64,000 bases of DNA from Winogradskyella helgolandensis. Lineage in GTDB: Bacteria; Bacteroidota; Bacteroidia; Flavobacteriales; Flavobacteriaceae. Shown piece by piece: positions 1-64,000 of this stretch (the stretch's first letter is position 1; each line of letters opens with the position of its first letter). Location: NCBI RefSeq assembly GCF_013404085.1, contig NZ_JABFHO010000001.1, positions 2,243,001 through 2,307,000 on the forward strand, in the 5' to 3' direction. A program made the translations under genes and the position numbers. Under the pieces are notes generated by a model, which ran no database searches, was not told where the DNA came from, and saw only the letters and a list, made by a program, of their open reading frames with translations.

Positions 1-243
1 TGGTTTTTTAGATTCCGCAATTTGTTTAAAATCAGTTGCGACTTCGTTGATTTTTTTGGTCAATATTGGTCTCAATTTTTCATCCGATATATTTGGTGAA
101 TGATTTTCCGCATAGAATTTTTTCTTTGCAATAAATTCTACAAATTTTTCATTCGCATTTTTAGGTGTTTTCATTTCGGTTGCATTTTGTCCGCAAGCAG
201 ATAAAGTTAAAAACAGAACTAATATTTTGATGTATTTCATCAT
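1..243 (-). CDS. Small lipoprotein, 3' part cut by window edge
   Basis: The frame is open from an ATG at 243 (a second ATG follows at 240) to position 1, about 81 codons, and continues past the window. It begins MMKYIKILVLFL and has a lipobox ending LSAC at about residues 14-17, so a lipidated, periplasm- or surface-exposed protein is predicted. The rest (CGQNATEMKTPKNANEKF onward) is a charged soluble tail that I do not recognise. It starts 13 nt after the site at 256-388, in the same position and strand as every other gene of the cassette array, so I read it as the cargo of a further cassette whose own downstream site lies left of the window. Confidence 0.75.
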   Translation of the reverse strand, partial: MMKYIKILVLFLTLSACGQNATEMKTPKNANEKFVEFIAKKKFYAENHSPNISDEKLRPILTKKINEVATDFKQIAESKKP

Positions 244-255
244 TTCTCAAATGGC

Positions 256-388
256 TTCACAATGTTGATGTATAAGGTTAGTTGCGCATGTAAGCAACTA
301 AATTAGTGAATAAATCACAGATAGCATATTCCGCAGTAACATTCGTAAGTCGGCTAGAACTAGCATTAATTATACCTGTTGTTACTAC
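256..388 (-). repeat. attC-like palindromic site 1 (family A)
   Basis: This imperfect palindrome is bounded on the plus strand by a left box TTCACAAT (256-263; other copies end in AAC) and a right box GTTACTAC (381-388). Inside it has the family-A landmarks: a GTTGC...GCAAC hairpin at 280-298, ATTCCGCAG in the middle and ATTAATTATAC near the right end. It is the downstream site of the cassette whose gene is 385-936, and the TAG stop of that gene lies inside the right box. Confidence 0.85.
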
Positions 389-936
389 CAGTTTTTATTC
401 AGCTTTTCTACAATCAAATAATTCTCTGTTGCAGAAATTTCTTTTTTAAATGACACTTTTTTAATTCCGTTATAATCTTTCATAAACCTCAAAGTTGCTT
501 TAAAATCGGAAATCCCAAAGTTTTCATTTAGTTTGATATCCATAAAATAGCTCGCGAACTTTCCTAAACTATCATTTTCTATTCTGTATTCGGCTATTGG
601 TCCATCAGTTATTTTAAATGAACCAGGAATTGGTGTAATCCTCACATTGGTTTTTCCAATTCCAATTTTTATGTTGTCAAGTTTATGTTTGACATCATAT
701 TCTCTAATTGGAAGAATCATTGATGAATCACAAAGAAAATGGTAATTCTGAACAACGGAACTTTGATTGTTTTCTAGAAAATGATTTATATTCGACAATA
801 TTAAACTGTCTTTCTTTTTTTCTTTTTCAGATGATGTGAGTTCAATATTTACAGATTTAACGTCATTCTTACAGCCAACTAAGAAGATTAGAAGTATTTC
901 GAGTATTGAAATTCGTATTTGTGTTTTAATTCTCAA
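385..936 (-). CDS. Cassette-borne lipoprotein, unknown function
   Basis: The gene encodes 183 residues. A short hydrophobic N-terminus (about residues 8-20) ends in a lipobox IFLVGC, so Cys22 is the likely lipidated residue. The mature part is soluble and mixed-charge, with a Lys-rich stretch after the lipobox (EKEKKKDS) and a beta-rich looking C-terminal half; no family was recognised. It begins 15 nt after site 2 (951-1091) and its stop overlaps site 1, leaving no room for a private promoter outside the sites. Transcription therefore probably depends on a promoter inside a site or further upstream. Confidence 0.8.
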   Translation of the reverse strand: MRIKTQIRISILEILLIFLVGCKNDVKSVNIELTSSEKEKKKDSLILSNINHFLENNQSSVVQNYHFLCDSSMILPIREYDVKHKLDNIKIGIGKTNVRITPIPGSFKITDGPIAEYRIENDSLGKFASYFMDIKLNENFGISDFKATLRFMKDYNGIKKVSFKKEISATENYLIVEKLNKNW

Positions 937-950
937 GAGTTTTTCTAATT

Positions 951-1091
951 GTGGTAACGTGATTGTGTATGGTTAGTTGCGAGGTTAAGCAACTAAATTA
1001 GTAAACTTTAACGAACCCGTGAATATTCCGCAGGAATTTTCGCAAGTTGGCAAGAACCAAGCAATTAATTATTCACGGCTTAAGTTGGCAG
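951..1091 (-). repeat. attC-like palindromic site 2 (family A)
   Basis: The left box is GTGGTAAC (951-958) and the right box is GTTGGCAG (1084-1091). The interior carries the family-A signature: AGTTGCG...GCAACT arms, CGAACCCGTG, a hairpin around ATTCCGCAGGAAT (1024-1036) and CAAGCAATTAATTATTCAC. The right box and following bases (GTTGGCAGTA) are the exact reverse complement of TACTGCCAAC at the start of site 3, so the cassette holding 1104-1568 has matching ends. Confidence 0.9.
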
Positions 1092-1103
1092 TAGTTTTTA
1101 TTT

Positions 1104-1568
1104 TCAGATTTTATTATTTTCAGATTTAATCGTATATATATAATTTGATTGTTTTTGCCTTTTTGATAAATTAATTAAGTCGTTGATTGATATTTTTTTA
1201 TTATCATATTCTATATAATCAATGTAATGTATATAGCTCATATTAAAAGTTTCTTCAATTCTGACTGTAGAATTTTTTGGGATGAGAACGCTTAAAGTAT
1301 TATTATTCAGTCGTTGTTTTTTAATAATATTTACCTCATTGATTTTACTGAATTCTTTTGGGTTTAAAATTCCTTTTTTACAATCAACTTCAAAATGATT
1401 GCTTCCGTAATCAGGCAATTCAGACAATTCGTTGATATCAATATTATAAGTTACTTTAAACAGAACATCATTAGACATTATGTTTTGAATAAATAAATCA
1501 CTTTTTGTTGTACAACTTATAAAAAGAGTCAAAATTATTAAGAGAGAAAAGAGTTTTATTTTTTTCAT
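1104..1568 (-). CDS. Cassette-borne lipoprotein, unknown function
   Basis: The gene encodes 154 residues beginning MKKIKLFSLLIILTLFISC, a compact lipoprotein signal with Cys19 as the lipidation site. The mature chain is short, polar and rich in Asn, Ile and Lys; no domain was recognised. The ATG is 20 nt after site 3 and the stop is 12 nt before site 2, the tight packing seen in all cassettes here. AT-rich codons (ATA, AAT, TTA) dominate more than in the neighbouring cassettes, which fits an independent origin, but I could not measure this. Confidence 0.8.
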   Translation of the reverse strand: MKKIKLFSLLIILTLFISCTTKSDLFIQNIMSNDVLFKVTYNIDINELSELPDYGSNHFEVDCKKGILNPKEFSKINEVNIIKKQRLNNNTLSVLIPKNSTVRIEETFNMSYIHYIDYIEYDNKKISINDLINLSKRQKQSNYIYTIKSENNKI

Positions 1569-1588
1569 CAGATTGCTGTGTTCAAATT

Positions 1589-1723
1589 ACTGCCAACGGC
1601 TCGAATATGGGGCGTTTGGCATTTCTAAACTCCAACCTGTCAAACCGCTAATATATTTATTAAATGTTATTATGTTCAAAATTAGCACTATCCGCCAAAA
1701 GACTTATATTTTTTGTTAGTGCC
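1589..1723 (-). repeat. attC-like palindromic site 3 (family B)
   Basis: This site has the same end logic (ACTGCCAAC at 1589-1597, GTTAGTGCC at 1715-1723) but an interior unlike family A. Its arms are CGTTTGGCA (1613-1621) against CCGCCAAAAG (1692-1701), and CGAATATGG against CTTATATTTT further out. The middle is AT-rich (ATATATTTATTAAATG). The TAA stop of the gene at 1716-2459 lies within the right box. Confidence 0.75.
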
Positions 1724-2459
1724 AGTACTTCCTTATCTCTGTCTCCAATTCTATCATTATTTTCGAATCTATTCTTATTTCAGAATCCTTAATAAATATC
1801 GACACACCTAAATAATGTTCTTGATGAAGTGTCAAAATATAATTCCTGTATTCAAAATCCCAATATTTTTGGTCAAGTCCGTTATTTTTTTTAGTAAATC
1901 TAACATTCAATTTTGTCTCTAAAATATTCGAAATCAATTTGAAATCATCGGGATTTGAAGATAAGTCAATCTCTGTATTTTTGTTTTCAATAAGTATTAA
2001 GTCTTGGTTTACACTTTCAGATTCGGTTTTCTCATTAATTGTATCAAATTCGATCTCCTTAGGATTGTGTCGAGGACTGTCATATGCATAAATTACTCCG
2101 TTTTCAAATCCTCGAATATCCAACACTGAAAATGATTTTCTATATTTTTTAATTAGTCCGTTTGTCAAGTTCAGTATTATCAGCTTTTGAATTGTCCCTT
2201 TGAATATTTTACGTTCCCATATTGGTACAGCAATCAACGCGTAATTTGAATCCCAAATCGCTGGTCCAGCACACCAATCACCGATTTTAATTTTCTTACC
2301 GTCTTCTGTTATTAGAAAACTCTTTCCTCCAAGTGGTGCACCCATAGAGATTTCATTCAAGTCGTAATACTCAATCTTAAATCTATTGTCTTTCGATTTT
2401 AAAGATTTGTCGGTATTATCAAAATCCCATGGATTCGGATATGTTGTAATGTCTTTCAT
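1716..2459 (-). CDS. Cassette-borne soluble protein, unknown function
   Basis: The open frame runs up to 2504, but its first 15 codons are simply the translated end of site 4. The ATG at 2459, 4 nt from the left box of that site, gives the start used here (247 residues, beginning MKDITTYPNPWDF) and matches the spacing of the other cassette genes. There is no signal peptide or membrane segment, so the product should be cytoplasmic. The N-terminal half contains aromatic, WD-like beta strands (GDWCAGPAIWDSNYALIAVP, IWERKIFKG), and the C-terminal half is charged with a conserved-looking YWDFEYRNY stretch. I cannot name the family. Confidence 0.75.
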   Translation of the reverse strand: MKDITTYPNPWDFDNTDKSLKSKDNRFKIEYYDLNEISMGAPLGGKSFLITEDGKKIKIGDWCAGPAIWDSNYALIAVPIWERKIFKGTIQKLIILNLTNGLIKKYRKSFSVLDIRGFENGVIYAYDSPRHNPKEIEFDTINEKTESESVNQDLILIENKNTEIDLSSNPDDFKLISNILETKLNVRFTKKNNGLDQKYWDFEYRNYILTLHQEHYLGVSIFIKDSEIRIDSKIMIELETEIRKYWH

Positions 2460-2463
2460 CGTA

Positions 2464-2599
2464 TTGGCAACGTGATTGTGTATGGTAGTTGCGTGGTTAA
2501 GCAACTAAATTAGTAAACTTTTACGAACCCGTGGAAATTCCGCAGGAATTTTTGCAAATAGGCAAGAACTCAGCAATTAATTATACACGGTGTTGCCAC
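2464..2599 (-). repeat. attC-like palindromic site 4 (family A)
   Basis: The left box is TTGGCAAC (2464-2471) and the right box is GTTGCCAC (2592-2599). Between them lie GTGTATGG, the TAGTTGCG/GCAACTAA arms, CGAACCCGTG, the AATTCCGCAGGAATT hairpin, CAGCAATTAATTATACACGGT. Its two own boxes are complementary to one another (TTGGCAAC/GTTGCCA), whereas its left box does not match the right box of site 3, making this the one cassette junction that breaks the rule. Confidence 0.9.
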
Positions 2600-2605
2600 A
2601 CGTTT

Positions 2606-3280
2606 TTATTCAATTTCTTTTAAAATATAATCTTCTTTTGTATTGCCAAATGTTGATATGAAAATTTCATTTCCGATTTGTTTTTTCAGAATGAAAGGTG
2701 CGTAATTTTCGGTAAATAAAATATCAAACCCATTATGATTTGCTCGTTCCCACATAAAATGGTCGGAATTTCCGAATTTCCACGAATTGCTGATATAAAC
2801 AGAGTCATTTATAAATTGGATTGTATCTGTCCACTTTCTGAAATTTCTGATGAATTTTTTTCCAGTAAATTTTATTTCGGGTGTCCTATTCTTTAATGAA
2901 TCTACCAACCTCTTATAAACTCTATTCTGATTATAATTCTTGAATACAATACTGTCTTTTGTTAATGGGTCAATCATTTCAGATTCATAGTATTCATTTC
3001 CAGCAATAACAAAGTAGTCATTTCCAAAATCCACTAAATTTTTTCCTTTTAGTTCAAATTTTTCAGTTCTTTCGTTTCCGTAATTAAATTCCTTATAATT
3101 AAAAGTTCCGTTGTCGAATGTAATTAATTCGTTGAAAGGAAAATCTCCGACAACATAATCTTTAATTGTATCATTATCAGCAAACTTATAAGAAGATATC
3201 CAAGTTCCATTCAGTTTTTTTTCATTCTGACAAGAGGTCAAAATAAAAGTCAAAATTATTATGTTGAGTAGTTTTTTCAA
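2606..3280 (-). CDS. Cassette-borne lipoprotein, unknown function
   Basis: A longer frame from an ATG at 3304 begins MHKTVTAHLKKLL, but those first codons are the translated end of site 5. The TTG at 3280, 4 nt past the box, gives (M)KKLLNIIILTFILTSC, the same kind of signal as MKKLLAIMIILTLNSC in the gene at 4391-4762, so I prefer it (225 residues). Lipidation is expected at the Cys of LTSC. The mature part begins NEKKLNGTWISSYKF and looks like a small beta-barrel lipocalin-type lipoprotein (GTW near the start), but this is only an impression. Confidence 0.75.
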   Translation of the reverse strand: MKKLLNIIILTFILTSCQNEKKLNGTWISSYKFADNDTIKDYVVGDFPFNELITFDNGTFNYKEFNYGNERTEKFELKGKNLVDFGNDYFVIAGNEYYESEMIDPLTKDSIVFKNYNQNRVYKRLVDSLKNRTPEIKFTGKKFIRNFRKWTDTIQFINDSVYISNSWKFGNSDHFMWERANHNGFDILFTENYAPFILKKQIGNEIFISTFGNTKEDYILKEIE

Positions 3281-3284
3281 ATGT

Positions 3285-3392
3285 GCGGTAACGGTTTTGT
3301 GCATGAAAAGTTGCGTGGTTAAGCAACTAAGTTAATAAACATTTTCGCAAGTAGGTTAGAACCAGGCAACTAATTATACACGGTGTTGGCAA
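3285..3392 (-). repeat. attC-like palindromic site 5 (family A, short form)
   Basis: This is the shortest site, 108 bp. The boxes are GCGGTAAC (3285-3292) and GTTGGCAA (3385-3392). It keeps the outer arms (AGTTGCGTGGTTAAGCAACT and GAACCAGGCAACTAATTATA) but lacks about 30 bp of the apical part present in the others: the CGAACCCGTG and ATTCCGCAGGAAT stretch is missing and TTTTCGCAAGTAGG follows directly. The right box is the exact reverse complement of TTGCCAAC at the start of site 6. Confidence 0.88.
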
Positions 3393-3401
3393 TTGGCTTT
3401 T

Positions 3402-3929
3402 TTATTCACGATTAAATACTTGATTATAATATTCGTTCAATAATCCTTTTCCGTTATATTTTGTTTTTAAAATCAGTTTTGATTCAGCACAAGCCTTTTT
3501 ATATAAACTTTGCTCTTTTTCATTCAGACTTTTTGAGCCTAAATAAACCATTTCATAAATCGGATTAGATTGTTCCAATTCAAACGCTTTTTTAAGCATT
3601 TCTTTCCCTTTAATTTCCAATTCCTCGTAATCTCCAAATTCGTAAGGGAAAATTGAAATTGTATATCCAGCAATAAAATTGAATTCAGCCAATTCCGAGT
3701 ATTTATTCAGTCCATTTTTTAATTCAGATTCCAATTCAGTTCGTAAATCAATATCTTTCTTAAATTGTCCATTAACATCTTCAATCATAGACCACAAAAA
3801 GAAGAAATAATATTTCCACGTTTCAAATTCCGCATTATTTTCCGAAATCAGTTTTTGATATTCAGAATACGCCTCGTTATATTTTTCGGCAGTTTCTAAT
3901 TCAAATATTTGTTCCAGATTTTGATTCAT
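3402..3929 (-). CDS. Cassette-borne helical-repeat (TPR-like) protein
   Basis: The gene encodes 175 residues with no signal peptide. It is almost entirely amphipathic helix with a TPR-like spacing: an N-terminal MNQNLEQIFELETAEKYNEA pair, a second pair around residues 28-55 rich in aromatics (WKYYFFFLWSM) and further helices up to LLNEYYNQVFNRE. Such proteins usually bind other proteins; no partner is evident here. The start lies 20 nt from site 6 and the stop 9 nt from site 5. A cytoplasmic immunity or regulatory role is possible but nothing in the sequence proves it. Confidence 0.75.
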   Translation of the reverse strand: MNQNLEQIFELETAEKYNEAYSEYQKLISENNAEFETWKYYFFFLWSMIEDVNGQFKKDIDLRTELESELKNGLNKYSELAEFNFIAGYTISIFPYEFGDYEELEIKGKEMLKKAFELEQSNPIYEMVYLGSKSLNEKEQSLYKKACAESKLILKTKYNGKGLLNEYYNQVFNRE

Positions 3930-3949
3930 TCGGGATTTTTTTCAGCTTG

Positions 3950-4088
3950 TTGCCAACGTGTTTGTGTATGGTTAGTTGCGTGGTTCAGCAACTAAGTTAG
4001 CAAACTTTTACGAACCCGTGAATATTCCGCAGGAATATTCGCAAGTAGGCTAGAACAAAGCAATTAATTATACACGGTGTTGCCCACA
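3950..4088 (-). repeat. attC-like palindromic site 6 (family A, best example)
   Basis: The boxes are TTGCCAAC (3950-3957) and GTTGCCCACA (4079-4088). This copy shows the fold most clearly. The outer arms pair GTGTATGGTTAGTTGCGTGG with AAGCAATTAATTATACAC, and the tip is a perfect 9-bp stem GAATATTCC/GGAATATTC around a 3-nt GCA loop (4019-4039). One strand of the palindrome has about 15 extra bases between arm and tip (AACTTTTACGAACCCGT), which would bulge out of the folded strand. The right box is an exact 10-bp complement of the start of site 7. Confidence 0.92.
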
Positions 4089-4107
4089 GTATTTTTTATT
4101 AATTTCG

Positions 4108-4380
4108 TTATTGTTTTAATTCCATAAGCAACATTATTGAAAATCCGATTGCTATTAAAAATCCAATTCCGTTGAGTATTTTTTTATTCTTAATTATTAA
4201 GGTCAGAATAAAGTCAATTAGTAATCCAATAATTCCAATTCCAATTAATCCGACCATATAGACAACTCCCCAACCTTCTTCGTATGATAAAATTTTCCAT
4301 TTAGCAATTGTGTAAATTAGGCAACAAGCTAAATAGATAAGGAAATAAGCCTTTAAAATTGTCCACTTTTTCACTTGCAT
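4108..4380 (-). CDS. Small membrane protein, second gene of a two-gene cassette
   Basis: A longer frame starts at 4410 and would overlap the gene before it by 20 nt. The ATG at 4380 (MQVKKWTILKAYFL) leaves a 10-nt gap after that gene and follows a GAGAAAATAATT leader, so I use it (90 residues). Three membrane segments are visible: about residues 9-27, 41-62 and 68-86, with a short YEEGWG loop. There is no palindromic site between this gene and 4391-4762, so both move or are inherited as one cassette and are probably co-translated. No family was recognised. Confidence 0.7.
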   Translation of the reverse strand: MQVKKWTILKAYFLIYLACCLIYTIAKWKILSYEEGWGVVYMVGLIGIGIIGLLIDFILTLIIKNKKILNGIGFLIAIGFSIMLLMELKQ

Positions 4381-4390
4381 AATTATTTTC

Positions 4391-4762
4391 TCAATAAATA
4401 GGTGAGTCAAATTTTACTATTGTCGTGTCATTTTCTACGATAAAATCAACCCAATGGTCAAGTGAACCTCCATTCGTATAATATCCGCCACCTCTAATTT
4501 CCTTTTTTCCGTTAGCGCGATTAAAAGTCAGTGAGTAAGCTCCGTCAGTTTTATTTTTCCGCATCGATAAGAATTCAGTCACGCTTTTATTCGGCTCAAT
4601 TCTGTCAATTTTTATCACGTTCAATTTTTCGGTCGTAGTAAATTCTACGTTTGTTATTGGTTTACTTGAGTTATTTTTAATTTTCATTTCAATTCCATTT
4701 TCTTTGAACATAAAACACGAGTTCAAAGTCAGAATTATCATTATTGCGAGCAGTTTTTTCAT
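4391..4762 (-). CDS. Cassette-borne lipoprotein, first gene of a two-gene cassette
   Basis: The gene encodes 123 residues beginning MKKLLAIMIILTLNSC, a lipoprotein signal with Cys16 as the anchor. The mature domain is small and beta-rich (EMKIKNNSSKPITNVEF, RIEPNKSVTEFLSMRKN, GGGYYTNGGSLDHWVDFIVE), resembling a single immunoglobulin-like sandwich; this is an impression, not a family match. The ATG sits 2 nt from the left box of site 7, the closest of all cassette starts. The membrane protein 10 nt downstream may be its partner. Confidence 0.78.
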   Translation of the reverse strand: MKKLLAIMIILTLNSCFMFKENGIEMKIKNNSSKPITNVEFTTTEKLNVIKIDRIEPNKSVTEFLSMRKNKTDGAYSLTFNRANGKKEIRGGGYYTNGGSLDHWVDFIVENDTTIVKFDSPIY

Positions 4763-4764
4763 AT

Positions 4765-4903
4765 TGTGGGCAACGTTGTTGTGTATGGTTCGTTGCGTGG
4801 TTAAGCAACTAAATTAGCAAATAAATCCCAGATAGAATATTCCGCAGGAATGTTCGTAAGTCGGCAGTGACCAAGCAATTAATTATACACGGTGTTGTGC
4901 ACT
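4765..4903 (-). repeat. attC-like palindromic site 7 (family A)
   Basis: The boxes are TGTGGGCAAC (4765-4774) and GTTGTGCACT (4894-4903). It has the family-A interior except that the region after GCAACTAAATTAG reads CAAATAAATCCCAGATAG instead of the AACTTTTACGAACCCG version, as in site 1 (GAATAAATCACAGATAG). Sites 1 and 7 therefore form a sub-type. The right box is an exact 10-bp complement of the start of site 8. Confidence 0.92.
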
Positions 4904-4907
4904 GTTT

Positions 4908-5324
4908 TTATTTTTTCAGATACTGTTTAGCATCTCTTATATTCAATTCCGTTTCGTCGACTCCTTGTCCAGTTCGGTTTTGATTAAAGACAGGTTCGTC
5001 AAGTCGGTCAAGTCCGATTAATATTTGAAAAACTGCAATTCCATTTTCGTTTTCCACTTCCGTTCGCAACCACTTTTTATATTCCGCTATTAAATTCCGA
5101 TTTCCGATTTTTGATAAGCTCCAATATCCACTAACTCGTTCGTCCTCGTTTTTATAAATTCCAGAGTTCAGTCCGTCGACTATTATTTTTTCCAATTCAG
5201 TCGGTTTGTATTCGGTCAGTTTAGATTCCGCAATTATTCCTTTTTCAAATTCCGAGTGAGAATTTCCGTTCTCCTTTTCGAAAATAAAAGCAACTTCTGT
5301 AAACTGTTCATTTGTTAATTTCAT
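4908..5324 (-). CDS. Cassette-borne soluble protein, unknown function
   Basis: The gene encodes 138 residues from the ATG at 5324 (MKLTNEQFTEVAFIF); an in-frame ATG four codons upstream (5336) is the alternative. There is no signal peptide. The chain is acidic and helical, with a central segment KIIVDGLNSGIYKNEDERVS followed by GYWSLSKIGNRNLI and a tail ending DAKQYLKK. No family was recognised; HEAT-like or SMI1-like folds are guesses only. Between this gene and site 8 lies an extra CGTAACGGTTTT (5342-5353) that copies the left end of a site, perhaps a remnant of a lost one. Confidence 0.72.
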   Translation of the reverse strand: MKLTNEQFTEVAFIFEKENGNSHSEFEKGIIAESKLTEYKPTELEKIIVDGLNSGIYKNEDERVSGYWSLSKIGNRNLIAEYKKWLRTEVENENGIAVFQILIGLDRLDEPVFNQNRTGQGVDETELNIRDAKQYLKK

Positions 5325-5360
5325 CACTGTTTTCAATTCGGCGTAACGGTTTTCTCAAAT

Positions 5361-5501
5361 AGTGCACAACGGTTTTGTGTATAAGTTAGTTGCGTGGTTT
5401 GGCAACTAATTTAGCAAAAATTGACCGAACCCGAGAAAATTCCAGCGGAATTTTCGCACGTAATCTAAAAAAAGCAATTAATTATACACGTTGTTAGCTT
5501 T
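5361..5501 (-). repeat. attC-like palindromic site 8 (family A)
   Basis: The boxes are AGTGCACAAC (5361-5370) and GTTAGCTTT (5493-5501). The tip hairpin is GAAAATTCCAGCGGAATTTTC (5434-5454), an 8-bp stem with a changed loop. The changes on both sides keep pairing relative to the GAATATTCC version in site 6. Arms GTTAGTTGCG and GCAATTAATTATACAC are conserved. The right box is the exact reverse complement of AAAGCTAAC at the start of site 9. Confidence 0.92.
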
Positions 5502-5883
5502 TAGTGCTTTTTTGTCCGTTTAGTAATTTATTCCGAATTTATTTTTTTTCGATAATTTTTATTTTCAAAGTTTGAGTAAATTCCGCAGTTTTTGATTCCG
5601 CAAACTTGCTCAAATTCCGCAACTTGCTAAATTCCGATTGCGTGAGATTCCGAGTTTCCAATTCAGTTTTAGATTCCGCAAACAAGCTAAAAAATCAAGC
5701 GTAATTCAATTCAGAGTTTGAGTGAGCAATTCCGCTGTTGTATTTCATTCCACATTTGAGTGATAATTCCGAAAATTTTTGAAATTCGACACACAGTTTT
5801 TCTAATTTATCTTACTTAAAATTCTAAAAAAAAATCGAAAAATAAACCAGGCTTTTTTCAAACCGCAAACTTGCTCCAGCATT
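5502..5883 (-). other. Body of an ORF-less cassette
   Basis: These 382 bp lie between sites 8 and 9 and have matching cassette ends, but I find no convincing gene. The longest minus-strand frame near its downstream end is about 49 codons from a TTG and reads as a low-complexity chain (AESKTELETRNLTQSEFSKL and on). It is built from short repeated words such as ATTCCGCAA and AACTTGCT, which occur several times between 5578 and 5690 and again near 5860. It may be a decayed gene, a promoter-carrying cassette or an RNA. Confidence 0.6.
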
Positions 5884-6019
5884 AAAGCTAACGGTTACGT
5901 ATAAGAATAGTGCGGTGTTTGTAAGCGAGGATTTTCCGCAGGAAAATCAGAAGCAAGTAAACACACTATTAATTTAGATAAAGCACAAAACACGTATTAT
6001 TTTTATACAATGTTGCCAT
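5884..6019 (-). repeat. attC-like palindromic site 9 (family C)
   Basis: The boxes are AAAGCTAAC (5884-5892) and GTTGCCAT (6012-6019). The interior differs from families A and B: the arms are CGTATAAGAATAGTGCGGTG against CACACTATTAATT, the tip is GATTTTCCGCAGGAAAATC (5929-5947) with an 8-bp stem, and there is an extra segment TAGATAAAGCACAAAACACG before TTTTATACAATG. The tip keeps the CCGCAGG loop core of family A. This site is the closest one to the putative upstream end of the array. Confidence 0.88.
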
Positions 6020-6263
6020 GCGTGATTTTATTATTTTTGCGCAATTAAATATATAAAAATTTTACGCAACAAAAAAGAGTCCGACGCAACAGTTGCGTAT
6101 TACTTGGCACAAGTCAGATTTTAAAAAACATAAGAGTAAAATTATTAGCGCGTACACCTTGCGAATTGATTCTTTAAAGTCAGTTGATTAATATTTTGAG
6201 TTATTATTTTAAACTACTTTTTAAGCGGTTTTAGAACTTTTTTTTAGAGCTGAGTGAGCATGA
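6020..6263 (-). other. Possible second ORF-less cassette or leader of the array
   Basis: No gene is supported in these 244 bp. Two features stand out: an inverted pair TTGCGCAA/TTACGCAAC (6037-6075 region) and a palindrome CGCAACAGTTGCG (6082-6094). On the minus strand they flank a TATATATTTAATTG stretch that could be a promoter reading into the array. The left edge is the GTTGCCAT box of site 9 and the right edge is the complementary ATGGCAAC at 6264-6271, so the segment has cassette-like ends. Confidence 0.45.
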
Positions 6264-6302
6264 ATGGCAACAATTGGATATACGCTATTGTCTATATCCA
6301 AT
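6264..6302. other. Candidate terminal recombination site (attI-like position)
   Basis: ATGGCAAC (6264-6271) is the exact reverse complement of the right box of site 9 and marks where the last cassette should end. It is followed at once by a perfect 10-bp inverted repeat, ATTGGATATA (6273-6282) and TATATCCAAT (6293-6302), and then by CTATAGCG, which mirrors CGCTAT inside the loop. No full-length attC-like site can be closed to the right of it. The inverted repeat could instead be a weak terminator for the gene at 6624-9899, though it lacks a T tract. Confidence 0.45.
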
Positions 6303-6623
6303 CTATAGCGTTTATTACAAATCTAATATAATTTTAGAATAATGAGACTTTTATAAAACAGTATAAAGATTAACCTTAAAAAATTGAAGACCTTAAATAC
6401 GCAGTTGCAGACCTTAATGTTTTTTATATCATTTACATTAGAAGCGCTACAACTTGTAAAATAAAGAGGGAATTTTCGTTATATTTTTAGATAGTTTATG
6501 GTTTGCAATACACATGTCTAATTTGTGTAAGTTAACAAGGTCCACGAGGGTTAGAACTAACTATAACCTCTATGTAATGGTCTTACCATCTTTTAAGAAT
6601 ATCATTTTTAAGCTATAAAAATA
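6303..6623. other. Non-coding stretch between cassette array and adhesin gene
   Basis: No gene was seen on either strand. It is very AT-rich, with a direct repeat of AGACCTTAA (about 6387 and 6410). In particular there is no tyrosine-recombinase gene here or as the next gene to the right, which matters for interpreting the array. Confidence 0.6.
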
Positions 6624-9600
6624 TTATCGTTTTAAAGAGAAATGCCCCTCAAATATTTTTCCATTACCAAGATTAGCAGTAAACCAATAATCGTTTGGCG
6701 CCATCTCTGTTCCATTATAAAACCCGTCCCAGCCAAAGTCATTTGCAGATAGTTGTTTCATTAATTTACCGTACCTATCATAGATTAATATGGTTGAGTT
6801 TGGAAACTTATTAATGCCGTTAATTCTCCAAAAATCATTGTCACCATCGTTGTTTGGTGTAAAGAATTTTGGATAGTCAATTATAATAACTTCTCTAGAC
6901 GCTTCACCACAATCATTTTTATCTCTTACATACACATCATAAACACCACCTTTAAGATCAGGAAAGAAATTACTGTTTTGATAGTGGATGCCATCTATGG
7001 AGTATTCGAAATCTCCATCTCCGGTGGCAATGATTTCGATAAAGTTATGGCCTAATTCTCCATAATTCACATCTTCTATTGCGATTGGCATAGAGCGAGT
7101 TAAACGGAACGAAAATGATTGTTCGCACTCCGTATTATTTTCGAGTTGTGTTATAGATATTGTATACGTTCCTTCGTTTTCTAGGGTAACATGACGCGTA
7201 GAAGATAATAATGTGCCATTTTCAGAATACCATGCGTATGTGTAAAAGCCGGTGTCTACAGATAATGAAAGTGAGGGTTCTAAGTAACAAATCATATAAT
7301 CTTCGTCTAAGTCAATTTCTGGCAAAGGATTAACGATTAAATTAAAAGAGGTTTCAGAATAACAGATTGGATTAGAAGCATCTTCAACTTTTACATTGAT
7401 GGTTTGAGAAAATGGTTCCGTATTTTCGAAAGTGCTTGGTAATGGACTTGGAAGCGGACTTCCATTAGCGTCGTAATAAGCTATTACTAACCCCGTTTGA
7501 TTACCAATTATAGCCTGTTCAATTGATGAGGTATCGAATTCCGAATACCCATCACCTTGGTCACAAGCGTATAAATTACTAGGATGATTAATATTAGGTT
7601 GGGTAATTGTTTGTAACTGAAATGTTGTTTCGTCATAACATGCTGAGGACGTATTTGTAACTCTCGCTGTTATAGTTTGATTAAACGCGCTTGTGTTGGT
7701 AAAAGGATTTGGTAAGGGACTTGGTAGTTGATTATTGTTTTCATCAAAATAACTGATGCTTAAACCCGATTGACCATTGAGCAATTGACTTTCTATAGTA
7801 GAGGTATCAAAATATTCAGAAATACCATCATTATTATCGTCACAGCCTAATAGGTTTGGGATATCATTGGCAACAGGATTCGTATTTACGGACAAATTAA
7901 TTACAATATCAGACACGCAATTTGTAGTTGTACTTGTAACTCTAGCCGTTATAATATCTTCATTAATTGTAAGATTTGTAAAATTGGAATAGTCCGAAGG
8001 TAGAATTGTAGCATTGTTGCTATTAATTAATTCTACATTGAGATTTGGTTGCCCATTAATTAAATCGCTTGGTATGTTGCTTAAATCAAATGTGGTAAAA
8101 CCATCACTATCATCATCACAGAAAAATAAATCATCTATAGTATTAATTTCGGGTGCTGCGGTTACTATGATATCAAAAGAGGTTTCAGAATAGCAACAGA
8201 GACTCCCTTGATTATAAACTCTTACTTTTATGGTTTCTAGATCTCTAACCGTATTTGAATAGGGATTAGGTAAGGTGTTATGTTCCGCACCGTTACCATC
8301 AACAAAGGTCACAATTCTATCGGTTTGTCCACCTAAAACTTGTGCTGTAATTGTTGAAATATCAATGGATGATGATAGACCTGTTCCAAAACTATCTTCG
8401 CACGCATAGATGTTATTAATGCCATAAGCAGTAGGCGGTTCTATGACATTGATAGTTTCGGTAATAACTTCAATAGTTCCATTCGTTGTAGTCACTGTAG
8501 CGCTCACCGTAAAGGTACCGTCTGCTGAAAAATCATGAAACGGAGATAAATCTACGGACGTATTATTTGTGCCAGAAGCTACATCTCCAAAGTCCCATTG
8601 TATAGAAGCAACATTTGAAGCTTCTTCAATACTAAACTCTTTTAGAAACTCTGAACAGATATTAGAAATGTTCATTGAAAGCGTATTGGATGTATGATTA
8701 ACATCTCCTGTTACATTGATGTAAAAATTAGCATTTGGCCTTCCAAAAGATGCTGTAGAAACATATTGATCATTACCTGCAGGTCCACCTCCGAAATTGG
8801 TACAGCCTCTTTGCCAAGATAATTCGTTACTTTGAGTAGAACCTGCAATAAAGGCGAGTCCGCTTCCGTATGCAATTCCTTTGTGAACTTCAACTAAAAT
8901 TTTCTCAACTCCCGCCGGAATAACGATTGGAGTATCAAAAACAACCTCAACGATCTGAGGGCTATCTCCTATAGTAGGTGAGAGTTCTTGGTTTTGACTA
9001 CTTCCTATGAGGTTTGATGTTGAAAATGAGTCTGGGAAATTATCGTCTATTTCATAAATATTAAAACTAATTTCGGGTAACCATCCGACATTATTAATAC
9101 CTACTTGCCCCGAATTAATGACATACTCTTCATCGGTTGAAATTCCAAATTCATCTAAATCAAATGCTCTAGCCCAATAAATGTACGATGATGAGCAAGA
9201 ATGGATGTCTGTTTTTATGATATCGTCACAACCATTATGAGATAATCTCGTGGTAGATCCTGTGCTTTGTATATCAATAATCTCTCCGGTAACATTAATA
9301 TAAAAATTAGCATCCGGAACGGGGTTTACCAAATCGGTAGTTGGAGTTAAACCATAGTTTTCATCACAGCCTTCATACCAAGATTCTCCAGTGTCTTCGG
9401 CGGTTCCCGCAATAAATACCTGAGATGATGCAGGGTTGTAAAAATCGTCGTGCTTTTGTACCGTAACCAAAATCCTTTCAACACCAGCAGGGACAATTAT
9501 GGGTTCGTCAAATTCTACATTTATAATTTCGGGAGTGCCGTTTATATTTGGAGATTGTCCGATGCCACGCCTTCCGAGCACTACTGGCGGATAAAGCGAG

Positions 9601-9899
9601 TAAAAAAACACGGGGAAGTTAGCATCAATACTATACACATTAAATTGTAAAAGTGCTCCGTCATTAGACTGACTCAGCGCAACTTGTCCAGACGTTATTT
9701 TAAACTGCTCATTGGGGTTGATCCCAAAATCCTCTAAAACAAATATCTTAGACCAGCTCTCGTCTCTTTCACAAGAGAACATGTCTGTCGCAATTGGAGT
9801 GGTGCCTACATTATGCGTTAACGTAATTTGCGCAAAAGACTGAATGCTATAGCCAAAGCATAATATACCGAGTAAAATAAATTGTAAAGGTTTAGGCAT
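6624..9899 (-). CDS. Large secreted T9SS protein with PKD domain and four repeats
   Basis: This 1091-residue protein is exported by Sec and then by the type IX secretion system. It has a signal peptide (about 1-23, ending QSFA). Next come two related domains of about 190 residues: compare GINPNEQFKITSGQVAL with GISTDEEYVINSGQVGIN. A PKD-like domain follows (about 405-490, QWDFGDVASGTNN). Four repeats of about 90 residues each open with a C-D/E-rich motif (YACEDSFGTG, FFCDDDSDG, LGCDDNNDG, YACDQGDG) and close with a CYSETSFNL-like strand. The C-terminus (FFTPNNDGDNDFWRI through FSLKR) is the gliding-motility-associated type B sorting domain. The Asp-rich repeat starts may bind calcium (inference). 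It is likely a cell-surface adhesin. Confidence 0.93.
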   Translation of the reverse strand: MPKPLQFILLGILCFGYSIQSFAQITLTHNVGTTPIATDMFSCERDESWSKIFVLEDFGINPNEQFKITSGQVALSQSNDGALLQFNVYSIDANFPVFFYSLYPPVVLGRRGIGQSPNINGTPEIINVEFDEPIIVPAGVERILVTVQKHDDFYNPASSQVFIAGTAEDTGESWYEGCDENYGLTPTTDLVNPVPDANFYINVTGEIIDIQSTGSTTRLSHNGCDDIIKTDIHSCSSSYIYWARAFDLDEFGISTDEEYVINSGQVGINNVGWLPEISFNIYEIDDNFPDSFSTSNLIGSSQNQELSPTIGDSPQIVEVVFDTPIVIPAGVEKILVEVHKGIAYGSGLAFIAGSTQSNELSWQRGCTNFGGGPAGNDQYVSTASFGRPNANFYINVTGDVNHTSNTLSMNISNICSEFLKEFSIEEASNVASIQWDFGDVASGTNNTSVDLSPFHDFSADGTFTVSATVTTTNGTIEVITETINVIEPPTAYGINNIYACEDSFGTGLSSSIDISTITAQVLGGQTDRIVTFVDGNGAEHNTLPNPYSNTVRDLETIKVRVYNQGSLCCYSETSFDIIVTAAPEINTIDDLFFCDDDSDGFTTFDLSNIPSDLINGQPNLNVELINSNNATILPSDYSNFTNLTINEDIITARVTSTTTNCVSDIVINLSVNTNPVANDIPNLLGCDDNNDGISEYFDTSTIESQLLNGQSGLSISYFDENNNQLPSPLPNPFTNTSAFNQTITARVTNTSSACYDETTFQLQTITQPNINHPSNLYACDQGDGYSEFDTSSIEQAIIGNQTGLVIAYYDANGSPLPSPLPSTFENTEPFSQTINVKVEDASNPICYSETSFNLIVNPLPEIDLDEDYMICYLEPSLSLSVDTGFYTYAWYSENGTLLSSTRHVTLENEGTYTISITQLENNTECEQSFSFRLTRSMPIAIEDVNYGELGHNFIEIIATGDGDFEYSIDGIHYQNSNFFPDLKGGVYDVYVRDKNDCGEASREVIIIDYPKFFTPNNDGDNDFWRINGINKFPNSTILIYDRYGKLMKQLSANDFGWDGFYNGTEMAPNDYWFTANLGNGKIFEGHFSLKR

Positions 9900-10067
9900 T
9901 CTTTAATTTAGGGTTTGTCAATACTATCGACTTGTGATCTTTAGGATTGATAATTGTTTACAGATGCCTAAAAATAATAAATAGATTTAATTATGTAAGA
10001 ATTTTAGAGGTTATTACGATTCGTTAGGCTCTAATTAAGTAAGCAAATTTTATATTCTTTTTAAGGT

Positions 10068-11012
10068 TTATTGTTCCGTTTCATTTGGCATCATGTCATT
10101 TATATATGCTTGTTTGTTTTCTTTTTCCAATAACCCGTTCTGTAATAACGTGGCAAACCATTCAGAAAATACCTTAGCTCCTTTATGGTTTACATGTTGA
10201 AGATCTCCATACTGAGAATTAGAGAGTGGAAAACTTGAAAAGTCCATATAATCTATAGTTCCGTATCGTGTTTTCAGTATTTCAAGATATTTTTCCTCAT
10301 TAACAGACTCACGATATGTTTTGTGAAGCGGACTTCTTATCAAAATAACTTTTTTACTGTTTTCTTCACAAAATTTAATTATAGCATCCAGATATGATAA
10401 ATTGACTTCGGAAACCTTATCATCTACTGATTGAGGTGGTTCTTCTAGGCTAGATAGTGTATTTACTAAAGAATCTGTTTTGTCTCGTTTTAAATAGAAG
10501 TAATTACCAAAGTCGTTAGAGAAATACTCGTCATTTTTAATGATTCTTGTAAGTTTCCTTTTTAGGGAAAGCGACTGCACATTTATAAATGCTGCTGGAT
10601 TCTTTTTTAATAATAATAGTTGGTCAGAATTACTGATAAAAGAAGAATATTTAGGGTATTTGTAGGGTATGTATTTGTTACTCCAAATATTTTCATTCAT
10701 GTTTAATTGATTGTCTGTGAATTCAATAAAAACAACTTTTAGTGAAGAATTTTGTTTAATAACCTCTTTCATTTTAGAGTAAATGTAAAAATAGGAATCG
10801 CCAGATTGAGAAAGGTTTTTTAAGCTAGGAATGAGACTGTCGTTAAATGCGCATTCGGGTTGAGAATGCCCTAAAACGATATATTTAGGATTGTTCTGAA
10901 GTTTAAAACTCGTAAATTTTCTATCTAAAGATGTTGCTCCAATTAAAGTCAAAACAATTATGCCTAATAAAAGGAACGTGAAAAGTAAAATACGTTTAAT
11001 AAATATGCTCAT
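10068..11012 (-). CDS. SGNH-type hydrolase/acyltransferase partner of MBOAT
   Basis: The open frame extends to 11096, but that would overlap the MBOAT gene by 82 nt. The ATG at 11012 lies 2 nt after the MBOAT stop and gives MSIFIKRILLFTFLLLG, a typical N-terminal membrane anchor, so I use it (314 residues). VLGHSQPECAFND near residue 45 looks like the SGNH nucleophile block (Ser in GHS), and GDLQHVNHKGAKVF near the C-terminus supplies the D-x-x-H catalytic pair. Proteins of this kind (AlgJ/AlgX, DltD-like) work outside the membrane and pass acyl groups from an MBOAT protein to a polysaccharide or other surface polymer. The acceptor is not known. Confidence 0.8.
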   Translation of the reverse strand: MSIFIKRILLFTFLLLGIIVLTLIGATSLDRKFTSFKLQNNPKYIVLGHSQPECAFNDSLIPSLKNLSQSGDSYFYIYSKMKEVIKQNSSLKVVFIEFTDNQLNMNENIWSNKYIPYKYPKYSSFISNSDQLLLLKKNPAAFINVQSLSLKRKLTRIIKNDEYFSNDFGNYFYLKRDKTDSLVNTLSSLEEPPQSVDDKVSEVNLSYLDAIIKFCEENSKKVILIRSPLHKTYRESVNEEKYLEILKTRYGTIDYMDFSSFPLSNSQYGDLQHVNHKGAKVFSEWFATLLQNGLLEKENKQAYINDMMPNETEQ

Positions 11013-11014
11013 AA

Positions 11015-12460
11015 CTAAAATTGAAAATATATAAATTCTTGTTGTTTTCCTTGATGCATAAAAATCAGTAGGCATATGATAAGGTAAAAACACCATCTGT
11101 AATAGCGTTTTTCAATTCTACAAAGTTGAGATAAGGTGTGTTGTCCTTCCCGTCCCAACCATTCTATAACGATAAAGAAACAGATGAGAAGTAGCGTTAA
11201 TAACGTATCACTTGTTAGTGATTGGGGTATATTGAATAAAGACCCTGAGAATATACCTGTAATATAATCTATGGCATGTTGAAGCGATTCTGCCCTAAAA
11301 AATATCCAGGCAAAAACGGTTAACCCAAAAGTAAATGACATTAACCAAAAATCTTTAAGACTTGGTAAGCGTTTGTCTTTTGCAACAATATCTAAATAAT
11401 TTCTGTTCTTTTTTGTGAGAAGAATGGGCAAAAAGTATAATGCGTTTAACGCTCCCCAAACGATAAAGGTCCAATTTGCACCATGCCAAAATCCACTGAC
11501 TAGAAATATGATGAATACATTCCGAATTTTATTTAATAGACTACCTCGACTTCCACCTAAAGGTATATAGACATAATCCCTAAACCATGTGGAAAGCGAT
11601 ATGTGCCAACGTCTCCAAAATTCAGCTATATCTCTGGAAAAATATGGAGTTGCAAAATTTTGTTTTAAATTAAAACCAAAGAGACGCGACGTTCCAATGG
11701 CAATGTCTGAATACCCAGAAAAATCACCATAAATTTGAAATGTAAAAAAGATAGCACCTAATACTAAAGTGCTTCCTGAATAGTCTGAAGAATTGTTGAA
11801 AATTTGATTGGCATATTCAGCACAATTATCTGCAATAACTATTTTTTTGAATAATCCCCAAAGTATTTGTCGCATGCCATCAATAGCTTTAGCGTAATCG
11901 AAATGACGTTTTTTATAAAATTGAGGTAATAGATTTGTGGCACGTTCAATTGGTCCTGCTACTAGTTGAGGAAAAAAGCTCACAAAAGCAAAGAATGCAA
12001 TAATGTCTTTAGTGGGTTCTAGTTTTCTTTTATAAACATCTATAGAATAGCTTAAGGTTTGAAACGTATAAAAACTAATTCCAACGGGTAGAATTATATT
12101 TAAGGAATTTGAACTGATTTCAGTACCAAATAATGAAAAGGCACTCGTAAAATTGTCAATAAAAAAATTAAAGTATTTAAAGAACCCAAGAAAACCAAGA
12201 TTAACGAAAATGCTAATCCATAGCAACTGTTTTCTTTTTGTGTCGTTGTCTTGTTTAGATAGGCTAAGTCCAATCAAATAATCAACAAGGCTACTAAATA
12301 GGATTAAAGATAAAAAGCGCCAATCCCACCACGCATAAAATATATAACTGGCGATTACAATTATTAAATTTTGGAGCTTTAGGTTTTTATTCGCGATAAA
12401 CCAATAAATAATAAAAATGATTGGTAAAAATATAGCGAAATCAATGGAGTTAAAAAGCAT
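11015..12460 (-). CDS. MBOAT O-acyltransferase (AlgI/DltB family)
   Basis: This 481-residue polytopic membrane protein has hydrophobic segments along most of its length. It has the family signatures FWRRWHISLSTWFRDYVYIP (His286) and SGFWHGANWTF, where His326 is the expected catalytic residue, plus the GDFSGYSDIAIG motif near 245-256. MBOAT proteins of this branch move an acyl group, usually acetyl, across the membrane for O-acylation of an extracellular polymer together with an SGNH partner, here the next gene 2 nt downstream. It aligns without gaps over the first 330 residues with the paralogue at 54317-55750. Confidence 0.93.
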   Translation of the reverse strand: MLFNSIDFAIFLPIIFIIYWFIANKNLKLQNLIIVIASYIFYAWWDWRFLSLILFSSLVDYLIGLSLSKQDNDTKRKQLLWISIFVNLGFLGFFKYFNFFIDNFTSAFSLFGTEISSNSLNIILPVGISFYTFQTLSYSIDVYKRKLEPTKDIIAFFAFVSFFPQLVAGPIERATNLLPQFYKKRHFDYAKAIDGMRQILWGLFKKIVIADNCAEYANQIFNNSSDYSGSTLVLGAIFFTFQIYGDFSGYSDIAIGTSRLFGFNLKQNFATPYFSRDIAEFWRRWHISLSTWFRDYVYIPLGGSRGSLLNKIRNVFIIFLVSGFWHGANWTFIVWGALNALYFLPILLTKKNRNYLDIVAKDKRLPSLKDFWLMSFTFGLTVFAWIFFRAESLQHAIDYITGIFSGSLFNIPQSLTSDTLLTLLLICFFIVIEWLGREGQHTLSQLCRIEKRYYRWCFYLIICLLIFMHQGKQQEFIYFQF

Positions 12461-12686
12461 TTTTTTTAGTCTAAAATAGTTCAGTATTTGATTCGCATAA
12501 ATAGAACTTTAAAGTTGACTTCTTTTAGCGTAGTGAAACGACGAATTTAATGAATAAATATCGAACTGAATTGCATCGCTTTATAAGCGTTGATAGTATT
12601 GTTTTAATTAGAGCGTACTTATTATTCTAAACTAACAACGTTTTATTTAGACTTCAATTTGAATTAATTCTTCTGTTTTTTTTTAA
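12461..12686. other. Non-coding gap
   Basis: These 226 bp show no gene. A small CGCTTTATAAGCG palindrome (about 12580-12592) is the only structure noted. Confidence 0.4.
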
Positions 12687-13367
12687 CTAATGGCTTTCAT
12701 CTGCTAAAGGAGAAATCATAATATGTGCTCTGTGTGTTCCAGGATTCATAATCCAAGGATGGTTTGAAGCTACTGGTGCTTCTGGTAAACCTGTAGATGC
12801 TGAGGTAGCCCACGGTAAATAAACCACATAACGTAATTTTGCTCCATCTACTTTTGCAGTTTCTGGATCGTACTCGGCTTTAGGGCCGGAATAGATGTGC
12901 AACGTCGCTCCTGAGGTGATATTAAATTTACCGGCTTTCATTTCTTCTTCACGGATGTCAAAGATTTCTTGATGCTTTTTTCCTTCGGCTTTTAAAGCGC
13001 GTCCTCTTGCCATAAACGGTTCGAGATCTTTATGGTAACATGCTGCACTAAATCCATTTTTGTTAGGGTCATCTGCAAGCACAATAAATTCATTATCACC
13101 TTCTTTTAAAGTTACAAATTCACCTGCCATATTATAGCCAATCACTTTACATCCAGATCTACTGGCTTCTGGAGCGGCCATTAGTGCGGTTGCAATTAAG
13201 GCGTCATCAGTAGTGATAGCTTGTAAGGCTTTGTTTGTTTCGGTTAGTGTGGATTCTGTTGTGATTTCCGTGGTCTCAGATTCTTGTATGGTCGTTTTTG
13301 TTTTGTCTGATGAATTACAAGACACTAATAGTCCTGCAAAAACGAATGCTGTGATGATGAGTTTCAT
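12687..13367 (-). CDS. Conserved lipoprotein with Thr/Glu-rich linker
   Basis: This 226-residue protein starts MKLIITAFVFAGLLVSC; Cys17 is the lipidation site. A low-complexity Thr/Glu/Ser linker (about 20-46, KTTIQESETTEITTESTLTE) separates the anchor from a globular domain of about 180 residues. That domain contains ALMAAPEASRSGCKVIGYNM, FSAACYHKDLEPFMARGR and a C-terminal NHPWIMNPGTHRAHIMI with several His. I know it as a conserved uncharacterised protein type only; no enzymatic role is assigned. The gene stands alone, with 226 and 241 bp gaps on either side. Confidence 0.8.
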   Translation of the reverse strand: MKLIITAFVFAGLLVSCNSSDKTKTTIQESETTEITTESTLTETNKALQAITTDDALIATALMAAPEASRSGCKVIGYNMAGEFVTLKEGDNEFIVLADDPNKNGFSAACYHKDLEPFMARGRALKAEGKKHQEIFDIREEEMKAGKFNITSGATLHIYSGPKAEYDPETAKVDGAKLRYVVYLPWATSASTGLPEAPVASNHPWIMNPGTHRAHIMISPLADESH

Positions 13368-13537
13368 ATTGGTTGTTGGATTTTTAGATTATTGGATTGA
13401 ATTGTTGTTTTTAAAGTTACTAAAATCTGATGAGATGAAGGTATTTGAGTCTATATGATTTTTTGTGTTTTAAAGCTTCTCAATACATTCCGACAAAAAA
13501 GTGGAACACTCGAAGTGACAACACGTATATCACAAAA

Positions 13538-13566
13538 ATAATCCTAATGGGTTACATCAGGATTTT
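13538..13566 (-). terminator. Hairpin terminator after the BLUF gene
   Basis: AATCCTAATG (about 13540-13549) and CATCAGGATT (13554-13563) form a stem with one mismatch and a GGGTTA loop, with AT-rich flanks. It is an imperfect copy of the hairpin at 14231-14267. Confidence 0.6.
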
Positions 13567-13608
13567 ATAAGCGTTAAAGAAATGTGACCAGCCAATTTAT
13601 GTGATTAT

Positions 13609-14067
13609 TTAATAGACTTTTTCGTATTGATTTAATGTACCTCCACGTATTATTTTACGTACTGATGACCAGAAGCTCAATAATGAACCAGTGGACCTAT
13701 TAGAGAGGTCTGTAAGGATTAATAGGTTATTAACATAGTGTTGAAGATCTTTGTCTATTGGACGATAGAAAGCCATACTCCATTCCGAAAAATACCTCTG
13801 TTTAACTGGTGCCTCCCACAATACTTTTATGCTATGGTGCCTTTTATCTGCCATAATGTTTTCAAATACGTTTAGCACATCTTTTTCGAGTCCTTCTAGA
13901 ATTTGAACGAAACTTCCATTATGATAGATGAGACATCCTGAGATATTATTTGCTGTGTTGGTAGCAATAGCTGTTTCAAGAATATTGTCTAAATCGTCAA
14001 GCTCTAAATCTGAGTTTCCTATAGAATGGTAATTTAATTGATACATATTGTTTTTTAGAGTTGACAA
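13609..14067 (-). CDS. Short BLUF-domain blue-light sensor
   Basis: The gene encodes 152 residues. BLUF domains bind FAD and respond to blue light by a hydrogen-bond switch. The key residues are visible: Tyr in YQLNYHSIG (about residue 13), Asn in ATNTANNISG, Gln in SGCLIYHNGSFVQILEG, and the Trp/Met pair in FSEWSMAFYRP. About 45 residues follow the domain (LQHYVNNLLILTDLSNRS) as a capping helical tail, with no attached output domain, so it should act through a partner protein. An ATG seven codons downstream (14046) would remove MSTLKNN and is also possible. The gene lies alone between two similar terminators. Confidence 0.88.
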   Translation of the reverse strand: MSTLKNNMYQLNYHSIGNSDLELDDLDNILETAIATNTANNISGCLIYHNGSFVQILEGLEKDVLNVFENIMADKRHHSIKVLWEAPVKQRYFSEWSMAFYRPIDKDLQHYVNNLLILTDLSNRSTGSLLSFWSSVRKIIRGGTLNQYEKVY

Positions 14068-14230
14068 TGTGATGCTTGATTTTTATAAAGTGAAGCTGCG
14101 CTAAAATAACAATTTACTTCACAAATTAATTGCGCTTGTGTAAAGTGTAGAAACTAATTCATAGGCTTAAGAAGCCTATTGTAATTTCAATATGGAGCAT
14201 TTTAAGGTGATCAACTTATTTATAAAATTA

Positions 14231-14267
14231 AAAAAATCCTGATGGGTTAATAACATCAGGATTTTTT
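14231..14267 (-). terminator. Strong hairpin terminator after secA
   Basis: The perfect stem AATCCTGATG / CATCAGGATT (14236-14262) has a short GGTTAATAA loop, A residues before it and TTTTTT after it, so it can act on both strands. It lies 76 nt past the secA stop. Confidence 0.8.
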
Positions 14268-14342
14268 AGAATGTGCTTAGTGCGCAGAATTAAATGTAAT
14301 ATTTAGGTTTCTCTTTCATGAGATGCCTGCGTCCGCAAGAAT

Positions 14343-17300
14343 TTATTCAACTAAAACCCATTCTCCTTTTTCAATTAAAGGAATGGCCTGTTTGTATTTT
14401 ACTTCTTTGGCTTCTCCACTCATTACATGCTTAATAGTCACCTTATCATTACGACCAATTTTTGCATGTTCTCTAACGATAGTTTCAACCACTTGCTGTT
14501 GGCGCGATGCACCTTCACCAACTTGTCTGCTTTGAGAAGAACGCTCATCTAAATTTTGAATCTCGTCTTTTTGAGTTTCTAATTTTTCTTGTTTACGTGC
14601 TCTTGCTTCTTGAATAGTATCTGCTGTTTCTTGAGGGATTTCACCTTTAAATAAGAATGAAATTACATCTTTATTCACTTGGTCAATCATTGCTTTAAAC
14701 AATTCAAAAGACTCAAACTTATAAATTAACAATGGATCTTTTTGCTCATGAACAGCTAACTGAACCGATTGCTTTAATTCGTCCATTTTACGTAAATGTA
14801 CCTTCCAAGCATCATCTACAATGGCTAAGGTAATGTTCTTTTCAAAATCATTAATTAATTGCTTTCCTTTAGTTTCGTAGGCTTTCTGTAAGTCTGTTAC
14901 AACTTGTAAATTCTTAACTCCATCTGTAAATGGTACAACGATACGTTTAAATTTATCGCGTTGTGTATCATATACATTTTCAATAACAGGAAATGCTAAA
15001 TCTGCTGCGCGTTGCATTTTTTCGCGGTAATGCTTAAAGGCTGCTTTATAAATCGTACCAGCAATATCAGTCGCATTCATTTTTCCGAATTCAGATTCAG
15101 AAATAGGGGATGCCATTGAGAAATAACGAATCAATTCGAATTCAAAATTCTTAAAATCGTTGGCGTTTTTATTCGTTTCAGCAATACCTTCAGACGTATC
15201 AAAAATCATGTTCGCTAAATCCACTCTCAAACGTTCACCATGTAAAGCATTACGACGACGTTTATAAATGACTTCACGTTGTGCGTTCATCACATCATCA
15301 TATTCTAATAAACGCTTACGCACACCAAAGTTATTCTCTTCTACTTTTTTCTGTGCACGCTCAATAGACTTAGAAATCATGCCGTGTTGTATCACTTCAC
15401 CTTCTTTTAAGCCCATTCTGTCCATCATCTTAGCGATTCGTTCAGAGCCAAATAAACGCATTAGGTTATCTTCTAAAGACACATAGAACTGTGAACTTCC
15501 TGGATCTCCTTGACGACCAGCTCTACCACGTAACTGTCTATCGACACGACGAGAATCATGACGCTCAGTACCTACAATGGCTAAACCACCTGCTTTTTTA
15601 ACGTCTTCACTTAACTTAATGTCGGTACCACGACCAGCCATGTTGGTGGCAATGGTTACTTGTCCTGCATTACCAGCTTGTGCTACAATATCAGCTTCTT
15701 TTTTGTGTTGTTTCGCGTTTAAGACGTTATGGTCTATTTTACGAATGCTTAACATTTTACCTAAAAGTTCTGAAATTTCAACGTTAGTTGTACCAATTAG
15801 TACAGGTCTTCCGGCTTGTGCTAAAGTTGTGACTTCATCGATAACGGCATTATATTTTTCACGCTTTGTTTTGTAAACTAAATCGTCTCTATCATCTCTA
15901 GCGATTGGTCTGTTAGTTGGAATCTCAACAACATCTAATTTGTAGATTTCCCAAAGTTCACCAGCTTCTGTAACCGCAGTACCTGTCATACCAGATAATT
16001 TACGGTACATTCTAAAGTAATTTTGAAGTGTTACGGTTGCGAACGTTTGTGTTGCGGCTTCAATTTTTACATTTTCCTTAGCTTCAATCGCTTGGTGTAA
16101 TCCGTCAGAATAACGACGACCATCCATAATACGACCGGTTTGCTCATCTACAATCATAACTTTGTTGTCCATAACAACGTACTGATTGTCTTTTTCGAAA
16201 AGAGCGTAAGCTTTAAGTAATTGATTTAACGTATGAATGCGTTCAGACTTAATTCCGAAGTCTCTAAATAATTCTTCTTTGAGATTCGCTTCTTCTTCAG
16301 AGGATAATCCTTGTGATTCAATTTTAGCGATTTCAAGTCCGATTTCAGGCATCACGAAGAAATTTGGATCATCTTCACCAGAAAGGAATTCAACTCCTTT
16401 ATCAGATAATTCTACCTGATTATTTTTTTCATCAATAACATAATAGAGTTCCTCATCTACTTTAGGCATTTCTCTATTGTTATCTTGCATGTAGTAGTTT
16501 TCCGTTTTTTGAAGCAATTGTTTTACACCTTCTTCAGATAAAAACTTTATTAATGCTTTATTTTTAGGAATACCTCTGTAAGCTCTTAATAATTGAAAAC
16601 CACCTTCTTTTGTATCACCAGCTGCAATTAACTTTTTTGCTTCAGCTAAAACACCTATTAAGTATTTACGTTGCACTTCTTCAATCGCATTTACTTTAGG
16701 TTTTAAGGCATCAAATTCGTGCTCATCTCCTCTAGGAACTGGACCTGAAATGATTAATGGTGTACGTGCATCATCGACTAATACAGAATCGACCTCATCA
16801 ACAATCGCATAGTGATGTGGACGTTGTACTAAATCATCTGGCGAATGTGCCATGTTATCACGTAAATAATCGAAACCAAATTCGTTGTTGGTTCCGTAAG
16901 TAATATCTGCGTTATAGGCTTTACGACGTGCATCAGAGTTAGGTTGGTGGTAATCAATACAATCAATACTCATACCATGAAACTGAAAGATTGGTGCCAT
17001 CCAAGCGCTATCTCGTTTTGCTAAGTAATCGTTCACTGTTACTAAGTGCACTCCTTTACCAGCTAAGGCATTTAAATATACCGGAAGCGTCGCTACCAAT
17101 GTTTTACCTTCACCAGTTTGCATCTCTGCAATTTTACCTTGGTGCATCGCAATACCACCAATCAATTGAACATCGTAGTGAATCATATCCCAAGTAATTG
17201 GTTTACCTGCAGCATCCCAAGAGTTTGACCAAACGGCTTGGTCACCTTCTAAGGTTACATAATCATTATCACCAGAAATTTCACGGTCAAACGCATTTGC

Positions 17301-17696
17301 TGTCACCGGAATTTGCGTATTATGTACAAAACGTTTTGCAGTTTCTTTTACCACGGCGAACGCTTCGGGAAGAATGTCGTTTAAAACACCTTCAGTGACT
17401 TCGTAAATCTCGTCATCAATTTTATCGACCTCTAGATACATGTCTTCACGTTCGTCGATGTCTTCTGTAAGTTGTGCTTTTGCTAAAAGATCATCTTTTT
17501 TTGTTTGAAGAGGTTGTCTTGCTTCGGCAATTTTTGCTTTAAATTCAGCTGTTTTTGCTCTAAGCTCGTCATGCGATAAAGCTTCTAAAGCTTTTTCAAA
17601 CGTTTTTATTTTTTCAACAATAGGTTTAATGGCACCAACGTCTTGTTTGGATTTATCTCCAACAAAAACTTTAAGTACTTTATCTAAAAAGGTCAT
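14343..17696 (-). CDS. secA: SecA preprotein translocase ATPase
   Basis: This 1117-residue protein is the motor that drives unfolded proteins through SecYEG. Walker A GEGKT is at 195-199, Walker B VDEVDSVLVDDARTPL at about 299-314, the motif IATNMAGRGTDIKL lies further on, and the C-terminal helicase motif RQLRGRAGRQGDPGSSQFYVSLED follows. The length exceeds the roughly 900 residues of E. coli SecA. The extra sequence includes an N-terminal insert around 55-105 and an insert after PLIISGPVPRGDEHEFDA, as usual in Bacteroidota. The C-terminus ends IPLIEKGEWVLVE and lacks the Cys-rich zinc/SecB-binding tail. It is transcribed alone, with a terminator 76 nt past the stop. Confidence 0.97.
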   Translation of the reverse strand: MTFLDKVLKVFVGDKSKQDVGAIKPIVEKIKTFEKALEALSHDELRAKTAEFKAKIAEARQPLQTKKDDLLAKAQLTEDIDEREDMYLEVDKIDDEIYEVTEGVLNDILPEAFAVVKETAKRFVHNTQIPVTANAFDREISGDNDYVTLEGDQAVWSNSWDAAGKPITWDMIHYDVQLIGGIAMHQGKIAEMQTGEGKTLVATLPVYLNALAGKGVHLVTVNDYLAKRDSAWMAPIFQFHGMSIDCIDYHQPNSDARRKAYNADITYGTNNEFGFDYLRDNMAHSPDDLVQRPHHYAIVDEVDSVLVDDARTPLIISGPVPRGDEHEFDALKPKVNAIEEVQRKYLIGVLAEAKKLIAAGDTKEGGFQLLRAYRGIPKNKALIKFLSEEGVKQLLQKTENYYMQDNNREMPKVDEELYYVIDEKNNQVELSDKGVEFLSGEDDPNFFVMPEIGLEIAKIESQGLSSEEEANLKEELFRDFGIKSERIHTLNQLLKAYALFEKDNQYVVMDNKVMIVDEQTGRIMDGRRYSDGLHQAIEAKENVKIEAATQTFATVTLQNYFRMYRKLSGMTGTAVTEAGELWEIYKLDVVEIPTNRPIARDDRDDLVYKTKREKYNAVIDEVTTLAQAGRPVLIGTTNVEISELLGKMLSIRKIDHNVLNAKQHKKEADIVAQAGNAGQVTIATNMAGRGTDIKLSEDVKKAGGLAIVGTERHDSRRVDRQLRGRAGRQGDPGSSQFYVSLEDNLMRLFGSERIAKMMDRMGLKEGEVIQHGMISKSIERAQKKVEENNFGVRKRLLEYDDVMNAQREVIYKRRRNALHGERLRVDLANMIFDTSEGIAETNKNANDFKNFEFELIRYFSMASPISESEFGKMNATDIAGTIYKAAFKHYREKMQRAADLAFPVIENVYDTQRDKFKRIVVPFTDGVKNLQVVTDLQKAYETKGKQLINDFEKNITLAIVDDAWKVHLRKMDELKQSVQLAVHEQKDPLLIYKFESFELFKAMIDQVNKDVISFLFKGEIPQETADTIQEARARKQEKLETQKDEIQNLDERSSQSRQVGEGASRQQQVVETIVREHAKIGRNDKVTIKHVMSGEAKEVKYKQAIPLIEKGEWVLVE

Positions 17697-17964
17697 ATTA
17701 TGATGTTTGTAATGGATTGATTGGTATCAATCTTTAATGTTAATTTCAGTTAGTTTTACATATTTTAAAAACATGATATCTAATTAAAAACACTTCTAAT
17801 GAGCTTCGCTCGGTATCTTCAATTAAAATATATTTTCATTTCGATTATCCTCGAGGGGATCATCAATATCTTATAAATTTCGTTTCGGAAAAAAACCTCC
17901 CGAAAATAAAAAAAGTCTCTCAGTTATGATAACGCAAGAGACTTTTTTGTGATAATTTTATATG
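17697..17964. other. Gap between secA and the DUF2795 gene
   Basis: No gene is visible. It holds the terminator at 17907-17949 and, somewhere in its left part, the secA promoter, for which I see no clear TAnnTTTG match. Confidence 0.4.
17907..17949 (-). terminator. Hairpin terminator after the DUF2795 gene
   Basis: AAAAAAGTCTCT (about 17909-17920) and AGAGACTTTTTT (17936-17947) pair perfectly over 11-12 bp around a 15-nt loop, with A and T tracts on the two sides, so it is likely bidirectional. Confidence 0.8.
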
Positions 17965-18186
17965 TTAATATTCGTCCTCATTCCAGAGGTAATCTTCGTC
18001 AGTAGGATAATCTGGCCAAATTTCTTCAATAGAGTCGTAAGAATCTCCTTCATCTTCTATTGCTTGTAAATTTTCAACAACTTCTAAAGGTGCTCCTGTT
18101 CTAATTGCGTAGTCAATAAGCTCGTCTTTGGTTGCTGGCCAAGGCGCATCACTTAAATAAGATGCTAATTCTAATGTCCAATACAT
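17965..18186 (-). CDS. DUF2795 domain protein
   Basis: This 73-residue cytoplasmic protein begins MYWTLELASYLSDAPWPATK, the conserved DUF2795 opening, followed by ELIDYAIRTGAPLEVVENLQ and a very acidic tail (IEDEGDSYDSIEEIWPDYPT and DEDYLWNEDEY). It is widespread in Bacteroidota as a short single-domain protein with no established function. It has its own promoter at 18212-18241 and its own terminator, so it is a single-gene unit. Confidence 0.88.
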   Translation of the reverse strand: MYWTLELASYLSDAPWPATKDELIDYAIRTGAPLEVVENLQAIEDEGDSYDSIEEIWPDYPTDEDYLWNEDEY

Positions 18187-18211
18187 AATTGCGTTGTAAT
18201 TTAATTTTTTG

Positions 18212-18241
18212 CAAAAATAATTTTTTAGTTGAACAATCCAA
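18212..18241 (-). promoter_or_regulatory. Promoter of the DUF2795 gene
   Basis: On the minus strand TTG (18241-18239) and TATTTTTG (18219-18212) are 19 bp apart and match the Bacteroidota TTG / TAnnTTTG pattern. The ATG follows 25 nt later. Confidence 0.6.
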
Positions 18242-18464
18242 GAGAAAATTAAGTTAATTAGTATTTATCTCAAATAAATTAATATTCTGGTCTCGCTGAA
18301 CATTTATATTTATGCGTTTTGAATCTTTCAAATTTCATTTATAAATGTTTTATCATTAATAAAAAGAACGTATAATTTTCAACTTTTATTTCAGACTAAA
18401 TTTTGCTGTTTAATCCAATTACTAAAGAGATTGCTTCGTCCTGCGTCCTCGCAATGACATTTAA
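18242..18464. repeat. Gap with one copy of a dispersed GATTGCTTCG repeat
   Basis: No gene. Around 18429-18454 lies GATTGCTTCGTCCTGCG followed by TCCTCGCAATGAC, an inverted-repeat element (ATTGC / GCAAT). Degenerate relatives occur at 49.6 and 61.7 kb. Confidence 0.5.
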
Positions 18465-19040
18465 TTAAGATTCTTTATTGGGAATCCACTTTATCTCTTC
18501 AGCGTGTAAGTCATGTGACAACTTCCGTGCCAACACAAAAAGGTAGTCAGATAGTCTATTAATATACATTAAAGTTTCGGGTTGAAACGGTTCTAAGTCA
18601 TTGAGATGCGATGCTAAACGTTCCGCTCTACGGCACACCGTACGTGCAATGTGACAGAATGACACGGTTGTGTGGCCACCAGGTAAAACGAAATGCGTCA
18701 TTGGTGGAAGACTATCTTCCATGAGGTCCATGCCTTTTTCTAGTTTCTCAATGTCTTCGTTAGATATCTTTGGAATGTTTAAGCGTGCTTTACCATTTTT
18801 TAATTGCGCTTTTTCTGGATCTGTCGCTAAAATGGCTCCGACGGTAAAAAGTCGATCTTGAATATCCATCAACGTATTTTTATACAATTGATCTATATCT
18901 TGGTCTCTGATTAAGCCGATATGTGAGTTGAGCTCGTCTATGGTGCCGTAACTTTCTATTCGTATATGATGTTTAGGAACACGTGTGCCACCGAAAAGTG
19001 CGGTTGTTCCTTTGTCTCCTGTTTTTGTGTATACTTTCAT
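18465..19040 (-). CDS. ATP:cob(I)alamin adenosyltransferase, PduO type
   Basis: This 191-residue enzyme transfers the adenosyl group of ATP to cob(I)alamin to make adenosylcobalamin. The ATP-binding N-terminus KVYTKTGDKGTTALFGG is intact, as are RIESYGTIDELNSHIG and the C-terminal RTVCRRAERLASHL and YINRLSDYLFVLARKLSHD motifs. The length is normal for the family. No cobalamin synthesis or methylmalonyl-CoA mutase gene is nearby, and no cobalamin riboswitch was recognised upstream. Confidence 0.95.
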   Translation of the reverse strand: MKVYTKTGDKGTTALFGGTRVPKHHIRIESYGTIDELNSHIGLIRDQDIDQLYKNTLMDIQDRLFTVGAILATDPEKAQLKNGKARLNIPKISNEDIEKLEKGMDLMEDSLPPMTHFVLPGGHTTVSFCHIARTVCRRAERLASHLNDLEPFQPETLMYINRLSDYLFVLARKLSHDLHAEEIKWIPNKES

Positions 19041-19442
19041 ATTTCAAAGTTAAGAGTTATGGGTGAAATGTTGAGAATTATGAGTTAAAAATTATATGTG
19101 TAAAGTAAAATGTAAAAAGTAAAAAGTGTAAAGTGTGAAGTGGAAAGTGAAAAGTTTTGAGATTTGAAGATGAATCATGAAGGCAATAGAAGAGAGAAAA
19201 TAGAAAATAGAAAATAGAAGAAAGAGGATGGAGTTGTGAGTTGTTGGTTATTGGTTGGAAAGAGACAGGATGTAAGAGTCAGGATACAAGATGCAAGAAC
19301 CAAGGGTAAAGGTTTGATGGTAAAGAGTATATAGATTAGATTTTTTAGTTAGAAATGACGAGTTTGAGCTAAATGCTAAATGCTAAGAGTAACTGTTTTA
19401 CTGATCACTGCCTACTGACCACTGCCAACTGACCACCGCCTA
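19041..19442. repeat. Low-complexity near-heptamer tract
   Basis: The 402 bp hold no gene. They are built from drifting short words. From about 19090 to 19155 these are versions of AAAGTGTAAAGTGAAA, from 19190 to 19225 GAAAATAGAAAATAGAA, and from 19395 to 19445 ACTGCCTACTGACCACTGCC and relatives. Related tracts occur at 31.6, 47.2 and 61.5 kb, next to a dispersed hairpin repeat there but not here. Confidence 0.7.
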
Positions 19443-20129
19443 CTAATTAAATGTATCACTTTCAATAACACCATCACGTAAACGAATAACCCGTTTGGCA
19501 TGTGCTGCAATGTCTTCTTCGTGAGTTACCATAATTACGGTGTTTCCTGCAGCATGAATATCTCCAAAGAGTTTCATGATTTCGATTCCTGTTTTAGAGT
19601 CTAAGTTACCTGTTGGCTCATCGGCAAGGATGATTGATGGTTTGTTGACTAAAGCTCTTCCTACGGCGACACGTTGTCGTTGTCCACCAGAAAGTTGATT
19701 GGGCTTATGATCCATTCGGTCTGCTAATCCAACATCTGTTAAAACTTCTGTAGCACGTGCAATCCGATCTTTTTTTGAAAATCCAGCATAGACCATTGGT
19801 AGCGCCACATTATCTAAAGCAGTTGTTCTTGGAAGTAGGTTAAAGGTTTGAAAAACGAATCCGATTTCCGTATTTCTAATATCGGCGAGTTCGTCATCTG
19901 ACATTTGACTCACGTCATTTCCGTTTAGGTTGTAAGAACCTGCCGTTGGTGTGTCTAAGCAGCCTAATAGATTCATTAATGTCGATTTACCAGAACCCGA
20001 AGGTCCCATAATTGCTACATATTCTCCACGTTTTATATCTAAATCGATACCTTTTAAAACATGAACAATTTCTTGTCCTAGTTTAAAATCTCTAATGATG
20101 TTTCTAATTTCGATGACGTTGGCACTCAT
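19443..20129 (-). CDS. ABC transporter ATP-binding protein (LolD/MacB type)
   Basis: This 228-residue ATPase contains Walker [16 protein letters not shown] (about 42-56), the Q-loop in [18 protein letters not shown], signature [15 protein letters not shown], Walker [17 protein letters not shown] and the H-loop VTHE. The [10 protein letters not shown] and PTGNLD spellings put it in the MacB/LolD/FtsE branch, which powers lipoprotein release or tripartite export through a mechanotransmission permease. No permease gene is adjacent, so the substrate cannot be inferred. Confidence 0.93.
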
Positions 20130-20218
20130 ATATAATAACTATTGTGGCTTAAACCTTTTGCAAGATATAAGAATTAAAAAATCGATTCACCAAATAAGAC
20201 GTTAAAGTTGAACCTTTG

Positions 20219-20989
20219 TTACATTCTAATTTTAAAATGTTCCTTAACTTGTTCTCTTCTAAAAAACACGAAGCCTAAATTGAAGCCATCTACGGTTACC
20301 GTAACAGCGTCGTGATTCTTGATGTATTCCCATGCTTCTGTCATGCCTTTGGACCAATAAATATCGTCGAACACAAAAACAGAATCATTATGGGCTTTTG
20401 GTAATAAGGCTTCAAAATATTTGATGGTGGCTTCTTTGTTGTGATGCCCATCGAAGAAAATAAAATCATAATTCTCTTCTTTTAAATTGGGGATTGTATC
20501 TAAAAAATTACCAACTAAGAATTCCACATTCGTTATGTTATTATTTTCTAGTTTGGATTTGGCAAGAGCTGAGGTGTTTGGACAGCCTTCAATGGTTATA
20601 ATTTTCGAAGTTGGGGTTGCTATTGCTATGGCATAAGTTCCCATGCCGAGAGACGTACCCAATTCTAAACTATTCTTAAACCCAAAATATTTTGAAAGTC
20701 GGTATAAAAGCTGTGCATCTTTTTTAGAACTGCTAGAGGCTTTTACCATTTTAGAAACGTGTCTGTGATTAGCGTCTAAAGTTTTTGAGCCTTCTCCTAA
20801 ATCTATAATTTGCAGTGTTGTTCTTGAGTTTAGTAGCTCTTTTTTATAGTGTTTGAGTTTAGTGTAGGCTTCATAATCGGTTTTGTCATAAAGGCATTTG
20901 GTTACAAAATTATAGACAAAAGGGGAGTGGACTCCGTGTTGATTGGTGGCTTTTGAAAGGAATTTTATGTATGCTTTTATTTGGTACAC
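20219..20989 (-). CDS. SAM-dependent methyltransferase, class I
   Basis: This 256-residue protein has the class I Rossmann motif SLELGTSLGMGTYAIAIATP near residues 107-126, followed by IITIEGCPNTSALAKSKL (the acidic residue that binds the SAM ribose) and YDFIFFDGHHNKEATIKYFE, which resembles the O-methyltransferase/class_24 type. The N-terminal 90 residues (YIKFLSKATNQHGVHSPFVY) are a conserved Bacteroidota extension. The substrate is unknown. It is separated from the ABC ATPase by 89 bp and from the ABC-F gene by a repeat-rich gap. Confidence 0.88.
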   Translation of the reverse strand: MYQIKAYIKFLSKATNQHGVHSPFVYNFVTKCLYDKTDYEAYTKLKHYKKELLNSRTTLQIIDLGEGSKTLDANHRHVSKMVKASSSSKKDAQLLYRLSKYFGFKNSLELGTSLGMGTYAIAIATPTSKIITIEGCPNTSALAKSKLENNNITNVEFLVGNFLDTIPNLKEENYDFIFFDGHHNKEATIKYFEALLPKAHNDSVFVFDDIYWSKGMTEAWEYIKNHDAVTVTVDGFNLGFVFFRREQVKEHFKIRM

Positions 20990-21051
20990 GTTTTGGATTT
21001 GCTGAGATTCAAAGATTCAAAGTTTTAGAGTTGCTGAGTTTCAGAGTTTCT

Positions 21052-21131
21052 TTTTCTCGCTAAGGCGCTAAGGCGCAAAGGAAAAAAAATATTACTTACC
21101 TTAATGCTTTGCGGCTTTGCGGCTTTGCGTG
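21052..21131. repeat. Inverted GCGCTAAGGC / CTTTGCGG repeats
   Basis: CGCTAAGGCGCTAAGGCGCA (21059-21078) is a double copy of a near-octamer. CTTTGCGGCTTTGCGGCTTT (21108-21127) is a triple copy of CTTTGCGG. The two blocks are partly complementary (GCGCAAAG / CTTTGCGG) and could form a hairpin that ends transcription of the ABC-F gene, whose stop is at 21137. Confidence 0.6.
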
Positions 21132-21136
21132 AGGCT

Positions 21137-22999
21137 TCAGCCTTCCAGTTTCTCAGCTAATTCAAACCAACGCATTTCTTTTTCTTCAATGGTATCAATA
21201 ATAACTTGTAGCTTTTCTGAAAGTTTACTGATTTGATCTTGGGATAAGTCCGGATTATGGAACTTGGCTTCTAATTCTGTTTTATCGAATTCTAATGACC
21301 GTATTTTAGATGTTAAATTTTTATATTCCTTTTGTTCGTTGTAATCTAGCTTATTGGCTTCATTTTGCTTTTCCGCTTTTGTGTCAACAACTTTTTCTAC
21401 GACTTCAATTTGTTTAGGCTGACTTGCATCATAAGCTCTAAAATCAGAGTAATTGCCAGGGAAATCGTCAACGATACCTTCACCCCTAAACACAAACATA
21501 TGATCTACAATTTTATCCATAAAGTAACGGTCGTGAGACACGACTAACAATACTCCTGGGAAATCCATTAAAAACTCTTCAAGAACATTTAGGGTTACAA
21601 TATCCAAATCGTTTGTTGGCTCATCGAGAATTAAAACATTCGGGTTCTGAATTAAAACAGTACATAAATACAATCGTTTTTGTTCACCTCCACTTAGTTT
21701 TTCAACAAAGTCCCATTGTTTCTTTCTATCGAATAAAAACTTTTCTAGTAATTGCTGTGCGCTAATTTGTCGGCCTTTGGCTAGCGGAATATACTCGCCA
21801 AATTCTTTAATGACATCAATAACTTTTTGATTAGGTTTGGCTTTAATTCCGCCTTGCGTGTAATAACCGATTTTAACCGTCTCACCCAAAACAACTTTAC
21901 CGCTATCTGGCTGTGCTGTTTGTGTAAGAAGGTTTAAAAACGTTGATTTTCCTGTTCCGTTTTTGCCAATAATACCAATACGCTCTCCTTTTTTAAAGGT
22001 GTATTCAAAATTATTAAGAATCGTTTTGTCTTTAAATGCTTTTGAGACCTTATGAAACTCTATGATTTTACTCCCAAGGCGTTCCATGTTAATGTCCAAT
22101 TCGATAGTGTGATCGTTACGGCGTTGGTGTGCTTTGGATTTTATTTCAGAAAAATCATCAATTCTACTTTTTGATTTTGTAGTACGTGCTTTGGGTTGGC
22201 GACGCATCCATTCCAATTCTTTTTTAAAGAGCTGTTTTGCTTTTCCAACTTCAGTCGCTTGATTCTCTATTCTGGCTTCTTTCTTTTCTAAATAGTAAGA
22301 GTAATTACCTTTATACGTATGTAATTCACCATGGTCTAATTCTATAATTTCATTACAAACACGTTCTAAGAAGTAACGGTCGTGTGTCACCATAAACAGT
22401 GTTTGCTGTGTTTTAGCGAAATATTCTTCTAACCATTCAATCATTTCGAGATCGAGATGGTTGGTAGGTTCATCGAGAATTAAAATATCAGGTTTGCTTA
22501 AAAGTGCTTGTGCTAAGGCTAGACGCTTTTTTTGTCCACCAGAAAGTGTTTTAACTTTCAGCGTCAGATCATCTAATTTTAACTGCGATAAGGTTTGTTG
22601 GTATTGCGTTTCAAATTCCCACGCGTTATAGCGATCCATACCTTCAAAAGCTTTCTGATAGGCATCCGCATCTTCAGGATTTTTTAAGGCATGCTCATAA
22701 GCTTCAATTATTTTTAAAATCGGAATATCTGACGCAAAAATGGTTTCTTCGAGTGTAAGATTGGGATCTAAATCGGGTTCTTGGTCTAAAAAGGCTAAAC
22801 GCAATCCTTTTCTAGCGACTATTTGTCCGTCATCTGGAGTGTCTTTTCCCGCTAACATTTTAAGGATGGATGTTTTTCCACTTCCATTTTTAGCCACAAA
22901 AGCAATTTTTTGATCTTTATGGATGCTGAAAGACAAATTTTTAAAGAGCACTAGCTCTCCAAATGATTTTGATATATTTTCTACGTTGAGGTAATTCAA
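21137..22999 (-). CDS. uup: ABC-F ATPase, Uup type
   Basis: This 620-residue soluble protein has two ABC domains and no membrane segment. Domain 1 has FVAKNGSGKTSILKML, LSGGQKKRLALAQALL and ILILDEPTNHLDLEMIEWLE. Domain 2 has IIGKNGTGKSTFLNLL, LSGGEQKRLYLCTVL and VLILDEPTNDLDI. The linker between them carries the ABC-F interdomain helices (KKELEWMRRQPKARTTKSKS). The C-terminal 70 residues (NEQKEYKNLTSKIRSLEFDK on) are the coiled coil typical of Uup, which binds DNA or ribosomes. It runs divergently from the polysaccharide locus. Confidence 0.93.
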   Translation of the reverse strand: MNYLNVENISKSFGELVLFKNLSFSIHKDQKIAFVAKNGSGKTSILKMLAGKDTPDDGQIVARKGLRLAFLDQEPDLDPNLTLEETIFASDIPILKIIEAYEHALKNPEDADAYQKAFEGMDRYNAWEFETQYQQTLSQLKLDDLTLKVKTLSGGQKKRLALAQALLSKPDILILDEPTNHLDLEMIEWLEEYFAKTQQTLFMVTHDRYFLERVCNEIIELDHGELHTYKGNYSYYLEKKEARIENQATEVGKAKQLFKKELEWMRRQPKARTTKSKSRIDDFSEIKSKAHQRRNDHTIELDINMERLGSKIIEFHKVSKAFKDKTILNNFEYTFKKGERIGIIGKNGTGKSTFLNLLTQTAQPDSGKVVLGETVKIGYYTQGGIKAKPNQKVIDVIKEFGEYIPLAKGRQISAQQLLEKFLFDRKKQWDFVEKLSGGEQKRLYLCTVLIQNPNVLILDEPTNDLDIVTLNVLEEFLMDFPGVLLVVSHDRYFMDKIVDHMFVFRGEGIVDDFPGNYSDFRAYDASQPKQIEVVEKVVDTKAEKQNEANKLDYNEQKEYKNLTSKIRSLEFDKTELEAKFHNPDLSQDQISKLSEKLQVIIDTIEEKEMRWFELAEKLEG

Positions 23000-23049
23000 A
23001 CTGTTTTTTTTACAAAGAACGGAAATAAACCAAAAAGAATACTAATAGT

Positions 23050-23079
23050 TTTGATATTACTATTGATACATTATATTTG
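23050..23079 (+). promoter_or_regulatory. Promoter of the polysaccharide locus
   Basis: TTTG (23050-23053) and TATATTTG (23072-23079) are 18 bp apart, a full match to the Bacteroidota consensus. The predicted start point is near 23085, 17 nt before the ATG at 23102. This start choice rules out the longer open frame from 23051, whose first codons would lie inside the promoter. Confidence 0.75.
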
Positions 23080-23101
23080 TCTTCAAAGATTCGTTGTATA
23101 T

Positions 23102-23902
23102 ATGAAGCCTATTAAGCTTTTAATTATTTTGTTGTGTTGTGTGGTTATTTCATCTTGTATCCCTCATAAAGACACTATTTATTTGCAGGTAAAAGAGAAT
23201 GCTATCAATGATACTATTCCAAATAATCTTGTTGAAATTCAGAAACCCTATCGTGTACAAGTAAACGATATATTGAATATTCGCGTCAAGGCACTCGATC
23301 AAGAAACGGTCACTATTTTAAACCCGACAGGAGAAGGTAGTTTAAGTGCTAGTAGTGCTGAGCGTGCTTTTTTTGATGGTTTTACCGTAGATGTGCATGG
23401 CAATGTTAGAATTCCAACTCTAGGTTATCTGAATGTTTTAGGATTTACCACGGAAGAGATTGAGAAAAAGATAGAAGAACAGCTTTTAAAAGAGCAGTTT
23501 AAAGAAACTGCTAATATTTTTGTGACCGTAAAACTTGCGGGATTACGCTATACCGCTAATGGAGAAGTTGGCTCACCTGGAAGTCAGGTTTTGTTTACAG
23601 ATCGAGTCAATATATTTGAAGCCATTGCTAATGTAGGGGAGATTCCTGTAACAGGTAATAAAAAAGATGTTAAAATTATTAGACAATATCCGCAAGGTCA
23701 AAAAATACATAGTTTGGATTTAACAGATATTAAGGTGATGCAATCTCCCTATTATTATATACAACCCAATGATATTATTTATGTAGAACCCTTAAAGCAA
23801 AAGTCGCTTGGGACTGGTGAGACGGCGCTCTCTAGTATTGCTGCGATAGCTTCCTTACTTTCTTTATTGACTACAGGTATTTTACTTTATTCAAGACTAT
23901 AA
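23102..23902 (+). CDS. Wza-like polysaccharide export lipoprotein
   Basis: This 266-residue lipoprotein begins MKPIKLLIILLCCVVISSC; Cys19 anchors it in the outer membrane. The polysaccharide export (Poly_export) domain covers about residues 40-155 (EIQKPYRVQVNDILNIRVKA, FTVDVHGNVRIPTLGYLNVL). A SLBB-type domain follows (about 160-235, YTANGEVGSPGSQVLFTDRV, NDIIYVEPLKQ). A C-terminal hydrophobic segment (IAAIASLLSLLTTGILL) is the likely outer-membrane helix. It forms the exit channel for the polymer, as in Wza or BexD/CtrA, and lies 7 nt ahead of the co-polymerase gene. Confidence 0.92.
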   Translation: MKPIKLLIILLCCVVISSCIPHKDTIYLQVKENAINDTIPNNLVEIQKPYRVQVNDILNIRVKALDQETVTILNPTGEGSLSASSAERAFFDGFTVDVHGNVRIPTLGYLNVLGFTTEEIEKKIEEQLLKEQFKETANIFVTVKLAGLRYTANGEVGSPGSQVLFTDRVNIFEAIANVGEIPVTGNKKDVKIIRQYPQGQKIHSLDLTDIKVMQSPYYYIQPNDIIYVEPLKQKSLGTGETALSSIAAIASLLSLLTTGILLYSRL

Positions 23903-23909
23903 TATACTT

Positions 23910-26384
23910 ATGAAAGATTATGACGATTTAGAAGACCAAGATTCACAAAATATAAGTTTTGATTTTAGAGGTTATCTTTTTAAAGTATTAAATCTATGGA
24001 AATTTGTGTTGATATGTATTGGAACTGCGATGTTAATTGCATACTTTATCAACGCAAGAAAGCAAAATGTTTACCGCTTAGATTCTTTAATTTCTATAGA
24101 AAACGATCAGAATCCATTTTTTACGGCTAATACTAGTATATCCTTTAATTGGGGAGGGACTTCTGGGAAAGTAGGTAAAGTAATGACTGCTATAAAAACA
24201 CGTACACACAATGAAATCGTTGTGGATTCCCTTCAATATTATATGGATTACCTAGAAGAAGGTAAATACCGAAAAATTGATATTTATAAAAGTGCGCCTT
24301 TTGAATTTATTATTGATAAATCTAAAGCTCAGGTATTGAACTATCCGGTTGGGATACGGTTTTTAAATGCTAATGAATTTGAGGTCTTTACAGCATTTGA
24401 AGGCAAAAGTGTTTCTACTCAAGCCTATGGAGATAAATCGAGATCTACAGTAGAGGTGCCAACAGGTGTCTTTACAGAAAAAATTAAAAGTGGAGAGGCT
24501 ATTGCCTTACCTTTTTTAAATGGTCAAATTATAGTAAAGCCTGGACGTAGCATTACGCCAGGAACAGAGTATTTTCTTCGGTTTAGTAATTTTGATGGCG
24601 TGGTTAATAGTTATAAGTCTAATATTATGATTACCCCGGTTGGGACTTCCGCTGGTTCTATTTTAAATTTACAGTTGGCTGGTCATAATAAAGCTAAAAT
24701 TGTTGATTATTTGAATGCTACTTCTGAAATTTTGAGTAAGACCGAGTTGAAGCGAAAAAATCTATACGCTACGAATACCATAAAATTTATTGATAGTAGC
24801 TTGGCTGCCGTAAATGTAAATCTTGAAGGTTTTACGGATGAGATGAATACGTTTAGAAGAGATAACAAGGTGTTTGATGTGAGCACAGAAATCTCTCAAA
24901 TTTCAGAGGAGCTGCGCCAGTTTGAATTGGAAAAGCAAAATGAAGAATCGAAACTTGATTACTTAAATAACCTTGAAGTTTATTTAAACACCAAAACTGA
25001 TTATATTAATATTGCAGCTCCTACGAGTGTTGGAATCGAAGAAGGAAACGTGCTTAGTGGTGTTTCCAAGATCGTTGCCTTAGCTGCTGAGCGTCAAAAT
25101 TTAGAGTATACGACTAAAGAGGGCTCAGGGCTTTTTAAAGAATTGGATCGCCGTATTGATTCTGAAAAAAATGTATTGCTTGAAACCATAGATGCTACCA
25201 AAGAGACGATTGGAGTGCGCATACGAACTTTGAATAGTAACATTGCAACATTAGAATCAAAATTGAGTGGCTTACCAGAGGATGAGCAACAGTTTTTGAG
25301 GATTCAACGAAAATTAGATCTCAGTCAGGAAGCTTATGATATTTATTTAGCAAAACGGAGTGAGGCTGCCATTGTAAAAGCGGCAAACATTTCGGATATC
25401 ACTATAGTTGACGAAGCTAAAGATATTGGAGGGGGTTTAATAGGGCCAAATAAAACCCTGAATTATATGATGGGCTTAATGTTAGGTTTCTTTCTTCCTA
25501 TGTTATTAATCTTTATTGTCTATCTATTAGATAGTACCATTCATGGCTCTGATGAGATTGCCCGATTGTCTAAAATTCCTATATTAGGTTTAGTCGGTAA
25601 GTACCGCTATAAGAATAACTTGGTAGCATTTGAAAAACCTAAGTCTGCCGTAGCGGAATCTTTTAGAGCCATACGTTCAAGTTTACAATTTATTTTTAAA
25701 AATCATAAAACTGAAGGCAGTGGTGCAAATACTTTAATGATAACCTCTTCTGTTAGTGGAGAAGGAAAAACATTTACGTCGATTAATATTGCCACCGTCT
25801 ACGCCCTTTCTGGAAAAAAGACTATTTTATTAGGGTTGGATTTACGTAAACCAAAAATCTTTGATGATTTTAATATAACTAATGAAAAAGGTATAGTTAA
25901 TTATCTTATAGGAGATGATTCCTTTGATAGTATTGTGACGCATACCCATATCGAGAATTTGGATGTCATTCCTTCTGGTCCAGTTCCTCCGAACCCTTCA
26001 GAGTTATTAATGAGTGATAAATTAAAAAAACTTATCGGTGAGCTTAAGAAGACCTATGATATCATTATATTAGATACTCCTCCTTTAGGTTTGGTTACTG
26101 ATGCCTTGGAATTAACACAATATGCCGATGCCACAATATTTATGGTCCGTTTGGACTATACCAAGAAAGGGATGCTTCAATTAGTAAATGCAAAGCATCG
26201 TGCAGGTGAGCTTAAAAACGTTAATTATGTCCTTAATTTCTATAGACATAAAAATAATAGTAATTATGGCTATGGCTACGGTTACGGCTATGGCTACGGT
26301 TATGGAGTTTATGGTAATACGTATCATGAGAAGGATAATCAATCTATTTTTAAGAAGGTAAAAGAGTTTTTGAAGCGAATCTAG
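23910..26384 (+). CDS. Wzc-like co-polymerase with tyrosine autokinase domain
   Basis: This 824-residue inner-membrane protein has TM1 at about 29-47, a large periplasmic part with coiled coil (about 270-490), TM2 at about 515-538, and a cytoplasmic BY-kinase. The kinase has Walker A SGEGKT (about 615-621), Walker A' LGLDLRKPKI and Walker B IIILDTPPLG. The tail holds a run of seven Tyr-Gly pairs (about 785-800), the tyrosine cluster that is autophosphorylated in this family, here as an unusually regular repeat. It controls chain length and export together with the Wza-like channel. The presence of this protein beside an ABC exporter is noted in the findings. Confidence 0.94.
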   Translation: MKDYDDLEDQDSQNISFDFRGYLFKVLNLWKFVLICIGTAMLIAYFINARKQNVYRLDSLISIENDQNPFFTANTSISFNWGGTSGKVGKVMTAIKTRTHNEIVVDSLQYYMDYLEEGKYRKIDIYKSAPFEFIIDKSKAQVLNYPVGIRFLNANEFEVFTAFEGKSVSTQAYGDKSRSTVEVPTGVFTEKIKSGEAIALPFLNGQIIVKPGRSITPGTEYFLRFSNFDGVVNSYKSNIMITPVGTSAGSILNLQLAGHNKAKIVDYLNATSEILSKTELKRKNLYATNTIKFIDSSLAAVNVNLEGFTDEMNTFRRDNKVFDVSTEISQISEELRQFELEKQNEESKLDYLNNLEVYLNTKTDYINIAAPTSVGIEEGNVLSGVSKIVALAAERQNLEYTTKEGSGLFKELDRRIDSEKNVLLETIDATKETIGVRIRTLNSNIATLESKLSGLPEDEQQFLRIQRKLDLSQEAYDIYLAKRSEAAIVKAANISDITIVDEAKDIGGGLIGPNKTLNYMMGLMLGFFLPMLLIFIVYLLDSTIHGSDEIARLSKIPILGLVGKYRYKNNLVAFEKPKSAVAESFRAIRSSLQFIFKNHKTEGSGANTLMITSSVSGEGKTFTSINIATVYALSGKKTILLGLDLRKPKIFDDFNITNEKGIVNYLIGDDSFDSIVTHTHIENLDVIPSGPVPPNPSELLMSDKLKKLIGELKKTYDIIILDTPPLGLVTDALELTQYADATIFMVRLDYTKKGMLQLVNAKHRAGELKNVNYVLNFYRHKNNSNYGYGYGYGYGYGYGVYGNTYHEKDNQSIFKKVKEFLKRI

Positions 26385-26501
26385 TTGTTGGCTTTTAGCC
26401 TTTATCTATTTGCTGTTGGCCGTTGGTTTTTTATGAAATTCAATTTGTCTTCTCTTGAAGTCAGGGATGGAGCTGTAGGATTTTAAATGTTTGTAAACTG
26501 A

Positions 26502-27098
26502 ATGCTTATGATTAGTAAAAGTCAGCTTTGGGTTAAGCGTATATTTGATGTTGTCATTGTTATACTATTTTTACCTTTATTTATCTTTCCTATTTTATTA
26601 TTTGTTCTCGTTGCTACTATAGATACTAAAAAATGGGGAGTCTATTCTCAGTTTCGGGTTGGTCAGCATGGAAAACTCTTCAAGATTTATAAAATTAGAA
26701 CTTTAGCTGATGGAGAACACCAATTAGGGCAAATGGACCACAGTGCATCTTCGATAGGTAAATTTTTTAGGCAAACGAAATTAAACGAGTTGCCTCAGCT
26801 CTATAATGTATTCATAGGTGATATGAGTTTTGTTGGTCCGCGACCTGATTTGCAGGGGTTTGCTGATGAATTAATTGGCAATGATCGCATTATTTTAGAG
26901 GTCAAACCAGGAATCACGGGTCCGGCAACCTTAAAATACCGACATGAAGAACGTGTTTTAGAACGTCAAAAGAACCCAAAACACTACAACAGAACGATTA
27001 TTTGGGTAGATAAAGTGAAAATCAATAAAAAGTATGTTCAGAATTACAGTTTTTACTTAGATTTGAGACTCATTTTAAAATCTATTTTAAATAAATGA
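26502..27098 (+). CDS. Initiating undecaprenyl-phosphate sugar-1-phosphate transferase
   Basis: This 198-residue monotopic enzyme is the short PglC/WcaJ-core type. It has one N-terminal membrane helix (about 14-38) ahead of the bacterial sugar transferase domain: KLFKIYKIRTL, a KLNELPQLYNVFIGDMSFVG core and GPRPDLQGF with the catalytic-type PRP turn, then KPGITGPATLKYRHEE. It moves a sugar-1-phosphate from a UDP-sugar onto undecaprenyl phosphate and so starts each repeat unit. The start could also be the ATG two codons later. The stop overlaps the next start (ATGA). Confidence 0.92.
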   Translation: MLMISKSQLWVKRIFDVVIVILFLPLFIFPILLFVLVATIDTKKWGVYSQFRVGQHGKLFKIYKIRTLADGEHQLGQMDHSASSIGKFFRQTKLNELPQLYNVFIGDMSFVGPRPDLQGFADELIGNDRIILEVKPGITGPATLKYRHEERVLERQKNPKHYNRTIIWVDKVKINKKYVQNYSFYLDLRLILKSILNK

Positions 27099-28390
27099 AT
27101 CATTCAGAAGATAAAATTGCCATTATAGGATTAGGTTATGTCGGTTTGCCTCTTGCCGTAGAATTTGCCAAACAATTCTTTGTTGTTGGTTTCGATATTA
27201 ATAAACAGCGTATCAGTGAATTAAATCGTGGGTTAGATAAAACATTAGAGGTTGAAAACGATCACTTAGTATCGGTTTTAACAACGAATCTAAATGCTAA
27301 TAAAGGTTTATATATTACAGACGATATTGAAGCCCTAGCTGTAACTAACTACTATATCATTACAGTGCCAACTCCAACAGATGCTTTAAACAAACCTGTA
27401 TTTACTCCTTTGATAAAGGCTAGTGAAACGGTAGGTAAGGTGTTAGCTAAAGATGATATTGTAGTTTATGAATCTACGGTATATCCTGGAGCAACAGAGG
27501 ATATCTGTATTCCTGTATTAGAGAAAACGTCTGGACTCGTTTATAATACAGATTTTTATGCCGGTTATTCACCAGAGCGAATTAACCCAGGTGATAAGGA
27601 GCATACAGTAACAAAAATATTAAAAGTTACTTCTGGTTCTACTCCAGAAATAGCTGTAAAAGTTGATAATCTTTATAAAAAGGTCATTGTTGCAGGTACG
27701 CATATGGCGCCTTCCATAAAAGTGGCTGAAGCCGCTAAAGTGATTGAAAATTCACAACGTGATATCAATATTGCCTTCGTTAATGAATTGTCAAAAATCT
27801 TTAGACTTTTGGAGATTGATACTAAAGCTGTTTTAGAAGCTGCAGGAACCAAATGGAATTTCTTAAACTTCTCACCAGGTTTAGTTGGAGGACATTGTAT
27901 TGGAGTTGATCCTTATTATTTGGCACAAAAAGCTATAGAGTCGGGTTATAATCCTGAGATCATTTTAGCAGGTCGTAAAATGAATGATAGTATGGGGAGT
28001 TATGTGGCTACCGAAACTGTGAAAATGATGATTAAAAAGGGAGCTACTATCAAAGGTTCTAAGGTTCTTGTTTTAGGTATCACGTTTAAAGAAAACTGTC
28101 CAGATATTAGAAATTCTAGAGTTATTGATATTATTGGAGAGTTAGAAACATACGACGTTAATGTTGATGTTTATGATCCTTGGGCTTCAGCAGAAGAAGT
28201 AAAGCACGAATATAAGTTGGATTTAATTAGCGATTTTGCGGAGTTAAGTTCTGATTACGAAGCGGTAATTTTAGCGGTTTCTCACAATGAATTCTTAACA
28301 TTAGATATTACGAAACTAAAATCACAAACGGGTGTTGTTTTCGATGTAAAATCATTACTTCCAATAGATACCATAGACGCAAGATTATAA
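27095..28390 (+). CDS. tviB: UDP-N-acetylhexosamine 6-dehydrogenase, TviB type
   Basis: This 431-residue enzyme oxidises C6 of UDP-GlcNAc or UDP-GalNAc to the uronic acid with two NAD+. The N-terminal Rossmann motif GLGYVGLPLAVEFAK (12-26), FYAGYSPERINPGDKEHT, the central KVIENSQRDINIAFVNEL and the catalytic Cys in LVGGHCIGVDPYYL (about residue 268) are all present. Wording and length follow TviB closely. It overlaps the sugar transferase gene by 4 nt and shares a base with the epimerase gene, so the three are translationally coupled. Confidence 0.93.
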   Translation: MNHSEDKIAIIGLGYVGLPLAVEFAKQFFVVGFDINKQRISELNRGLDKTLEVENDHLVSVLTTNLNANKGLYITDDIEALAVTNYYIITVPTPTDALNKPVFTPLIKASETVGKVLAKDDIVVYESTVYPGATEDICIPVLEKTSGLVYNTDFYAGYSPERINPGDKEHTVTKILKVTSGSTPEIAVKVDNLYKKVIVAGTHMAPSIKVAEAAKVIENSQRDINIAFVNELSKIFRLLEIDTKAVLEAAGTKWNFLNFSPGLVGGHCIGVDPYYLAQKAIESGYNPEIILAGRKMNDSMGSYVATETVKMMIKKGATIKGSKVLVLGITFKENCPDIRNSRVIDIIGELETYDVNVDVYDPWASAEEVKHEYKLDLISDFAELSSDYEAVILAVSHNEFLTLDITKLKSQTGVVFDVKSLLPIDTIDARL

Positions 28391-29370
28391 TGTACTCAAA
28401 TCCACACCACACTACAGACCTAACTAAATTAAGTTTTTTAATCACCGGAGGAGGAGGCTTCATAGGCTCTAATCTCACTGAATACTTATTAAAGTATAAC
28501 GCTAAAAAAGTACGCGTTTTAGATGATTTTTCGAATGGTCATCGCGAAAATTTAACTGAATTTATGGATCATCCTGCCTTCGAATTGATAGAAGGAGATA
28601 TTCGTAATTTAGAGACTTGTAAAAACGCTATGGAGGGCATAGATTATGTGTCTCACCAAGCGGCTTTAGGTTCTGTTCCTCGTTCTATTAATGATCCGGC
28701 AACGACGAATGAGGTAAATATTTCTGGGTTTTTAAATATGATGATTGCGTTGAAAGATAGCTCAACCGTAAAACGTATGGTCTATGCAGCGTCTAGCTCA
28801 ACTTATGGGGATAGTAAAGCATTACCTAAGGTGGAAGACACTATAGGGAAACCTTTATCTCCGTATGCCGTAACAAAATATGTCAACGAATTATATGCTG
28901 ATGTCTTTGGAACTACGTATGATACTGATGTTATTGGTTTACGCTATTTTAATGTCTTTGGTCCAAAACAAAGTCCAGATGGGGCTTATGCAGCGGTAAT
29001 TCCGTTATTTATGCAAGCGCTCAAGGATAGTGCCGCTCCGAAAATTAATGGAGATGGAGAGCAAACTAGAGATTTTACATTTATAGATAATGTCGTTCAG
29101 GCTAATGTAAAAGGTTTTTTTGCGTCTGCAGCCGCTAAAAACGAAGTGTTTAATGTGGCCTGTGGAGAACGTATTACCATCAATTATCTATGGGAATCCT
29201 TACGTATTGCAGCTGACTCTGATTTAAAAGCTATTTACGGGCCTAATAGACAAGGTGATGTTAGGGATTCTTTGGCAGATATTTCTAAAGCACAAAATCT
29301 TTTAGGGTATGAGCCAAAATATACGGTTAGAGAAGGGTTGAAGATTACTTGGGATTCGTTTGATTCTTAA
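28390..29370 (+). CDS. tviC: UDP-N-acetylhexosamine 4-epimerase, TviC/WbpP type
   Basis: This 326-residue short-chain dehydrogenase-type protein has NAD-binding TGGGGFIGSNLTEYLLK (19-35), the Ser/Thr site AASSSTYGDSKALP and catalytic YAVTK within SPYAVTKYVNELYADVFG. The LGSVPRS and YFNVFGPKQSPDGAYAAVIP stretches are typical of TviC/WbpP, which interconvert the GlcNAc and GalNAc forms. With the dehydrogenase before it, the expected product is UDP-GalNAcA. It ends the first transcription block; a 1.35-kb gene-free region follows. Confidence 0.93.
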   Translation: MYSNPHHTTDLTKLSFLITGGGGFIGSNLTEYLLKYNAKKVRVLDDFSNGHRENLTEFMDHPAFELIEGDIRNLETCKNAMEGIDYVSHQAALGSVPRSINDPATTNEVNISGFLNMMIALKDSSTVKRMVYAASSSTYGDSKALPKVEDTIGKPLSPYAVTKYVNELYADVFGTTYDTDVIGLRYFNVFGPKQSPDGAYAAVIPLFMQALKDSAAPKINGDGEQTRDFTFIDNVVQANVKGFFASAAAKNEVFNVACGERITINYLWESLRIAADSDLKAIYGPNRQGDVRDSLADISKAQNLLGYEPKYTVREGLKITWDSFDS

Positions 29371-29393
29371 TATACGCCTTGGTGCGTGTTGAA

Positions 29394-29725
29394 CACCCCT
29401 TTCTTCACCTCGTTCCTCGGGAATTCATTCCCCTCTTTTTTGAAAAAAAAGAGGGGAGCGGTATAAGGTTGTTCTATTTGACATGGATTTCGGGATTTTG
29501 CTTTTATGATTATTTAAACTTTTCTTTTAAAAGAAAACAAAGGGGAGTTGTTGTAGGTGGTTTGTTTTGTGATATTTGGTTTCTTTTAATATTCTTTTTT
29601 AATATTTTTAACCAACGAGTTTGTCGTTTATATAACTTATTTTGGTCTCCTATATGTGCTCTTCCCTTTAGTCAAAGAGAGGTGGCTGAACCGCCGTAGA
29701 AGGTTTAGACGGTGGGTTTGATATT
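29394..29725. repeat. Repeat unit A: inverted pair of dispersed hairpin elements
   Basis: The unit opens with a minus-oriented element (CACCCCTTTCTTCACCTCG, then a CCCCTCTTTTTT/AAAAAAAGAGGGG hairpin and GAGCGG) and closes near 29655-29725 with a plus-oriented one (CTTCCCTTTAGTCAAAGAGA, GGTGGCTGAACCGCC, GTTTAGACGGTGGGTTTGAT). The 180 bp between are AT-rich without a supported gene. The same arrangement, with the same internal words, recurs at 30236-30592. Confidence 0.75.
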
Positions 29726-29734
29726 TTATTTATG

Positions 29735-30097
29735 TCACTTAAAATGATCTTGTATTTCCCCTAAAACAGATGGAAGAGCATCAAAAACCATCTTGTTTTC
29801 AAAACGAATGACTTTGTAGCCTAAACTTTCTAAGTATAAGGTTCGTTTCTTGTCATACTCTTGTGCTTTTAGATTATTATGAACTTCTCCGTCTAATTCA
29901 ATGATTAGCTTTTCAGTAGCACAATAGAAATCAACTATATAATAACCAATGCTGTGTTGCCTTTATAATTTTCTGTTACTGAGTTGTCTCGATTTTAGAT
30001 GTTTCCATAACTGCGCTTCTGAAGGTGTTAAGTTGTTTCTTAATGCTCTTCTGTACTCTTGTAATTCTTTTTTGGTATGTATATTTTGTTTTAGCAC
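29735..30097 (-). pseudogene. Broken DUF559 (Vsr-like) endonuclease gene
   Basis: The minus frame from a GTG at 30097 to a TGA at 29735 reads as a DUF559 protein, broken once by an in-frame TAA at 29965-29963. Before it: KKELQEYRRALRNNLTPSEA and QLWKHLKSRQLSNRKL. After it: RQHSIGYYIVDFYCATEKLI, ELDGEVHNNLKAQEYDKKRT and ENKMVFDALPSVLGEIQDHF. Family members read KFRRQH where this has KL-stop-RQH. These single-domain proteins resemble very-short-patch repair nucleases, with the catalytic D and E in DFYC and IIELDGEVH. The normal ATG is not evident. It lies between two copies of a repeat unit. Confidence 0.85.
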
Positions 30098-30235
30098 GTA
30101 TTAAAAGTATGGAATATATTTGAGATTTGAACACGCTTTCTTCACCTCGTTCCTCGGTGAATTGGGATCTGATTTTTGAGTGTTTGTGCGGGTTGGGTTT
30201 TATGTTTGTAGGTTTATGTGTTTGTTGTGGTAGCC

Positions 30236-30592
30236 GGAACACCCCTTTCTTCACTTCGCCCCTTCACTAAAATAGTCCACAGGACTATTTCTATACGTTT
30301 GGTCGCCTCTTTGAAAAAAAGAGGGGAGCGGGATTAGGTTATGCTTTTTGACATTGGTTTGCTAGATTTTGCTTTTTAGATCATTTATGCTTATTTAAAA
30401 AAATAAAGGAGGAGAGTTGCGGTAGGCGGCTTGTAGTATGGTTCTCTGTTTCTTTTAAAATTCTTTTTTTATAGATGGAACTAGAAAGTTTGTCGTTTAC
30501 ACAATTTAATTTGGTATCCAATATGTGCTCCTCCCTTTAGTCAAAGGGAGGTGGCTGAACTGCCGTAGAAGGTTCAGACGGTGGGTTTGATT
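30236..30592. repeat. Repeat unit B: second copy of the inverted hairpin pair
   Basis: It has the same layout as unit A. It opens with ACACCCCTTTCTTCACTTCG and a CCTCTTTGAAAAAAAGAGG hairpin (about 30307-30325), contains shared words such as GTTTGTCGTTTA and ATATGTGCTC, and closes with CCTCCCTTTAGTCAAAGGGA, GGTGGCTGAACTGCC and GTTCAGACGGTGGGTTTGAT (30531-30592). A further partial copy of the opening part (TTCTTCACCTCGTTCCTCGG) is at about 30139-30158. Confidence 0.75.
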
Positions 30593-30720
30593 TTTGCCCT
30601 AAATCACAACACATTAAAAACTTATTTTATTCTACCCACCTTGTTTCAGTTTCTTAATGTAATTAGTATATTAGCCCAATTGAAAAAAAGGATGTTTTCC
30701 TTAATTACTTGTTATCAAAA

Positions 30721-31566
30721 ATGGCTTTAGAAACTCGAGTTTACCAGAAAGAAAGAACCATAAAATTTGGTGCGCTTTTAAAAGCGAGTTTGGCAGATAT
30801 GTACGGTTCTCGCTTTTTAGCTCGGCAATTGGCAGAGCGCGATATTAAAGCGATGTATCGTCAATCTTATTTGGGTATTGTATGGGCTTTTATTATGCCA
30901 TTAACCACTGCAGCTGTTTGGATATTCTTGAATAGTAGTGGTACTATTAAATTGTCCGATACTGGAATTCCGTATCCTGTGTATGCCTTTTCGGGTACCT
31001 TAATTTGGTCTATAATCGTGGCTTCAATTAATTCTCCGATGACGAGTACACAAGCGGCTAAGGGTATTTTGACTAAAATTAACTTTCCAAAAGAGGCCTT
31101 ATTGCTCTCTGGTATTTATAAATTGTTATTTGATACCTCTATTAAAATACTTATTCTAGTTGCATTTGTTCTTATTTATGGTGTGGGTTTGCAATGGAGT
31201 TTACTATTGTTTCCGGTAGCTATTTTGGGTGCTATTATTTTTGGAACCACTGTGGGCTTGTTTTTAACTCCTTTAGGGCTTTTGTATAAGGATATTGGAA
31301 AAATCATCACCTTTGCGATGCAGTTTTTAATGTATGTGACTCCTGTTGTTTATGCGATTCCTAAAACAGGGATTATGAAAACAATAATGACTTGGAACCC
31401 TATAACTCCGATTCTATTAACGGCTAGAGATTTGGTTGTAGGGTTTACACCAGCCTATCTCATTTACTTTTTGGTGGTATTGGCTGTTTGTATTCCGTTT
31501 TTGTTTTTAGGTTTGATTATTTATCGTATTTCAATTCCTATTATTGTGGAACGGTTGAGTGCGTAG
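30721..31566 (+). CDS. wzm: ABC-2 polysaccharide exporter permease (Wzm-like)
   Basis: This 281-residue membrane protein starts at the ATG at 30721; a TTG four codons earlier is possible but less likely. An amphipathic N-terminus (LADMYGSRFLARQLAERDIK) containing the family's RDIKAMYRQSYLGIVWAFI motif precedes six membrane segments between about residues 60 and 275. It pairs with the Wzt-like ATPase to move a lipid-linked polysaccharide across the inner membrane. A TATATTAG element at 30667-30674 may be part of its promoter. Confidence 0.92.
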   Translation: MALETRVYQKERTIKFGALLKASLADMYGSRFLARQLAERDIKAMYRQSYLGIVWAFIMPLTTAAVWIFLNSSGTIKLSDTGIPYPVYAFSGTLIWSIIVASINSPMTSTQAAKGILTKINFPKEALLLSGIYKLLFDTSIKILILVAFVLIYGVGLQWSLLLFPVAILGAIIFGTTVGLFLTPLGLLYKDIGKIITFAMQFLMYVTPVVYAIPKTGIMKTIMTWNPITPILLTARDLVVGFTPAYLIYFLVVLAVCIPFLFLGLIIYRISIPIIVERLSA

Positions 31567-31570
31567 TTTT

Positions 31571-31690
31571 TTAGTTAAGAGTTAAGAGTTAAGAGTAGGA
31601 AGTAGGCAGTAGGAAGAAAACCCTTCCGTCTTTGTTTTCTTTGAAGGAAAACAAATCCACCTTCCTTTAAAAATAAGGGAAGAGCTTGTT
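31571..31690. repeat. Low-complexity tract plus dispersed hairpin element
   Basis: AGTTAAGAGTTAAGAGTTAA (31574-31593) drifts into AGTAGGAAGTAGGCAGTAGG, followed by a minus-oriented hairpin element: CCCTTCCGTC, stem TTTGTTTTC (31631-31639)/GAAAACAAA (31647-31655), then CCACCTTCCTTT and AAGGGAAGAGCT. Confidence 0.75.
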
Positions 31691-31747
31691 GAAGTAAAAA
31701 AAAGTTTAGCTTTTAAAATAAAGTATATAGAAAGACCAATACATTAC

Positions 31748-32977
31748 ATGTCTGATAAAAATGAAATAGTAGCTGATGATGACGTCCTAGTAAAGGTAGA
31801 GGGGTTGAGCAAAAAGTTTTGTAAGGACCTTAAAACTAGCCTTTGGTATGGACTAAAAGATTTGGTGAGTGGAGTCTCTGGCTCTAGTGAAGACCGATTA
31901 TTGCGGCCTAAAGAGTTTTGGGCAGTTAAGGATATTAGTTTTGAGTTGCGACGCGGTGAATGTTTAGGCTTAATTGGTCATAATGGTGCTGGTAAAAGTA
32001 CCTTATTAAAAATACTAAATGGGCTTATTAACCCAGATGCTGGAAAAATAACCATTAAAGGCCGTGTTGGTGCGCTTATAGAATTGGGTGCTGGTTTTAA
32101 CCCTATTCTTAGTGGGCGCGAAAATATTTATAACAATGGTGCTATTTTAGGCTTTAGCCGTAAAGAGATTAAAAGTAAACTAGTTGACATCATTGCCTTT
32201 TCAGAGCTCGAAGAGTTTATAGACATGCCTGTACAACATTACAGTTCTGGTATGAAAGTGCGCTTAGGTTTTGCTGTCGCTGCACAAATGGAACCTGATG
32301 TTTTAATTATAGATGAGGTTTTGGCTGTAGGAGATCTAGGTTTTGTTCTTAAATGTTTTAAAACTATAGATACTATTTTACCTAACACAGCAATTATTTT
32401 TGTGAGTCATAGCATGCCCATGATATCTCGTATTTGTAGTCAAATTATTTTAATGGAACATGGCTGTGCTCAATTTCAAGGGGAAGATGTAGGGAAAGCT
32501 ATTGATTTGTATTATAGACGATTTGCTGATAATGAGAGTAATGTAGTTTTTACAGACCATTCTATTCAACTTGAAGAAGTAGAGTTGTTAAAGACTACGG
32601 GAGGTAGTGAGGAATTACCTCAATTAAATTGGGGGGATAATCTTCTAGTAAGCTTTAAGTTTAAAACAATCAACTATGATGAGATACCAACATTTAATAT
32701 TTCTATTTATGATAAAGAACAACGACCAGTAGCTTTATTGCAAGCAAATACTTTAGATACAGATATTAGTGAAAAAAATAACTTTATCAGTTTTATTATA
32801 GAGCATAAAAAATTACAATTGTCAAAAGGTATATATTCATTAAATATATCTGTGTCTAAAAAAAATAGTAGTGAGCCAATTTTAAGAGTGAATAGTATTT
32901 TGGTTTTTCAAATTATTCATAACGAAGAAATTTGGCCATCATTTTTACTAGAGACTAACTTTGTTAAGACAACCTGA
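31748..32977 (+). CDS. wzt: ABC polysaccharide exporter ATPase with substrate-binding tail (Wzt-like)
   Basis: This 409-residue protein has the ABC domain at about 10-255: Walker A LIGHNGAGKSTLLKIL, the family-specific RVGALIELGAGFNPILSGRE, signature YSSGMKVRLGFAVAAQ, Walker B VLIIDEVLAVGDLGF and the switch VSHSM. About 150 residues follow (from residue 260), a beta-rich Wzt_C-type domain that in relatives recognises a modification at the end of the polymer before export. That fits a locus rich in modifying enzymes. Confidence 0.93.
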   Translation: MSDKNEIVADDDVLVKVEGLSKKFCKDLKTSLWYGLKDLVSGVSGSSEDRLLRPKEFWAVKDISFELRRGECLGLIGHNGAGKSTLLKILNGLINPDAGKITIKGRVGALIELGAGFNPILSGRENIYNNGAILGFSRKEIKSKLVDIIAFSELEEFIDMPVQHYSSGMKVRLGFAVAAQMEPDVLIIDEVLAVGDLGFVLKCFKTIDTILPNTAIIFVSHSMPMISRICSQIILMEHGCAQFQGEDVGKAIDLYYRRFADNESNVVFTDHSIQLEEVELLKTTGGSEELPQLNWGDNLLVSFKFKTINYDEIPTFNISIYDKEQRPVALLQANTLDTDISEKNNFISFIIEHKKLQLSKGIYSLNISVSKKNSSEPILRVNSILVFQIIHNEEIWPSFLLETNFVKTT

Positions 32978-32978
32978 A

Positions 32979-33800
32979 ATGATAATTACTAAAAAGTTTG
33001 TATTATTAAATCTGCCTAAAACAGGGAGTACCTTTGTAAGGTCTGTTTTAAAGAAAATATATAAAAATAGAAATAAAGGAAACTTATTTTTTAAAATTGC
33101 TAAAAAAATAAAGATTTTGAAACCTCCTTATAAGGAGTTGATTTTACCTAATATAAAATTTAAGCAAGGGGTTGTAAATCATTCAGATCAACATGGTGTT
33201 TATTCTCAAATACCTGAAAAAGATAAAAATAAAACAATTGTTTCTGTTGTAAGAAACCCTTTTGATAGATTAATATCTACTTATGAATTCCAGTTTTGGA
33301 AAGGAAGACCTGCTCTAGAAAAAAATATTCTTGAGTTAAACTTTCCCAATTTTCCAAATTTAAGTATTGATGAATATATTGATTATTTAATTTTAGTAGG
33401 AGAGAATTCTTATGAGAACAAACCAAAAAATATTAATATTGGTCTGTTTTCATTACAGTTTATTTATTTTTTCTTTAAAGAACCAAAAAGTGTAATTAAA
33501 AAAATAAATAAGGAGTATTTAGAAAATGAAACTCTTTTTAAAGAAGATTTAGCTGAAATTACTTTCTTAAAACAAGAATCACTTAGTAAGGATTTGATAG
33601 ATTTTTTAATACATCAAGGGTTTAGTAAAAAAGAATTAGAGTTCATTCATACGCAAGATAAAATTAACGTAACAGAAAATAAAACCGTAAATAGGTCTGA
33701 TTTAATAACACCAAAAGTTATTGATTATATTGAGAATTATGAACAGTTTTATATAAAAGTACTTAAGAGTAAAGGGATAAATTACACAAATCCGTTTTAA
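32979..33800 (+). CDS. Sulfotransferase-family protein 1
   Basis: This 273-residue protein starts at the ATG at 32979, 1 nt after the wzt stop; the open frame from 32961 would overlap wzt. The PAPS-binding loop is LLNLPKTGSTFVRSVLKK (about 9-26) and the 3'-phosphate motif is SVVRNPFDRLISTYEFQFWK. These are the two hallmarks of cytosolic sulfotransferases, which move sulfate from PAPS to a hydroxyl or amine, here presumably a sugar. The C-terminal part is Lys-rich and AT-rich in codon use, more so than the GT genes around it, suggesting separate acquisition. Confidence 0.8.
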   Translation: MIITKKFVLLNLPKTGSTFVRSVLKKIYKNRNKGNLFFKIAKKIKILKPPYKELILPNIKFKQGVVNHSDQHGVYSQIPEKDKNKTIVSVVRNPFDRLISTYEFQFWKGRPALEKNILELNFPNFPNLSIDEYIDYLILVGENSYENKPKNINIGLFSLQFIYFFFKEPKSVIKKINKEYLENETLFKEDLAEITFLKQESLSKDLIDFLIHQGFSKKELEFIHTQDKINVTENKTVNRSDLITPKVIDYIENYEQFYIKVLKSKGINYTNPF

Positions 33801-33814
33801 TAATAATCTTTTTT

Positions 33815-34462
33815 ATGACTTTTTATTTGAAAAGTAAGCCAAAAATATTTTGTATAGGTTTCAATAAAACAGGAACAACAACAATTGAAAAGGTTCTTAA
33901 AGATTTTAAAATTAAATTAGGAAATCAGGAAGAGGCTGAAATGCTTATTACTAATTGGTTTAATAGAGATTTTAAAGAAATTTTTAATTATGTGAAAAGC
34001 GCCACTGCTTTTCAAGATATTCCTTTTTCATTACCCTATACTTTTATTGCGTTAGCACAAAAATTTCCTAATGCAAAATTCATACTTACTATTAGAGATA
34101 ATGATGAGCAATGGTATAATTCAATTGTTAAATTTCATTCAAAGTTATGGTCTTCTGATGAAAGTGCACCTAAGGTAAACGAACTGAAAAATGCTAATTA
34201 CCGGTACAAAGGCTTAGCATATGAATATATAAAACAGGTATTCAATACACCCGATGACGATTTGTATCATAAACAAACTTTAATTAAGACATATAATAAC
34301 CATAATAATCTTGTTAAGGATTATTTCAGAGCACATCCAGAAAAACTAATCGTTATTAATACTTCAAATAAAGCTGATTATTTTAGACTATGTGATTTTT
34401 TGAAAGAGAAACCCTTGCATGATAATTTTCCATGGGAAAATAAAACTAGTGATATAAAATGA
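33815..34462 (+). CDS. Sulfotransferase-family protein 2 (P-loop, short type)
   Basis: This 215-residue protein has FCIGFNKTGTTTIEKVLKDF (about 11-30) as the nucleotide-binding loop and FILTIRDNDEQWYNSIVKFH as the second PAPS motif. The layout (GFxKTGTTT, then FxDIPFSLPYTFIALA) is that of the short sulfotransferase family also seen at 57683-58288, of which it is a distant paralogue. Catalysis on a polysaccharide is inferred from context. It overlaps the aminotransferase gene by 4 nt. Confidence 0.75.
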   Translation: MTFYLKSKPKIFCIGFNKTGTTTIEKVLKDFKIKLGNQEEAEMLITNWFNRDFKEIFNYVKSATAFQDIPFSLPYTFIALAQKFPNAKFILTIRDNDEQWYNSIVKFHSKLWSSDESAPKVNELKNANYRYKGLAYEYIKQVFNTPDDDLYHKQTLIKTYNNHNNLVKDYFRAHPEKLIVINTSNKADYFRLCDFLKEKPLHDNFPWENKTSDIK

Positions 34463-35532
34463 TAAACGTCACCAAAACATTTTTACCTCTTCAGGTCGAG
34501 TATCAAGCCATTTTAAAACGTGCTTGGGATACGGGTTGGATGACTAACCGTGGAGTTTTGGTACAAGAACTAGAAGCTAAATTAAAAACCTATTTAGGTG
34601 TTCCTAATATCATAGCAACCACTAACGGTACATTACCCATACAAATAGCTATTAAAGCTTTGGGTTTAAAAGGTGAAATTATAACCACACCATTTAGTTA
34701 TGTTGCTACAACATCTAGCATTGTGTGGGAAGGTTGTATACCGCGTTTTGTAGATATTGATCCTGATTATCTAACTATTGACGAAACTAAAATAGAAGCT
34801 GCTATTACCACAAATACTTCTGCTATTTTGGCTACTCATGTTTTTGGGAATCCTTGTGCTGTAGAAACTATTGAAGCCATTGCAAAAAAACATAAGTTAA
34901 AAGTAATCTATGATGCTGCACATTGTTTTGGTGTGACTTATAAAGGGCAATCTCTTTTTAATTATGGAGATGTCAGTACCTGTAGTTTTCACGCTACAAA
35001 ACTATTTCATACCGGTGAAGGTGGAGCTTTATTTTGTAGGCCGACCTATTTTGATACCCTATTTTCACATCATAATTTTGGACATGATGGTCCAGAGGCT
35101 TTTCAGAGTTTAGGAATCAATGCTAAAATGAGTGAGCCGCAAGCAGCCATGGGCTTGGCTGTTTTACCATATATGAATAAAATTTTAGAAGAACGTAAAA
35201 AAATAGTTGATAGCTATACTAAAGCCTTTGTTACAACAAAATTACAGTTACTTAAAATTAGAAAGCATTCTAAATGGAACTATAGCTATTATCCTGTTAT
35301 TTTTGAAGATGAAAACCAATTGTTGAAGGTTAAACGAGCGTTAGAAAATCATTCTATTTTTCCTAGACGTTATTTTTATCCTTCTTTAAATAGATTACCA
35401 TATATTGAGCAACAAAACATGGTTGTTTCTGAATCAATAGCTTCTAGAGTTTTGTGTTTACCTCTGTATGCCGGTTTAGAATTAGAGGATTTGAACCAAA
35501 TTATTAATATTGTAAAAGAACAATTACTATGA
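34459..35532 (+). CDS. DegT/DnrJ/EryC1 sugar aminotransferase
   Basis: This 357-residue PLP enzyme makes amino sugars from keto sugars. ATTNGTLPIQIAIKALG and TTPFSYVATTSSIVWEG frame the cofactor site, DAAHCFGV supplies the Asp that contacts the pyridine ring, and TCSFHATKLFHTGEGGALF holds the Schiff-base lysine (Lys181). It starts inside the end of the preceding sulfotransferase gene and overlaps the acetyltransferase gene after it, so amination followed by N-acetylation of the same sugar is likely (inference). No dedicated dehydratase for the keto sugar is visible nearby. Confidence 0.93.
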   Translation: MINVTKTFLPLQVEYQAILKRAWDTGWMTNRGVLVQELEAKLKTYLGVPNIIATTNGTLPIQIAIKALGLKGEIITTPFSYVATTSSIVWEGCIPRFVDIDPDYLTIDETKIEAAITTNTSAILATHVFGNPCAVETIEAIAKKHKLKVIYDAAHCFGVTYKGQSLFNYGDVSTCSFHATKLFHTGEGGALFCRPTYFDTLFSHHNFGHDGPEAFQSLGINAKMSEPQAAMGLAVLPYMNKILEERKKIVDSYTKAFVTTKLQLLKIRKHSKWNYSYYPVIFEDENQLLKVKRALENHSIFPRRYFYPSLNRLPYIEQQNMVVSESIASRVLCLPLYAGLELEDLNQIINIVKEQLL

Positions 35533-36179
35533 TAATCGTTGGAGCTAAAGGTTTCGCTAAAGAGCTATTGCAAATTGTATCTATAGATTTGGGCTTGCCA
35601 GATGATGACATTGTGTTTTTTGATAATGTCAGCACTGATTTACCTTTTAAAATTTATGATAGGTTTAAAATATTAACCTCTTTTGAAGCGGTAACTACTT
35701 ATTTGTCAAAATCAGAAGATAAATCTTTTATTTTGGGATTGGGTCAACCAAAGTTAAGAAAGGATTTATATCAGAAATTTATAGAATTAGGTGCGCAACC
35801 TGTTTCCGTTATTTCTAAAAATGCAGAAGTTGGTAATTTTGACGTTAATATAAATAAAGGTGTATCTATTTTGTCGGGTGCGAAAGTATCTAATTCCGTA
35901 GAAATAGGTAAAGGTTGTTTAATTTATTATAACACAATTATTACACATGATTGTAGTATTGGCGACTTTGTAGAAGTATCACCAAATGTAACTATACTTG
36001 GTAGATGTCGAATAGGAAATCATACCTCATTAGGGGCATCCTCTGTAATTTTACCAGATGTTACTCTAGGAAGTAATGTGATCGTTGGAGCTGGAAGTGT
36101 AGTATTAAATGATGTTCCTGATTATAGTACCATTGTAGGTGTGCCAGGCAGAGTTATTTCAAAAAGAGATATAATATGA
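35529..36179 (+). CDS. Left-handed beta-helix acetyltransferase (NeuD/PglD family)
   Basis: This 216-residue protein begins with a Rossmann-like domain MIIVGAKGFAKELLQIVS (about 1-80) that binds the sugar nucleotide. A hexapeptide-repeat beta helix follows (about 90-205): AEVGNFDVNINKGVSILSGA, TIITHDCSIGDFVEVSPNVT with the catalytic His in THDC, then GRCRIGNHTSLGASSVILPD and GSVVLNDVPDYSTIVGVPGR. PglD-type enzymes N-acetylate an amino sugar made by a DegT aminotransferase, which is exactly the gene before it. Confidence 0.93.
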   Translation: MIIVGAKGFAKELLQIVSIDLGLPDDDIVFFDNVSTDLPFKIYDRFKILTSFEAVTTYLSKSEDKSFILGLGQPKLRKDLYQKFIELGAQPVSVISKNAEVGNFDVNINKGVSILSGAKVSNSVEIGKGCLIYYNTIITHDCSIGDFVEVSPNVTILGRCRIGNHTSLGASSVILPDVTLGSNVIVGAGSVVLNDVPDYSTIVGVPGRVISKRDII

Positions 36180-37189
36180 TGGTTTCTGTTTGTATGATTA
36201 CTTATGGTCATGAAAAACACATAAAGCAAGCTATAGAAGGTGTTTTGATGCAAGATTGTAATTTTGATGTAGAATTACTTATTGCTGATGATTATTCGCC
36301 TGATAAAACTGATAAGGTTGTAGCAGATATTCAGCGAAGCCATATTAATGGTTCTTGGATAAACTACAATAAGCATACTGAAAATACAGGTATGATGCCT
36401 AATTTTGTAGGCGCTTTAGAGGGATGTCGAGGCAAATATATAGCCCTATGCGAAGGCGATGATTATTGGACAGATCGTTTAAAGTTACAAAAACAGGTGG
36501 ATTTTTTGGAAGCTAATGAGGATTATGCCTTAGCGTTTACCAATGGAAAAATTGATTACTCAGACTCCAACCATGCTAAACATTTAATATATAGTGAAGA
36601 AAAGGAGATCAATACTATTTATTCGATATTTGACTTACCAAAAGAGACAACAGATATTTTTAAACTAGCAAAAGGGAATTATATTCATACTGCTGGTGTG
36701 TTGTTTAGAAATTGGATAAAATTCGAGGGAGCACCTAGTTATATGCATGAGGTTACCATTGGAGATTGGCCATTGCATATGCTTACAGCAACCAAGGGTT
36801 TAATTAAATATATAGATGAAGATACCTATTGTTATCGTGTTAGCGATTCAGGACTTTATTCTAAAAAGTCGAGAATAGAAAAAATAAAAATGAGTTTAGG
36901 TCAATTTGCACCAATTTTAAATAGTACTTATTTTGAAGACGATGTAAGACATGTTATTACTAGTTATTGTATTAAGTGTTCTAAAACATACATTAATATG
37001 TGTTATAATGAATCTGATTATAATTTCTTTGCTGCTTTAATCGCATCATTTAATAGTTCAAACGATGCTTTAAAAAATGAATTGTTTCGAATTTTGGATA
37101 ATAAAAATAAAAGGAAAAAAAAGAAGAATTTGTTTCAGAGCATTTATTATCGTTTTAAAAAGAGAATAAAAAAACATATTAAAAAATAA
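36176..37189 (+). CDS. GT2 glycosyltransferase
   Basis: This 337-residue protein has the GT-A nucleotide-sugar domain at the N-terminus: SVCMITYGHEKHIKQAIEGV, LLIADDYSPDKTDKV, then ALCEGDDYWTDRLKLQKQVD with the metal-binding GDD in place of DxD. The C-terminal third is Lys- and Asn-rich and ends FKKRIKKHIKK, a basic tail that may hold it at the membrane. It overlaps the acetyltransferase gene by 4 nt. Confidence 0.9.
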   Translation: MMVSVCMITYGHEKHIKQAIEGVLMQDCNFDVELLIADDYSPDKTDKVVADIQRSHINGSWINYNKHTENTGMMPNFVGALEGCRGKYIALCEGDDYWTDRLKLQKQVDFLEANEDYALAFTNGKIDYSDSNHAKHLIYSEEKEINTIYSIFDLPKETTDIFKLAKGNYIHTAGVLFRNWIKFEGAPSYMHEVTIGDWPLHMLTATKGLIKYIDEDTYCYRVSDSGLYSKKSRIEKIKMSLGQFAPILNSTYFEDDVRHVITSYCIKCSKTYINMCYNESDYNFFAALIASFNSSNDALKNELFRILDNKNKRKKKKNLFQSIYYRFKKRIKKHIKK

Positions 37190-37192
37190 TTA

Positions 37193-38185
37193 ATGACAAC
37201 AGCTTTCACCATATGTGCAAATAATTATTTGGCACATGCCAAAACCTTAGCGGTATCTTTTAAAAAACATCATCCAGACAAAAGTTTTATTATTGCTATT
37301 TTAGATGCCCCAAGTGATGACATAGATTATAATGATTTAGGTGCTGATACTGTTTTATGGATTCCTACGCTTTTTAAAAGTTTAGTAGAAACTCTAAAAG
37401 ACACCTATGGTATTGCTGAGCTATGTACTGTAGTTAAGCCAGAGTTATTTCAGTATTTATTTAAAGAAGGTTCTAAAACCGTACTTTATATAGATCCCGA
37501 TATTAAAGTGTTTTCACCTTTAGAAGAAGTGTTCACCGCATTGGAAACTAATCAGATGGTGCTTACGCCTCATATTTGTAGTCCAACAGGAGATGTTGGG
37601 CATCCGCAAGACAAAGACCTTATGCGAACAGGTATTTATAATTTAGGTTTTTTAGCTGTAAATAATACTCCTGAAATTATAGGATTTGTTTCTTGGTGGG
37701 ATAAACGCGTTAAGGCGTATGGCTATCACGATTTAAAGAAAGGTTTTTTCTACGATCAAATTTGGTTAGGTTATGGTCCTGCATTTTTAGATAACGTATA
37801 TGTTTTAAGACATTTGGGGTATAATGTAGCTAATTGGAATTTACATGAACGCCATATCATAAATGATGCCGAGACCTATTATGTAAATACCAAAAATACA
37901 CCACTTCGTTTTTTTCATTACAGCCATTATAAAATGGAAAATGAACCACAAATAGCGTCTTATAATAAAAATTTTAATTTAGAAAATAGATTAGATATCG
38001 TACCTGTATTCGGCTTATATAAAAAATTATTACTCGCAAATAATTATGCCGCATTAAAAAAAATAAATTATGCGTATGGTAAACAGCCTGTAGCTCAAGT
38101 TGCGGTTAATAAATCCAAAGAAAACAGGTTTAAAAAAGCTTATAAAGCCTTTAAGAAAGCAGTAAAAATCCTATTAGGAAAATAA
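37193..38185 (+). CDS. Glycosyltransferase, GT8-like
   Basis: This 330-residue protein starts FTICANNYLAHAKTLAVSFK, the family opening in which the nucleotide-binding loop is followed by a helix. The metal-binding DxD is in TVLYIDPDIKVFSPLEEVF. The later GIYNLGFLAVNN and FFYDQIWLGYGPAFLDNVYV fit the acceptor-side motifs of GT8-type enzymes. The extreme C-terminus is very basic (KENRFKKAYKAFKKAVKILL). Family placement is by look only. Confidence 0.78.
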   Translation: MTTAFTICANNYLAHAKTLAVSFKKHHPDKSFIIAILDAPSDDIDYNDLGADTVLWIPTLFKSLVETLKDTYGIAELCTVVKPELFQYLFKEGSKTVLYIDPDIKVFSPLEEVFTALETNQMVLTPHICSPTGDVGHPQDKDLMRTGIYNLGFLAVNNTPEIIGFVSWWDKRVKAYGYHDLKKGFFYDQIWLGYGPAFLDNVYVLRHLGYNVANWNLHERHIINDAETYYVNTKNTPLRFFHYSHYKMENEPQIASYNKNFNLENRLDIVPVFGLYKKLLLANNYAALKKINYAYGKQPVAQVAVNKSKENRFKKAYKAFKKAVKILLGK

Positions 38186-38195
38186 ATAGAATTAT

Positions 38196-39203
38196 ATGCT
38201 TACTAAAGGAGTATCTATAGTGTTATGTACCTTTAACGGAAAACAAAGGTTAGAAGCTACGTTAACACATCTAACAGCACAAAAGCTAGATGTGCCTTGT
38301 GAGATTATCTTTGTAGATAATGCGTCTACTGATTGTACTAAAGAGTTTGCTGATAATTGGTGGGCTAAACATGGTAGTGAGGCTATCTCATATTTGTCTT
38401 TTGAACAGCCTATTCCAGGGAAATCATATGCCCAAGATTTGGGTTATGAAAAAGCTAATTATAATTATTTATTGGTTTGCGATGACGATAATTGGTTGTG
38501 TGATAGTTATATTCAAACTGCGTTTGAAGTGATGGAAGCTAATCCAGAAATTGGTGCTTTGGGTGGTTGGTGTGATGCTGAATTTGAAGGTGTAAAGCCA
38601 AGTTGGTTTGATGAACAGGCAAAGTATTTTGCTGTGGCTAAACAAGGGAGTGTAAGTGGAGATATTACGCTTAAAAAAGGCTGTTTATACGGAGCAGGTA
38701 TGGTTTTGAATAAAAACCATTGGCTAGAATTAAAAGCCTTAGGTTTTGAACATTTATTATCGTGTAGAAAAGGGAATAACTTAAGTTCTGGTGGAGACAC
38801 CGAATATAGTTATGCTTTGCGATTATTAGGGTATAAAATTTGGTATGACGACCGCTTATATTTTAAACATTATATGACAGAAGGCCGTATGCATTTAGAG
38901 TATTTAAGTAGATTAAGAAAAGCCATGTCGTATTCTAATTTTGTCTTACAATGTTATACTGATTTATTGAATGACCGTAAACCTAGGTGGAACCGTGTTT
39001 TAAATAAAGGAAGAAAAGCGTTGCTTAAAGAAGGTTATATTAAGGCTAAGTTATTTGCTTTAGGAGATTTTGAACAAAAAGAACAATCAAAGTCTTTTTT
39101 TAGAAATTTGTATTATGTAATTTTTAAAAAGCAACTTTATTTTACTAATAAAGTGTTTGTTATGAGTTGGCTGAAAAATAAAGAAGAATTAAAACGAAAC
39201 TAA
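38196..39203 (+). CDS. GT2 glycosyltransferase
   Basis: This 335-residue protein has SIVLCTFNGKQRLEATLTHL at the N-terminus, EIIFVDNASTDCTKEFADNW, and LLVCDDDNWLCDSYIQTAFE with the DDD metal site. LGGWCDAEFEGVKPSWFDEQ and GGDTEYSYALRLLGYKIWYD follow, as in GT2 enzymes that use a GGDTE or GEDxE catalytic loop. The next gene starts immediately after its stop (no gap). Confidence 0.9.
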   Translation: MLTKGVSIVLCTFNGKQRLEATLTHLTAQKLDVPCEIIFVDNASTDCTKEFADNWWAKHGSEAISYLSFEQPIPGKSYAQDLGYEKANYNYLLVCDDDNWLCDSYIQTAFEVMEANPEIGALGGWCDAEFEGVKPSWFDEQAKYFAVAKQGSVSGDITLKKGCLYGAGMVLNKNHWLELKALGFEHLLSCRKGNNLSSGGDTEYSYALRLLGYKIWYDDRLYFKHYMTEGRMHLEYLSRLRKAMSYSNFVLQCYTDLLNDRKPRWNRVLNKGRKALLKEGYIKAKLFALGDFEQKEQSKSFFRNLYYVIFKKQLYFTNKVFVMSWLKNKEELKRN

Positions 39204-40439
39204 ATGCATATAGCTATTGTTGTTAATACGTTTCCAACGGTTTCTGAAACTTTTATTGTTAATCAAATAACGGCATTAATCGATGAAGGACATACTGTAA
39301 AAATTTACTCGAAAAAGAAAGGAAGCTTAGAAACTATTCATAATAGTATTCTTAAATATAGCTTATTAGAAGAAGCATATTTTAATAGAAAAAAGCCTTA
39401 TAATAAAATTAAAAGAGTATTGCTTTTTTTTAAGTTATTATTTCAACATTCATTTGAATTAAATTGGGGGTTACTTTTTAAAGCCTTCAATTTTTTGAAG
39501 TATGGCAATGATGCCTTGAGCTTAACGTTATTCTATAAATTACAGTTTTTTATATTACATAAAAAGTTTGATGTTATTCATGCTCATTTTGGTGTACACG
39601 CAAGGCCAATCGTAGGTTTAAAGGCTAAGGGTTTTTTGAGGAAATGTAAACTTATTGTTTCATTTCATGGGTTTGATATCAATCCGAGTAAAATAGAGTA
39701 TTATAAAACCTACTATAACACATTATTTAAGTATGCAGATGAAATTACTGTAAATACACAATATACCAAAGCCTTACTGTTGGAAGTGAATCCTACTTTA
39801 ACAAATATTAGTCTATTGCCTGTGGGCTTAGATACTAATTTGTTTCAGAAAAAGGAACCTCCTCATTTGATAGACGAAGATTTTAAACTCGTGTATTGTG
39901 GACGATTAGTTCCTTTTAAAGGAGCATTATTGTTACCCCAAATTTTAAATGAATTAGAGGTGAGAGGTATACAATCTATAGCATTGAAAATTATTGGAAA
40001 CGGCGTTTTAAAAGAGCCTCTTATAAATGAAATTGAAAAGTTTAATCTACAACATAAAATAACAGTGCTTGGTGCTATAACCCAAGAGGACATAAAAGCG
40101 ATTTTTAGTGCGTCGGATGCTTTTATACTTCCTGGAATTTATAATCATTTAGATGGAGGAAGAGCAGAAAATCAAGGCTTGGTCATTCAAGAAGCACAAG
40201 CTATGGAATTGCCTGTAATTGTTTCGGATGTAGGAGGTATGAAATATGGATTAATACCTAATGAAACTGGTTTTGTGGTTAAAGAGAATGATATTAGTGG
40301 TTTTGTAGATGCTATTCGGAAATTAATAGAAAATCCACTTTTAGCAAAACAAATGGGTGAAAAAGGACGCGCTTTTGTTGTTGAAAATTATGATTCGAAG
40401 GTTTTGGTGCAACAGTTATTAGCGATTTATTTAAGGTAA
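39204..40439 (+). CDS. GT4 glycosyltransferase
   Basis: This 411-residue GT-B enzyme begins MHIAIVVNTFPTVSETFIVN, the opening of the WcaL/AmsK-type subgroup. It has DVIHAHFGVHARPIVGLKAK, HGFDINPSKIEYYKTYY and, in the C-terminal half, LVYCGRLVPFKGALLLPQIL, IIGNGVLKEPL and the EX7E-type region GRAENQGLVIQEAQAMELPV. It is the last gene before a 302-bp gap. Confidence 0.92.
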   Translation: MHIAIVVNTFPTVSETFIVNQITALIDEGHTVKIYSKKKGSLETIHNSILKYSLLEEAYFNRKKPYNKIKRVLLFFKLLFQHSFELNWGLLFKAFNFLKYGNDALSLTLFYKLQFFILHKKFDVIHAHFGVHARPIVGLKAKGFLRKCKLIVSFHGFDINPSKIEYYKTYYNTLFKYADEITVNTQYTKALLLEVNPTLTNISLLPVGLDTNLFQKKEPPHLIDEDFKLVYCGRLVPFKGALLLPQILNELEVRGIQSIALKIIGNGVLKEPLINEIEKFNLQHKITVLGAITQEDIKAIFSASDAFILPGIYNHLDGGRAENQGLVIQEAQAMELPVIVSDVGGMKYGLIPNETGFVVKENDISGFVDAIRKLIENPLLAKQMGEKGRAFVVENYDSKVLVQQLLAIYLR

Positions 40440-40741
40440 AACTCTTACGTGTTTTAAGCAGGAATGGTGATTTTGGTGGTTAGTCTAGAACTATCGTCTA
40501 CTGAAATTTATCAGTTTAATTTGTTTTTGTTGTACTGAGAGACACTGTTTGAAGTGATTTTGTCATGTTATTTCAATGATAGAATAAATTATTATTTAGA
40601 AGTTTTTAGTAGAAAAGGATACTTCCGTTGGGCTTCCTTTTGTATGATAATTAATTCTTAACCCTATATAAATAAAACACAAAAACAAGTACAAACAAAA
40701 TTCCTATCTTCGGATTATTTATTATAGCGCACATACAACAG
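40440..40741 (+). promoter_or_regulatory. Gap with a candidate internal promoter
   Basis: No gene is visible in these 302 bp. TATCTTCG (40705-40712) resembles a -7 element, and the same surroundings (AACAAAATT then CTATCTT) recur at 41824-41831 before the next gene, which suggests a real but non-consensus promoter. No clear -33 TTG was found. Confidence 0.35.
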
Positions 40742-41686
40742 ATGAATCAGCCTCTAGTATCAATAATTATTCCCACATTCAATCGGGCTCATATAATCGG
40801 TGAAACCTTAGATTCCATAATAGAACAAACATACCAGAATTGGGAATGTATTGTTGTAGATGATGGAAGTACGGACCATACCGATGAGCTATTGGCAAAC
40901 TATTGTCAACAAGATTCTAGAATTAAATACCATCATAGACCTATAGAGCGACCTAAAGGCGGGAATACCTGCCGGAATTATGGGTTTGAATTAAGTAAAG
41001 GGGAGTTTATCAATTGGTTTGATAGTGATGATTTGTATCTGCCAGATGCACTTACAACGATTCGTGCTGCTTTTACAAATGATACCGATGTTGTTGTAAG
41101 CCCGTTGCAACGTTTTAATTCAGAAACAACTGTATTGTCAGCGCAAAATACAATTGATAAATTGCCATTGATACCGGCTTATTTGGTAGGCGAGGTGGCC
41201 TTCTATACTATTGGGCCGACATGGAGACGTTCTTTTTTAGAGACACAAAAACAATTGTTTGATGATCAGTTGACTATCATACAAGATTGGGATTTTAATT
41301 TACGGATGCTTTATCAAAGCCCCACTATTGTGTTTTTAGATAAAGCTCAAATGCAGTATCGGATTCATGCGCAGTCGTTACAAAAGCAATTGTCAGATTT
41401 GAACTTGGATTTAATAGAAGCCGATTTTATCATTAGAGCTCAACATTTAGACATGTTGGCTCAATATTATCCAGCAGGCGTGCCTGTTTTAAAACAATTT
41501 ATTTTAGACCGGCGAAAATATTTTGTAAAATTAGCATTTACTAGAAAAGATATATCTAAAATGAGTTTAGCAAAAGATTTAATACAAACTCAGAAAGCAC
41601 ATCACGATTATGTAGGCGTTATTAAATCTTATCTGGGGTTATGGTCTTATAAATGTTTTGGAAGAGGGTATTGGTTTTTTAGATAA
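40742..41686 (+). CDS. GT2 glycosyltransferase, tandem family member 1
   Basis: This 314-residue protein has a GT-A domain: SIIIPTFNRAHIIGETLDSI, NWECIVVDDGSTDHTDELLA, then GGNTCRNYGFELSKGEFINW and FDSDDLYLPDAL with the DSD metal motif. The first 100 residues are strongly similar to those of the next two genes, whereas the C-terminal 200 are not. It is the first of three tandem paralogues that seem to vary in the acceptor half. Confidence 0.92.
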   Translation: MNQPLVSIIIPTFNRAHIIGETLDSIIEQTYQNWECIVVDDGSTDHTDELLANYCQQDSRIKYHHRPIERPKGGNTCRNYGFELSKGEFINWFDSDDLYLPDALTTIRAAFTNDTDVVVSPLQRFNSETTVLSAQNTIDKLPLIPAYLVGEVAFYTIGPTWRRSFLETQKQLFDDQLTIIQDWDFNLRMLYQSPTIVFLDKAQMQYRIHAQSLQKQLSDLNLDLIEADFIIRAQHLDMLAQYYPAGVPVLKQFILDRRKYFVKLAFTRKDISKMSLAKDLIQTQKAHHDYVGVIKSYLGLWSYKCFGRGYWFFR

Positions 41687-41858
41687 TAGATTTTGGTTGT
41701 TAGTTGTTTGTTGGTAGTTTTATTTCTAAATATAACTTTGTTTTTATGCGCTGTATAACGTATTTGAAGTGATGATTTTATAAAAAGCTGCAGTTATCAA
41801 CTTTTAACTATCAACAAAATTACTATCTTAGCCCACAGCTATTAAAACTTCTGTATTC

Positions 41859-42794
41859 ATGACCAAAGCACCTTTGGTATCTATTATTATACCTACATTT
41901 AATCGAGCACACTTAATTGGGGAGACTTTAGATTCTGTGATGGCGCAAACCTACCAGAATTGGGAGTGTATTGTGGTGGATGATGGGAGCTCAGATGGTA
42001 CTGACCAACTTATGGTTACCTATTGTGCTAAAGATTCACGGTTTCAATATCATCATAGACCAGCAGATCGCTTACCAGGAGGGAATGCGGCTCGTAATTA
42101 TGGGTTTGAGGTGAGTAAAGGGGACTATGTGCAATGGTTTGATAGTGATGATTTGATGATGTCAGAGAAGTTAGAACTATGCGTATTAGAGATTAGAGAT
42201 GAAAAAAAGGATTTGGTGATTTGTAATTTTAATACTCTAGGAAAGAAACCAAAAACTCCAGAATTAGCAATTAATGACTTATTAAAATATCATATAGCTT
42301 ATGGTACTATTAATACACAAATATGTTTTTTAAAAAAAAAGATTTTAAATGATATTATTTTTGATGAATCTTTAGTAAGAGGACAAGAGTTTGAATTTTT
42401 CGTTAGGCTGTTTAGTGAAAAGAAAATTAAATTTTCAATAATACAACAATCTCTTAGTGAAATTAGAGAGCACAACGATTCTATTACAGGTAAATATTTG
42501 AACGGAAATAAAGAGTATATTAATTCTTTACTCTATTCAAAACTAACTGCTTATAAATCATCTTCAATTTTTGATGATAAAACTCAGAATATTGTATCGA
42601 AGAAATTTGAAATTATATTATGGCGAGCATTAGTATTTAGGCACCAAAAATTATATTGGCATTATTTAAATAAGTATTTTAAAGTTAATAAAGAGATGGG
42701 TTTTTGTAAAAAGTTGAAATTTGTTTTTTTAGCAAAGTGTTTTTTTACGTTTAAAAGAGGGAGTCTAATAATTAAAAAGTATTATTTTAAATAG
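41859..42794 (+). CDS. GT2 glycosyltransferase, tandem family member 2
   Basis: This 311-residue protein shares SIIIPTFNRAHLIGETLDSV, NWECIVVDDGSSDGTDQLMV and GGNAARNYGFEVSKGDYVQW with its left neighbour. After about residue 115 (from roughly position 42200) the sequence turns into an unrelated, Lys/Phe/Ile-rich half encoded by much more AT-rich DNA. It ends with a basic, hydrophobic tail (KLKFVFLAKCFFTFKRGSLI). The contrast suggests a recombinant gene. TATCTTAG (41824-41831) may be its -7 element. Confidence 0.9.
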   Translation: MTKAPLVSIIIPTFNRAHLIGETLDSVMAQTYQNWECIVVDDGSSDGTDQLMVTYCAKDSRFQYHHRPADRLPGGNAARNYGFEVSKGDYVQWFDSDDLMMSEKLELCVLEIRDEKKDLVICNFNTLGKKPKTPELAINDLLKYHIAYGTINTQICFLKKKILNDIIFDESLVRGQEFEFFVRLFSEKKIKFSIIQQSLSEIREHNDSITGKYLNGNKEYINSLLYSKLTAYKSSSIFDDKTQNIVSKKFEIILWRALVFRHQKLYWHYLNKYFKVNKEMGFCKKLKFVFLAKCFFTFKRGSLIIKKYYFK

Positions 42795-42842
42795 GAAAAT
42801 AACTAATATTATATATTTTACTAAATATAAAAATAACAAATA

Positions 42843-43781
42843 TTGAATCAATTAGTTTCCATAATTATTCCAACATATAATAGAGCTCATTTAGTTAAAG
42901 AGACAATTGTTTCTATACTAAATCAAAGTTATACTAATTGGGAATGTATAGTAGTAGATGATGGGTCTACTGATAATACAGAGCATATACTCTTAAAGTT
43001 TATTGAAAAAGATAGTCGTATTTCATATTACAAAAAACCAAAGCATTTACCTAAGGGGCCATCCGCAGCTAGGAATTATGGCTTAATAAAAAGTAAAGGC
43101 GCTTTTGTTAATTGGTTTGATAGCGATGATTTAATGCATCCAGAAAAATTACTAACTGATTTAAAAAACCTTAATTCGAGTGATTATGATTTTACGATTA
43201 GTCAATCTGTTTTTTTTAAGGAAGATGGTAAGCCTGTTAAAAAATATTGGAATAAATATCTCTGGAGTAATGATCCGATTAACGATTTTATTTTAAAAAA
43301 AATAGGATGGGGAGTAAATAATCCACTATGGAAAAAGGAAAGTCTAATTGAAAGTAACTTAGAATTTGACGATTTTTTAATTACTGCAGATGATTATTTG
43401 TATCATATTCAAGCCTTGTTGTTTAATTTAAAACCACATATAAATCAAGAGGTATTGGTTTTTAATAGAGAGCATGGAAATAGGTTAAACGATTTTGGTA
43501 GAAAGGCTCCGTTTAAGCTTAAAAATAATTTGTATTTAATGAAAAATATCAAACGTTTAAGTTTGAATGATGATGTCAAGGCATTTTTAAATATTCAATA
43601 TATTAGGCAATTTTCAAATTTATTAAAGAATAAAGATATTAAAACAGCGAAACATTATTTGAAAAATGAAAATTTAGAATTTTACGATCTAAAGACTACA
43701 GCAGAAGTTAAAGCGCTTTATTTTAAAGGTTTAATTTATAAATATACAAGTTTGGGATATAAATTATTAAAAACGAATTGA
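42843..43781 (+). CDS. GT2 glycosyltransferase, tandem family member 3
   Basis: This 312-residue protein starts at a TTG, as there is no ATG upstream in frame within the gap. SIIIPTYNRAHLVKETIVSI, NWECIVVDDGSTDNTEHILL and SAARNYGLIKSKGAFVNWFD repeat the shared catalytic half, with FDSDDLMHPEKL as the metal site. The second half (DFTISQSVFFKEDGKPVKKY; ITADDYLYHIQALLFN) differs from both neighbours. The gene is AT-rich throughout. Confidence 0.88.
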   Translation: MNQLVSIIIPTYNRAHLVKETIVSILNQSYTNWECIVVDDGSTDNTEHILLKFIEKDSRISYYKKPKHLPKGPSAARNYGLIKSKGAFVNWFDSDDLMHPEKLLTDLKNLNSSDYDFTISQSVFFKEDGKPVKKYWNKYLWSNDPINDFILKKIGWGVNNPLWKKESLIESNLEFDDFLITADDYLYHIQALLFNLKPHINQEVLVFNREHGNRLNDFGRKAPFKLKNNLYLMKNIKRLSLNDDVKAFLNIQYIRQFSNLLKNKDIKTAKHYLKNENLEFYDLKTTAEVKALYFKGLIYKYTSLGYKLLKTN

Positions 43782-43838
43782 GTTAACTTAATTCATTATA
43801 AGTTATATTCGTTTTGTTGGAATTATTCTTGATAAAAA

Positions 43839-44010
43839 ATGAAATCTTTGAAACCACCACTTAAAATCGTCATTTACACAGGTCTTATTCCGAATACGAC
43901 GTTTATAGAAACTTTAATCGCTAGAGTGACTAAAGCACATGAGGTCTTATTTTTTTTGGACGGTTAAAAAAATGATGACATACGCTTCTAAGCTTATAAA
44001 AATTATATTT
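43839..44010 (+). pseudogene. Remnant of a GT4 gene related to 46006-47205
   Basis: From an ATG at 43839 it reads MKSLKPPLKIVIYTGLIPNT, TFIETLIARVTKAHEVLFFL and stops at 43965-43967. The same words open the intact gene at 46006 (PPLKIAIYTGLIPNTTFIET). Removing one T from the T8 run at 43950-43957 restores the frame (LFFWTVKKMMTYASK), but a further stop follows about 15 codons on and the homology ends near 44010, so only the first 55 or so codons remain. The following 90 bp hold nothing recognisable. Confidence 0.85.
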
Positions 44011-44100
44011 TAGTTTTTAGAAATTAAGTGTTTTTTAGTTGTTTTTTTAGAGAAGTTTTTACTTAAAAAAAAAGTTTATATTTTATAATTTTGATACACT

Positions 44101-44970
44101 ATGAGCAAGTTGGTTTCTGTTATCTTACCCAATTACAATCATGAAGCTTTTTTACAAGAGCGTTTAGACAGCATTTTTAATCAGACTTATCAAAATTATG
44201 AAGTCATTATATTGGATGATTGTTCTACGGATAACAGTCTAAAAATATTAGACCGATATAAATACCATACTAAAGTCTCTCATTTTATTGTTAATACTAC
44301 TAATTCTGGTTCGCCGTTTAAACAATGGAAAAAGGGATTGGATTTGGCGCAAGGAGATTATATATGGATAGCAGAAAGTGATGATTTTTGTGATTTTAAC
44401 TTTCTCGAGTCTCAATTAGACTATTTAAAGAATGTGGATGTTACAGTTTCAGAAACATTGACTTATTGTAAAGGTATAAAACCAAAAGAAGTTTTGCATC
44501 CGCTATTTAAAACAGGAGAATCACAGGTTTTGACAAATGATACTATTTTGAACTGTCCTATTTTAAATGTTAGTGCCGTTGTATTTAAAGCTGTAGATAG
44601 AGAACAGCTAAAAAAATGTTTTTTTAATGAGTTTAACATCATCGGTGATCGTGTTTTCTATCATGAATTTTTTTACAATCGATCGTTTACTCTAAATAGA
44701 GAGTCCACAAGTTATTTTAGAAAAGACGGTAGTGGACTATCAGACTTAAGTTCTAAGGATTCCATATATTTATCTAAATATTTAAAAGAGCATATTAGGT
44801 TTATTAAAGAGTCAAATACACGATCTAATAATGAATTAAAACCATTTGTTAAACCTTATATAAAAAGATTTTATAACCGAGTGAGACATCGAGTGACGTA
44901 TAGAGGTAAATTAAGTTTTACTTACCTAAAAATTTATATTAGTTATAAAAAAGCTCTATTTACTATTTAA
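44101..44970 (+). CDS. GT2 glycosyltransferase
   Basis: This 289-residue protein has SVILPNYNHEAFLQERLDSI, NYEVIILDDCSTDNSLKILD and YIWIAESDDFCDFNFLESQL with the ESDD metal motif. It belongs to a different GT2 subgroup from the tandem three. The C-terminus is strongly basic (KPYIKRFYNRVRHRVTYRGK). It leads a close-packed run of genes: the next start is 17 nt away. Confidence 0.9.
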   Translation: MSKLVSVILPNYNHEAFLQERLDSIFNQTYQNYEVIILDDCSTDNSLKILDRYKYHTKVSHFIVNTTNSGSPFKQWKKGLDLAQGDYIWIAESDDFCDFNFLESQLDYLKNVDVTVSETLTYCKGIKPKEVLHPLFKTGESQVLTNDTILNCPILNVSAVVFKAVDREQLKKCFFNEFNIIGDRVFYHEFFYNRSFTLNRESTSYFRKDGSGLSDLSSKDSIYLSKYLKEHIRFIKESNTRSNNELKPFVKPYIKRFYNRVRHRVTYRGKLSFTYLKIYISYKKALFTI

Positions 44971-44986
44971 TACTATTTTTATAGCC

Positions 44987-45997
44987 ATGAAAACAGCTTT
45001 GGTTCTCACTGTTAAAAATGAAAAGCGATTATTGCGTGATAATATGTTATATCACCACGCTATAGGTGCGCATCGTATATATGTTTATTTTGATGGCACA
45101 ACAGATGCTGGTAAAGCTAGTATTGCAGACCTAGACTTTGTTACCATTCAAGATTCGGTGTCAGGTGATTTGTATGCTCATTTATCTTATTTAGAAAAAT
45201 TTACAAAAAATGCAGTTGAGCATCATACAGCCAGACAGTGTTTAAATACATATGATGCTATACAACATTGTAAACAAGATGGTATAGACTGGTTAATTTC
45301 ATTAGATGCCGATGAGTTGGTTTGTTTAGACTTTAAACAGCAGTTATCTTTTGCCGATTTTTTTGCTACTATTCCTAAAGAAGTTAATGCCGTTAACTTT
45401 AAGGTTTATGAAGTATTACAGCGAAAGTTACAGTATAATAATGTGTTTAAGGAAGAAACCCTATTTAAAACCACTTCTTCTTTTAAGAATAGGTTTATAG
45501 CAGAGCAAAAGAACATTCTTAATCCTTTTACAAATAAGAATCAATCATTTAGTTATTGGTATGGGCAACATTTAGGTAAAGCAGCATTACGTGTTTCGAA
45601 TGATATTATTCCTAAAAATGTGCATCGTTATAAAACAATTAATGGAGAGTCTCTTAATAGTATAAGTTGCTTCGGTTTATTACATTACCACGCCTATGAT
45701 GCCAATGATTTTATAAAAAAATTTAAGAATTTTAAAAAACATGCAAACACATACTTGTCAGGTAATTCAGTTGATGCTTTAAAATTACTACTACGAGATA
45801 TTGTTAATCAACCAGGTGTTAGCACTAAAGCGTTAGAAGACTATTATAAGAACTATATTTTATTTTCGCCAGCAGACGTTAAACGTTTATTGAAGAATAG
45901 ATGGGGATTGGTTTTTCAGCATAAGCCTAAATTATTGCAAGAGATTACAAGTGTTCGGGATGTGTTTCATAGCTTAAATTCGATTAATAAAAATTAA
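44987..45997 (+). CDS. GT92-like glycosyltransferase (Glyco_tranf_2_4 type)
   Basis: This 336-residue protein opens TALVLTVKNEKRLLRDNMLY, HHAIGAHRIYVYFDGTTDAG, the signature of the family formerly called DUF23/GT92-like, in which a GT-A enzyme is recognised by the KNE and Y.D...D words. DWLISLDADELVCLDFKQQL supplies the DADE metal site. CFGLLHYHAYDANDFIKKFK near the C-terminus is the usual conserved HYH region. The donor and acceptor sugars are unknown. Confidence 0.85.
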   Translation: MKTALVLTVKNEKRLLRDNMLYHHAIGAHRIYVYFDGTTDAGKASIADLDFVTIQDSVSGDLYAHLSYLEKFTKNAVEHHTARQCLNTYDAIQHCKQDGIDWLISLDADELVCLDFKQQLSFADFFATIPKEVNAVNFKVYEVLQRKLQYNNVFKEETLFKTTSSFKNRFIAEQKNILNPFTNKNQSFSYWYGQHLGKAALRVSNDIIPKNVHRYKTINGESLNSISCFGLLHYHAYDANDFIKKFKNFKKHANTYLSGNSVDALKLLLRDIVNQPGVSTKALEDYYKNYILFSPADVKRLLKNRWGLVFQHKPKLLQEITSVRDVFHSLNSINKN

Positions 45998-46005
45998 CAT
46001 ATTTC

Positions 46006-47205
46006 TTGAAACCACCACTTAAAATTGCCATATACACAGGTCTTATTCCGAATACGACCTTTATTGAAACGCTCATTTCGGGAGTGGCTAAAGAGTATGA
46101 CGTCTTACTTTTTGGTACCGTTAAAAAGAAGACGCGTTATGCTTCTAAGCGAATTACAATTATAGATACGCCAACATCGTTATACAAAAACATACCATTA
46201 ACACTTTGGCGCGCTCTAAAATTAGGAATAAAGCACCCAAAGCGGTTATCATTAGCTATAAAAGAAGCGAAAACTTATTCTACCTTATATACCCAATGGC
46301 TTCGATTCTCACGTTTTGTGCCCGTGTTATTATATGCGCCAGATATCTTTCATTTGCAATGGACGAGCCGCATAGATCGTTGGATGTTTTTAAAATCGGC
46401 ATATCCGTGTCAAATTGTTGTGAGTTTATTAGGGTCACAAGCAGCTATTTTACCTTATATTAATCCGGAAGTGTTTAATAGGTATCAACGTTGCCTTCCT
46501 AAAGTAGATGCTATACATTCCATATCTGGACATTTAGGGAGTCAGGCTACAAATTTTAATGTCCGTTCAGAGGGTGTTTATGTGATTTCGACTCCTATTC
46601 CAACGGCTGCTTTTACCTATTATAAACCTTTTGAAAAACGTGATTTTAAACCATTTCAGCTGGTATCTGTAGGACGGTATCATTGGGTTAAAGGGTATCG
46701 TTATGGTATACAAGCGGTACAGCAACTTATTCAGTCTGGTGTAGATGTTCATTACACCATTATTGCTGCAGGGAACATTCCAGAAGATCTCTTATTTCAA
46801 GTCAACCAGTTGGGATTACAAGATTATATAACCTTCAAGCCAGGTTTGTCTCAAACGGCATTATTTGAGCACTTGCAAACGTATGATGCTTTACTGTTGC
46901 CAAGTTTAAGTGAAGGTATTGCAAATGTGGTATTGGAAGCTATGGCTATAGGGCTGCCTGTAATTTCTACAAATTGTGGAGGTATGGCAGAAGTGGTCAT
47001 TACTGAAAAAACGGGATGGTTGGTACCCGTTAGAGATGCAAAAGCCCTTGCTAATGCTGTTGTTGATTGTATGCAAGTTGAAGAACAGCATAAGCGCAAC
47101 ATGGTACAGCAGGCTTATGATTTGGTGAATGCTAATTATCATGAAACCCATAGTATTTCAAAAATGTTGCGGCTTTATGAGGGATTAGGTAATAGGAAGT
47201 GGTAA
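46006..47205 (+). CDS. GT4 glycosyltransferase, duplicated pair member 1
   Basis: This 399-residue GT-B enzyme starts at a TTG 9 nt after the preceding stop (PPLKIAIYTGLIPNTTFIET). IFHLQWTSRIDRWMFLKSAY and IVVSLLGSQAAILPY occupy the N-terminal domain. LVSVGRYHWVKGYRYGIQAV, LLLPSLSEGIANVVLEAMAI and STNCGGMAEVVI are the donor-binding C-terminal motifs, with the EX7E region intact. It is a close paralogue of the gene at 47453 and of the remnant at 43839. Confidence 0.92.
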   Translation: MKPPLKIAIYTGLIPNTTFIETLISGVAKEYDVLLFGTVKKKTRYASKRITIIDTPTSLYKNIPLTLWRALKLGIKHPKRLSLAIKEAKTYSTLYTQWLRFSRFVPVLLYAPDIFHLQWTSRIDRWMFLKSAYPCQIVVSLLGSQAAILPYINPEVFNRYQRCLPKVDAIHSISGHLGSQATNFNVRSEGVYVISTPIPTAAFTYYKPFEKRDFKPFQLVSVGRYHWVKGYRYGIQAVQQLIQSGVDVHYTIIAAGNIPEDLLFQVNQLGLQDYITFKPGLSQTALFEHLQTYDALLLPSLSEGIANVVLEAMAIGLPVISTNCGGMAEVVITEKTGWLVPVRDAKALANAVVDCMQVEEQHKRNMVQQAYDLVNANYHETHSISKMLRLYEGLGNRKW

Positions 47206-47350
47206 GTGGGTAAAGTGTAAAGTGTAAAGTTTGAAGTGGGAAATTGAATTTAACTCGAATTTGAGGTTGAATTTGAAGAAGAACCCTCCCGTCTTTGTTT
47301 TCTTTAGGTGAAACCAAATCCACCTTCCTTTATAATTTAGGGAAGAGCAT
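47206..47350. repeat. Low-complexity tract plus dispersed hairpin element
   Basis: GTAAAGTGTAAAGTGTAAAG (47211-47230) and drift copies are followed by a minus-oriented hairpin element at about 47284-47350: CCCTCCCGTC, TTTGTTTTC / GAAACCAAA with one mismatch, CCACCTTCCTTTA and AGGGAAGAGC. The order matches that at 31571-31690 and 61500-61645. Confidence 0.75.
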
Positions 47351-47452
47351 GGAATTATTGGATTTAATAGGGATTAGAGAAGACATTTATGTGCTCTTGT
47401 GTTTATAACTTACCTTTGCCAGTGTTATTGTTATTTGAACCAATTACTAAAT

Positions 47453-48646
47453 ATGGGTAACCGACTTAAAATAGCTGTTTTTTCAGGAACCATTCCGAGT
47501 ACTACTTTTATTGAGCATTTAATACAAGGAGTGTCTCAAACACATGAGGTGTTATTGTTTGGTGTGCAAACTAGGGCTGTAGCTTATGATTCTGAACACA
47601 TTAAGGTTTATGCCACTCCAAAATCCCATTTAAAGAATGCTGTTGTAAGTAGTTATAGATTACTGCAGTTGGTTCTTAAATCCCCAAAAGATGCGGTGAA
47701 ATTATACCACCATACGTCTCAATTTAAAAAACACTATGATCGCTGGATTTGGTTTACAAAACTCTTACCTATAATATTGCATAAACCTGATGTATTACAT
47801 ATACAATGGGCTAAGGATGTCGCGTTTTATGCGGTATTACAAGATACGTTTGGTATTAATATTGTGGTGAGTTTGCGTGGTGCTCATATTAATTATACAC
47901 CTATAGTCGATTTGCAAATTGCAACTATTTATAAACAGGAATTCCCGAAAATAAAAGCCTTTCATGCTGTTTCTAAGGCTATTGGAGACGAAGCAAGGCT
48001 TTATGGAGCTAAAGCTACTGCGATCTATACCATTCATTCTCCGATTCCGACTTTCTTTTTTGATCATTATAGGGCTTGTGAAACCGTGCAGGATAAAACC
48101 ATACGCTTGGTTTCTGTTGGGCGTTTTCATTGGATAAAGGGTTACGAAACAGCATTAGATACTATAGCTGCTTTAAAGAATAAGGGTTATCATATTCAGT
48201 ATACCATTATAGGGCCAGACGAGTTCAGTGAAGCCTTATTATTTCAATGCCACCAACTCAATTTAGTCGATGACGTTGCTTTGGTTGGGGCTATGGCTCA
48301 AACGGAATTAATTCCATTTTTACAGCAATTTCACGGCATGTTATTGCCTAGTTTAAAAGAGGGCATTGCTAACGTGGTGTTAGAGGCTATGGCTCTTGGC
48401 TTACCTGTGGTGTCTACAGATTGTGGTGGTATGGTAGAAGTAGTGATCCCTAATGAGACCGGCTGGTTGGTGCCCGTTAGAGATGCTGAAGCTATGGCTA
48501 ATGCTGTAATCGCTTTGAGTGTAACTTCAGAATTTGAATTGCATGCGATAACGAAACGGGCTCATGAGTTTGTAAAAGAGGAGTTTAATGCAGCGAATAG
48601 TATTGGGCAATTTGTGTCGATGTATGAAGAAGTGGTTGGAAACTAA
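47453..48646 (+). CDS. GT4 glycosyltransferase, duplicated pair member 2
   Basis: This 397-residue enzyme starts at the ATG at 47453 (MGNRLKIAVFSGTIPSTTFI). The open frame from 47399 adds 18 Cys- and Tyr-rich residues that overlap a probable -7 element (TACCTTTG, 47411-47418) and is rejected. VLHIQWAKDVAFYAVLQDTF, LVSVGRFHWIKGYETALDTI, MLLPSLKEGIANVVLEAMAL and STDCGGMVEVVIPNETGWLV match its left paralogue motif by motif, so the two arose by tandem duplication and then diverged in the N-terminal acceptor domain. Confidence 0.92.
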   Translation: MGNRLKIAVFSGTIPSTTFIEHLIQGVSQTHEVLLFGVQTRAVAYDSEHIKVYATPKSHLKNAVVSSYRLLQLVLKSPKDAVKLYHHTSQFKKHYDRWIWFTKLLPIILHKPDVLHIQWAKDVAFYAVLQDTFGINIVVSLRGAHINYTPIVDLQIATIYKQEFPKIKAFHAVSKAIGDEARLYGAKATAIYTIHSPIPTFFFDHYRACETVQDKTIRLVSVGRFHWIKGYETALDTIAALKNKGYHIQYTIIGPDEFSEALLFQCHQLNLVDDVALVGAMAQTELIPFLQQFHGMLLPSLKEGIANVVLEAMALGLPVVSTDCGGMVEVVIPNETGWLVPVRDAEAMANAVIALSVTSEFELHAITKRAHEFVKEEFNAANSIGQFVSMYEEVVGN

Positions 48647-48751
48647 TTGTTTGGAATCATTATTTTGTGGTATTATCGTCATTGAGAGTTAGCGGCAATT
48701 AAACCTACAAGACATAAATATAATTATTACAATAAATCTGAATTTTTTAAA

Positions 48752-49438
48752 ATGAATAAGGCAGAAATTGAAAAAACGAAAAAAGGATTACTTGTTGATT
48801 TTAATGGTCATGAAAATTTATTAGTATCATTTGGTGGAATTCAACAAGGCTTAGGAATGCCCGTATTTGAGTTTTTTAACTCAATTTCAGATATTCCATG
48901 TGATAAAATATATTTTAGAGATTTTAATCAAGCATGGTATCAAAAAGGAGTGGATTCTGAATTGAATCACATTAATAAGATTATTAAATACCTTGAAAAG
49001 AAAATTAACAGTAATAAGTATAGCCGAATTTGTTTTATTGGAAACTCTATGGGAGGCTATGCATCCATTTTATTTGGCAGTATTTTAAATGTTGATACAG
49101 TTATTGCATTTGCACCTCAAACATTTATTAACAGAGTTAATCGCATACTAAATTTTGATAAAAGATGGTGTAAACAAATTAACCAAGTATATTATTATAA
49201 AGATAACAGGAAAGAGTTTTATGACTTGAAAAAGTATCTAAATAGAAACAATTCATATAAGACCCAAATTAATGTTTATTATTCTCCAAATCATAGACTT
49301 GATAAAAAACATGCAGAACGGCTGAGCACCCATAGTAATGTTGTCCTGCACCCAATTGATGAGGGAGGACATAGTGTAGTTAAGGTTGTGAGAAATAATG
49401 GAAATTTAAAATCCGCAATTATATCAGCGTTCGAATAA
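48752..49438 (+). CDS. Alpha/beta-hydrolase-like protein
   Basis: This 228-residue protein has no signal peptide. RICFIGNSMGGYASILFGSI holds a GxSxGG nucleophile elbow (Ser in GNSMGG, about residue 100), YYSPNHRLDKKHAERL could supply the acid and DEGGHSVVKVVRNN the His, so a serine-hydrolase triad is plausible. Such proteins in polysaccharide loci are deacylases or acyltransferases, but no substrate is shown here. The DNA is AT-rich and codon use differs from the GT4 gene before it. Confidence 0.7.
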   Translation: MNKAEIEKTKKGLLVDFNGHENLLVSFGGIQQGLGMPVFEFFNSISDIPCDKIYFRDFNQAWYQKGVDSELNHINKIIKYLEKKINSNKYSRICFIGNSMGGYASILFGSILNVDTVIAFAPQTFINRVNRILNFDKRWCKQINQVYYYKDNRKEFYDLKKYLNRNNSYKTQINVYYSPNHRLDKKHAERLSTHSNVVLHPIDEGGHSVVKVVRNNGNLKSAIISAFE

Positions 49439-49745
49439 CAATGGTTAACTAAATTATGTGAGAAAAGAGGAGGAGCATTAATAAAATAAGAGTTTTGACT
49501 CGCAGTAAACTTTGTGTTTAGTAGAAATTAATTAATTAAAAATCACCTACTTTTCAACATATACAAATCCGTGAGGAAGTAATCTTAAGGTTTACAACGG
49601 AAAATATTACTTCAGTTGTTCCTTCATCGTAATAACGTTGAGGTTTTAAGGGGACAGATTACTTTAGTCGTTCTTCTCTTGTAATGAGGTTGGTTTTTAT
49701 ATTTAATTTATAAACTAAATTATTATATTCGTAGCCTATCACAAT
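49439..49745. repeat. Gap with two degenerate ATTACTTC...GTAATGA elements
   Basis: No gene is visible. ATTACTTCAGTTGTTCCTTC (49605-49624) plus ATCGTAATAACG, and ATTACTTTAGTCGTTCTTCT (49660-49679) plus CTTGTAATGAGG, are two copies of one inverted-repeat element. It is related to the GATTGCTTCG...CGCAATGAC element at 18429. TATATTCG (49724-49731) may be the -7 element of the next gene. Confidence 0.5.
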
Positions 49746-51140
49746 ATGAAGACTGTCACCACCGAAATTATACCTGTTAGGCCTACTTATGCTAAAGTAC
49801 AAGCGCCACACGAGCTACATTTAGAGGCTATTTGTGTTTTTGCAGCGATTGGCTTTTTTTTAGATACAGATACCTATTGGAAAGATGAGGTTGTGTTGAG
49901 ACCAGGATGTCAACATACCATTTCAGATGATGGTTATCTCTTGGAGAGTACTCCCTGGTTTGAATGGTATTATACACCCGATAAAACTCGTGATTTCGAC
50001 GCGACTTTACAAGACTTTATAACACTGTTCGAATCTATTATAGAAGAACAAACGGTTGGTAAAAAAGTGATTTTACCTTTATCTGGTGGTTTAGATAGCC
50101 GAACACAGGCTGTAGCGTTACAGCATTTAAAAGCGTCTGTAAACAGTTATAGTTATGATTTTCAGGGAGGGTATAAAGAAACTAAAATAGCAAAAGCGAT
50201 TGCAGAAGTTTGTGAATTTGATTTTACGGCCTACACAATTCCGAACGGCTATTTATGGGATGTGATAGAGGATTTAGCGACATTGAATCGTTGTGAATCT
50301 GATTTTACAGCACCGCGGCAAATGGCCATAGTTGACAAATTTGAGACTATGGGTGAAGTGTTTTCATTAGGCCATTGGGGAGATGTGTTGTTTGATGACA
50401 TGGGAGTTAGAGATGATTTATCATTACACGACCAAGTTAGCGTCCTTCAAAAAAAATTGATTAAAAAGGGAGGACGCGATTTAGCCATACAACTTTGGAA
50501 GCATTGGAACTTAGAAGGAGATTTTGATCGTTATTTTGAAGGTCGTATTTCTGCTTTACTATCGGCTATAGATATTCCTAACAGTGCTAATGCACGTATC
50601 CGTGCCTTTAAAAGTTTATATTGGGCACCTCGCTGGACCTCCGTAAATTTAGCCGTGTTTGCGAGTAAGCATCCCGTAACTTTACCATATTATGATCAGC
50701 GTATGTGTGAGTTTATTTGCACGATTCCAGAAGCGTTTTTAGCCAAGCGACAGTTGCAAATTGGGTATATAAAAAAGCGTGCTCCAAAATTAGCTAAAAT
50801 TACTTGGCAGGAGCAAAAGCCATTTAATCTCTATACATATCCTAAAAATAAGATACCTTATAATTTGCCTTATCGTATAACCAATAAAATGGAAAGAGTC
50901 TTTCAGGAACTATTAGGAAAGGCCTATATTGAACGCAATTGGGAATTACAGTTTTTGGGCGAAAAAAATGAAAAACGATTGTATAAATACTTATCATATA
51001 AAAAGTTTACGGGTTTTATATCGAAAGATATGGTGGATGATGTCTATAATGGTCTGCAATCTAAAATGCCTCTAATTTATGCGCATCAAATGAATGTGTT
51101 ATTGGTATTGGCTCAATTTAAGCGATTTAATGATGAATAG
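49746..51140 (+). CDS. Asparagine-synthase-like amidotransferase without glutaminase domain
   Basis: This 464-residue protein has the PP-loop ATP-pyrophosphatase domain (about 90-430): KKVILPLSGGLDSRTQAVAL holds the SGGLDS motif, and LGHWGDVLFDDMG and YYDQRMCEFICTIPEAFLAK follow as in asparagine synthases. The N-terminal 85 residues do not begin with the Met-Cys of a class II glutaminase, so it should use free ammonia or a partner, or carry out another ATP-dependent amide or adenylation step. In O-antigen loci, AsnB-like proteins amidate uronic acids such as GalNAcA; the TviB/TviC pair upstream makes that reading attractive. Confidence 0.85.
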   Translation: MKTVTTEIIPVRPTYAKVQAPHELHLEAICVFAAIGFFLDTDTYWKDEVVLRPGCQHTISDDGYLLESTPWFEWYYTPDKTRDFDATLQDFITLFESIIEEQTVGKKVILPLSGGLDSRTQAVALQHLKASVNSYSYDFQGGYKETKIAKAIAEVCEFDFTAYTIPNGYLWDVIEDLATLNRCESDFTAPRQMAIVDKFETMGEVFSLGHWGDVLFDDMGVRDDLSLHDQVSVLQKKLIKKGGRDLAIQLWKHWNLEGDFDRYFEGRISALLSAIDIPNSANARIRAFKSLYWAPRWTSVNLAVFASKHPVTLPYYDQRMCEFICTIPEAFLAKRQLQIGYIKKRAPKLAKITWQEQKPFNLYTYPKNKIPYNLPYRITNKMERVFQELLGKAYIERNWELQFLGEKNEKRLYKYLSYKKFTGFISKDMVDDVYNGLQSKMPLIYAHQMNVLLVLAQFKRFNDE

Positions 51141-52191
51141 ACCACTACGTATTTTATTTACTATTCCAAATTTTAAGACAGCAGGTAGTCAATATGTGTT
51201 ATTAGCATTAATCGCAAGATTAAATAAGCATAAATTTAGTGTTACAGTAGGAGTTGAGAATCATTGGAATGATGCAAAAAAAGTAATTCCTGTGAGTGAT
51301 TTGGTACAACTACCAAAGCCTTTTAAAGTTTCTAAAATAAGTTTTCTTAAACAATATGTTCAGGTTCTTAAAAATAATCAAATAGATTTAGTACATTCTT
51401 GGGATTACAAATCAAATTATTTAGAGCCCTTAGCTTGTAGATTAGTAGGTGTAAAATATTTATACACAAAAAAAAATAATTCATGGTCTCGTTCTTGGCG
51501 GCTAAAAAGTTTATTCTCACATTTTATAGCGTATGATCAACCAGAAATGAAAACACGATTTTTTTCAAATAAATATTTTGGGAATAAAATTAAACTGATT
51601 CCCCATGGTGTAGATTTGCTAAAGTTTTTTCCATTAGATAAAATTTCACATTCAACATTTAATATGTGTTATGTGGGTACTATAAATGAAAATAAAAATC
51701 AGTTGTTTGTATTAAAGGCCATGTTGAATCTTCCTGAAAATATTCATCTAAACGTGTTTGGTAAGGCTGATGGAAATTATAAAAAAGAGTTAGATTTATT
51801 TATTGAGAATAACAATTTAAAAGATCGAGTGCATTTTTATGGTTATATTTCTCAAAGTCAATTGCCTGAAATTTTTAGAAGTCAAGATGTATTAATATTG
51901 TCTTCATTGGAAGAAGGTTTTCCAGTTTGTTTGTTAGAAGCTATGGCTTGTGGAATACCAGTATTGAGCTCAGATTCTGGTGGAGGTACAAAGTTTATGT
52001 TAAAAGGTATCGAGAAGGATTGTTTGTTCTCAATTTATGAAACCAATGATTTTAAAAATAAGATTTTGAACGTAATGCTCCAACAAGATTTATATCTATC
52101 ATTGCAAAAAAATGGTTTGGATTTAGTGCGCAAAAAATTCTCTATAGAGCAAGAGGTTCGTAGTTATGTAAAATTATATAATAATCTTTAA
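51133..52191 (+). CDS. GT4 glycosyltransferase
   Basis: This 352-residue GT-B enzyme starts at ATG 51133 (or the ATG one codon before), overlapping the end of the amidotransferase gene by 8 nt; the longer frame from 51094 lies fully inside that gene and is rejected. RILFTIPNFKTAGSQYVLLA opens the N-terminal domain. LIPHGVDLLKFFPLDKI, FNMCYVGTINENKNQLFVLK, ILSSLEEGFPVCLLEAMACG and SSDSGGGTKFML are the donor-side motifs. It is followed by a sulfotransferase gene 12 nt away. Confidence 0.92.
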   Translation: MNRPLRILFTIPNFKTAGSQYVLLALIARLNKHKFSVTVGVENHWNDAKKVIPVSDLVQLPKPFKVSKISFLKQYVQVLKNNQIDLVHSWDYKSNYLEPLACRLVGVKYLYTKKNNSWSRSWRLKSLFSHFIAYDQPEMKTRFFSNKYFGNKIKLIPHGVDLLKFFPLDKISHSTFNMCYVGTINENKNQLFVLKAMLNLPENIHLNVFGKADGNYKKELDLFIENNNLKDRVHFYGYISQSQLPEIFRSQDVLILSSLEEGFPVCLLEAMACGIPVLSSDSGGGTKFMLKGIEKDCLFSIYETNDFKNKILNVMLQQDLYLSLQKNGLDLVRKKFSIEQEVRSYVKLYNNL

Positions 52192-52203
52192 AAAGAGTAC
52201 TGA

Positions 52204-53091
52204 ATGTTTTTGGATTATCAAGGTTATAATAAGCATGTCTTAATAGTTGGGTCTGCACGTAGCGGAACCAGTTGGCTAAGTGAAATTATAGCCCAGCAGA
52301 GCCGTTACCGGATGTTGTTTGAACCAGAACATGAATTTAGAACACCTAAGGGTCACTTAATTTGTGATCAATGGATAACTGCAAATCACAATACAGATAA
52401 ACAGAATACATATTTAAAAGCTATTTTTAGCAATCGCGTAGATTGTGATTGGATTGGTCAAATTTCTAATCGTAAATATAAACGACATTTATGGCCTTTT
52501 CTTCCTAAAATGTATATTATAAAAATGGTGAGAGGGAATTTATTAGCAAGTTATGTGAATAACAAATATAATATCCCAACCCTCCATATTATTCGAAATC
52601 CCTATGAAGTGATTCATAGTCAGAAACGCGTTAACTTTCCTTGGTTATTTGATTTATCTCATTTTGTTAATCAACCAAGATTGGTTGCTTTAATTAAGGA
52701 ACATTTTGATTTTGACATTACGAACTATCAACAATTAAATGATACCCAGCGTTTGGCATTGCGATGGTGCATTGAAAATGTAATCCCATTAGAGGTACTA
52801 AAGTTTTCTAAAGGTAAATTTGAAGTCGTAAGACATGAAGAGTTAGTAAAAAATATAAATTTGTTTTATGACTTATGTGAACGGTATGGTTTAGAACCTC
52901 TATCTGATATCGAAACCCGTTATACAAAGCCATCAAGTAAAATGCATCCTAGAAGTCAATTGTTAAGTAAAACAAATTTAATAAACCCTTTGTTAGATGA
53001 AATAGATATGAAGCATATAAATACTATTTTATTGATATTTAAAACAACATTATACCCCATTGATGATGTTTATAGGCGTGGAAAAAAATGA
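52204..53091 (+). CDS. Sulfotransferase-family protein 3
   Basis: This 295-residue protein has VLIVGSARSGTSWLSEIIAQ (about 12-31) as the PAPS-binding loop with the RSGTS spelling of carbohydrate sulfotransferases, and LHIIRNPYEVIHSQKRVNFP as the 3'-phosphate motif. A conserved RLALRWCIENVIPLEVLKF region and a late YEVVRHEEL-like stretch (FEVVRHEELVKN) complete the fold. It is probably soluble, and transfer of sulfate to the polymer or a lipid-linked unit is inferred. It overlaps the next gene by 4 nt. Confidence 0.88.
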   Translation: MFLDYQGYNKHVLIVGSARSGTSWLSEIIAQQSRYRMLFEPEHEFRTPKGHLICDQWITANHNTDKQNTYLKAIFSNRVDCDWIGQISNRKYKRHLWPFLPKMYIIKMVRGNLLASYVNNKYNIPTLHIIRNPYEVIHSQKRVNFPWLFDLSHFVNQPRLVALIKEHFDFDITNYQQLNDTQRLALRWCIENVIPLEVLKFSKGKFEVVRHEELVKNINLFYDLCERYGLEPLSDIETRYTKPSSKMHPRSQLLSKTNLINPLLDEIDMKHINTILLIFKTTLYPIDDVYRRGKK

Positions 53092-54266
53092 GTATGCATA
53101 TTGCCCTCATATTATCTCAACCACCAGGCTATTCTGAGACCTTTTTTAAATCAAAAATTAAAGGCTTGCAAGACGCAGGATATCTGGTAAGTTTATTTGT
53201 TCAAAAAGATGACCCTACATTTAACGCTTGTAGGGTATTTAAGTTGCCCAAAGTTTATAAGCATCCTATAGTTCAAGCCCTTGCTTATTTATGGATAATT
53301 CTAAGCTTAGTACCCTATGTGAAGCGCGTGATACGTTTTATAAAATTAGAACACGGGAGCAAACGCAAAAAAACACAAATATTTAAGAATATATATACCA
53401 ATGCAAGTTTGTTAAAATCTAATGTTGATTGGCTGCATTTTGGTTTTGCGACTTTAGCGTTACAACATGAACATGTTGCTAAAGCCATTGAAGCTAAAAT
53501 GGCGGTGAGTTTAAGAGGATTTGATATTGCTATTTATCCACTTAAGCACCCTTTTTGCTATGAACGATTATGGCTGCAAGTGGATAAAGTACATACTATT
53601 TCAAATGATTTATTGGACTGTGCTTATAATGATGGACTTTCTAAATCGACGAATGTAGAAAAAATAACACCTGCCATTTCCACTGTATTATTTGATTCAA
53701 GTGCTATTACTAAGAATTTTAGTATAACGTCCACAAAAATAATAACAGTAGGAAGATTGCACTGGAAGAAAGGTATCATTGATATGTTAGAAGCATTATT
53801 TATTTTAAAAAAGAAGCATATAGATTTTGAATATCAAATTATAGGTGATGGAGAGCAAAAAGAAGAAATTTTGTTTGCCATTCATCAATTAAGGTTAGAA
53901 AAAGAAGTATCCTTGTTGGGAGTAAAAACTCCAAAAGAGGTTAAGGAATTAATGGATGCGTCTAATATCTATTTGCAATATAGTCAATCTGAAGGTTTTT
54001 GTAATGCGGTATTAGAAGCCCAGGCTATGGGGCTATTATGTATAGTGTCAGATGCAGAAGGCTTGTCAGAAAATATCATTGATAGTAAAACGGGTTGGGT
54101 GGTGCCAAAGCGACAGCCCAAACTATTAGCAAAAACTCTAGAATCTGTAATAGCGCAAGATGATGTTATTAAAAGTCAATTCTCCGAACGGGCCAAAGCA
54201 CGTGTTCAACACCAATTTACATTGCAACAACAGCAAGCTAAGTTTGTGGAGTTCTATAAAGACTAA
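53088..54266 (+). CDS. GT4 glycosyltransferase
   Basis: This 392-residue protein opens ALILSQPPGYSETFFKSKIK, the same subgroup style as 39204-40439. VDWLHFGFATLALQHEHVAK and AVSLRGFDIAIYPLKHPF lie in the N-terminal domain. IITVGRLHWKKGIIDMLEAL, IIGDGEQKEEILF, SQSEGFCNAVLEAQAMGLLC and SDAEGLSENII make the C-terminal domain with the EX7E motif. It starts inside the end of the sulfotransferase gene and is followed by a 50-bp gap and the MBOAT gene. Confidence 0.92.
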   Translation: MSMHIALILSQPPGYSETFFKSKIKGLQDAGYLVSLFVQKDDPTFNACRVFKLPKVYKHPIVQALAYLWIILSLVPYVKRVIRFIKLEHGSKRKKTQIFKNIYTNASLLKSNVDWLHFGFATLALQHEHVAKAIEAKMAVSLRGFDIAIYPLKHPFCYERLWLQVDKVHTISNDLLDCAYNDGLSKSTNVEKITPAISTVLFDSSAITKNFSITSTKIITVGRLHWKKGIIDMLEALFILKKKHIDFEYQIIGDGEQKEEILFAIHQLRLEKEVSLLGVKTPKEVKELMDASNIYLQYSQSEGFCNAVLEAQAMGLLCIVSDAEGLSENIIDSKTGWVVPKRQPKLLAKTLESVIAQDDVIKSQFSERAKARVQHQFTLQQQQAKFVEFYKD

Positions 54267-54316
54267 ATATTAATACTAAAACGTGAATTAATGATTTTAC
54301 AATATAATAGTTTAGC

Positions 54317-55750
54317 ATGATTTTTAACTCATTAGATTTTGCAATCTTTTTACCTATCGTCTTTTTTTTATATTGGTTTGTTTTTAATAAAACCGTTGCT
54401 AGACAAAATGTTTTGGTTGTCGTTGCTAGTTATGTATTTTATGGCTGGTGGGATTATCGGTTTTTAGCACTCATATTATTTAGTACGATAATAGATTTTG
54501 GTATCGGGCAACTGCTATTGAAGACAGAAATCCCTAAAAATAGAAAATTACTATTATGGACAAGTATTTCTGTTAATTTGGGACTGCTAGGCTTTTTTAA
54601 ATATTATAATTTTTTTGCTAATAGCTTTGTAGACGCCTTTTCTTTTTTCGGTCATAGTATTCAACCTAATACTTTAGATATTATTCTACCTGTAGGTATT
54701 AGTTTTTATACCTTTCAAACGCTAAGTTATACCATCGATGTTTACCGAAAAAAATTAGAACCCACATCAAGTTTCATTGAGTTTTCTGCATTTGTAAGCT
54801 TCTTTCCTCAATTGGTAGCAGGTCCTATAGAGCGTGCCACTAATTTATTACCGCAATTTAAACATAAGCGACATTTTAAGTACTCTGAAGCCATGGATGG
54901 TGTGTATCTTATTATATGGGGATTGTTTAAAAAAGTAGTCATTGCAGATAATTGTGCTCAGTTTGCAAACGATATTTTTCAGCATTCAGGTAGTTATTCT
55001 TCCTCAACGTTACTTTTAGGAGCCTTTTATTTTGCTTTTCAAATTTATGGTGATTTTTCAGGCTATTCCGATATCGCTATAGGAACTTCTAAACTGTTTG
55101 GTTTTAATTTGATGCAGAATTTTGCTGTACCCTACTTTTCAAGAGATATGGCCGAATTTTGGAGACGTTGGCATATTTCATTATCCACGTGGTTTCGAGA
55201 TTATTTATATATACCATTAGGTGGTTCTAGAGGTTCTAAATGGCAACAAATACGAAATGTTTTTATAATTTTTATCGTAAGTGGATTTTGGCATGGAGCC
55301 AATTGGACCTTTATTGTTTGGGGGTTTCTAAATGCCTTTTATTTTATACCTTTATTATTACTGAATAGAAACAGAATACATACGAATGTCATCGCAGAGC
55401 ATAGCATTTTACCATCCGTAAAAGAAATCGGACAAGTTGTAGTGACTTTTATGTTAACACTATTGGCTTGGATATTTTTTAGGGCTAATACTATATCTGA
55501 TGCCTTTTTATATATTGAAAGACTATTTCAGTTTTCATTTAAAATGGACCGTCTAACTTTAGAGCGTTTTTCTTATGAAATGATTCCATTAGTTGTCCTT
55601 TTAGTTGGTATAGAATGGTTTTCTAGAAGAAAGCAACATCCCTTAGAGACAATTAAAAAACCTATGGTTTGGAGTCTAATTTTAATATTTTTAATTTTTG
55701 TTTTTGGTAGTTTTTCAAGTGTACAAGAATTTATTTATTTTCAGTTTTAG
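54317..55750 (+). CDS. MBOAT O-acyltransferase (AlgI/DltB family), paralogue
   Basis: This 477-residue polytopic membrane protein has FWRRWHISLSTWFRDYLYIP (His286) and SGFWHGANWTF (His326, predicted catalytic). It aligns with the protein at 11015-12460 without a gap through residue 330, including GDFSGYSDIAIG and FPQLVAGPIERATNLLPQF. Differences concentrate in the C-terminal 120 residues. The SGNH-type gene starts 2 nt after its stop, the same spacing as in the first pair, so the whole two-gene unit was duplicated or acquired twice. Location in the locus points to O-acylation of its polysaccharide. Confidence 0.93.
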   Translation: MIFNSLDFAIFLPIVFFLYWFVFNKTVARQNVLVVVASYVFYGWWDYRFLALILFSTIIDFGIGQLLLKTEIPKNRKLLLWTSISVNLGLLGFFKYYNFFANSFVDAFSFFGHSIQPNTLDIILPVGISFYTFQTLSYTIDVYRKKLEPTSSFIEFSAFVSFFPQLVAGPIERATNLLPQFKHKRHFKYSEAMDGVYLIIWGLFKKVVIADNCAQFANDIFQHSGSYSSSTLLLGAFYFAFQIYGDFSGYSDIAIGTSKLFGFNLMQNFAVPYFSRDMAEFWRRWHISLSTWFRDYLYIPLGGSRGSKWQQIRNVFIIFIVSGFWHGANWTFIVWGFLNAFYFIPLLLLNRNRIHTNVIAEHSILPSVKEIGQVVVTFMLTLLAWIFFRANTISDAFLYIERLFQFSFKMDRLTLERFSYEMIPLVVLLVGIEWFSRRKQHPLETIKKPMVWSLILIFLIFVFGSFSSVQEFIYFQF

Positions 55751-55752
55751 GT

Positions 55753-56628
55753 ATGATACAGTTTTTTAAGAGAATAGCAATCCTTTTAAGTATAGTAGTA
55801 TTAACTTTATTTCTGTTAGATAGTTTATATACCTATATTTATGTGCATCCCCACTATGCAAGATCTAAAGTATCATGGTTAAAAACATTAGATACAGATA
55901 GTAAATATGATTACGCAGTGTTCGGGTCATCTCGAGTGCATTTTAATTTTAACCCGATGTTAGTGGAAGAGAAAACAGGGTATAAAGGAATTAATTTAGG
56001 TTTTCCTAATAGTAAAAGTTTTGAAATTAAATTGATGGTTAAACTTTTTTTAGAAAAACATCAAGTAAATACAATTTTTATTCAGGTTGATGACCATTAT
56101 AGTATAGATGGTTTTGATCCTATCGCGATAGTTCCTTTTCTACCATATATTAGAGACCATGAGTTGTTTAAGGATATTCGTTCTGTAAATACCGAAGCAT
56201 CATTTCTATATTATTTACCGTTTTATCGGTATATGAAATATGATGCCAAATTAGGATTTAGAGAGATAATGATGAGTTTTTATAAAAATAATAAATATGA
56301 TAATCGTTTAGGGTATCCTTTAGGTAAAGAAAAGCAGATGAGAGAAAGGGAAACTAAATATAAATTTCTGCTTGAAGACAAATCTAACCCTCATATTGAA
56401 GAAGTGATAAAAATTTGTGAAGAAAAAAATATTGAAATTTATTTCTACACCTCTCCTATATATAAAGCGGAAGGGAATTTTGATGTTTTTCATAAAAACT
56501 TACCCAACTATCATAATTTTTCTAATATTTTTGTAAATGCTAAGTTGTTTAGAGATCCATATCATTTGAATATAGAAGGAACTTCCGTTTTTACAGAAGA
56601 ATTTATAGAAACTTATTTTAAGCCGTGA
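55753..56628 (+). CDS. SGNH-type partner of the second MBOAT
   Basis: This 291-residue protein has an N-terminal membrane anchor (RIAILLSIVVLTLFLLDSLY, about 6-25). YAVFGSSRVHFNFNPMLVEE carries the nucleophile block (Ser in GSS), and LFRDPYHLNIEGTSVFTEEF the D-x-x-H pair near the end. The layout equals that of 10068-11012, but identity looks much lower than between the two MBOATs, consistent with different acceptors. The stop overlaps the next start. Confidence 0.82.
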   Translation: MIQFFKRIAILLSIVVLTLFLLDSLYTYIYVHPHYARSKVSWLKTLDTDSKYDYAVFGSSRVHFNFNPMLVEEKTGYKGINLGFPNSKSFEIKLMVKLFLEKHQVNTIFIQVDDHYSIDGFDPIAIVPFLPYIRDHELFKDIRSVNTEASFLYYLPFYRYMKYDAKLGFREIMMSFYKNNKYDNRLGYPLGKEKQMRERETKYKFLLEDKSNPHIEEVIKICEEKNIEIYFYTSPIYKAEGNFDVFHKNLPNYHNFSNIFVNAKLFRDPYHLNIEGTSVFTEEFIETYFKP

Positions 56629-57683
56629 CTTCAGATAAAATGAAACTATTCTATTCTAAACAGCATTACAATAAATCATTTCGAGGCCAAACCTTTCCTT
56701 TATTAAAACCTTTTATAAAAAAGGATGGTTTTACTGATCAAGAACGTATGGATATGTATGGTGTTTCCGGGCAAGATGTAATATTTGTAGACGTTATAGA
56801 AGAATCAGATGTTGCCATATTAGCGATGTCCTGGAATTATTATGTGAAGACCAACCAGCAATCCAAAGCCTTTCAATTTTTTAAGAAAACCCAAGATTTA
56901 CAAATACCAACTTGGGTCGTGTTATTAGATGATGTCGGTTTAGATTTTCCTGATTTTCCGCATGTGAAATTATTTAGGCAAAGTGGATATAGGACTAAAG
57001 CACCGCAATGGCATGTTGGTCTACCTGTTTTTATATCAGATCCTTTAAAAGAACATTACAATGCCAATACTATATTTGAGCGCTGTTATTCTAAGCACCC
57101 AACGATAGGGTTTTGTGGGTATGCCACGTTAAATATTGCTTTAGCACTGAAGACTAAACTTAAAATTGGCTTAAAAAATTTGGGTTATTATCTAAAATTA
57201 CATTCGCAAGAGCCTGAAATGTTATTAGCGGCTGCTCAATGGCGGTATAAGATTTTAAAACGCTTAGAAGCTTATTCAAATATTAGGACAAATTTTATAT
57301 ATCGAAAAAAATATCGAGCAGGAACACAGAATGCCGAGCAACGCGCTGCATCGACGCAAGAATTTTTTGATAATATAAAAGATTCTGATTATGTGGTATG
57401 TGTACGTGGAGCTGGCAATTTTTCTGTACGTTTGTACGAAACTTTAGCAATGGGACGTATTCCTGTTTTTGTGAATACAGATTGTATATTACCTATTAAT
57501 GATGTGATTAATTGGAAGGATCATGTGGTTTGGGTGGAAGCGAATGAAATTCCTGTAATTGGCAATATTGTCTTTGAATTTCATAAAAAAATGAATCAAG
57601 AAACATTTATATCTTTACAACATCGTAACAGAGTTTTATGGGAAAAAATGTTAACAATAAAGTTTTTTAAAAATTACGTGTAA
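56625..57683 (+). CDS. Exostosin-like (GT47-type) glycosyltransferase
   Basis: This 352-residue protein starts at a GTG overlapping the preceding stop, or at the ATG at 56640 (MKLFYSKQHYNKSF). The middle has PTIGFCGYATLNIALALKTK, and the C-terminal part DNIKDSDYVVCVRGAGNFSV followed by RLYETLAMGRIPVFVNTDCI, the exostosin signature in which the donor phosphate site is followed by a Leu-rich E-(A/T)-x-x-x-GxIPV word. Exostosins build uronic-acid-containing chains in animals and plants; bacterial members occur in capsule loci. The reaction is not known here. Confidence 0.8.
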   Translation: MTSDKMKLFYSKQHYNKSFRGQTFPLLKPFIKKDGFTDQERMDMYGVSGQDVIFVDVIEESDVAILAMSWNYYVKTNQQSKAFQFFKKTQDLQIPTWVVLLDDVGLDFPDFPHVKLFRQSGYRTKAPQWHVGLPVFISDPLKEHYNANTIFERCYSKHPTIGFCGYATLNIALALKTKLKIGLKNLGYYLKLHSQEPEMLLAAAQWRYKILKRLEAYSNIRTNFIYRKKYRAGTQNAEQRAASTQEFFDNIKDSDYVVCVRGAGNFSVRLYETLAMGRIPVFVNTDCILPINDVINWKDHVVWVEANEIPVIGNIVFEFHKKMNQETFISLQHRNRVLWEKMLTIKFFKNYV

Positions 57684-58288
57684 TGAAAAACAAAGTGTTT
57701 GTAATTGGTTTTCAAAAAACGGGAACTACTACTTTAGAAACTGTCTTGATTGATTTAGGATATCGTGTATATGGTGGAGATAAGCAAATTATAAAGATTG
57801 ATAGTGAAGAGGATCGAACTACGTATATAAAGTCGATCATGGAAAATTTCGATGTGGTCCAAGATATGCCATGGCCCATATATTTTAAAGAGCTTTATAA
57901 CTTATATCCTAATGCCAAATTTATATTAACTTATCGAGATCCAGAAGATTGGATACGAAGTATGGTTAAATATTTTGGAAACACTAAAAGTGTTATCAGG
58001 AAAAAAATTTATGGTGAGGATCAATTAGAAGGTAATGAAGCTTTATTTTTAGAAACTTATAATAGGCATAATGATGCTGTGCTTTCTTTTTTTCAAGACA
58101 AAGAAAATTTTTTACTTATGGATATTAAAAAGGATTTTAATTATAAAACACTGTATCCATTTTTAGAGATTTCTCCTATTCCAAATAAACCCTTCCCCAA
58201 AAGTAGATCTAATAAACAGGCTTTGTCTAATTTTAGGATTTATCGTAATATACGTTCTTTATATCATAATATTCGAAGAGGCCATTAA
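57683..58288 (+). CDS. Sulfotransferase-family protein 4 (P-loop, short type)
   Basis: This 201-residue protein has VFVIGFQKTGTTTLETVLID (about 5-24) as the nucleotide loop, VVQDMPWPIYFKELYNLYP, and FILTYRDPEDWIRSMVKYFG as the second motif. It is the same short family as 33815-34462. The C-terminus is basic and Arg/Asn-rich (NFRIYRNIRSLYHNIRRGH). It shares one base with each neighbouring gene, so three modifying or transferring enzymes (56625, 57683, 58288) are made as one block. Confidence 0.78.
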   Translation: MKNKVFVIGFQKTGTTTLETVLIDLGYRVYGGDKQIIKIDSEEDRTTYIKSIMENFDVVQDMPWPIYFKELYNLYPNAKFILTYRDPEDWIRSMVKYFGNTKSVIRKKIYGEDQLEGNEALFLETYNRHNDAVLSFFQDKENFLLMDIKKDFNYKTLYPFLEISPIPNKPFPKSRSNKQALSNFRIYRNIRSLYHNIRRGH

Positions 58289-59085
58289 TGATGCAAGATT
58301 TATCAAAAAAAATATCGTATCTTAATTTAAGAAAGAAATTATGGAAGAGTAAACCATATCATTTTTATATAAAAATGTACGATCAATTTTTATTAGCTTT
58401 TTTGAATCGTAATAAATCAGGTATACGCTTAATTTTTATTAATGGGATGAGACGTTCAGGAAATCACTACTTGATAAAAACGTTAATGGAATCTGCGAAT
58501 GCTACAGTATTGTTTTATAACAATCTAAAACCACATAGTGATATTCCAACTGTGATTGGTGGAACAGAAACCAAAATAAAAACAAAGAAAAAAATATTAG
58601 TTATTTTAGGCTATGAAGATTTGTCAATAGCCGATTTTAATTCTTCGTGTAATTTAATGCTAGATCATAGTTTTAAAGATATTAATTATACAAAACTTAT
58701 AATCTGCAGAGATGTAAGGAATGTAATGGCTAGTAGGTTAAATCATGCTCATATGTCGTATGATTTAAATACAAAACATGATATACAGATTTATACCAAA
58801 AATTTATGGTTAAATCACCATAATACTCTTCTTGATGATATTTATAGAATAAGGTACGGGTACCTTCAAGAAGATTTAAAAAATATAAATTTAAAACCTT
58901 TTTATATCAATGAGCTACAGAGAAATAATAAAGTTTCTAATAGATATGGTGGAGGAAGTAGTTTTACATCAAACGATTTTACTGAGAGATTTAAGAAATT
59001 TAAAGGTCGTGAAGATTATGAATATTTAATTAAAGATTTACAAGTTTTGGACGCTGAAATTCATAAGACAAATTGGGAAGATTAA
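58288..59085 (+). CDS. Sulfotransferase-like P-loop protein 5
   Basis: This 265-residue protein has IRLIFINGMRRSGNHYLIKT (about 47-66), a P-loop of the GxRRSGNH type, and LIICRDVRNVMASRLNHAHM, matching the RD/RN.....S pattern of the 3'-phosphate motif. This spelling is less usual than in the other four, so sulfotransferase activity is likely rather than certain. The first 40 residues are basic. It is followed by a 21-bp gap and a GT4 gene. Confidence 0.68.
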   Translation: MMQDLSKKISYLNLRKKLWKSKPYHFYIKMYDQFLLAFLNRNKSGIRLIFINGMRRSGNHYLIKTLMESANATVLFYNNLKPHSDIPTVIGGTETKIKTKKKILVILGYEDLSIADFNSSCNLMLDHSFKDINYTKLIICRDVRNVMASRLNHAHMSYDLNTKHDIQIYTKNLWLNHHNTLLDDIYRIRYGYLQEDLKNINLKPFYINELQRNNKVSNRYGGGSSFTSNDFTERFKKFKGREDYEYLIKDLQVLDAEIHKTNWED

Positions 59086-59106
59086 TTTTTGTAAAATAAA
59101 AGATAA

Positions 59107-60168
59107 TTGAAAATACTAATATTATATACTTTTAATAAAAGTTTTTTATCCCGTTTTTATGAAGAATTAGCTGTTAGTTTAGTTTCCTTTGGCTATGATG
59201 TTACGGTGTTTTCTTTAAAAGGACAAGATAATGCGTTTCTGAGGGATAATGTCCATTATGTAATTAAGTCTAAAGGGAATCTTTTAAAATGTTACCATGA
59301 GATTTATTACAACATAAAACAGACTAAACCCGATGTTATTATTTCAAATTTCAGTTATGTCAATCCAGCATTGCTTTTTGGTAAATTGTTTAGAGTAAAA
59401 CAGAATATAGCATGGATACATACACTTACCGAGCAAATCAATCCAAGTAAAAAACAAAAATTTATAAAACGACACTTTTTAAAACTAGCCAATTTGGTTA
59501 TTGTTAATTCTGAATATTTAAAACAAGATTTGGTGGCTCATTTTAAAGTACCTCCTACGAAATTAAAAGCTATTCCTTTCTGGGCCACATTAGATGCTTT
59601 TAAAAAGGAGTCTTTAGGACAAACAAGTCAAAATTCACATTTTAAAATAGGGTGTCCTGGCCGTTTGGTTCCAGATAAGAATCAGGATTTAATTATCTCT
59701 GCATTATCTAAATTAGATAGTAATAAAAATGTAACTCTATATTTAGCAGGCGAAGGCCCTAATAAGCAATATCTCAAAAAGCGTATTAATATGCATAAAT
59801 TAGAGAAACAGATTGTGTTATTGGGAGGCTTATCTAGCGATGAAATGATTGGGTTTTATAACGATATGGATGTTATTGTTCTCCCTAGTTCGCATGAAGC
59901 TTTTGGACTGGTATTTATAGAAGCAATATCTCAAGGCGTTCCTGTTTTAGTGTCTTCTGCATTTGGTGCTTTAACATTTATAGATCCTAATTATGTTGGT
60001 TTATCAGATATTGTTTTTGATCCTAAGGATAGTACATCTTTAAAATCGAAATTAGAAAATATTATAAATGGGAAAGGGAGACCTAATCAATATTATATTG
60101 ATTTGTATAACAATCATTTTAGTAAAGACAATATAGTGCATCAATTTAAAGACCTATTAATTTTGTAA
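59107..60168 (+). CDS. GT4 glycosyltransferase
   Basis: This 353-residue GT-B enzyme starts at a TTG (KILILYTFNKSFLSRFYEEL). PDVIISNFSYVNPALLFGK and NIAWIHTLTEQINPSKKQKF lie in the N-terminal domain. IGCPGRLVPDKNQDLIISAL, LAGEGPNKQYL, LPSSHEAFGLVFIEAISQGV and VSSAFGALTFI form the donor-side motifs with the EX7E region. It overlaps the next gene by one base. Confidence 0.9.
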   Translation: MKILILYTFNKSFLSRFYEELAVSLVSFGYDVTVFSLKGQDNAFLRDNVHYVIKSKGNLLKCYHEIYYNIKQTKPDVIISNFSYVNPALLFGKLFRVKQNIAWIHTLTEQINPSKKQKFIKRHFLKLANLVIVNSEYLKQDLVAHFKVPPTKLKAIPFWATLDAFKKESLGQTSQNSHFKIGCPGRLVPDKNQDLIISALSKLDSNKNVTLYLAGEGPNKQYLKKRINMHKLEKQIVLLGGLSSDEMIGFYNDMDVIVLPSSHEAFGLVFIEAISQGVPVLVSSAFGALTFIDPNYVGLSDIVFDPKDSTSLKSKLENIINGKGRPNQYYIDLYNNHFSKDNIVHQFKDLLIL

Positions 60169-61514
60169 TGCTATTCACCTTCCTTAAATATTTGCAGCCT
60201 ACACACTATTTTCGATTACGGAAACATGATGGACATTCTGTATTTCCTTTAATTAAAAATTTACCTGCTGAAATCGTTGAGCAATTTGAGTGTGATCATC
60301 AGTATATATCGCATATAGCTAAAGCTTATGATCTTTCATGGCAAGCCGTTCAAAAAGGTTATATTGGAAAAGCAGAAACCTATACGCAATTTGAAAACGT
60401 CCCAGTAGTAGATAATTACAGGTTTGCACGAAAATATTTTAGTTCATTTTGGGTTTTCTATGTTTTAATGGTACGCCTTTTTTGTTTTTATAATCCTATA
60501 ACAGAAATTCTTGGCTGGTGGAAGACTCGTAAAGTAATGCGTAGTAACTATTTAGAAACGCCACTAGTATATTCAGACTATGATACTTTTAAATCAGAAT
60601 TGATAGAACAGAAGCCTTTTGTTAGTGTGATTATCCCCACTTTAAATCGTTATCCGTATTTAAAGGATGTGTTATCCGATTTAGAGCAACAAGATTATAC
60701 TCATTTTGAGGTTATTGTTGTCGATCAATCTACACCATTTCAACCTGAGTTTTATGTTAATTTTCAATTAGAGATTCAGGTCGTGCATCAAGAAGAAAAA
60801 GCCTTGTGGTTGGCCAGAAATCGCGCTATAAAAATGGCAAAAGGCGAGTATATCCTATTGTTTGATGACGATAGCCGTGTCGATAAAAATTGGATCAGTG
60901 AACATTTAAAAGGTTTAGATTTTTTTAAGGCAGATTTGTCTTCGGGAGTTTCTATTTCTGAAGTTGGAGCGCCAACACCAGCACATTATGCGTATTTTAA
61001 AATTAGTGATCAATTAGATACAGGAAATGTGTTGTTAAAAAAAGACATTTTCAAAGCCATAGGATTATTTGATCGACAGTTTGAAAAACAACGCATGGGT
61101 GATGGAGAGTTTGGCTTACGGTCGTATTTAGCAGGCTACTTAAATATATCTCATCCCTATGCAAAACGCTTACATTTAAAAGTAGGAAGCGGTGGTTTAC
61201 GAGATATGGGGAGTTGGGATGCGTTTAGAACCAATTCGTTGTTTGAGCCGCGCCCTATACCCAGTGTGTTGTATTATTTTAGACGCTATTGGGGAAATAC
61301 GGCAGCGCGTTGGTCGTTGTTGCGTACGGTGCCGTTATCTATTATGCCATATCGTTTTAAAGGATCAAAGTTGATGATGATAGTAGGAGCAATGGTTTCT
61401 CTATTTATTTTTCCTTTAGTGGTATTTCAAGTATTTAAGTCTTGGAGATTGGCTGGTAAGAAATTGGATGAAGGGGCACTTATTGAAAAGTTAGAAGTGG
61501 GAAGTAAAAAGTAA
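60168..61514 (+). CDS. GT2 glycosyltransferase with extra N-terminal domain and membrane tail
   Basis: This 448-residue protein starts at the ATG at 60168. The first 145 residues (FLKYLQPTHYFRLRKHDGHS; a hydrophobic stretch FWVFYVLMVRLFCFY) are an extension that I do not recognise. The GT-A domain follows: SVIIPTLNRYPYLKDVLSDL, FEVIVVDQSTPFQPEF, YILLFDDDSRVDKNWISEHL with the DDD site, then GDGEFGLRSYLAGY. A C-terminal membrane helix (MMIVGAMVSLFIFPLVVFQV, about 405-424) and a basic tail anchor it. The reading frame ends inside a low-complexity tract, which encodes the last residues (EKLEVGSKK). Confidence 0.88.
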   Translation: MLFTFLKYLQPTHYFRLRKHDGHSVFPLIKNLPAEIVEQFECDHQYISHIAKAYDLSWQAVQKGYIGKAETYTQFENVPVVDNYRFARKYFSSFWVFYVLMVRLFCFYNPITEILGWWKTRKVMRSNYLETPLVYSDYDTFKSELIEQKPFVSVIIPTLNRYPYLKDVLSDLEQQDYTHFEVIVVDQSTPFQPEFYVNFQLEIQVVHQEEKALWLARNRAIKMAKGEYILLFDDDSRVDKNWISEHLKGLDFFKADLSSGVSISEVGAPTPAHYAYFKISDQLDTGNVLLKKDIFKAIGLFDRQFEKQRMGDGEFGLRSYLAGYLNISHPYAKRLHLKVGSGGLRDMGSWDAFRTNSLFEPRPIPSVLYYFRRYWGNTAARWSLLRTVPLSIMPYRFKGSKLMMIVGAMVSLFIFPLVVFQVFKSWRLAGKKLDEGALIEKLEVGSKK

Positions 61515-61763
61515 AAAGTGAAAAGTGAGAAGTTAGAAGTGGGAAGTGAAAAGTGGGGTGAATCCTTCTGGCTTTGATTTCTTTAGGTGAAATCAAATCC
61601 ACCATCCTTTAATTTCGATGGTTATCGGTTGAGAGGAGGAGCTTATTAAATAAAACATAAGGTCATTGAGAGGGCGAAGGATGACGTAATCTGTATATTT
61701 TTTGCGGACGCTTTACAGTACTGCTGCGTTCTGTGTCCTCGAAATGAAAAAATAGAATAAATA
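61500..61763. repeat. Composite repeat region: near-heptamers, hairpin element, GCAATGAC-type element
   Basis: GTAAAAAGTAAAAAGTGAAA (61504-61523) and drift copies run to 61556. A minus-oriented hairpin element follows (61557-61645): CCTTCTGGC, TTTGATTTC / GAAATCAAA, CCACCATCC and GAGGAGGAGCTT. Then come GTCATTGAGAGGGCGAAGGA (61661-61680) and CTGCTGCGTTCTGTGTCCTC (61722-61741), degenerate copies of the CGCAATGAC-type element. No gene is supported. Confidence 0.75.
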
Positions 61764-62882
61764 TTGAAAAAAAAAATCCTTTTAGTTACCTCTGAATTCC
61801 CGCCGCAACCTGGTGGTATTGGTGATCATGCTTATAACGTCGCGCTTTATTTAAGTCGTGCTGGTTACGATGTTTCTGTTATTGCAGATCAACGTTCAGT
61901 ACATGGGAAGGAAGAGGCTGATTTTGATGTTACTTTACCTTTTAAAGTGTTGCGAGTTGCGATAACTAACCCTCGTTTTAAGATGTATATCAACAGAATT
62001 AGGCATTTGAGCACAGCAATTAAATCAGCTGATGTGGTTATTGCTTCAGGTAAATTTTCGTTGTGGAGTGTGGCTATGTTACGACGAGGACAATCTACTG
62101 CAAGTTTAGCCGTCATACATGGCTCTGAAGTTAACTTTACCAATACATTATTAAAAACCAGTATTAATTGGGCTTTGCAACGGTTTGCTAAAATTATAGC
62201 GGTATCGCAATTTACAAAATCGTTAATTCCTGCTACAATTCAGGAAAAGACGGTAGTCATTCCTAATGGTTTTAATTCAGATAAGTGGCATATTAAAACC
62301 TCTACAGACATAGAATTAAAAGGTACGCCTAAATTGATTACGGTAGGTCATGTCAGTGAACGCAAAGGGCAACATGAAGTGATTAAACTTTTACCAAAAT
62401 TAGCATTGCGTTTTCCAAATATTACTTACCATTGCGTCGGATTACCAACAGAACAAAAGGCTTGCGAATTATTAGCAAAACAATTGGGTGTAGAGAATCG
62501 AGTTTGTTTTCATGGTCGTGTCAATAATGCTGTTTTGAAATCAGCTTTAGAGGCTAGTGATGTCTTTGTAATGTTGAGTACCATAACCACCACAGGAGAT
62601 GTTGAAGGCTTTGGAATTGCACTATTGGAAGCAAATGCCTTAGGGGTTCCAAGCATTGGTGCCAAAGGCTGTGGTATTGAAGATGCCATAAAAGAAGGCG
62701 AATCTGGAGCTTTAGTGACGTTGGGAGATGAAGCTGCTTTTCAAGCTGCTTTAGAGCATTTATTGAGTTCGAAAGCAGCGTATGCTGAAACCTCAAAAGC
62801 ATGGGCAAATGAGCACCAATGGAATATCATTATTAAAAAATATATAGAAGAACTGGAAAGATTGACCGATAATACTAAATAG
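61764..62882 (+). CDS. GT4 glycosyltransferase
   Basis: This 372-residue enzyme starts at a TTG (KKKILLVTSEFPPQPGGIGD). SEFPPQPGGIGDHAYNVALY is the classic GT4 opening with the Gly-rich loop. LAVIHGSEVNFTNTLLKTSI, LITVGHVSERKGQHEVIKLL, VMLSTITTTGDVEGFGIALL and EANALGVPSIGAKGCGIEDA follow, with the EX7E region read as EGFGIALLEA. It is the first gene after the composite repeat region, so a separate transcript is possible. Confidence 0.92.
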   Translation: MKKKILLVTSEFPPQPGGIGDHAYNVALYLSRAGYDVSVIADQRSVHGKEEADFDVTLPFKVLRVAITNPRFKMYINRIRHLSTAIKSADVVIASGKFSLWSVAMLRRGQSTASLAVIHGSEVNFTNTLLKTSINWALQRFAKIIAVSQFTKSLIPATIQEKTVVIPNGFNSDKWHIKTSTDIELKGTPKLITVGHVSERKGQHEVIKLLPKLALRFPNITYHCVGLPTEQKACELLAKQLGVENRVCFHGRVNNAVLKSALEASDVFVMLSTITTTGDVEGFGIALLEANALGVPSIGAKGCGIEDAIKEGESGALVTLGDEAAFQAALEHLLSSKAAYAETSKAWANEHQWNIIIKKYIEELERLTDNTK

Positions 62883-63071
62883 CTATGAACTGTACAGAAC
62901 TGTTATTTATATGGTAAACGATTTTAAAACGTTTATGACGCATTGGTTATCAGCTAAACTTCTTATTTTTGAAGCCAATTTTAGTTTTGTTAATCGTGAT
63001 ATATACTTGAAGCCTTAAAATTCATAAAAAAAATAGAACGCCACATTATTTTTAAACATTAACCAATAGCA
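62883..63071. other. Short gap before the last gene
   Basis: The 189 bp are AT-rich and hold no gene or clear structure. Confidence 0.4.
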
Positions 63072-64000
63072 ATGAAATTAGTAATCATATCTCATACCGA
63101 ACACTATCAAAAAAGCGATGGTACTATTGTTGGTTGGGGGCCTACGGTTACTGAAATTAATCACCTTATGGCTGTTTTTGAAGAGATAGTTCATTTGGGG
63201 ATGCTATACGCTGGTGAGGCTCCGGCAAGTGCATTACCCTATACGAGTTCCAACATAAAATTTGTAAATATTCCGACTGTTGGTGGAGCTGGCTTAAAGA
63301 ATAAATTGAAAATTATAACATCGGCTCCAAAAACCTTAAAATTAGTTAGGCGTTTTGTTAACGCATCGGATTATTTTCAATTGCGCACTCCAACCGGAAT
63401 AGGAGTTTATTTAATTCCTTATTTGACTTGGTTTACTAGAACTCCTGGCTGGTATAAATATGCTGGAAATTGGAAACAAACCTCTGCCCCTTTAGGCTAT
63501 GCTTTTCAGCGTTGGTTCTTAAAAAGGCAATTGCGAACAGTTACCATTAATGGAGCTTGGAACGACCAGCCGCCACATTGCGAGACTTTTGAAAATCCGT
63601 GTTTAACTGAAGCAGATTTAGCTTTAGGTAAAGCCCTTATGACCACAAAAAGAATGGTGAATCCGATTAATTTATGTTATGTTGGACGATTAGAAACACC
63701 AAAAGGAGTTGGACGTGTTATTGACGCTGTAACAGCATTAAAACCTGAAGACAAAGCTAAATTAGGTGTTATTCATTTTGTTGGTGATGGTAATGAACGC
63801 AACGATTTTGAACGGCAGGCTGCATTAAGCGGAGTGGATATTCGGTTTCACGGGTTTTTATCACGTCACTCTGTTTTTGAAATTTATAAAGACTGTCATG
63901 GTTTTTTAATGCCAACTACGGCATCGGAAGGCTTTCCAAAAGTATTGGCAGAAGCAATGAATTTTGGGTGTGTTCCCATCGTTTCCAACATTTCTTCTAT
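63072..64000 (+). CDS. GT4 glycosyltransferase, 3' part cut by window edge
   Basis: The frame is open from the ATG at 63072 to the window end (309 codons, no stop). It begins MKLVIISHTEHYQKSDGTIV and has LCYVGRLETPKGVGRVIDAV, IHFVGDGNERNDFERQAALS and the donor-side region TASEGFPKVLAEAMNFGCVP with EX7E. The remaining part, probably 40-60 residues, lies outside the window. The polysaccharide locus therefore continues to the right. Confidence 0.88.
   Translation, partial: MKLVIISHTEHYQKSDGTIVGWGPTVTEINHLMAVFEEIVHLGMLYAGEAPASALPYTSSNIKFVNIPTVGGAGLKNKLKIITSAPKTLKLVRRFVNASDYFQLRTPTGIGVYLIPYLTWFTRTPGWYKYAGNWKQTSAPLGYAFQRWFLKRQLRTVTINGAWNDQPPHCETFENPCLTEADLALGKALMTTKRMVNPINLCYVGRLETPKGVGRVIDAVTALKPEDKAKLGVIHFVGDGNERNDFERQAALSGVDIRFHGFLSRHSVFEIYKDCHGFLMPTTASEGFPKVLAEAMNFGCVPIVSNISS

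What the first reader, a model, noticed from the sequence alone, without database searches (positions are those of the whole stretch)
256..6271. Integrase-less gene-cassette array whose cassettes carry matched private end words
Minus-strand genes alternate with nine palindromic sites. On the plus strand each site begins with a word ending AAC and ends with a word starting GTT. Within each cassette, the GTT word at its low end is the reverse complement of the AAC word at its high end: GTTGGCAGTA/TACTGCCAAC (gene 1104), GTTGGCAA/TTGCCAAC (3402), GTTGCCCACA/TGTGGGCAAC (4108+4391), GTTGTGCACT/AGTGCACAAC (4908), GTTAGCTTT/AAAGCTAAC (ORF-less). Gene 385 matches 7 of 8, gene 2606 6 of 8, gene 1716 fails. 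The words differ from cassette to cassette but agree within one. This is expected if each unit was once a circle with one folded site cut at GTT, as in integron attC sites, where the spacer-facing bases travel with the cassette. I know of no named family with these site sequences.
Basis: partly seen in the sequence, partly recalled or inferred. Interest (0 to 1): 0.95.

Follow-up and report, generated by a model that had tools for sequence, protein, structure and literature searches.

The report
Overlooked gene-cassette system of flavobacteria
This stretch is the end of a long row of interchangeable small gene cassettes, like those that spread antibiotic resistance in other bacteria, but joined by different sites and apparently handled by a different enzyme; such rows are common in the relatives sampled and seem to have been missed by surveys.

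Summary
Window 261-6271 is the head of a ~36-kb cassette array. In 145 cassettes of this genome the private end words agree at 6.39 of 7 positions, against 2.60 for other pairings; in 186 cassettes of 26 other genomes, 5.84 against 2.70. The stem is longer than reported: a conserved A.C mismatch at position 8, then three more pairs. Duplicated cassettes show the unit: GTT word, gene, AAC word, site body, with edges at GTT. A related species has the same array head but another first cassette, with the break at that junction.

The array is integrase-less only locally. Beside the genome's largest array lies a tyrosine recombinase followed at once by a palindromic attI-like site. Relatives in other genomes mostly head such arrays, in the same polarity. 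It lacks the IntI4 insertion and falls below the IntI model cut-off; the sites rarely fit the attC core consensus (5-6 of 145). Sites occur in 237 of 299 sampled genomes of the family.

It works like an integron but is not a canonical one. That this enzyme acts on these sites, and on a folded single strand, is inferred.

The parts
261..383 (+). attC-like site (starts AAT instead of AAC)
   Evidence: 92.9 bits
381..958 (-). cassette with gene 385-936 (183 aa, no Pfam match)
956..1086 (+). attC-like site
   Evidence: 128 bits, matched 956-1081
1084..1597 (-). cassette with gene 1104-1568; words 7 of 7
1595..1717 (+). diverged site, hardly alignable with the others and not found by model R2
1715..2471 (-). 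cassette with gene 1716-2459; end words do not agree
2469..2594 (+). attC-like site
   Evidence: 134.6 bits
2592..3292 (-). cassette with gene 2606-3304 as listed (the listed ATG lies inside the next site; true start not settled)
3290..3387 (+). attC-like site, short form
   Evidence: 88 bits
3385..3957 (-). cassette with gene 3402-3929; a near copy lies in the array at 4.16-4.17 Mb (98.4%, pair 3/118) with another site body
3955..4081 (+). attC-like site
   Evidence: 150.3 bits
4079..4774 (-). cassette with two ORFs, 4108-4410 and 4391-4762; words 7 of 7
4772..4896 (+). attC-like site
   Evidence: 134.9 bits
4894..5370 (-). cassette with gene 4908-5336; words 7 of 7
5368..5495 (+). attC-like site
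   Evidence: 117.7 bits
5493..5892 (-). ORF-less cassette
5890..6014 (+). diverged attC-like site
   Evidence: 29.3 bits
6012..6271 (-). ORF-less first cassette; words 6 of 7 by eye
6269..6303 (-). attI-like head of the array: palindrome, 4 nt, GTT; same motif follows the recombinase stop codon elsewhere in this genome

Best explanation
The stretch is the attI-proximal end of an outlying cassette array of an integron-like system. The unit is GTT-word, gene, word-AAC, site body. A tyrosine recombinase of a Bacteroidota family (Xer/XerA-like core without the IntI insertion, plus an N-terminal extension) probably exchanges such units as circles, cutting at GTT, and inserts them mainly at a palindromic attI-like site next to its own gene. 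In the circle the two private words flank one site body and pair; after insertion they lie at opposite ends of the cassette, so they agree within a cassette and not across a site. The strand opposite the genes is probably the one that folds. SHOWN by sequence comparison: the unit, its edges at GTT, the word agreement, recombinase plus attI-like site at array heads with constant polarity, and the spread. INFERRED: that this enzyme acts on these sites, that circles exist, that one strand folds, that the system is active, and that the window's array is an old, decaying outlier.
For: Words. Edges at GTT and body travelling with the gene in front of it: (5 of 7 duplicate pairs). Same head, other first cassette in a relative. 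Recombinase at C1:4327165-4328289, ~1.6 kb before the first R2 site of the largest array. Other genomes, downstream sites in the expected orientation: 17 of 17 set-1 loci with room, 16 of 19 set-2 loci. First cassette with matching words right after the stop codon: 26 of 37 loci, 4.6 expected by shuffling. Named genomes: 31 of 33 sites downstream and antisense. Search by architecture alone: 21 of 36 Bacteroidota loci against 1 of 36 from other phyla. Decay away from the recombinase: 29 of 29 perfect words in its array, 7 of 14 in the window's array. The strand opposite the genes folds better in 160 of 168 sites.
Against: No excision, circle or activity was seen. In 2 of 7 duplicate pairs the body did not travel with the gene. 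3 of 36 recombinase loci with room have no site (L121, L123, L130) and 2 sites in L167 lie upstream. On the left side, homology with two relatives ends inside the last body, not at GTT. Body covariation is weak. Replication-strand bias is weak in G157 (10 of 16 clusters). The recombinase at E <= 1e-40 was found in 196 of 299 genomes and the sites in 237 of 299, so not every genome with sites showed a close recombinase.
Confidence: 0.85

Rival explanations
1. A canonical integron remnant (CALIN): ordinary attC sites whose IntI was lost or lies elsewhere.
For: Same anatomy: codirectional cassettes, GTT edges, attI-like head. NCBIfam NF040815, named 'site-specific tyrosine recombinase/integron integrase', is met (239.5 bits against 220).
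Against: TIGR02249 not met (193 against 265 bits); 21 residues where IntI4 has 64; RYYYAAC in 5 and GTTRRRY in 6 of 145 cassettes (consensus recalled). 0 of 299 family genomes pass the IntI cut-off, though the controls were silent too. [quoted passage not shown]
Confidence: 0.1
2. Cassettes are exchanged by the recombinase as double-stranded DNA, Xer-like; word pairing reflects how cassettes arise, not a folded substrate.
For: Core resembles XerA/XerC-like structures in one stretch; no strand preference has been measured; attI-like site is a palindrome.
Against: The words pair only when both flank one site body, and the strand opposite the genes folds better in 160 of 168 sites and 143 of 145 modelled circle forms; the stem with a fixed A.C mismatch is kept across genomes.
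Confidence: 0.2
3. Dispersed palindromic repeats inserted between ordinary genes, or each gene a transposon with private terminal repeats; no cassette exchange.
For: 178 matches in 367 kb of AT-rich own-genome stretches, also at scattered single places.
Against: Inserted repeats would not make the ends of the unit between them complementary; one orientation throughout each array; the body travels with the gene; recombinase at array heads.
Confidence: 0.02

Closest known systems
Sedentary chromosomal integrons (IntI, attI, attC), such as the Vibrio superintegron (recalled)
   Same: Recombinase, attI-like head, long codirectional cassette arrays, unit cut at GTT, first bases of the cassette complementary to its end
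   Different: Recombinase lacks the IntI4 insertion and is below the TIGR02249 cut-off; paired stem of 14 positions with a fixed A.C mismatch instead of a 7-bp R box (box size recalled); attI-like site is a palindrome in many loci; recombinase codirectional with the cassettes
CALIN elements (clusters of attC lacking an integrase)
   Same: The window's array has no recombinase beside it
   Different: Sites do not fit the attC core consensus; a candidate recombinase for the same sites is in the genome
Xer/XerA tyrosine recombinases
   Same: Catalytic core aligns in one stretch with 4a8e and 5hxy
   Different: N-terminal extension of ~105 residues; linked to cassette arrays
Tyrosine recombinase upstream of tet(X3) on Acinetobacter plasmids (xerD in paper listings)
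   Same: 53.6% identical over residues 146-374; palindrome and GTT frame between it and the resistance gene
   Different: Single gene; end words agree at only 4 of 7; no array in the stretch read

Membership tests
Integron (canonical) | Integrase scores above the IntI model TIGR02249 | tested here: not met
   193.4 bits against 265
Integron (canonical) | IntI-specific insertion near patch III | tested here: not met
   21 residues against 64 in IntI4 (2a3v); no long insertion there in any of the 20 aligned sequences. PMC8138268 passage: not fully conserved in the integron-like subgroup
Integron (canonical) | attC core RYYYAAC / GTTRRRY (consensus recalled) | tested here: not met
   5 and 6 of 145 cassettes
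Integron (canonical) | Primary attachment site attI beside the integrase, cassettes start at GTT | tested here: met
   First cassette with matching words after the recombinase in 26 of 37 loci; own genome
Integron (canonical) | Cassette = unit cut at GTT that carries its downstream site | tested here: met
   5 of 7 duplicate pairs
Integron (canonical) | Recombination of the folded bottom strand of attC | not testable with these tools
   Folding bias only
CALIN | At least two attC sites recognised by the attC covariance model of IntegronFinder | not tested
   IntegronFinder is not available here
NCBIfam NF040815 (site-specific tyrosine recombinase/integron integrase) | Score above the curated cut-off | tested here: met
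   239.5 bits against 220; the name does not show function

The most novel reading that the evidence does not exclude
A second integron-like platform, run by a tyrosine recombinase family that does without the IntI insertion yet uses folded sites, is the main gene-cassette system of Bacteroidota. Its paired private words record how recently a cassette moved, and it may be the source from which tet(X3) came.
Probability: 0.5. Interest if true: 0.96.

Novelty: new variant of a known kind. Interest (0 to 1): 0.92.

Why it matters
The IntegronFinder 2 survey found only In0 elements in Bacteroidetes at first and later one complete integron, in Salinibacter ruber (PMC9024848, passages). Here 237 of 299 sampled genomes of one family carry the sites and this genome shows 178 matches in 367 kb. 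If the reading is right, a major route of gene exchange in this group has gone uncounted; the IntI insertion, described as essential for integron function (PMC8138268, passage), would be dispensable for cassette exchange; the private words would show which cassettes moved recently; and the origin of tet(X3) becomes a testable question.

Tried and rejected
Rfam over window 1-7000 gave two matches below their gathering scores (a snoRNA and a CRISPR repeat), taken as chance. RNAalifold on 15 sites predicted 3 pairs, so the structure of model R2 was given by hand; body covariation is weak and the case does not rest on it. Model R1 was not used. TIGR02249 in the own genome gave 10 matches, none over the cut-off; in 299 family genomes none at E <= 1e-60, but the control genomes were silent too, so absence is not proven. 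The structure model (mean pLDDT 82, pTM 0.52) had XerA and IntI4 as nearest Foldseek matches; nothing is claimed for the N-terminal domain. dnaA was not used to place the origin; GC-skew signs were. No tree was built. Left boundary: homology with G631 and G641 ends inside the last site body, not at GTT. Of 11 genus mates with the left-flank peptidase I fetched 10: 5 have sites near it, 5 have none. Literature searches listed no paper that I recognised as describing these arrays; only open-licence PMC papers are held, so 'not in print' is not claimed. Passages were seen of PMC9024848, PMC9668308, PMC8618304, PMC8565304 and PMC8138268; every other paper only as a search listing, including those on xerD beside tet(X).
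Full report
OBSERVATION. The first 6.3 kb of the window read as described. Most sites share a body of ~125 nt between AAC and GTT, with an outer stem GTGTAT...ATACAC and an inner hairpin; 1595-1717 hardly aligns. To the left the array goes on for ~30 kb, to about G000:C1:2213.4 kb. To the right it ends at 6269-6303 in a palindromic stretch that proved to be an attI-like head.

STATISTICS. With a model built from 15 sites (R2), 178 matches were found in 367 kb of own-genome stretches fetched mainly because a first search had shown sites there (two of the 178 are halves of one site cut by a locus border). Within each array all have one orientation. Between neighbouring sites less than 6 kb apart lie 165 cassettes; 20 without an exact GTT start and AAC end were dropped. 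The other 145 agree at 6.39 of 7 private positions within a cassette (95 perfect, 35 with 6), 2.60 between cassettes and 2.80 across a site (n = 122). In 26 other genomes 186 of 191 cassettes were kept and agree at 5.84 against 2.70 (sites used: the 150 best plus 78 weaker ones entered by hand, of 266). Position 8 after GTT is A in 141 of 145 and 186 of 186; the opposite letter is C in 123 of 145 and 169 of 186; positions 9-11 then match above expectation (122, 133, 116 of 145 against 95, 72, 73). So the stem is GTT, 7 positions, a fixed A.C mismatch, 3 more pairs.

UNIT AND EDGES. Seven cassette pairs in the own genome are at least 95% alike over at least 80% of their length but have different upstream neighbours. 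In 5 of 7 the body downstream of the gene is copied (97-100%) while the upstream body is at 60-91% (random bodies: median 74%). Identity begins 1-3 nt before the GTT of the cassette and, in the 4 of these 5 where the far end was printed, stops within one letter after the next GTT. In the other 2 pairs gene and words are shared but the body is not. At the window's head, G631, 92% identical outside the array, has the same attI-like site but another first cassette; the break is at the junction.

RECOMBINASE. The own genome's best match to the integron-integrase model is at C1:4327165-4328289, 375 aa. It ends ~1.6 kb before the first R2 site of the largest array (4329933 onward; its continuation on contig C2 is inferred). 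It has Phage_integrase and SAM-like domains; R235, K260, K263, H324, R327, H350 and Y359 are invariant in the 20 aligned sequences. It aligns with 4a8e and 5hxy (XerC-like, XerA) in one stretch, but with IntI4 in two, with 21 residues where IntI4 has 64. Directly after its stop codon come a palindrome, 4 nt and GTT, opening a first cassette whose words match 7 of 7. The same kind of motif heads the window's array.

LINK ACROSS GENOMES. I fetched 40 loci, 39 with a recombinase. Set 1 (20) came from the 38 best matches, with a preference for long contigs; for 4 of them sites nearby were already known. Three end within 214 bp of the recombinase; all 17 others have sites downstream in the expected orientation at E <= 0.01 (2 of them, L100 and L106, only weak ones). 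Set 2 (19, mostly 35-48% identical): 9 were picked because sites had been seen on the contig, and all 9 have them; of the other 10, 7 have them (for one, G157, a site ~20 kb away had been seen); L121, L123 and L130 have none. No separate site lies in the opposite orientation; two places were read on both strands. A first cassette with matching words follows the stop codon in 26 of 37 loci, 4.6 expected by shuffling (the L127 hit looks like chance). Palindrome arms of at least 11 precede GTT in 13 of these 26, almost all in the closer recombinase group. In 43 named-record loci 33 sites were found, 31 downstream and antisense in 9 loci, 2 upstream in L167. A scan blind to the body sequence (GTT-N7-A...C-N7-AAC, exact) hits downstream in 21 of 36 Bacteroidota loci, 42 hits in 198 kb (upstream 10 in 258 kb), and in 1 of 36 loci of other phyla, 1 hit in 226 kb (grouped by record title, one untitled 'bacterium' counted with Bacteroidota; loci with under 500 bp downstream and L190 left out). 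The same scan gives 73 hits in 114 kb of own arrays (2 on the other strand) and 7 in 400 kb of sampled own-genome regions (both strands).

SPREAD. Sites: 237 of 299 sampled genomes of the family. A phylum sample gave 39 of 345: 18 of the own family, 5 of other families of the class, 16 of other classes; many genomes of one large genus of the own family (g128) have none. Recombinase at E <= 1e-40: 196 of 299.

DECAY. The first 6 private positions are perfect in 29 of 29 kept cassettes of the recombinase array, 44 of 46 on C2, 18 of 19 at 4.16 Mb, 8 of 8 at 4.29 Mb, but 10 of 15 at 2.76 Mb, 2 of 6 at 3.95 Mb and 7 of 14 in the window's array, where 11 of 25 cassettes had already been dropped. 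Inference: words are matched when a cassette circulates and drift apart when it stays; the window's array is an old, quiet one.

WHICH STRAND. The strand opposite the genes folds better in 160 of 168 sites of 91-161 nt and in 143 of 145 modelled circle forms (DNA parameters). By GC skew this strand is the lagging-strand template for 12 of 14 clusters here and 4 of 4 in G014, but only 10 of 16 in G157 (clusters read by eye from capped lists). This suits a folded substrate without proving it.

WHAT IT IS. It works like an integron: recombinase, attI-like site, cassettes with edges at GTT. It is not a canonical one: the IntI model, the IntI insertion and the attC core consensus were tested and not met. 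Among 86 cassette ORFs, one or two each match defence or toxin families such as AbiJ/Abi_C, AriA, PD-T4-6, PDC-S06 and ParE (only the 25 commonest families are shown).

A LEAD. On Acinetobacter plasmids the recombinase directly upstream of tet(X3) is 53.6% identical over residues 146-374; between the two genes lie a palindrome and a GTT frame; the end words agree at only 4 of 7. Of 291 plasmid records with a match, 51 hold at least 80% of that stretch. This suggests, no more, that tet(X3) once was a first cassette of such a system. A Chryseobacterium plasmid (L264) has the recombinase, the attI-like site and three cassettes with 6-7 of 7 words and quite another body sequence.

Noticed in passing
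L263:4043-6110 (NZ_CP041297.1): A shorter relative of the recombinase directly upstream of tet(X3), with a palindrome and GTT frame between them; end words agree at 4 of 7.
   Followed up: partly
L264 (Chryseobacterium sp. SNU WT5 plasmid, NZ_CP041688.1): Recombinase, attI-like site and cassettes with matched words but a completely different, GC-rich site body; suggests each lineage has its own body sequence.
   Followed up: partly
L009:12388-12650: A second copy of the attI-like motif inside the array, left of the window, as if two arrays had been joined.
   Followed up: no
L014:11820-12302 and similar places in L014: Sites with a long (~400 nt) insert between AAC and the GTT end, in tandem cassettes.
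   Followed up: no
window 1716-2459: DUF3630-like stretch just below its cut-off (24 bits against 25) in the one cassette whose end words do not agree.
   Followed up: no
L251, L252, L255-L257 against L248-L250, L253, L254: Of 10 genus mates with the peptidase at the array's left flank, 5 have sites near it and 5 have none: the array's place is variable.
   Followed up: partly
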